From a virus, in the IMG/VR virus record IMGVR_UViG_3300000405_000064, positions 1-22,147 of that record: 22,147 bases of DNA; one strand, 5' to 3'. Below the pieces are notes generated by a model that did no database searches, had not been told where the DNA came from, and saw nothing but the letters and a program-made list of their open reading frames with translations. Positions 1-22,147 of the stretch are shown piece by piece. The position numbers were made by a program, and so were the translations under genes. How positions within the stretch are numbered: the stretch's first letter is position 1; each line of letters opens with the position of its first letter.

Positions 1-1320
1 GTAAGAGAGACTCTTGAGAACACCCTTGACGTCTCAAACTTGGAAGAGGTAGGGGCTTCCGCTCAAAGGTTGGGGATATATACTGATAAGGAATTACTTA
101 TAGAGGAGTATGACAATCTTGTGAACAGTCTAAGTAGCGCAGGATATGAAATACCTATAACAAAAGAACAGATACTAAACAAGGATGAAGCATGGTTTAG
201 AGAGCTTTCACAAAACGTGACCGCATTTACTTCCAATATGGATAGTGAATCTCTAGAAAGTCTTTCCCAGTTTATCTCTGAAAATACGGCATCAACAAGA
301 AAAACGATAAACCTAAAAACAGGAAACGACCCAAAAACTTTAAGGTACTTGGACACTACTCAAAGTGAAGTGGCAACCTTTAAAGAGCATGGAGTCATAA
401 AGCATTCCGACACCATATACCAGAAAGTAAACCCTTCCTATACAAAGCAGCAGATCACCGAAGCTATATATAATAAGGTGGCAGCAGGAGGAATAACGCT
501 CAACTACTCAGAGATAGCGGACATAGAAAACCTAGAAGAGTTCTCTGACGAGATAAATAGGGAAGTTTCCATGGAAAGCCTTGATTCTTATATAGATGAG
601 TTAACTAGTACTCTAGAGGATACGGAGACTCTAACGGCTCAAAAAATAATTGCTTTCAAAATGTTTTATGGAGCGCCCCTAGAAAATAGGGTAAGCGAAA
701 AACAGGTGTCAACCTCTAAAGAGAATGAGCAATATTTAAGGGAAGACTTTACCTCGGACTTTAATAAGGAACGGTTAAGGCAAAAAGAGCTCAACTCAGA
801 GAGCTACAACAACTTTTACAAATACTTAAAAGTTGACCACAAAGGGATCAGACCAATAGATGATGCCGCAATAACTTTAGAAAAAATAAAAAACAAAGCC
901 TCACAGGAGTTGGTAGATTACTTTAATTTGTCTAAGTTTGCAGATGTGCTTATACAAGAGGAAACAGATACAACAATATCCAACTTTGAAAGACTTCGTG
1001 CCGTACAGAACACAGAAGTACTCCCTCAACTGAAAGCTTACCAAAAAGTGAGCGAGACAGAAGTTGTAGGGGAAAACATGGGAGATTTTGTAAAGATAAA
1101 GACCAGACCTTACGAAAAAGTATTGGAAAGAGGTGACAAAGTGATGTACAAACTATTGAATAAGACAGGGGGTACACTAAATCAGACAAATGTACTAAGA
1201 CCCATAACGGACAAGAAACCACGATTTTTAGAAGGGTTTTTGACCAGAAACGAGAACAACATAACCAACAGCAGAAACCTCTCACAAAAAGAGGTGGAAG
1301 ATAAATTTAAATGTACCTAA
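1..1320 (+). CDS. 5'-truncated virion-region protein, function unknown
   Basis: The frame is open from base 1 with no stop, so the gene begins upstream of the window. The first in-window start-like codon is a TTG at 40, but residues encoded before it read as ordinary protein, so this is treated as a partial gene. The visible 439 residues are hydrophilic, rich in Glu, Lys, Ser and Thr, and predicted mostly helical, with no signal peptide, membrane segment or catalytic motif I recognise. It stops with TAA at 1318-1320, immediately next to the ATG of the giant downstream gene, so the two are probably co-transcribed and translationally coupled. Position next to a very large protein and just before a holin-like pair suggests a structural or internal virion protein. 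That role is inferred from context only. Confidence 0.75.
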   Translation, partial: VRETLENTLDVSNLEEVGASAQRLGIYTDKELLIEEYDNLVNSLSSAGYEIPITKEQILNKDEAWFRELSQNVTAFTSNMDSESLESLSQFISENTASTRKTINLKTGNDPKTLRYLDTTQSEVATFKEHGVIKHSDTIYQKVNPSYTKQQITEAIYNKVAAGGITLNYSEIADIENLEEFSDEINREVSMESLDSYIDELTSTLEDTETLTAQKIIAFKMFYGAPLENRVSEKQVSTSKENEQYLREDFTSDFNKERLRQKELNSESYNNFYKYLKVDHKGIRPIDDAAITLEKIKNKASQELVDYFNLSKFADVLIQEETDTTISNFERLRAVQNTEVLPQLKAYQKVSETEVVGENMGDFVKIKTRPYEKVLERGDKVMYKLLNKTGGTLNQTNVLRPITDKKPRFLEGFLTRNENNITNSRNLSQKEVEDKFKCT

Positions 1321-4300
1321 ATGGCTTGTAAGATAACATACGCAGACAACGGAAGCATTAAATCCGTAAAGACAGAAAGTGGAGACGAGAGTCTTCTTTT
1401 TCGTAGTATACAGTCCTTACCTTTTGTAGAGAACAAAGAGGATGCACTAAGTCTATATCAGGGGGTATCTAATTTAGAGGGTGGTAATTTTACCTTCAAA
1501 GTTGGGGAGAACAATTATGGTACCTACAAAGAAGCTTTACAGCAGGGACAAGACTTTCAGGTGGGGGTTGTTGACGCAGAGGGGGAATTCAAAAATATAT
1601 CCTCCATACCCTACAACGTCAACAGTGAAACTTACGAAGGCTTTATAAACGAGGCGATCCTTGCAGATAGAGTAAAGGACACCAAGACGGAACATCTGGG
1701 TAAGACCTATTTGGTACCAGATGGGAGCAATTTTGCTCAGTCAAGAATAAAACAGTATAGTTTTAAGCAGGACGCCAAGGGACAGTTTGGAGCTAAAAAC
1801 GTGTCCACAATAGAAGGTTTCATAGAACTTAACAAGCCTAAAAAGAGAACGCACCTAAGTGAAGAGCAAAACACCATAATAAAGGAGCTTACCTCTGAGA
1901 TGACCAGAAGGAGTAATAAAAGACAGGGCAGTGTTGCCCCTCAAATAGATGAGGAGAACCTGAGACTTAAATTTGAGAATCTGCTCAACAAGATGGGGGT
2001 AGAAACACTAACCATAGACCAGTATAAAGAGAGGTACAAGCAAAAGAACGGGGTAGAGCTATCTTCCAACGTGATAGCCGACACAGCTAACAGGGTCGTA
2101 GCCTTTAAAGAGGGTAACATAGGTATAGAAGACTTAACGGAAGAGGTGATGCACTTTATAACCGCAAGCTTAGACCCTATCCTGACAGAGGACTTAATGA
2201 GGAACATTCACCTCTCAAAAGAGTACGTGGAATTTGCTGCTCAATATACAGAGGTGTATTCCAGAGAGAATCCGAACATGTCCAAAGAGGAAGTGGAGAA
2301 AGCGGTGAGGATGGAAGTCTTGGGTAAGATAATGAAAAATGCCACCCTAAACCTTACCCAGGAGCCAGCGCAGAGAAACTTCTATCAGAAGGCAGGGGAG
2401 TTTATCAAAAACTTCTTTGACAGGATATCCCTAAAAGGTAACTACAAATCAGAGCTGTCCTCTATAAACAACATCATTGAGAGCATTTTTTTAAAGGACA
2501 ACCTTTCAGAGTATATAGGTGACAACATAAACTACTCCTTTAGGTTCTATAATCTTAACACTCAAGGGACAACTGACGACCCAGAACTTGACAGGCTCAG
2601 AAACTACAACAAAAAACTTCTTGAATCTCTTGACGAGGCAGTATCCACGGCAAGAAGGGGAGGGAAGAACCTTGCAGACACGGCCCTAAAGGTAAAGAAC
2701 TACCTCTTAAGAAAACATGAAACCCTAAAAGGCAAGGCAGCCCTTGACTTTACTGCCATGGCAAATAACCTTCTGTCCTTTGTGGAGGGGGAGCTTGAAA
2801 TATCTGAGAGCAACAATACACCAGTAAGTTTGGAGGCAAGAGATATCATCATAAACTTGAAGGACAACGTATTTGATGTGCTCACCTCAATATCTACTAT
2901 AAGCAAAAGTAAAACGGCACAGGACATAGGTATAGGTGACGGTCTGAACGAGAGAGAATCTATAGAGGCCAAAAAGAAATTCTTAGCCAAAATAGAAGAG
3001 ACTCAGAAAAAGATAAAGGAACTCTCAGGCCGTCAACAGAATAACGAGCAGACAATATTCAAGGGCGTAGTGGAGAGGATAAAAGAGAAGTATGGACTTG
3101 ATGATAGCTACACCGACTTTGCCATGGCTCAGGCAGCCACCATGAACAGCGAGGTAAGTGTATTTATGCAGCTTTTTGGGCAGATGAACAACACATCTGA
3201 TGGTCTTTTGAACATTATGTCTACCCTAGTGGAAGAGATGCGGGGCAGCGCCACAGAGTATGAGCAGCAGCTTTACAGACCCTTTGTGGACAGGATGGAG
3301 AAATTGGGCTACAACGCCAAGGATATATCGGAATTTTATGACAATGGTTATATTTATAACCTCATAGACTACCCAAAATTCGAGGCCGACATAGAGAGTG
3401 CAAAACTGAAAACCTATAAAAAAGTCACCAAAAAAAGCGTATCAACAGAACAATTCAAGGAGATGCTCACGAAAGGGCTTTCTGATTACATGGATGCATC
3501 CGAACTTGCCCTGTACAACGTAAACTTAAAAGAGAACGTATCCGAGTTTATAGAGCGTCCTAACAATGATGAATATTACAAAGAAAAGGAAGGGAAATAT
3601 GATAAACTAAACATTTCTCAGGCGACCCGTAAATTTTTATCTGCCTTATCATTTGAAAGGGGGTCTGTTCAGAGAAAAGTGATGGACGATAAAAACCGCC
3701 CAGTTTACACAGAGAACGATAAAAAGAGATTGGACAGTATATCTCAGGAGAGAAAACTTGCAAAATCCATGTTCAGTGGACTAACCACCTTGAAAGAGGG
3801 TATAGTGGAAAGTGATATTATACCTGATAACACAGAATACTTTGAGAAAGGGGGACTGTTCTACTCTATAAAAGAGGGTGCCTCAGAAGATGCGATAGTA
3901 GCTTTTGACATAAACAGGATAGACGCAGATTTTAGTGAAAGTGGGGGGCAATCTACCAACATCAAAGATTTTATAAAGAAAGGGGAAGAAATAGGTGAAA
4001 AAGAAATGCTTAACGCCACAGTGGACTTTTACCGAAACAATATGGGTATCGTGTTTACCAGAGAGTTCTGGGATCAGGCAAGTGGGATGTCCTCTTTGGA
4101 TGAGTTCCAAGAGAGCCACTCAGAGGAGGTATTTAAGATAAGAAAGTTACAAAATAGACTGTCGGACGTTCAAAGACGATATCAGGATCATCAAAACCCA
4201 GCGGAGATCAACGGGGATGAGATGGCAAAGACCGACAAAGAAGAGGTAAAGGAGCTTGTTGAATCAATATCAGAACATTATAATCTATTACCAACATCTC

Positions 4301-7074
4301 AGATAGAGAGAGAGCCTTTTCAGGGGGTAAAGGACATCAACGCGTCCTACGCAAGAGCCCTAAAGAGGGAGTCCATCCAAGAGAACTCTCAGGCAGAGTT
4401 GTCTTTTATTAAAGAAAATATGTCAAGTAAAGCTTCCAGTGACGCCGAATTTAGAGTGGCGCAGGGCAGAAGGATGGACGCTGGACAGGTAATAAAAGGT
4501 ACTACATCTGAAACCTTGATAGACTTTGTAGAAGAGAACGGTGGCACTCACACAGAGGCTGCCTTTGCAATTTCAAGACAAAAAATGCTTCCCTACTTCA
4601 AACGCACATCCCCACAAGGGTACAGCACCATTAATCAGGTAGTAGAGAGAGCGAAGGCAGAAGGACTAAACAACAGAGAGGTTACGAAAGAGCTGTCAGA
4701 ATATATAAACGGGATAGCGGAAGACCCAAACTTTGAGTTTAACGTGCACTACAGTTATAGAGAGGAAGAGAAGGATTCCCTTAACAGGAGTTTTAACCCC
4801 AACTTTAAGGGAGGAGTTTTTCAACCTAAGATGGATAAGTACAAGAACTCAAAATTTCATGATGAATTCGGTCTAAAAGAGGTTTTGGACGATAAGGGGA
4901 GGCCTATAGATTACACCGCCACAAAGAACCTTAAAAAGTATGAGGCCCTACAAGAGGTTTACGCCTTAAAGCAGTCCATATTTGATTATATGGAAGTGCC
5001 AAACTCAGAGAACCTTTATAAGGCTCCCCAGATAAGTAAGACCAACACCAACAAGCTTTCGGATTTTCTAGGTAGAGACGGAAAGGGCACCACTTTGAAG
5101 GAGACAATGAAAGATTTTCTTGAATATAGAGTGGATGACCTTGAATATGGAGTGGAGAACAACAGAAGGAAAAAGCAGATACCAAAAATGTTCATAAGGA
5201 GCCTTGAGAACCAACAGGACGTATCACCAGACCTCTTTTACTCTTTATCCGCCATGACTCAGCAGGCAGCCCTTTTCAAAGCTAGAAAAGAGGGTATGTC
5301 GGACGCTTTGGCATTACAAGACCTTATGTTACAAAGGGAAGTACCACAGGGCAAAGAAGCCGCTGACACCGAAAATTACAAGATGCTCAAGTCCTACTTA
5401 GACTATAACTATTTTGGAGTGAAAGAGTCTAAAGAATTCAAGATACCTATCCCTGGCTTTGGTGAACGTGACGTTACAAAAGTGATAAGATTATTTCATA
5501 AAATGATCAGGCTCAAGTCTTTGGGGTACAACCTTATAGTCCCCCTTACAAGTTTAACTACTGGTCGTGCACAATTGTTTATAGAGAAAAAGATAAAGGA
5601 ATATGTTTCTCCAGACGCCTACAACATGTCTTGGAAAACCTTCAAGCAACTTTCCTCGGAAGCTATGAAGACAGATAATTCTCTGGGTTACAACGACAAG
5701 TCCAAGCTGAACGTTCTGGCGGAGTTTATGGATATAAACGAGATGACAAGAAAGGCAAGGAACGCAAAATATGGTAAATTTGCAAGATTTATGGGGGATT
5801 CCGCTATGGTGTCACACCAGATGGCAAACTTTCCCGTGATACCGCAGTCAATGTTATCGGCCATAATGGACTATAGAGTGGTAAATGGTAAGATCGTGAG
5901 CAGAAATGAGTTCAATAAGAGTTTAAGGGGGATGACAACAAAAGAGAAAGAATCAAAATGGAAGGACCATTCTGAGAAGAACCTTTACAACTATCTTAAC
6001 ATAACGGCAGAGGGAGTCACCTATAAGGACGAGCTCTACAATGATCTTACACAGGTATCTGACAAGGAAGCTCACATAAAGAATAAGATCAGTGGGCTTA
6101 GGGTGGTGGTAAAAAATAGGTTGCAGCTCATTGATGGGCAGATACCAGAATCCCAAAAGACAGCCGCCCAAAGACATGCTATGCTCAATTACCTTATGAT
6201 ACACAAAGGTTGGCTCTCGATAGCCCTGCAAAGGAAATTTAAATCCTTACAGCTCAACCTAGAGAACAATCAGCTGGAGCAGGGAACATATGCCACGGTG
6301 GGCAACGTTATAAGTGAGACCGTCAACAACATGCGAAACTATAACATGAATATCGCAAAAGCTTTAAAGGAGGCCAAGAACAACCCTAAATTTCAAGAGA
6401 AGTTTTTCGGTAACGAGGTAAATCTCGAAACTTTAAAAGAAACTCTGGAAAAAGAAGGTTTCTCAAAAGACGGTCTAGACGATATAAACGACATATCACA
6501 ACTAGAGACAGAGGTTCAGGGCAGGATAGGGGATAACGAAAGGGCAAACAAGATACTGACAGATTACATCAACAACTATTATCAGCAGACAGACGCAGTA
6601 GACCTAATAGAGAGAGGTCTAAAACGTGTGGGTATAGAGATGAGCGTTATGGGTATCTTCATAGTCATAGCGGCAATGATATCCATGGCAGCAGATGATG
6701 ATGACCTAGAGGATATCCCTGGACTGCAACTTACAAACTATCTGATGCTAAGGACAGCGAACGAACTCGCTTCCTCTCAATTTGGACTGCCTTCTCAGGC
6801 AAAGGATGCTTTCACATCACCTTTGAGCATTGTGGAGAGCACCCTTAAATCGGTTCAGGATGCACCAGACATATTTAGTATGGAGACGGTACAGAGAGGG
6901 AATTACAAGGGGCACTCGGAAGCTTACCAGTGGTTCTTCCGAAATATACCGATGCTCAAGAGCGTCAGAGACCTTGACAACATAAGGGAAACTGAGCAGA
7001 CCTACAAGTTCTACAACAAGCAGAGCCTTGACATGGGCAGCTTGTGGTTATATTCAATCTTAAATTCTGATTAA
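1321..7074 (+). CDS. Giant (1917 aa) virion-associated protein, putative internal/ejection protein with zincin-like motif
   Basis: An uninterrupted 1917-residue ORF starting one base after the previous stop. Around residues 250-285 a segment reading as 'N.IADTANRVVAFKEG' leads into EEVMH (E275, H278), the pattern of zincin-like peptidase domains in large phage polyvalent proteins, but the usual first His of HExxH is Glu here, so activity is doubtful. Residues about 543-577 look like a coiled coil (NERESIEAKKKF onward). A hydrophobic stretch lies near 1398-1420, and a clear membrane segment (GIFIVIAAMISMAA) lies at about 1776-1791, followed by a run of four Asp. Most of the rest is hydrophilic helix. 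Very large proteins with a late hydrophobic segment at the end of the structural module fit internal or ejected proteins of podovirus-like phages. No polymerase, lysozyme or tail-fibre motif was seen. The ORF is certain; the function is an inference. Confidence 0.85.
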   Translation: MACKITYADNGSIKSVKTESGDESLLFRSIQSLPFVENKEDALSLYQGVSNLEGGNFTFKVGENNYGTYKEALQQGQDFQVGVVDAEGEFKNISSIPYNVNSETYEGFINEAILADRVKDTKTEHLGKTYLVPDGSNFAQSRIKQYSFKQDAKGQFGAKNVSTIEGFIELNKPKKRTHLSEEQNTIIKELTSEMTRRSNKRQGSVAPQIDEENLRLKFENLLNKMGVETLTIDQYKERYKQKNGVELSSNVIADTANRVVAFKEGNIGIEDLTEEVMHFITASLDPILTEDLMRNIHLSKEYVEFAAQYTEVYSRENPNMSKEEVEKAVRMEVLGKIMKNATLNLTQEPAQRNFYQKAGEFIKNFFDRISLKGNYKSELSSINNIIESIFLKDNLSEYIGDNINYSFRFYNLNTQGTTDDPELDRLRNYNKKLLESLDEAVSTARRGGKNLADTALKVKNYLLRKHETLKGKAALDFTAMANNLLSFVEGELEISESNNTPVSLEARDIIINLKDNVFDVLTSISTISKSKTAQDIGIGDGLNERESIEAKKKFLAKIEETQKKIKELSGRQQNNEQTIFKGVVERIKEKYGLDDSYTDFAMAQAATMNSEVSVFMQLFGQMNNTSDGLLNIMSTLVEEMRGSATEYEQQLYRPFVDRMEKLGYNAKDISEFYDNGYIYNLIDYPKFEADIESAKLKTYKKVTKKSVSTEQFKEMLTKGLSDYMDASELALYNVNLKENVSEFIERPNNDEYYKEKEGKYDKLNISQATRKFLSALSFERGSVQRKVMDDKNRPVYTENDKKRLDSISQERKLAKSMFSGLTTLKEGIVESDIIPDNTEYFEKGGLFYSIKEGASEDAIVAFDINRIDADFSESGGQSTNIKDFIKKGEEIGEKEMLNATVDFYRNNMGIVFTREFWDQASGMSSLDEFQESHSEEVFKIRKLQNRLSDVQRRYQDHQNPAEINGDEMAKTDKEEVKELVESISEHYNLLPTSQIEREPFQGVKDINASYARALKRESIQENSQAELSFIKENMSSKASSDAEFRVAQGRRMDAGQVIKGTTSETLIDFVEENGGTHTEAAFAISRQKMLPYFKRTSPQGYSTINQVVERAKAEGLNNREVTKELSEYINGIAEDPNFEFNVHYSYREEEKDSLNRSFNPNFKGGVFQPKMDKYKNSKFHDEFGLKEVLDDKGRPIDYTATKNLKKYEALQEVYALKQSIFDYMEVPNSENLYKAPQISKTNTNKLSDFLGRDGKGTTLKETMKDFLEYRVDDLEYGVENNRRKKQIPKMFIRSLENQQDVSPDLFYSLSAMTQQAALFKARKEGMSDALALQDLMLQREVPQGKEAADTENYKMLKSYLDYNYFGVKESKEFKIPIPGFGERDVTKVIRLFHKMIRLKSLGYNLIVPLTSLTTGRAQLFIEKKIKEYVSPDAYNMSWKTFKQLSSEAMKTDNSLGYNDKSKLNVLAEFMDINEMTRKARNAKYGKFARFMGDSAMVSHQMANFPVIPQSMLSAIMDYRVVNGKIVSRNEFNKSLRGMTTKEKESKWKDHSEKNLYNYLNITAEGVTYKDELYNDLTQVSDKEAHIKNKISGLRVVVKNRLQLIDGQIPESQKTAAQRHAMLNYLMIHKGWLSIALQRKFKSLQLNLENNQLEQGTYATVGNVISETVNNMRNYNMNIAKALKEAKNNPKFQEKFFGNEVNLETLKETLEKEGFSKDGLDDINDISQLETEVQGRIGDNERANKILTDYINNYYQQTDAVDLIERGLKRVGIEMSVMGIFIVIAAMISMAADDDDLEDIPGLQLTNYLMLRTANELASSQFGLPSQAKDAFTSPLSIVESTLKSVQDAPDIFSMETVQRGNYKGHSEAYQWFFRNIPMLKSVRDLDNIRETEQTYKFYNKQSLDMGSLWLYSILNSD

Positions 7075-7136
7075 CGAGTTTTATTAAAGAATCATTATTT
7101 TGTACATTTACAGATTAACTTAAAAATAAAACAATT

Positions 7137-7352
7137 ATGGAAGTAGGAATTATCTGGGTAGTATTAATAGCTATCGGCGCCTTTGTTGCAGGCTTTTTTG
7201 TATCTAGAGCTAATGGTGACGGTACTAAACTTGATGCTACTGCGGACAAAGTGGATGCCGCATGGGATAAGCACGGAATTGACGAGAAAGTTAAAGGGCT
7301 TAAAGATAAGGTTGATGAACTAATAACAAAGATTGACCAAAAAATCAAGTAA
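7137..7352 (+). CDS. Small single-pass membrane protein, lysis-region
   Basis: 71 residues. One N-terminal membrane segment at about 5-24 (IIWVVLIAIGAFVAGFFV) is followed by a charged, helix-prone tail (residues 30-71) with heptad-like spacing, so the likely topology is N-anchored with a cytoplasmic or periplasmic coiled tail. The ATG follows ACAATT, the AT-rich start context common in this window. Its TAA overlaps the ATG of the next gene (TAATG at 7350-7354), tying the two in translation. The position after the virion genes and before a multi-pass membrane protein suggests a lysis accessory (holin partner or spanin-like), but no lipobox or family motif supports a precise call. The 62-nt gap upstream has only a poor promoter candidate (TACATTTA at 7103-7110 with no TTG at the right distance). 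Confidence 0.75.
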   Translation: MEVGIIWVVLIAIGAFVAGFFVSRANGDGTKLDATADKVDAAWDKHGIDEKVKGLKDKVDELITKIDQKIK

Positions 7353-7708
7353 TGTTAACATCTTTCTTAGAGATTCTTGGAGGTTTTATGACCTTCGCCG
7401 TGATAACTCTTTTAGGACAGGCAACTAAATATTTAGGTAAAAAGTTTGACTTTGACCTATTTTATGTTACAAATATCAAACCTTTAATGTGGACTGCCAT
7501 AGCTGGGGTTATCATAGCAGCAGTTTCGGTCTTTGCACCTCAGTACAGTGTTTTCATAACTCAAATGACGGGAGATGAACTAGAGATGGATGTTGATAAC
7601 ATGGCATATTTATTCGCTTCGGCGGCAACTATGGGTACAGTCTTAAAATCAATGTTCGGAAAACCAACGGAGGAAGCCAAAAAAGAGATCCTTTATAAGA
7701 AACAGTAG
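7352..7708 (+). CDS. Putative holin-like membrane protein
   Basis: 118 residues with two convincing membrane segments, at about 7-27 (EILGGFMTFAVITLLGQATK) and 46-68 (MWTAIAGVIIAAVSVFAPQ), plus a weaker hydrophobic stretch at about 86-102 (AYLFASAATMGTVLKSMFG), and a short basic C-terminus. Small size, two to three membrane spans and a charged tail are features of phage holins, which form inner-membrane lesions that release or activate the endolysin. No endolysin is visible in the window. It overlaps the preceding single-span protein by one base. It is the last gene before a strong terminator at 7742, so it closes the structural/lysis transcription unit. A holin assignment rests on topology and position, not on a recognised family. 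Confidence 0.7.
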   Translation: MLTSFLEILGGFMTFAVITLLGQATKYLGKKFDFDLFYVTNIKPLMWTAIAGVIIAAVSVFAPQYSVFITQMTGDELEMDVDNMAYLFASAATMGTVLKSMFGKPTEEAKKEILYKKQ

Positions 7709-7741
7709 ATAGAACAAAAGTAAATTATTAAATTTTTCCCA

Positions 7742-7776
7742 AAACCCTTGTCTTAACGGCAGGGGTTTCTTATTTT
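7742..7776 (+). terminator. Rho-independent terminator closing the structural/lysis unit
   Basis: AAACCCTTG at 7742-7750 pairs with CAGGGGTTT at 7760-7768 (nine pairs, one G-U) around a 9-nt loop, followed by the T-rich tract CTTATTTTT. It lies 33 nt after the holin-like gene. Confidence 0.85.
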
Positions 7777-7778
7777 TG
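7748..7778 (+). promoter_or_regulatory. Bacteroidota-type promoter interleaved with the terminator
   Basis: TTG at 7748-7750 (-33 element) and TATTTTTG at 7771-7778 (-7 element, consensus TAnnTTTG) are separated by exactly 20 nt, the usual spacing for the Bacteroidota primary sigma factor. The -33 lies in the left arm of the terminator hairpin and the -7 lies in its T tract. Transcription would start near 7782-7785, about 20 nt before the ATG at 7803. Confidence 0.7.
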
Positions 7779-7802
7779 TATAGTATTAACAAATAGGTAG
7801 GT

Positions 7803-8174
7803 ATGGAAACAAAAACAATATTCAGAATAGAAAGACCAGAGAATAAAAATGGAATGTGGTACAACAAAGATGGGGTATTCCAAAAAGAGATACACATACT
7901 ATGTCCAGATGGAATAGCAAAGGATTTTCCAATGCCATTAAACCTAGAGCTTCACAGAAAAGATGGAGAAGTATGGAACAGTGCGGGAAAATCTGTTGAG
8001 GATATGCACTATTGGTTCACATCTTCCGATGCGGTGAGTCTTCTAAATAAAGGGTTTAAGTTATTTCAGTTTGAAGTGAACACATGGCAAGAGCTAGAGA
8101 ACGAAATACTATTTTGCCGTAAAGGAGTAGTTAAACAAAAAGAAATAGAGATAAATAAAATATGGGACATTTAA
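7803..8174 (+). CDS. Conserved-looking phage hypothetical protein (123 aa)
   Basis: First gene after the terminator/promoter junction, with a leader of about 20 nt. The protein begins with a beta-rich segment (IFRIERPE, then GMWYNKDG) and has a central WFTSSDAVSLLNKGF motif. This pattern recalls a widespread family of small phage proteins of unknown function that open with an 'FRIEH' strand and carry a 'WF...L...GF' motif. There is no membrane segment or catalytic signature. Being first behind a strong promoter suggests early or middle expression and a possible host-takeover role, but that is inference. It is followed by about 30 nt and then another strong promoter at 8205. Confidence 0.8.
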   Translation: METKTIFRIERPENKNGMWYNKDGVFQKEIHILCPDGIAKDFPMPLNLELHRKDGEVWNSAGKSVEDMHYWFTSSDAVSLLNKGFKLFQFEVNTWQELENEILFCRKGVVKQKEIEINKIWDI

Positions 8175-8204
8175 TAATACAAACGTTAAAAATATCAAAA
8201 AATC

Positions 8205-8235
8205 TTGTCAGAGGTAATAAGATAACCTATATTTG
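8205..8235 (+). promoter_or_regulatory. Strong Bacteroidota-type promoter
   Basis: TTG at 8205-8207 and TATATTTG at 8228-8235 with a 20-nt spacer, a full match to the -33/-7 pattern. Transcription would begin near 8239-8242, about 155 nt upstream of the first confident start codon (8397), leaving a long untranslated stretch. Confidence 0.75.
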
Positions 8236-8238
8236 CAG

Positions 8239-8381
8239 CTCACTAAAACAACAAATATTGGGATGATTTCATAAAATGGCTAGACGAGCCAAGCAACCCA
8301 CAGAATCCAAGAGTACCTACACATGGGTAAGAAGTCAAAATAAAATGCGGTGAGTGAGAGAACCCCTTTAAAGCCACATTT
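8239..8381 (+). ncRNA. Possible structured leader or small RNA
   Basis: Several helices can be drawn in the transcript expected from the 8205 promoter. CTCACT (8239-8244) pairs with AGTGAG (8353-8358) to close the domain. TGGCT (8277-8281) pairs with AGCCA (8287-8291) as a 5-bp hairpin. ACCCA (8296-8300) pairs with TGGGT (8324-8328). An alternative 3' hairpin pairs AAATGCGG (8343-8350) with CCACATTT (8374-8381, one mismatch), just before a T run, and competes with the closing helix. This competition is what an attenuating leader could look like. I do not recognise a known riboswitch or RNA family, and a short ORF (8276-8353) occupies the same bases. Confidence 0.35.
8276..8353 (+). CDS. Possible 25-aa ORF, perhaps remnant of a zinc-ribbon protein
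   Basis: ATG at 8276 opens 25 codons ending in TGA at 8351-8353. The peptide starts MARRAKQPTESK and contains TYTWVRSQNK, which looks like real protein. Shifting to the +1 frame at the end gives Cys-Gly-Glu-stop and then ENPFKATF, which would be the C-x-x-C...F core of a small zinc ribbon if the TGA at 8355-8357 were a Cys codon. The ORF is therefore either a genuine micro-protein, a decayed zinc-ribbon gene (one indel plus one nonsense change), or a coincidence within a structured leader. It starts about 35 nt after the predicted transcription start. Confidence 0.3.
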   Translation: MARRAKQPTESKSTYTWVRSQNKMR

Positions 8382-8396
8382 TTAAATTTAAAAGAT

Positions 8397-8654
8397 ATGA
8401 AAAAACTGATAGAAGAATTAAGTCAAGATATAATAAATTGTATTGTTGACGATTACACTGATAACAGCGAAGAAATTACAAAGGCACTAAATACTTTAGA
8501 TAAATTAGAGCATCTACTTAATGAACGAGAAAGTGAGGAGCATTGGGATGTAATACACTTAATAAATGACACTCATCAAGTGGTTGGTTCAGATAGTGGT
8601 AATGTATGGTTCCAAGGTACTATTGAAGAATGTAATACATGGAAAAACCTTTGA
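8397..8654 (+). CDS. Small phage hypothetical protein (85 aa)
   Basis: An acidic 85-residue protein. The N-terminal half (1-45) is helical, and the C-terminal half contains VIHLINDTHQVVGSDSG, then WFQGTIEECNTW. The second half resembles short phage proteins that pair a beta strand ('...D....VG') with an 'EEC..W' helix, but I cannot name the family. No membrane segment is present. The start ATG follows an AT-rich stretch (AATTTAAAAGAT), and the frame is closed 14 codons upstream by the TGA at 8355-8357, which limits the start. It sits in a coupled string of small genes transcribed from the 8205 promoter. Confidence 0.75.
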   Translation: MKKLIEELSQDIINCIVDDYTDNSEEITKALNTLDKLEHLLNERESEEHWDVIHLINDTHQVVGSDSGNVWFQGTIEECNTWKNL

Positions 8655-8656
8655 TT

Positions 8657-8854
8657 ATGAAAACAAAAAAAGTAGCAGAACAAGCAGGATATACAATAAC
8701 CTTATCACTGATTTTAGTAGGTAGTATCCTTATAGGTATGGGAATTTATGATGTAGTGAAATACAGCTCTAACCTTGTACTAGGCTTTTGCCTTCTTGTG
8801 GGCGGGGTGGTCTTCGGGTTTGTAATGTTGTTCCTCTTTAGAGAAGATATATGA
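8657..8854 (+). CDS. Two-span small membrane protein
   Basis: 65 residues from the ATG at 8657, two nucleotides after the upstream stop. An alternative ATG at 8639 would add six residues (MEKPLI) and overlap the previous gene by 16 nt. I prefer 8657 because its GATT-ATG context matches neighbouring starts. Two strongly hydrophobic helices are visible, YTITLSLILVGSILIGMG and LVLGFCLLVGGVVFGFVMLF, joined by a short loop (YDVVKYSSN), with a basic N-terminus and an acidic C-terminus (REDI). This fits an inner-membrane protein such as a superinfection-exclusion or membrane-modifying accessory, but the role is unknown. Its TGA overlaps the next ATG (ATGA at 8851-8854). Confidence 0.7.
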   Translation: MKTKKVAEQAGYTITLSLILVGSILIGMGIYDVVKYSSNLVLGFCLLVGGVVFGFVMLFLFREDI

Positions 8855-9348
8855 AAGAGATAGATGGTGACATAGTAGAGCTATCAAGACGGGGCATGTT
8901 TGAAGTGATCTTACAAAACTGTAATTGCTTCTGCATACAAGGTAAAGGATTGGCTCCGATTATGAATAGGCATTTTAACACCTTATCATTCAAGATGGAA
9001 GCACAAAAATATAAAGGCTCCATGAATAAACTAGGTACAATAGACTATGAGCACCTATACTTGGAAGACGGTAAAAACTGGACAAAATACCCTGATGAAA
9101 TGGGAGAGTGGACTACCCATACCATGTATGTAGTTAACGCTTATGCTCAGTACAAGCTAGGTAAGAGTCTAGATTATGAAGCGTTGACTCTATGCCTTAG
9201 AAAAATAAACCACACCTTTAAAGGTAAAAAAATTGGTGTACCAAAAATTGGTGCAGGAATATCTGGAGGAAATTGGGAAAAGATTAGGACAATTATAGAG
9301 AAAGAACTAGTAGATTTGCAGGTAATAATCATAAACTACAAAAGATGA
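8851..9348 (+). CDS. Macrodomain protein (ADP-ribose-binding, Poa1p/TARG1-like)
   Basis: 165 residues covering a single macrodomain. Visible hallmarks are the N-terminal GDI (residues 6-8), the first ligand loop QNCNCFCIQGKGLAPIM (about 22-38, matching the 'CN...G.GIA' loop of this clade), and the second loop VPKIGAGISGGNWEKI (about 136-151, matching 'P.IG.GL.G..W'). These are the features of the ALC1/TARG1/Poa1p branch, which binds ADP-ribose and can hydrolyse ADP-ribose-1''-phosphate or remove ADP-ribose from proteins or DNA. The catalytic Asp of human TARG1 (GLD) is Ser here (GIS), closer to the Poa1p type. In phages such proteins may reverse host ADP-ribosylation defences or recycle NAD by-products; that is inference. 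It is translationally coupled on both sides by ATGA overlaps. Confidence 0.8.
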   Translation: MKEIDGDIVELSRRGMFEVILQNCNCFCIQGKGLAPIMNRHFNTLSFKMEAQKYKGSMNKLGTIDYEHLYLEDGKNWTKYPDEMGEWTTHTMYVVNAYAQYKLGKSLDYEALTLCLRKINHTFKGKKIGVPKIGAGISGGNWEKIRTIIEKELVDLQVIIINYKR

Positions 9349-9518
9349 AAAAATATAGATACGACAAAATTGTACATCAAGAATATTACCAACAGGAAGA
9401 TTCAGTCGAAATGATAAACCGTTTTGGAAAAGAGGGTTGGGAGGTGATAAGCTATAACAGTTATAAAGAGAGTAGGGGATACTTGGTTGAGGTATTTTTA
9501 ATAAAACAAGAGGTATGA
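9345..9518 (+). CDS. DUF4177-like small protein (57 aa)
   Basis: The ATG overlaps the macrodomain stop (ATGA at 9345-9348), and 57 codons run to TGA at 9516-9518. The protein starts MKKYRYDKIV and has the core INRFGKEGWEVISY followed by a terminal strand LVEVFLIKQ. This strand - helix - 'G.EGWE(V/L)(V/I)S' - strand order is the layout of DUF4177 proteins, small cytoplasmic proteins of unknown function common in phages and bacteria. Coupling to the macrodomain gene suggests shared expression, but no functional link is known. The family resemblance is judged by eye. Confidence 0.65.
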   Translation: MKKYRYDKIVHQEYYQQEDSVEMINRFGKEGWEVISYNSYKESRGYLVEVFLIKQEV

Positions 9519-9556
9519 ATAATAAGATAACATATTGGATCACAAAAAAAAAGTAA
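9515..9556 (+). CDS. 13-codon mini-ORF coupled to the preceding gene
   Basis: An ATG overlapping the previous stop (ATGA at 9515-9518) opens 13 codons (MNNKITYWITKKK) ending in TAA at 9554. It contains a run of nine A (9544-9552). It may be a leader peptide that keeps ribosomes moving toward the exonuclease start at 9571, or chance. Confidence 0.2.
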   Translation: MNNKITYWITKKK

Positions 9557-9570
9557 TTAAATAGATTATT

Positions 9571-10566
9571 ATGAAATTATTGAACACAATACCTACCAAT
9601 AGGGTAGTAGGGATAGACATTGAAACTGTCAGGTTAGAACAGGGTTTTGATAACTTATCAGAGGAGTATAAATCTGCTTGGGAGTATAAAAATAAACAGG
9701 ATGGCGAAATACCAAATTATGATGACCTATCAGATTTTTGGGAAAAACGATCGAGCCTTTACGCTGAATTTTCAAAAGTGTGTGCGGTAAGCCTCACTTA
9801 TTTGGATAATTATGGTGGTCTGATATGTAAAGAATTTTACGGATGTAATGAAGAGGTTTTACTAAGTAGTTTAGGGGTAGTTTTAAATAATATGGTCACT
9901 GCCAGTTCCGAGTATAGATTAGCTGGACATGCCTCGAAATTTTTTGACTATCCTTTTTTATGCAAACGTTTTGTAATAAATAACTTAGATATACCAACCG
10001 TTTTAGATTCACTCCACCTTAAACCTTGGGAACAGAAAAACCTGTGTACCAATGAGTTATGGAGAATGGGTGGAACTGGAGCTGGAAGTTCTTTACAAGC
10101 TTTGTGTACTACCCTAAAAATACCCATAAGTAAAGTTGATTTAGTAGGGGACGAGGTAGGGATAGCTTTTTATAATAAAGAATACGAAAGGATAGGAAGA
10201 TATTGCTCTTATGATACCATTGCCACATTTAACGTTATTAGAAGGCTTAAGAAAGAATCTATATTTGATTTCGATAATGTAAAATATATCACTTCCTACA
10301 ATGATAGTATGAACATTGTGGAAGTGGTGGTTAAAACACCTCTCCTAGAAAGAATATATAGTGAGAAGTCCATTTCAGATGCAAGTGGTAAAGAGCTTTT
10401 AGAACTGCTGGGCGCAAGAAAGAAAAAAATACTAAAGAAAGATAAACCTAGACTTGTAGAGCTCTTACATAAAATAAGCGTAGAGACAAAAATGTTCGCT
10501 GGAGACAAACCAGAGATTGTGCAGGAGAAATTAAAGGTAGTGGAACAACTAATAAATAAAATCTAG
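9571..10566 (+). CDS. DEDDy-type 3'-5' exonuclease (DNA polymerase B exonuclease-like)
   Basis: 331 residues. ExoI is VVGIDIET (D16, E18). ExoII is ASKFFDYPFL (D126). ExoIII is IGRYCSYDTIATF, giving the YxxxD of the DEDDy subclass (Y211, D215). These four acidic residues bind the two metals that remove nucleotides from 3' ends. The fold and motif spacing resemble the stand-alone exonucleases related to family-B DNA polymerase proofreading domains, so it probably supplies proofreading or end-trimming during phage replication or recombination. Residues about 240-331 form a separate, Lys-rich helical tail (ELLELLGARKKKILKK) that may bind DNA. A GATTATT-ATG start and an 8-nt gap to the downstream PD-(D/E)XK gene place both in one replication/repair unit. 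The substrate is not known. Confidence 0.85.
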   Translation: MKLLNTIPTNRVVGIDIETVRLEQGFDNLSEEYKSAWEYKNKQDGEIPNYDDLSDFWEKRSSLYAEFSKVCAVSLTYLDNYGGLICKEFYGCNEEVLLSSLGVVLNNMVTASSEYRLAGHASKFFDYPFLCKRFVINNLDIPTVLDSLHLKPWEQKNLCTNELWRMGGTGAGSSLQALCTTLKIPISKVDLVGDEVGIAFYNKEYERIGRYCSYDTIATFNVIRRLKKESIFDFDNVKYITSYNDSMNIVEVVVKTPLLERIYSEKSISDASGKELLELLGARKKKILKKDKPRLVELLHKISVETKMFAGDKPEIVQEKLKVVEQLINKI

Positions 10567-10573
10567 AATCGAT

Positions 10574-11290
10574 ATGAAGTTAAAAACAATAGACCTACCA
10601 AGAAAGTACCAGTACACAGAGGGGGATACAAATAGTCTATACGAGCGTTTTAAGGGGTGGAACAAACTATCCTATAGTCAATATTCGTCTTTTAAAGATC
10701 CTTCGTATATTAGTGGTTATTTTGGGAAGTACTTCTTGGGGGTAAAGGACGATGGCAATATATTTTCAGATTTTGGAGGTTTGTGCGGTGAATATTGGGA
10801 AGCACTAAAGACAGAAGGGCTGAATGAGGAGGATATAGAAGTTTTGAGTACTTTGCCAAGACCAGAAACAGCTAGATATGAGACGGAGATAGTTATAGAT
10901 CTTGAACCTTTCGGGCTGGAAAAAACTTGTATGCAAGGCTTTATAGATCAAGAAGATGAACCAGAGCTAAAAAAACTTGTAATAAAAGATTTAAAGACAG
11001 GTAATCATAAGGATAAACCAGCCTACTATGGTTCACAAGACTATCAGCAAACTACCATCTACTGCTTTTGTAGAGATTTAGAGGGATATGAAATATTAGA
11101 TAGTGGAGTAATATTGTTAGAACGTAAAGGTAATGGTATGGAAAAGTACCCCTTAAAGTTATCTGGTAAGATGTTAGAGATACCCACACCATATTCTAGG
11201 GAGAGGGCAGAGACATTTTTAAAGTTGGCAGCAAAAACCTGCATCAATATATCAGAGTATTATAAGCTATACAAAAAACTGTTCACTTAG
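10574..11290 (+). CDS. PD-(D/E)XK nuclease, Cas4/RecB-like
   Basis: 238 residues. The nuclease core is visible as QGFID (D125), VIKDLKTG (D139, K141: the D/ExK pair) and QDYQQTTIY (Q159-Y163, the QxxxY motif typical of RecB and Cas4-family nucleases). The N-terminal third includes SYSQYSSF and GGLCGEYWEAL, in the place of the usual 'S.S....C......G...H...E' region, but the His is replaced. No four-Cys iron-sulfur cluster set is visible, so it is nearer to RecB-type phage nucleases than to classical Cas4. It probably processes DNA ends in recombination or packaging, working with the upstream DEDDy exonuclease. An A6 run near the 3' end is followed by an open -1 frame of about 50 codons (see separate entry). 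Confidence 0.8.
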   Translation: MKLKTIDLPRKYQYTEGDTNSLYERFKGWNKLSYSQYSSFKDPSYISGYFGKYFLGVKDDGNIFSDFGGLCGEYWEALKTEGLNEEDIEVLSTLPRPETARYETEIVIDLEPFGLEKTCMQGFIDQEDEPELKKLVIKDLKTGNHKDKPAYYGSQDYQQTTIYCFCRDLEGYEILDSGVILLERKGNGMEKYPLKLSGKMLEIPTPYSRERAETFLKLAAKTCINISEYYKLYKKLFT

Positions 11291-11433
11291 TTAAACATTT
11301 CTTAAAAGAGTATGACAAGGTAAGTATTAATATTTTCTTTACAAGAAAAGAAATAAAGGTATTGGGCAGCAATTTCCTATTAGTAGGTGGACAACCAATT
11401 AAAGTAAACATTTACGGGGAAGTTTCGCACTAA
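11266..11433 (+). other. Open -1 frame extension after the PD-(D/E)XK nuclease (possible frameshift product or orphan ORF)
   Basis: The frame -1 relative to the nuclease gene is open from 11266 to TAA at 11431-11433. It overlaps the end of the nuclease at C-AAA-AAA-C (11272-11279), a run prone to slippage. A -1 shift there would replace the last LFT of the nuclease with about 50 residues, including HLVKHFLKEYDK and FLLVGGQPIKVNIYGE, which look protein-like (a helix followed by strands). There is no ATG in the frame; a TTG occurs at 11362. It could also be the remains of a separate gene whose start was lost. Confidence 0.3.
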
Positions 11434-11453
11434 CGCTTTTTTACCCGTTTTTT
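11414..11453 (+). terminator. Weak terminator-like hairpin
   Basis: ACGGG (11414-11418) can pair with CCCGT (11444-11448) around a long loop, directly followed by a run of six T (11448-11453). The stem is short and the loop is 25 nt, so confidence is low. Confidence 0.35.
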
Positions 11454-11466
11454 ATCTTATAAAATT

Positions 11467-11673
11467 ATGAAATACTTAAGAGTTGAGACCAAAGGCAGAA
11501 AGTACAATGATATTGTGGCACAAGTAGATGTAAATAATCTAAATAAAAAAGGAATAAATGCTGAGTGGGACAAGTTAGATAAAAAATATGTAAAAGAACA
11601 TTTCAGCACTGGTCTAATCACACTTGATAGAGAGTTGCGTATATTCGCAGATGAACCAGAAAAATGGTTATGA
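11467..11673 (+). CDS. Small hypothetical protein (68 aa)
   Basis: A basic, soluble 68-residue protein beginning MKYLRVETKGRKYND, with an alternating strand pattern at the N-terminus and a helical middle (DKLDKKYVKEHF). I do not recognise it. The start is preceded by ATAAAATT, the AT-rich context used throughout the window. It is the first gene of a run of six whose stop and start codons overlap through to thyX, so it may set ribosome entry for the operon. No promoter of the TTG/TAnnTTTG type is obvious in the 176 nt upstream, so expression may depend on read-through from the nuclease genes. Confidence 0.65.
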   Translation: MKYLRVETKGRKYNDIVAQVDVNNLNKKGINAEWDKLDKKYVKEHFSTGLITLDRELRIFADEPEKWL

Positions 11674-11906
11674 TAAAAATAGGGGACAAAATAGTGTGTA
11701 AAGACCCAGGAAGGGATATAAACCTAATGAAGAATAAAGTTTATACAGCAGCTTTACTATTTAAGGACAATCAAGGTTCACCAACAGTTGAGCTGGAAGA
11801 GGTAAGGGCTCCCTACCCATTTATAGGATTCCTTTTAGAGAGGTTCCGAAAAGCGTTGCCAGAAGATTTAAAACAGTTAGAAACTAAAGAAAAAATAACG
11901 GTATGA
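11670..11906 (+). CDS. Small phage hypothetical protein, beta-barrel-like (78 aa)
   Basis: The start is placed at 11670, where ATGA overlaps the previous stop. An ATG two codons earlier (11664) is possible. The protein reads IKIGDKIVCKD, then a VYTAALLF strand, then TVELEEVRAP, and ends with LLERFRKALPED. This order of short strands ending in 'RFRK' is common in small, widespread phage and prophage proteins of unknown function with an SH3-like barrel look. No catalytic residues are evident. The role is unknown; coupling in the thyX operon gives no clear hint. Confidence 0.7.
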   Translation: MIKIGDKIVCKDPGRDINLMKNKVYTAALLFKDNQGSPTVELEEVRAPYPFIGFLLERFRKALPEDLKQLETKEKITV

Positions 11907-12202
11907 ACACAATCATTTTAAATAGCTCAACAACAATAAAGCCAGACAACACAAGCGGCTGGAAACTTATAGTCAAAGAAGACAAGATAAGGGAGAGTGG
12001 TAAGAAAGAGGGGGAAGCTTACGTGAGTGAAGACATCACTTACTACCCCACCCTAAAACAATGCCTCAACAGGTTCCTTGACCTTGGCTTTAAAGAGTGC
12101 AAGGACGTAGAAGAAATATTGGCAACCATAAAAGGTTATGAAAAAATAGCCAATAGAGTTTCCAAGATATATGCTAAAGAAGGAGAACTTGTACAATTAT
12201 GA
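11903..12202 (+). CDS. Small phage hypothetical protein (99 aa)
   Basis: 99 residues, coupled to both neighbours by ATGA overlaps. The N-terminal half is strand-rich (TIILNSSTTIK, then GWKLIVKEDKI), the centre reads DITYYPTLKQCLNRFLDLGF, and the C-terminus is helical (about residues 68-95). The 'YYPTL.QCL' step leading into a helix recalls small phage proteins with unknown function, but I cannot assign a family with confidence. It is soluble, with no signal or membrane segment. Confidence 0.7.
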   Translation: MNTIILNSSTTIKPDNTSGWKLIVKEDKIRESGKKEGEAYVSEDITYYPTLKQCLNRFLDLGFKECKDVEEILATIKGYEKIANRVSKIYAKEGELVQL

Positions 12203-12531
12203 AACCAACAGAACAGGATTATTTTGAAAGGCGCTTTTTGAATAACGGGAAATACCATTCCGTGGCAGCTATAAGCGTTAGCGCAGAGGTAGATGAAAAA
12301 GAACTTAGAGATGGAGACTGGGGAGCTTTCACAGCAGACTTCACAATATCAGACTGTAGTAGGTCAATAAACCTAAGTATAGACCTAGAGAGTGAGGAAG
12401 ACCTAAACAACAGCATCCACAAAATGCGACAGATAGAAGAGGTAACAAAAGGATTCAGAGAGTACATGGAAGGGCTAAGAGATAAGGTGAAGGAGTATGA
12501 AGTCATAAGAGAAAATAAGACAGAAATATAA
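12199..12531 (+). CDS. Hypothetical protein (110 aa)
   Basis: An acidic 110-residue protein, coupled upstream by ATGA and downstream by TAATG. Residues about 18-70 alternate as beta strands (VAAISVSAEVDE, FTADFTIS, SINLSIDLES), and residues about 74-105 form a charged helix (MRQIEEVTKGFREYMEGL) with possible coiled-coil character. This suggests a compact beta domain with an oligomerising helix. Not recognised. Confidence 0.65.
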   Translation: MKPTEQDYFERRFLNNGKYHSVAAISVSAEVDEKELRDGDWGAFTADFTISDCSRSINLSIDLESEEDLNNSIHKMRQIEEVTKGFREYMEGLRDKVKEYEVIRENKTEI

Positions 12532-12740
12532 TGTCAGAAGAAGATGAATATTTAATCAAGTCTTTTTGCAGAGGGGGATATGAGAATTACACGACAAAGT
12601 TAACATATAAAGAGAGGTATGACATTTGGATCAGCAATAACTATGAGACGGGAGTAGAATACAACTGTGACGAGAACAATTCCGTAAACTTTGATCACCC
12701 GTATTACGAACCAACACCAAAATATAAGATTTACCTATGA
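12531..12740 (+). CDS. Hypothetical acidic, Tyr-rich protein (69 aa)
   Basis: 69 residues, very rich in Asp, Glu, Asn and Tyr (LTYKERYDIWISNNYETG, PYYEPTPKYKIYL). It starts at a TAATG overlap and ends in an ATGA overlap with thyX. No known motif is visible. The composition (acidic and aromatic) would fit a small protein-binding or DNA-mimic type protein, but that is speculative. Confidence 0.6.
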   Translation: MSEEDEYLIKSFCRGGYENYTTKLTYKERYDIWISNNYETGVEYNCDENNSVNFDHPYYEPTPKYKIYL

Positions 12741-13426
12741 TAGTACAATTAATAAGTAAGACAGTAGGAACCAACAGTTATGAAACCTTAGACAATGAAG
12801 AGATAGTTGCTGCCATAGCAAGACATGGCATTATAAAAGAAGATAATGGTAAACTTGTAAAATATCTTATGGATAACAGCCATTGGAGCCCTTTACAACA
12901 CATTTCTTTTGGTTTCAAGATTAAAACGAGAAGGAGTATATCTGCACAAATATTTAGGCACCGCAGCTTAAATGGACAAGAGTGGTCACTAAGATATTCG
13001 GAACCCCTAGGTTTTGAGAAGGTAGAGTTAAGAAAAGAACATCCTACAAATAGGCAGAGCAGCACAGAAGCATTTGACCCTGAAATTGAAATAGACAGGT
13101 ATCTAGGAGGTTATATTCCTGGAGCTGAAGCTTCTTATAGTAACCTAATGGAAGGGTTACTAGAGGATATTCAATATCTGTATGAGGAGGGCATAAAAGC
13201 AGGAATTGCCAAAGAATGTGCCAGAGATATATTACCTATGTGCACTAAAACAACAATACACATAACAGGTACTTTAAGAGATTTATTGGGATTCTTAAAC
13301 GTTAGGTTAGATGATGACAGTCAAAAAGAAGTAAGAGAAATTGCTTATAGGATAGGAGAAGAATTAGAGCAACAGTTACCTAACACCTTCAAAAACATAG
13401 ATTGGAAAAAGGGAATGTTTATGTAA
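12737..13426 (+). CDS. thyX: Flavin-dependent thymidylate synthase ThyX
   Basis: 229 residues, the usual length for ThyX, which methylates dUMP to dTMP using methylenetetrahydrofolate, FAD and NADPH. The ThyX signature RHRx7S is present as RHRSLNGQEWS (R74-S84) followed by LRYSE. The upstream HWSPLQH (49-55) matches the conserved H-S-P-H segment, and the C-terminal ARDILPM...LRDLLGFLNVRLDDDSQKE region carries the substrate-binding Arg residues. The motif has QE where many ThyX have NE, a known variant. The gene closes a coupled operon of small genes and is followed at once by the nrd promoter region, so dTMP and dNDP synthesis sit side by side, as expected for a phage that boosts dNTP supply. 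Confidence 0.95.
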   Translation: MIVQLISKTVGTNSYETLDNEEIVAAIARHGIIKEDNGKLVKYLMDNSHWSPLQHISFGFKIKTRRSISAQIFRHRSLNGQEWSLRYSEPLGFEKVELRKEHPTNRQSSTEAFDPEIEIDRYLGGYIPGAEASYSNLMEGLLEDIQYLYEEGIKAGIAKECARDILPMCTKTTIHITGTLRDLLGFLNVRLDDDSQKEVREIAYRIGEELEQQLPNTFKNIDWKKGMFM

Positions 13427-13444
13427 AACAAAAAACTAATATCC

Positions 13445-13475
13445 TTGCAATAACAAAAGTAAATGATTACTTTTG
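13445..13475 (+). promoter_or_regulatory. Promoter of the nrdBA cassette
   Basis: TTG at 13445-13447 and TACTTTTG at 13468-13475 with a 20-nt spacer, matching the Bacteroidota -33/-7 pattern. Transcription would start near 13480-13483, about 65 nt before nrdB. Confidence 0.75.
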
Positions 13476-13476
13476 T
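13453..13476 (+). repeat. Perfect inverted repeat over the nrd promoter (putative operator)
   Basis: ACAAAAGTAA (13453-13462) and TTACTTTTGT (13467-13476) form a perfect 10-bp inverted repeat with a 4-nt centre. It fills the promoter spacer and covers the whole -7 element, the right place for a dimeric repressor to block RNA polymerase. It is unlike a typical NrdR box. The left arm (AACAAAAGTAAAT) also occurs once at 7713-7725, upstream of another promoter, without its partner arm. Confidence 0.55.
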
Positions 13477-13487
13477 CTTCAGTATTT

Positions 13488-13521
13488 AAGCCTCCAATGG
13501 GTATTCTGTTGGAGGCTTTTT
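13488..13521 (+). terminator. Strong terminator hairpin in the nrdB leader
   Basis: AAGCCTCCAA (13488-13497) and TTGGAGGCTT (13509-13518) form a perfect 10-bp stem around an 11-nt loop, followed by TTTTT (13517-13521). It ends thyX transcription, but it lies downstream of the nrd promoter, so it may also attenuate nrdBA. Confidence 0.85.
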
Positions 13522-13546
13522 CGTCTAACTTAATTAAATAAAATAA

Positions 13547-14518
13547 ATGAGTATATTTGATCACAGAGAAACAATACAGCCTTATGAATACCCACATCTT
13601 TTGAAGTATGCTGAAGCAATTCAAGAGTCTTTTTGGACGGCAGAACACTTCAACTATGATAGGGACGTTCTGGATTTTAAAACAAAGCTTTCATATAAAG
13701 AAAAAGAAGTGGTTAAAAGGGCTATGCTTGCCATAGGGGTTGTAGAAAACAAGGTAAAGACTTGGTGGGCCAGAATTGATATGAGAATGCCAAAGCCAGA
13801 AATAGCAGATGTAGGACACACTTTTGCAGGAAATGAGGTAATACATAAATTGGCCTATGAAAGACTGCTTAATTTGTTAGGGCTAAGTAAAGATTTTGAG
13901 TCTATTATGGAGATAGAGTGTATGCAGGACAGAGTAAAATACTTAACTACCTACCTTAAGGGAGTATCCTCAAGATCAGACAAGGAATTCACAAAATCAC
14001 TTATATTGTTCACACTATTGGTAGAGAACTCTAGTTTGTTTTCTTACTTCTTAATTGTTTCTTCTTTCAGTAAATACAAAAATCAGACACTGTCTAATTT
14101 TAATTCTGTGGTGACAGTGACTGCCAGAGAAGAAAATTTACATGGGCAGTTTGGGGCAGAACTCATAAAAATAATAGCAAAAGATTATCCAGAATGGTTT
14201 GATGATAAAATGGAGCAAAAAGTAAGAAGAAATATAAGAAAGGCTTTTAAGGCGGAAGAAAAAGTATTAGATTGGGTTTATGAAGAGGGCGAGCTTGAAT
14301 TTATGCCTAAGAGTGTTGTACTGGAGTACTTGAAAAAACGCTTAAACCACAGTTTATCTCAGATGGGTTATGATAAAGAGTATGATCTTGATGAAGAACT
14401 TTTGAAAAAAACAGAATATTTTGATAACTCTGTGAAATCGAGCATATCCTTTGATTTCTTCAACGAAAAAAACGGCGATTATAATTTAACAAATTTTGTA
14501 ACAGAAAACGACTGGTAA
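13547..14518 (+). CDS. nrdB: Ribonucleotide reductase class I, small (radical) subunit NrdB
   Basis: 323 residues. All six diiron ligands are visible: E67 (GVVENK), E97 and H100 (AGNEVIH), E160 (LLVENS), and E196 and H199 (AREENLH). The first ligand is Glu where E. coli has Asp84. Y104 (HKLAYERL), four residues after H100, sits where E. coli Tyr122 carries the radical, so this is a tyrosyl-radical class I protein. The C-terminus ends in an acidic/aromatic tail (NFVTENDW), the region that docks onto NrdA. It partners with the nrdA gene starting one base after its stop. A preceding promoter, inverted repeat and hairpin suggest its own control. Compared with bacterial NrdB (about 320-375 aa) it is short but complete. 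Confidence 0.95.
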   Translation: MSIFDHRETIQPYEYPHLLKYAEAIQESFWTAEHFNYDRDVLDFKTKLSYKEKEVVKRAMLAIGVVENKVKTWWARIDMRMPKPEIADVGHTFAGNEVIHKLAYERLLNLLGLSKDFESIMEIECMQDRVKYLTTYLKGVSSRSDKEFTKSLILFTLLVENSSLFSYFLIVSSFSKYKNQTLSNFNSVVTVTAREENLHGQFGAELIKIIAKDYPEWFDDKMEQKVRRNIRKAFKAEEKVLDWVYEEGELEFMPKSVVLEYLKKRLNHSLSQMGYDKEYDLDEELLKKTEYFDNSVKSSISFDFFNEKNGDYNLTNFVTENDW

Positions 14519-14519
14519 A

Positions 14520-16256
14520 ATGATAAATAATTTAAATTGGTTATTAAAAGATCAAAGAGATTTCCTCAGCCAAGGATATTTAGATAAAAATGAAACCCCA
14601 GAACAGAGATTTCAGTCTATATGCGATACGGTACAATTCTGGGCTGATACTATGCAAAGTAAAGCAATAGATTCAGATTCCATCCAAAAAAAGGGCTTAA
14701 ATTACATAAAGGATATAGGCAAGAGGTTTGAAAGGTATTTTGAAAAAGGGTGGGTGTCACTTGCTACGCCTGTGTTAAAGAACTTTGGTAAAAAAGACAA
14801 TCTCCCCATCTCTTGTAATTTTTCTATACTGGAAGACAGCTTAGATGATATTTATGGAGGTTTAAAAGAGATTGGGTTATTGGCTAAGTACGGAGCAGGT
14901 ACGTCTCAAAATTTTTCGGACATCAGACCAATAGGCTCAAATATCTCTACGGGAGGTCAAAGCAACTCTGTACTTGATTGGATTGAACTGTATGCAGACT
15001 TAATGTCGAAAACAGCTCAAAACAGAGCGAGACGTGGTTTTTTAACAGCTTATTTATCTGTTGATCATCCAGAAATAATGGAATTTTTAGATATTGGAAC
15101 CCACAGGATGCCTGCTGAGAAGCAAAGATTTTTTCAAACCATAACTACAGCGGTTACATTACCAGAAGGTTGGAGAGATGACTTAAAGACAAATTCAGAG
15201 AAGAAAAAAATATTTACCAAAATACTTAACAGTAGAAAAGAAGTCGGCTACCCTTACATACAAGATTTGACAAATGCAAATAATGGCGCTCCGCAAGTGT
15301 ACAAGGATAAGGGTATGAAGATACGTTCAAGTAATATCTGTAACGAAATATCTGAGTACGCGGATTATGAAAAAACCTTTGCCTGTTGCCTATCTTCGGT
15401 AAACCTTTACTATTATGATGACTTCAAAGATCATGAAAACTTTATATTCGATATGAATATACTATTGGATTGTGTTATAGAAGAGTATATATATAAGGGT
15501 AGTAAAATGACAGGGCTTGAGAAAGCCGTTAAATTTTCAAAAGAACACAGAGCAATAGGGTTAGGAGTCACAGCTTTTGCTACTTATCTACAAAAAAATG
15601 ATATTGCGTTTGGATCTATGGAATCTTTTCAAAAAAACTACCAAATATTTTCAACCCTTAAGAAAGAGAGTGATAGGGCCTCGAAATGGATGGCTAAAAA
15701 TTGGGGAGAACCTGAAATATTAAAAGGTTATGGGGAAAGAAATACTACCAGAATAGCACAGGCGCCAAAAAAATCCACAACTTTTATAGATGGAGGGACA
15801 CATTTAGCACTGTCAGAGGGTATAGAACCACACAAAAGTAATTTTAACGAGAAAAAGCTTGCTAAAATACAAGTCACCTTTAAAAATAAGGAGTTAGAGA
15901 AAGTGTTTATAGAAATGAGTAAGAACACAAAAGAAGTCTGGGACAGTGTGCTGGAACAAAATGGTTCTGTACAACACTTGAATTTTTTGACTCAGCATCA
16001 AAAAAATGTCTTTAAGACTTTTTCAGAGGTATCTCAAGCAGATGTCATAAAACTTGCTGCACAAAGGGTACCACTTATAGATCAAGGGCAGAGTATAAAT
16101 ATAATGATCCACCCAGACACCCCAGCAAAGGAGATAATAAAATTACATATCATGGCTTTTGACGAAGGTATAAAAGGACTATATTATCAATACTCAATAA
16201 ACGCTGCACAGAAATTTAGTCAGTCAATGCTAGAATGTTCAGCCTGCGAAGGATAA
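14520..16256 (+). CDS. nrdA: Ribonucleotide reductase class I, large (catalytic) subunit NrdA, no ATP cone
   Basis: 578 residues; reduces ribonucleoside diphosphates to deoxy forms together with NrdB. Active-site residues are visible: C99 (LPISCN) and C289 (TFACCLS) as the redox pair, and N272-x-C274-x-E276 (SSNICNE) as the thiyl-radical site. Y555 and Y556 (KGLYYQ) lie on the radical pathway from NrdB, and C573/C576 at the extreme C-terminus (ECSACEG) form the shuttle pair re-reduced by thioredoxin or glutaredoxin. It is much shorter than E. coli NrdA (761 aa) and begins straight in the N-terminal catalytic-domain helix, so the dATP-sensing ATP cone is absent. This predicts loss of activity-site feedback inhibition, useful to a phage. 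The order nrdB-nrdA is the reverse of E. coli. Substrate level and specificity control are inferred from the family. Confidence 0.95.
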   Translation: MINNLNWLLKDQRDFLSQGYLDKNETPEQRFQSICDTVQFWADTMQSKAIDSDSIQKKGLNYIKDIGKRFERYFEKGWVSLATPVLKNFGKKDNLPISCNFSILEDSLDDIYGGLKEIGLLAKYGAGTSQNFSDIRPIGSNISTGGQSNSVLDWIELYADLMSKTAQNRARRGFLTAYLSVDHPEIMEFLDIGTHRMPAEKQRFFQTITTAVTLPEGWRDDLKTNSEKKKIFTKILNSRKEVGYPYIQDLTNANNGAPQVYKDKGMKIRSSNICNEISEYADYEKTFACCLSSVNLYYYDDFKDHENFIFDMNILLDCVIEEYIYKGSKMTGLEKAVKFSKEHRAIGLGVTAFATYLQKNDIAFGSMESFQKNYQIFSTLKKESDRASKWMAKNWGEPEILKGYGERNTTRIAQAPKKSTTFIDGGTHLALSEGIEPHKSNFNEKKLAKIQVTFKNKELEKVFIEMSKNTKEVWDSVLEQNGSVQHLNFLTQHQKNVFKTFSEVSQADVIKLAAQRVPLIDQGQSINIMIHPDTPAKEIIKLHIMAFDEGIKGLYYQYSINAAQKFSQSMLECSACEG

Positions 16257-16284
16257 TACATTCCAATAAGTTAAATATTTATTA

Positions 16285-16320
16285 AACCCTCTACATTAAC
16301 TTGTAGGGGGTTGTATATTT
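16285..16320 (+). terminator. Terminator hairpin after nrdA
   Basis: AACCCTCTAC (16285-16294) pairs with GTAGGGGGTT (16303-16312), ten pairs with one G-U, around an 8-nt loop. The following tract (GTATATTT) is only moderately T-rich. Confidence 0.7.
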
Positions 16321-16321
16321 G
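16314..16321 (+). promoter_or_regulatory. Putative -7 promoter element abutting the nrdA terminator
   Basis: TATATTTG is a perfect TAnnTTTG element starting two bases after the hairpin. No TTG lies at 19-21 nt upstream (the nearest, 16301-16303, is too close), so the promoter may be weak or need an activator. The layout copies the junction at 7742-7778. Confidence 0.5.
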
Positions 16322-16325
16322 CTGT

Positions 16326-16517
16326 ATAAACTAATTAATAGTAGATATAGAGACAGAGAGTATCTCACCGAAAAAGAGATTTTAATCTGCCAAAATTTAA
16401 TACAGTGGTTGGTTATCCCTGTGGGGCAAGGACTTTTGAGAGGCTGTGGGTTTGAACAAGTTAAAATTAATTAAATAGAAAGTTCATGTAACATGAACAG
16501 ACATAAAAAGTGAATAT
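16326..16517 (+). other. Long untranslated leader or intergenic region (about 190 nt)
   Basis: No ORF of note is present; a six-codon ATG ORF at 16493-16513 is probably chance. Foldable elements are ACAGTGG (16402-16408) with CCCTGT (16417-16422), a 6-bp hairpin with one bulged T, and ATCTC with GAGAT nearby. The stretch 16423-16452 is unusually G-rich for this genome. It ends in the palindrome at 16482. It may be a structured 5' leader of the gene at 16518. No known riboswitch is recognised. Confidence 0.4.
16482..16498 (+). repeat. Perfect 17-bp palindrome, putative operator
   Basis: GTTCATGT-A-ACATGAAC is a perfect dyad with 8-bp arms and a single central base, 19 nt upstream of the start codon at 16518. 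This shape fits a small dimeric repressor site or a translation-blocking hairpin in the leader. It was noticed only once in the window. Confidence 0.45.
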
Positions 16518-17000
16518 ATGAGTAAGCTAATATCATTAAGTGAAAGAGTTGGTCAGATAGATTCACAAGCAGGAATCGGGGGTCATTATGATAAAATAGT
16601 ATGGTACAATAAATTCCTTAAAACTGAACTACTAAGCAACTACTTTAAAAACGAAAAGGAATACCATTACCTAAATAGGTTTGTGGCCTGTACGATTGAA
16701 GGGGTTATTTTGGATAAGCCATTTAACCCAAATGATTTAGAACCGCAAGATAATTTGGATAATAAAACAACTCTTGATATTATTGATAGTTGGGGTAATT
16801 ATCACGACCGCCTAACCAAAGTAATGTTTGATGGTTTTGAATACAAAAATAATGATTGTAATTACTGCATGATTCATTTTAAAGGGAAAGAAATACCATT
16901 AGAACACGATCCATTTCTTGGGTATTACAAGACAATATCAAATTTAATCAATTTAAACTTAACATTAACTCATTACGGTGCTAAAATAGCAGGATTATGA
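16518..17000 (+). CDS. Hypothetical protein (160 aa)
   Basis: A soluble 160-residue protein, first gene of a unit of four unknown genes. The N-terminal part has ERVGQIDSQAGIGGHYDK and WYNKFLKTELLSNYF; the middle is acidic (NPNDLEPQDNLDNKTTLD); later there is NDCNYCMIHFKGKEIPLEHD with two Cys. I do not recognise the family. The CNYC pair alone is not enough to call a zinc site. It is preceded by a long leader with a palindrome, so it may be individually regulated. Its stop overlaps the next ATG (ATGA at 16997-17000). Confidence 0.7.
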   Translation: MSKLISLSERVGQIDSQAGIGGHYDKIVWYNKFLKTELLSNYFKNEKEYHYLNRFVACTIEGVILDKPFNPNDLEPQDNLDNKTTLDIIDSWGNYHDRLTKVMFDGFEYKNNDCNYCMIHFKGKEIPLEHDPFLGYYKTISNLINLNLTLTHYGAKIAGL

Positions 17001-17245
17001 AAAATTGGAGACAGTATAAGAAAAAAATAAAAAGTTGGCTTAAAAAACAATCAGAGCCAAGCGAGTACATTAAAAATTACGAAACTTTGCATAATGCTCC
17101 AAAAATAAAAAAGTACAGTAACATAGAACAGGGGCAGAAAGTAGATATAAGGGGGATACCACACCTTTACCTGTATTCTCAGCATAATGAAGATACGTGG
17201 TTAGACTTAAAGACTAATAATGTAGTAGTGACAAATAATAAATAA
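16997..17245 (+). CDS. Hypothetical basic protein (82 aa)
   Basis: 82 residues with a strongly basic, amphipathic N-terminus (MKNWRQYKKKIKSWLKKQSE) that could bind nucleic acid or membrane, followed by a mixed region with GQKVDIRGIPHLYLYSQHNE. No family recognised. Coupled to the preceding gene by an ATGA overlap and separated from the next by 5 nt. Confidence 0.6.
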   Translation: MKNWRQYKKKIKSWLKKQSEPSEYIKNYETLHNAPKIKKYSNIEQGQKVDIRGIPHLYLYSQHNEDTWLDLKTNNVVVTNNK

Positions 17246-17250
17246 AAATA

Positions 17251-17589
17251 ATGGAAAGTAAAATAAAAGAGGTAGAAGAATACTTCAAACAAAAGATAGT
17301 TGAAGGGGAGTATAAGGTAGTGGACAGAACCCAGTATGTAGTAAATATTTTGGTGGACAACAAGTATACATTTAATCTTTGGGTGGCAAGTAGCTATCAG
17401 AATTTTGAACCTTACAATGAGTTCGACTCAGAGAATTTTATGTACCTACACTTTAAATTGAAGGAGAAAGGAGAAGCTTGGCACAACTTGGAAAAACTTC
17501 ATCAAGAAAAAGTAGAAGATAAAAGGGGTAGACTAGAAAAAGAAAAACAAGAGATAGAGGATCAATTAAACAAACTTTGTAAATCATGA
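17251..17589 (+). CDS. Hypothetical protein with C-terminal coiled coil (112 aa)
   Basis: 112 residues. The N-terminal 65 form a small alpha/beta domain (MESKIKEVEEYFKQKI, then strands VVNILVDNKYTFNLWVA). Residues about 70-110 are a charged heptad-like helix (KLHQEKVEDKRGRLEKEKQE) predicted to form a coiled coil, so it is probably a dimer. Not recognised. The stop overlaps the next ATG (ATGA at 17586-17589), so it is translated with the following gene. Confidence 0.65.
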   Translation: MESKIKEVEEYFKQKIVEGEYKVVDRTQYVVNILVDNKYTFNLWVASSYQNFEPYNEFDSENFMYLHFKLKEKGEAWHNLEKLHQEKVEDKRGRLEKEKQEIEDQLNKLCKS

Positions 17590-18359
17590 ACATAAAGACA
17601 GAAGCATTCGAGGTAAGGGACACTATAACTTGGGGAGAATCTGGTGGTGGCAGTAACTATAAAGGAGCGATGTTAACAGGTGATGAAGTACAGGCACTAA
17701 AAAACCTATTTTCTGACGACTCGCATTCAGCACACCATTTAAGGGTGGAAGTTATGCACAACATAATCCCCCAAGTATTTAAAACTTTTGAGAAAGGTAA
17801 ATATTACAGGTCAAAATACAGTAAAATGATCTTCAAGTGTACGGGTAAACACAACAAAAACTATTATCTGGGATATGGTATCAATGGTAAATGTTTTGAA
17901 GTTGGCAGTGTGGGCTGGGCAAGTGATGAAGATTTTTTAAACTTTAAAGAAGTGACACAACATGAGTTTTTGGAGGTAGTGAAAAACTACGCTCAATATG
18001 AACTGGGTTTTGTTAAAGGTGCAAAATTTAGAAACAATAACATTTATATGACCGCAGAAACAAAAATACACACAATATCAGGGAAAATAGAAGAGGGATC
18101 TATGCTGGATGGGGAAGATCACCTACAGGTTAAGAGTGGAGGTATTTATAAGGGATTCAGCGAAACTATATTTTTAGATGGAGAATTCGCCGAGATAATT
18201 GGGCAAGAAAAAGAGGTGTTTACTCCCACAGCAGAGCTCAGATATATAAAATTAAACCACAAACATCCCCTAACAAGCGAGAAAAAAGTGATAAAAGTGC
18301 TGCAACAGAAATGGCAGGGAGAGCATGACTTTGAATGGAGAGAAATAGAAACAAAATAA
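17586..18359 (+). CDS. Hypothetical protein (257 aa)
   Basis: 257 residues with several apparent segments. The first is N-terminal, about 1-65 (DTITWGESGGGSNYKGAMLT, LRVEVMHNIIPQVF). The next is a beta-rich block, about 70-118 (GKYYRSKYSKMIFKCTG, GYGINGKCFEVG). It is followed by EVTQHEFLEVVKNYAQYELG and a second beta-rich half, about 140-235, with FRNNNIYMTAETKIHTISGK and GGIYKGFSETIFLDGE. It looks like a multi-domain phage accessory protein with repeated small barrels, but no family or active site is recognised. It ends just before the DEDDh exonuclease; the terminal codons overlap a possible upstream start of that gene. Confidence 0.7.
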   Translation: MNIKTEAFEVRDTITWGESGGGSNYKGAMLTGDEVQALKNLFSDDSHSAHHLRVEVMHNIIPQVFKTFEKGKYYRSKYSKMIFKCTGKHNKNYYLGYGINGKCFEVGSVGWASDEDFLNFKEVTQHEFLEVVKNYAQYELGFVKGAKFRNNNIYMTAETKIHTISGKIEEGSMLDGEDHLQVKSGGIYKGFSETIFLDGEFAEIIGQEKEVFTPTAELRYIKLNHKHPLTSEKKVIKVLQQKWQGEHDFEWREIETK

Positions 18360-18367
18360 TTAAAAAG

Positions 18368-19006
18368 ATGAAATACTTAAGCATAGACATTGAGACAACA
18401 GCCATCAAACCCGAAAACGGACAGATACTTTCCATAGGGATAATTATAGAAGATACAAACAATCTTTTATCTTTTGAAGATATCCCAAAACTGCACAGGA
18501 TATTCAATCACAAAAAAATATATGGTGAACCCTTTGCACTAAACATGAACGCTGGGCTTATAGAAACAATAAAAGAAGGCAAAAGTGAGGAACTTATGGA
18601 ACCAAGAAAGTTAGCTCAGAGGTTTAATAACTTTCTTTATGAGAACGGCATGAAACACTATGATAATGTGTATTGGCAAAATAGTTTAACTAAAGAGCAA
18701 AAACTTGAGATAACCCCTTTATTACCTTATAGTGTAGATAAAAAGATAAGGCTTAATGCCGCAGGTAAAAACTTTGGTACATTTGACAAAATATGGCTGG
18801 AGAACGAAGAATACTTTAATCAGTACTTTGAATTTCACCAAAGAGTCCTAGACCCAGGAAACCTATTCGTAAACTTTAAAAATGATGAGTGGATACCCAA
18901 TTTGAGCCTGTGTAAAGAAAGGTCAGACCTAAAAGATACAGGAGTAACCCATAATGCCTTAGAGGATGCTTGGGATGTAATACAAGTTTTAAGAACCAAA
19001 TATTAA
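18368..19006 (+). CDS. DEDDh 3'-5' exonuclease (DnaQ/RNase T-like)
   Basis: 212 residues from the ATG at 18368. An in-frame ATG at 18335 would add 11 residues inside the previous gene, but the exonuclease fold starts at MKYLSIDIET, so 18368 is chosen; AAAAAG precedes it. ExoI: D7 and E9 (SIDIET). ExoII: D140 (NFGTFDKIW). ExoIII: H195-D200 (THNALEDAWDVI), the HxxxxD of DEDDh enzymes. This superfamily removes nucleotides from 3' ends of DNA or RNA. In this context, upstream of the helicase, it probably trims or proofreads during replication. The long insert between ExoI and ExoII (residues 30-130) resembles the phage-encoded subgroup rather than bacterial DnaQ. It is the second 3'-5' exonuclease in the window and of a different subclass from the one at 9571. 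Confidence 0.85.
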   Translation: MKYLSIDIETTAIKPENGQILSIGIIIEDTNNLLSFEDIPKLHRIFNHKKIYGEPFALNMNAGLIETIKEGKSEELMEPRKLAQRFNNFLYENGMKHYDNVYWQNSLTKEQKLEITPLLPYSVDKKIRLNAAGKNFGTFDKIWLENEEYFNQYFEFHQRVLDPGNLFVNFKNDEWIPNLSLCKERSDLKDTGVTHNALEDAWDVIQVLRTKY

Positions 19007-19019
19007 AAATAGAATAATT

Positions 19020-19244
19020 ATGAAAACAGCAAAAATAACATTAGAGGATATAAAATCTGAATCTTGGGGTGAACTTGGCTACGATCTTTTTGGAAATTTA
19101 TTGGGGGATGATATGGACGAACAAAATACATACAACAAGATAAGTTCCATCTTTAAGTATGGGGAGATAGGTAATATTGAGATAGAGGTTGATGAAGAAC
19201 TAAATATAATAGGTGGCAGAATTATACCATTAAAAAAACAATAG
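19020..19244 (+). CDS. Small acidic hypothetical protein (74 aa)
   Basis: 74 residues, acidic, starting MKTAKITLEDIKSESWGEL. It has a short helical middle (DDMDEQNTYNKISSIFKYGE) and two C-terminal strands (NIEIEVDEEL, GGRIIPLKK). The start lies in the AATAATT-ATG context. Not recognised. Its place between an exonuclease and the helicase cluster suggests a replication-related accessory, by position only. Confidence 0.65.
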   Translation: MKTAKITLEDIKSESWGELGYDLFGNLLGDDMDEQNTYNKISSIFKYGEIGNIEIEVDEELNIIGGRIIPLKKQ

Positions 19245-19250
19245 ATAATA

Positions 19251-19841
19251 ATGTACATAAACTTCAAATTAGCAAAAGAGAAGGGGATCTCACCAAATGA
19301 GATAATGAACCTTCAAGTGATAAAGCAGATGAAATTAGAGAATGAGTTGGATAACGTTCTGGCTTCCACTCTCGAAGACAACATACTTGAACGTTTTGAG
19401 AACGAATCTTTGATAACACAGATAAAAGGTAAGGCAACAGACTCAGAACTCAGCAGGATAAGGCTATCGAAAAAAGGGATCAAACTACTGGATGATTTGG
19501 AGACGGCCAATGTAACAGAAGAGGACATTAAAATCTATGATTGGGTATCCTCATTTTATAGGTCACAGGACAAAACTCTGGGAAACCAAAAAAGGACGAA
19601 AAGTGGTCTGGCGCAGTTTAGGGTGGAGACATCAATTTCTAGAAATCATCTTGCATTTTTGTTTCAAACGTTCATGAACGATGATGAGCAGCTGGAATAT
19701 TCTCATAAGCTTGAAAACCTAATATTTTCTTCCAAAAACCTATATTCCAGAAAGTTTTCTTTAGATGAGTGCCGTCTACATAGCTACTACCTAAACAAAG
19801 AAGAGTGGTTTTTACATAAATTTGCCAATATAAAGAATTAA
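19251..19841 (+). CDS. Putative winged-helix replication protein (possible helicase loader/initiator)
   Basis: 196 residues. The N-terminus (MYINFKLAKEKGISPNEIM, then NLQVIKQMK) and the following ITQIKGK...SRIRLSKKGIKLLDDLE segment have the helix-turn-helix then 'LS.KG..L' wing pattern of winged-helix DNA-binding domains (about 1-85). The C-terminal half is helical (SSFYRSQDKTLGNQKRTKSG, SISRNHLAFLFQTF) and could bind the helicase. Proteins of this type directly upstream of DnaB-like helicases in phages often act as DnaD-like loaders or origin-binding initiators, which is the basis for the call. I see no ATPase motif, so it would not be a DnaC-type loader. The helicase promoter overlaps its last codons. 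Confidence 0.5.
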   Translation: MYINFKLAKEKGISPNEIMNLQVIKQMKLENELDNVLASTLEDNILERFENESLITQIKGKATDSELSRIRLSKKGIKLLDDLETANVTEEDIKIYDWVSSFYRSQDKTLGNQKRTKSGLAQFRVETSISRNHLAFLFQTFMNDDEQLEYSHKLENLIFSSKNLYSRKFSLDECRLHSYYLNKEEWFLHKFANIKN

Positions 19842-19855
19842 AATAGTTATATTTG
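19822..19855 (+). promoter_or_regulatory. Putative promoter of the helicase gene
   Basis: TATATTTG at 19848-19855 is a perfect -7 element. The best -33 candidate is TTG at 19822-19824, with a 23-nt spacer, slightly longer than the usual 19-21. Transcription would start near 19860, about 25 nt before the ATG at 19886. Confidence 0.55.
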
Positions 19856-19885
19856 CATTCAAGAAAGTAGAAATAACAGACTGAT

Positions 19886-21130
19886 ATGAGTATAAAGAGC
19901 GCAGCACAATCCACAAAAGATGGATATAAGAGTATAAAAGAGGGACAACTGGGGGGATATAAGCCCATAAAAACCCGCTTTGAGCACTTGAACAAACATT
20001 CCCATGGAGGCTTGACAAAACAAAAAATATACACAATTGGTGCATTATCAGGATATGGAAAAAGCCATAATCTCAGACAAATAGAGACTGACATCTTTGA
20101 TGATAAACTAAACCCTACATCAAAGAAAGATGTAATACTGATAAAGGCAGATTTTGAACAGTCAAAAGAGGAGTACATTCTCACCAAAGTACATGAGAAA
20201 ACAAAAGTCCCTTTTGAAGAGTTACTATATAATAAACCTAATGAAGAGGTAAAGAAAGCCTTTAATGAAGTGTACTTAGAACTCACCTCTGACTACATAT
20301 TTGAGACTTTTGACACTTACACACCAGACAATTTTTATGAAGAGGTAAAGACATTCATAGAAACTTATACAAGAGAATTTACAGAAGAGGTGGTAGGCAA
20401 CACAGAAGAAATTGTAAAAGAAGGAAAAGTAATTCAAAAATCATATCCTATATATGCAAGAGACCCTTTATATAAGAAACAAATAGTATTAACTATAGAT
20501 AACATAAATTTAGTTGAGAAGAACGGAAACCAAGACGAGGGCACATCTATATCAAATCTAATAACTCACCTTATAAGGTTAAAAAGAGAAGTTAAAACAC
20601 TGACTATAATAATATTAGCCCAACTTAATAGGAGTTTGAAAGAGCGTATTAACCCTAAAGAACATTTTCCCAGAACAACAGACTTTTATTTTAGCTCAAA
20701 AATTGAGTTTGCATCGGATATACAGGTTGTCATCCATAACCCGTACTTATTGGGTCTATCAGAATATGGCGCTGTAAACTATGAGCGTTATAGTTATCTT
20801 TCAGACTACCTAGAAGAAAAAAACAAGTATGCGGTATTTCAGACAAAAGGTTTGACTTTTTGGCATTATGTAAAAGTAAGGTTAAAAAACTCTCTTAAAG
20901 ATTTTAAGGATATTCATGTAGAGAGAGTTTTTGATGTGAACGACAACGACACAGAAATAACTAAAGACAATTTCTCGATAAAAACCCCTACTTTTAACTC
21001 CTCTAGTAACCCCCAACCTAGACAGGCACAAGAAAACCCTTACAAAGACCTAAAGCCAAACAGTGATTTTAAAGCGATGTTCGATATAGAGGACAATGAA
21101 GATGAGGACAAAGACGGGATTCCTTTTTAG
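19886..21130 (+). CDS. DnaB-type replicative helicase (SF4) with SSB-like C-terminal tip
   Basis: 414 residues. The Walker A is ALSGYGKS (53-60, with Ala first as in DnaB). The Walker B is IVLTIDNINLV (D205). The following DnaB motif is LAQLNRSLKER (244-253), then FPRTTDFYFSSKIEFASD (261-278), matching the 'sD...S..ie..aD' block of RecA-fold helicases. The enzyme should form a hexamer on the lagging strand and unwind with ATP. It lacks the DnaB N-terminal primase-binding domain. The strand between Walker A and B carries an insertion of about 60 charged residues (110-190). The C-terminus (about 365-414) is disordered (NSSSNPQPRQAQENPYKD) and ends in DNEDEDKDGIPF, closely like the terminal docking peptide of SSB. 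The RNase HI gene follows. This gene is the core of the replication module. Confidence 0.85.
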   Translation: MSIKSAAQSTKDGYKSIKEGQLGGYKPIKTRFEHLNKHSHGGLTKQKIYTIGALSGYGKSHNLRQIETDIFDDKLNPTSKKDVILIKADFEQSKEEYILTKVHEKTKVPFEELLYNKPNEEVKKAFNEVYLELTSDYIFETFDTYTPDNFYEEVKTFIETYTREFTEEVVGNTEEIVKEGKVIQKSYPIYARDPLYKKQIVLTIDNINLVEKNGNQDEGTSISNLITHLIRLKREVKTLTIIILAQLNRSLKERINPKEHFPRTTDFYFSSKIEFASDIQVVIHNPYLLGLSEYGAVNYERYSYLSDYLEEKNKYAVFQTKGLTFWHYVKVRLKNSLKDFKDIHVERVFDVNDNDTEITKDNFSIKTPTFNSSSNPQPRQAQENPYKDLKPNSDFKAMFDIEDNEDEDKDGIPF

Positions 21131-21150
21131 TTAATAGAGCGTTAAATATT

Positions 21151-21180
21151 TTTGAGAACATTTAATATAAAGTATATTTA
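21151..21180 (+). promoter_or_regulatory. Weak putative promoter before RNase HI
   Basis: TTTG (21151-21154) and TATATTTA (21173-21180, last base off consensus) with an 18-nt spacer. The start point would be near 21185, at the ATG itself, implying a leaderless transcript if real. Confidence 0.3.
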
Positions 21181-21184
21181 CAAA

Positions 21185-21625
21185 ATGCTTATAACAATAA
21201 ATACAGACGCAAGCTGGTGCCCAAAGGAAAAGTGTGGTGGATATGCCTTTTGGATATCATCTCCTTGGGGAAAATTTAAAAAGTGGGGCAAGTTAAGGCT
21301 CAACCCTCTGGATTCTACGGCTGCGGAAATAATGACAATGTGCAACGCTCTGAGCTACGTCTCAAAACATAAAGATTTAAAGGGTACAACAAAGATAATT
21401 TTCAATACAGATTCCAGTTGGGGCATAGCTTACATAGAGAAGGGTAACAAACGTGTTAGACAATGGGACTATCCAAAGAATAAGTTTAAAAGTATCCTAA
21501 AAAAGATGGACGTAGAGGTGGAGTTTAGGGATATTAAAGCACATCAGAGGGATATCACCCAACCTAGATTATGGGTAAATGCTTGGGCAGATAAGATGGC
21601 AAAACAGGGAAGAAAACTAAAATAA
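21185..21625 (+). CDS. rnhA: Ribonuclease HI
   Basis: 146 residues from the ATG at 21185. A TTG at 21152 would add 11 residues (starting RTFNIKYIYK), but the fold begins at MLITINTDASW, so the ATG is preferred. The catalytic tetrad is visible: D8 (NTDAS), E48 (TAAEI), D76 (NTDSS) and D136 (AWADKM). H120 (IKAHQRD) is in the place of the conserved loop His. RNase HI cuts the RNA strand of RNA-DNA hybrids; here it would remove Okazaki primers or process origin transcripts. It lies 54 nt after the helicase, whose C-terminus resembles the SSB peptide that bacterial RNase HI binds. The length is close to E. coli RNase HI (155 aa). Confidence 0.9.
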   Translation: MLITINTDASWCPKEKCGGYAFWISSPWGKFKKWGKLRLNPLDSTAAEIMTMCNALSYVSKHKDLKGTTKIIFNTDSSWGIAYIEKGNKRVRQWDYPKNKFKSILKKMDVEVEFRDIKAHQRDITQPRLWVNAWADKMAKQGRKLK

Positions 21626-21630
21626 CAATT

Positions 21631-21906
21631 ATGAAAACACTATTTATATTACTACTGCCCCTATATATGATGGGACAAAATATTCAAGTATATGACTATG
21701 ACGTTTATGGGGTAAAGAATATCTCCCCCACAATCGAAATAGAAGCTACACCACAAGGTTTTGACATATACAGGTATGACAACTTCGGGATGAAAGAAAT
21801 AATGCCGCAGCAGAAGGTTATTAAAAGTTTCAACGGGTATCAAGTGTACCAGAAACAGGATTATTATACGACACCAATAAGAACAATAGAAATAGATTCA
21901 ATTTAA
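21631..21906 (+). CDS. Small exported protein with two similar repeats
   Basis: 91 residues. The N-terminus MKTLFILLLPLYMMGQ is a signal peptide (Lys, hydrophobic core, then MMG-Q as a likely cleavage region) without a lipobox Cys, so the mature protein is about 75 residues and periplasmic. It contains two similar units: VYDYDVYGVKNISPTIEI (about 20-37) and IYRYDNFGMKEIMPQQKV (about 46-63), sharing Y-x-Y-D-x-(Y/F)-G-x-K-x-I-x-P. A third partial unit may follow (GYQVYQKQDYYTTPIRTIEI). The start has the ACAATT-ATG context, 5 nt after rnhA. Family unknown. A phage-encoded periplasmic protein could act in superinfection exclusion or envelope modification; that is inference. Confidence 0.65.
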   Translation: MKTLFILLLPLYMMGQNIQVYDYDVYGVKNISPTIEIEATPQGFDIYRYDNFGMKEIMPQQKVIKSFNGYQVYQKQDYYTTPIRTIEIDSI

Positions 21907-21911
21907 AAACA

Positions 21912-22147
21912 ATGAACTTAAAACAGTTAAAAGAGGTAATAGAAACTTTAAAAGACTTATCCGACAATGAAAGTAAAATGTATGGTCTGGGACTTGATAT
22001 GATAGAGTACGTCAATCCATACCACAACCTCATAAATACGCTGTTAGATAGTATCTACACTGAGGAATCCTGTGAGATGTTCTACTGGTTTTGCTACGAG
22101 AAGGACTTTGGCAGGAAAAAAGATCTTGGAGCTTGGGACGAGAACGG
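21912..22147 (+). CDS. 3'-truncated phage hypothetical protein
   Basis: ATG at 21912, 5 nt after the previous stop, open to the end of the window (78 codons and continuing). It begins MNLKQLKEVIETLKDLSDNE and has MIEYVNPYHNLINTLLDSIY, then MFYWFCYEKDFG, which matches the 'W(F)xYE..FG' region of a family of small phage proteins of unknown function; such proteins usually continue with a short acidic helix. The real end lies outside the window. AACA-ATG is the start context. Function unknown. Confidence 0.65.
   Translation, partial: MNLKQLKEVIETLKDLSDNESKMYGLGLDMIEYVNPYHNLINTLLDSIYTEESCEMFYWFCYEKDFGRKKDLGAWDEN

Follow-up and report, generated by a model that had tools for sequence, protein, structure and literature searches.

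The helicase gene and its neighbourhood

The window analysed here comprises 22,147 bases of a 22,309-base linear virus record and is a fragment of a crAss-like phage of the 'Epsilon group'. It carries a replicative helicase gene flanked by a PHROG 32643 gene and a gene for RNase HI (Table 1). Among annotated phages, the longest matches to this helicase come from Cellulophaga phage phi17:2 and its kin. Phage phi17:2 belongs to the crAss-like Epsilon group, with genomes of about 150 kb (PMC7886860).

The helicase matches the Pfam family DnaB_C (E-value 1.9e-11; 44.3 bits, above the curated cut-off of 27) and PHROG 37407, a DnaB-like helicase (8.5e-18), and its predicted fold resembles DnaB, G40P and the helicase domain of T7 gp4 (Foldseek: 3bgw, 6.9e-14; 1e0j, 6.5e-11). 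G58 and K59 of the Walker A motif are invariant across the helicase alignment, and the core is modelled by AlphaFold with pLDDT values mostly between 75 and 93, lower in an insertion at about residues 161-200. The TIGR00665 equivalog of cellular DnaB gave 27 bits (cut-off 385), over residues 201-285 only. In the absence of a full-length DnaB match, we therefore describe the protein as DnaB-like and exclude DnaB proper. It presumably forms a hexameric ring.

Relatives of the helicase were collected from viral contigs; in bacterial genomes we found none. A scan of the viral contigs with the window helicase as a single protein returned nothing, and the relatives were recovered by alignment-based searches. 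An alignment of eight sequences was too divergent to be used as a scan query. Elsewhere in the window, positions 8851-9348 resemble a macro-domain (ADP-ribose) protein by eye (GVPKIGAGISGGNW), and gp002 of phi17:2 is annotated as a macro-domain protein.

Table 1. Features of the window, and C-terminal ends of the helicases and of the other Pro-Phe-tipped proteins
Feature	Position	Strand	Basis or C-terminal end
Upstream neighbour, PHROG 32643	19251..19841	+	phrog_32643 4.8e-20; same order in phi17:2
DnaB-like SF4 replicative helicase, 414 aa, TAG stop	19886..21130	+	Pfam DnaB_C, PHROG 37407, fold matches
Folded helicase core, residues 1-333, Walker A around G58-K59-S60	19886..20884	+	AlphaFold pLDDT, alignment
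Disordered C-terminal tail, residues 352-414, with Asn/Pro/Gln-rich linker leading to acidic tip	20939..21127	+	AlphaFold pLDDT, sequence
Short predicted helix DFKAM, residues 394-398, directly before acidic tip	21065..21079	+	AlphaFold, low confidence
Acidic SSB-like / T7 gp4-like tip DIEDNEDEDKDGIPF, residues 400-414	21083..21127	+	Sequence; terminal PF in five other Epsilon-group helicases
RNase HI, 146 aa	21185..21625	+	PF00075 2.6e-7; neighbour, probably not the tail's dedicated partner
Window helicase			KDGIPF
L011 helicase (71% identical to window; 75% in one alignment)			EEEAPPF
L012 helicase			KDKDEPF
L125 helicase			KKDDNAPPF
L065 helicase			NEDTDSPF
phi17:2 helicase gp198 (AGO47731.1)			EEEDDKPF
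L013 helicase	L013:3435-4562		TNDPFH
L014 helicase	L014:3432-4562		NNDPFQ
csAssE helicase			EEQSLY
phi17:2 gp094, candidate SSB	L097:769-1497		EEDDDLPF
G005 (L065 phage) candidate SSB			EEDDLPF
G009 (L125 phage) candidate SSB			VDNSGLPF
G003 (L013 phage) candidate SSB			AEDDDSPF
Gut crAss phage cr60_1 gp18			SEDNDLPF
Clamp-box-like helicase C-termini	L031, L032, L057, L082, L025, L053, L055, L056, L062, L073, L090, L040

The C-terminal tail and its stop codon

The C-terminus of the window helicase (DNEDEDKDGIPF) is predicted to be disordered over its last 60 residues or so, with AlphaFold pLDDT falling to about 34-47 for residues 352-414. At the short helix predicted ahead of the tip, the relatives carry a loosely conserved, F-rich motif (DAFDIP, FEAFGG, DFDDML, FDAFGQ). 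The end of the protein reads NPQPRQAQENPYKDLKPNSDFKAMFDIEDNEDEDKDGIPF and is followed by TAG, the last residues of the 414-residue product being FDIEDNEDEDKDGIPF.

TAG is an amino acid codon in some crAss-like phages. Read-through at the end of the helicase would extend it by five residues, QLIER, and the tip would no longer be exposed. Such recoding was ruled out: none of the long genes of the window has an in-frame TAG, the gene at 19020-19244 is likewise closed by TAG immediately ahead of the next gene's conserved start, and TAA is the stop codon in five relatives with the same kind of tail (L011, L012, L125, L065 and phi17:2). The Pro-Phe tip is therefore the true C-terminus. Sequence, pLDDT and the TAG analysis thus agree with the initial annotation, in which the helicase finished in a disordered Asn/Pro/Gln-rich linker and an acidic stretch ending in Gly-Ile-Pro-Phe-stop.

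Conservation of the Pro-Phe end

Six Epsilon-group helicases, including that of the window, end in an acidic stretch followed by Pro-Phe-COOH. They fall into two sub-clades with about 24% identity between them, and the linker that precedes the tip is largely unalignable from one sub-clade to the other, so that the retention of Pro-Phe suggests selection. In the helicase tree, a 100/99 branch sets nine Epsilon helicases apart, and the Pro-Phe ends occupy two Epsilon sub-clades divided by long branches, an arrangement to be read with caution for long-branch effects. The tail may have been present in the Epsilon ancestor or may have been gained twice.

Could an acidic disordered end stop at Pro-Phe by accident? 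The initial observation came from one sequence, and the tip of L125 is weakly acidic, with a net charge of -1 over the last 12 residues. Yet the same end recurs in six helicases from two deep sub-clades, where the background is one in about 550 ORFs: of the 551 ORFs with a minimum length of 100 aa in four large Epsilon genomes, eight end in Pro-Phe, and seven of these eight encode either the helicase or a single SSB-like protein. We regard an accidental origin as extremely improbable. Variable C-termini among homologues had been named at the outset as the observation that would speak against a docking tip; this is not what the aligned Epsilon-group helicases display. The acidic Pro-Phe end is, as judged from these sequences, very probably a docking peptide resembling the tip of bacterial SSB.

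The exact Pro-Phe-COOH does vary within the Epsilon group, as L013, L014 and csAssE differ. In L013 and L014, a single further residue follows Pro-Phe, which gives the impression of a capped or drifted tip.

On the sister branch, formed mostly by gut crAss-like phages, the Pro-Phe end occurs in none of 61 distinct helicases. The gut crAss-like phages (Suoliviridae) share a homologous helicase core, at about 26-32% identity, but their proteins end soon after this core and lack the acidic Pro-Phe tail; the mean length is 320 aa for sister-branch helicases versus 362-387 aa for the tabulated Epsilon relatives. This absence bears on a self-regulatory role, in which the acidic tail would fold back as a DNA mimic on the DNA channel or the RecA fold, anchored by its Phe, and be displaced on loading. 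Such a role also finds little echo in the AlphaFold monomer, where confidence in the tail is low throughout, and we consider it very unlikely.

Some sister-branch helicases show a clamp-box-like motif at their C-terminus (SLQLF, NLQLF, SLHLF, QQQLEIKI). We counted 12 among the 61 distinct sequences, versus 0.4 expected from shuffled tails, in a statistic that ignores kinship and for a motif picked after viewing the tails. Docking to the sliding clamp in place of an acidic tail is possible for these proteins.

A second Pro-Phe-tipped protein

Each of the three large relatives with a Pro-Phe-tailed helicase (phi17:2, G005 and G009) encodes exactly one other SSB-like protein with a Pro-Phe tip. 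The candidate of G003 adjoins ORFs that resemble RecA and an exonuclease by eye, and gp094 of phi17:2 lies five genes from recA. The gut crAss phage cr60_1 also has such a protein, gp18, although its helicase has no tail. These second proteins are probably phage SSBs. We found a PF00436-family SSB in none of the phages tested; the candidates match no SSB family and, the tail aside, do not resemble bacterial SSB. PDB searches and HHalign gave no fold identity for them, few relatives were found, and the AlphaFold model of the phi4:1 candidate is poor (pLDDT 37.6). Hypothetical proteins with an SSB-like tip and no SSB family match comprise phi17:2 gp094, L099:1876-2580(-), L104:886-1698(-), L133:6433-7110(-) and L116:46878-47498(-).

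Potential partners of the tail

RNase HI is a candidate partner, since its ATG lies 54 bases past the helicase stop and the E. coli enzyme binds the tip of SSB (PMC11253446). The initial annotation suggested, among other options, that the tail may recruit this neighbour. However, L011 (whose helicase is 71% identical), L012 and L125, all close relatives, have no RNase HI gene next to the helicase, and a PF00075 search gave no match in phi17:2, while all of these phages retain the tail. A dedicated helicase-RNase HI pair is therefore unlikely, and we hold recruitment of the phage enzyme by the tail to be highly improbable.

The upstream gene is a conserved neighbour. Phage phi17:2 resembles the window in its helicase gp198, which is of the same family and has an acidic Pro-Phe end, and in its upstream gene; it differs in that gp198 is only about 24% identical to the window helicase and that RNase HI was not detected. 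A gene similar to PHROG 32643 also lies beside the helicase in L012, and in gut crAss records the gene occupying this position is annotated as ScpB-like or as a replisome organizer. The tail might recruit a phage protein other than the polymerase: the PHROG 32643 product, a possible loader, or the primase, RecA or UDG (all three encoded by phi17:2), or an exonuclease. However, in gut crAss phages a comparable gene stays in that place while their helicases lack the tail. We judge recruitment of such a partner distinctly unlikely.

Does the tail mimic the SSB tip of the host? It might dock in the SSB-Ct pockets of host proteins such as PriA, RecQ, RecG, RecO, DnaG and Ung, which would be brought to the phage fork or kept from host SSB. 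The SSB-Ct pockets of partner proteins recognize the acidic residues and the Pro together with the terminal Phe and its carboxylate (PMC10164576, PMC5872125), and the helicase tail shares with bacterial SSB-Ct (DDDIPF or DDLPF) its acidic residues, penultimate Pro, terminal Phe and disordered linker. The six helicases all have the acidic stretch with Pro at -2 and Phe at -1, and the Gly-Ile-Pro-Phe end of the window shows all three of these SSB-Ct features; most of the bacterial SSBs that we sampled end in LPF or IPF.

The residue at -3 tells against such mimicry. Our sample held 112 bacterial SSBs, mostly from Bacteroidota, and in the 97 that end in Pro-Phe this position is always L, I, A, F, V or M. 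The window helicase follows this hydrophobic pattern with its Ile, but the other five of the six carry P, E, P, S and K, so that -3 appears unconstrained in the helicase relatives. Thus, of the SSB-like docking tip first described, the conserved acidic Pro-Phe end stands, while the exact Ile-Pro-Phe is restricted to the window. The tip sits here on a helicase, in bacteria on an OB-fold SSB. The phages also already encode a second protein, tipped with a canonical LPF, that could do the job. Docking in host pockets is in our opinion unlikely, if worth bearing in mind. Equally doubtful is the fuller proposal of a true SSB-tip mimic, by which the helicase and the probable phage SSB would both display the host hub peptide and redirect host genome-maintenance proteins to the fork.

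A probable T7-like helicase tail

The initial annotation knew of no described helicase with a tail of this kind. This was wrong, because T7 gp4 provides a precedent: it ends in STDWSNDTDF, acidic and with a terminal Phe, and binds the phage polymerase. Its tail contacts basic patches of the A-family T7 DNA polymerase, gp5, and loss of the tail lowers processivity (PMC12593628, PMC8835902, PMC8472574). The terminal Phe and the acidic tail have been reported as essential for polymerase binding (PMC12230644, PMC12593628).

The parallel with T7 may extend to several components. Both proteins are SF4 helicases with a disordered acidic C-terminal tail and a terminal Phe. The T7 SSB, gp2.5, has the same kind of tip as the helicase (DEDGDF), and the second tipped protein of the large Epsilon phages, a candidate SSB, may be its equivalent. 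T7 has an A-family polymerase, and so do the large Epsilon genomes, PolA being encoded by G003, G005, G009 and phi17:2; in the 22 kb window, an incomplete fragment, we identified neither a polymerase nor an SSB. There are also differences. The T7 tip has no Pro, gp4 is a primase fused to a helicase whereas the window helicase stands alone, and polymerase binding, known for gp4, is proposed for the window helicase by analogy.

The tail is most aptly described as a variant of the acidic helicase tail of T7 gp4, with a Pro-Phe end that resembles the bacterial SSB tip. Given the T7 precedent and the A-family polymerases of the large Epsilon genomes, a T7-like coupling tail is the best explanation. 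We estimate at roughly 0.5 the probability that the Epsilon helicase tail is a T7-like docking tip for a replisome partner, likeliest the phage A-family polymerase, and that the probable SSB shares this tip. The long, flexible acidic tail would then present its Pro-Phe-COOH end as T7 gp4 presents its own, and up to six tails per helicase ring could probe a pocket of basic and hydrophobic character on the partner, most likely the polymerase. This would keep the partner at the fork while allowing exchange. The second tipped protein, probably the phage SSB, may use that pocket too or compete for it, in the manner of T7 gp2.5 and gp4.

If this is true, Epsilon phages would have arrived, apparently independently, at the same arrangement as T7, with a common acidic Phe tip on helicase and probable SSB that lets them share a pocket at the fork. 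'Hypothetical' proteins such as gp094 of phi17:2 would be flagged as probable SSBs, and the tip would offer a testable entry point to the replisome of the crAss-like Epsilon lineage, which has been little studied.
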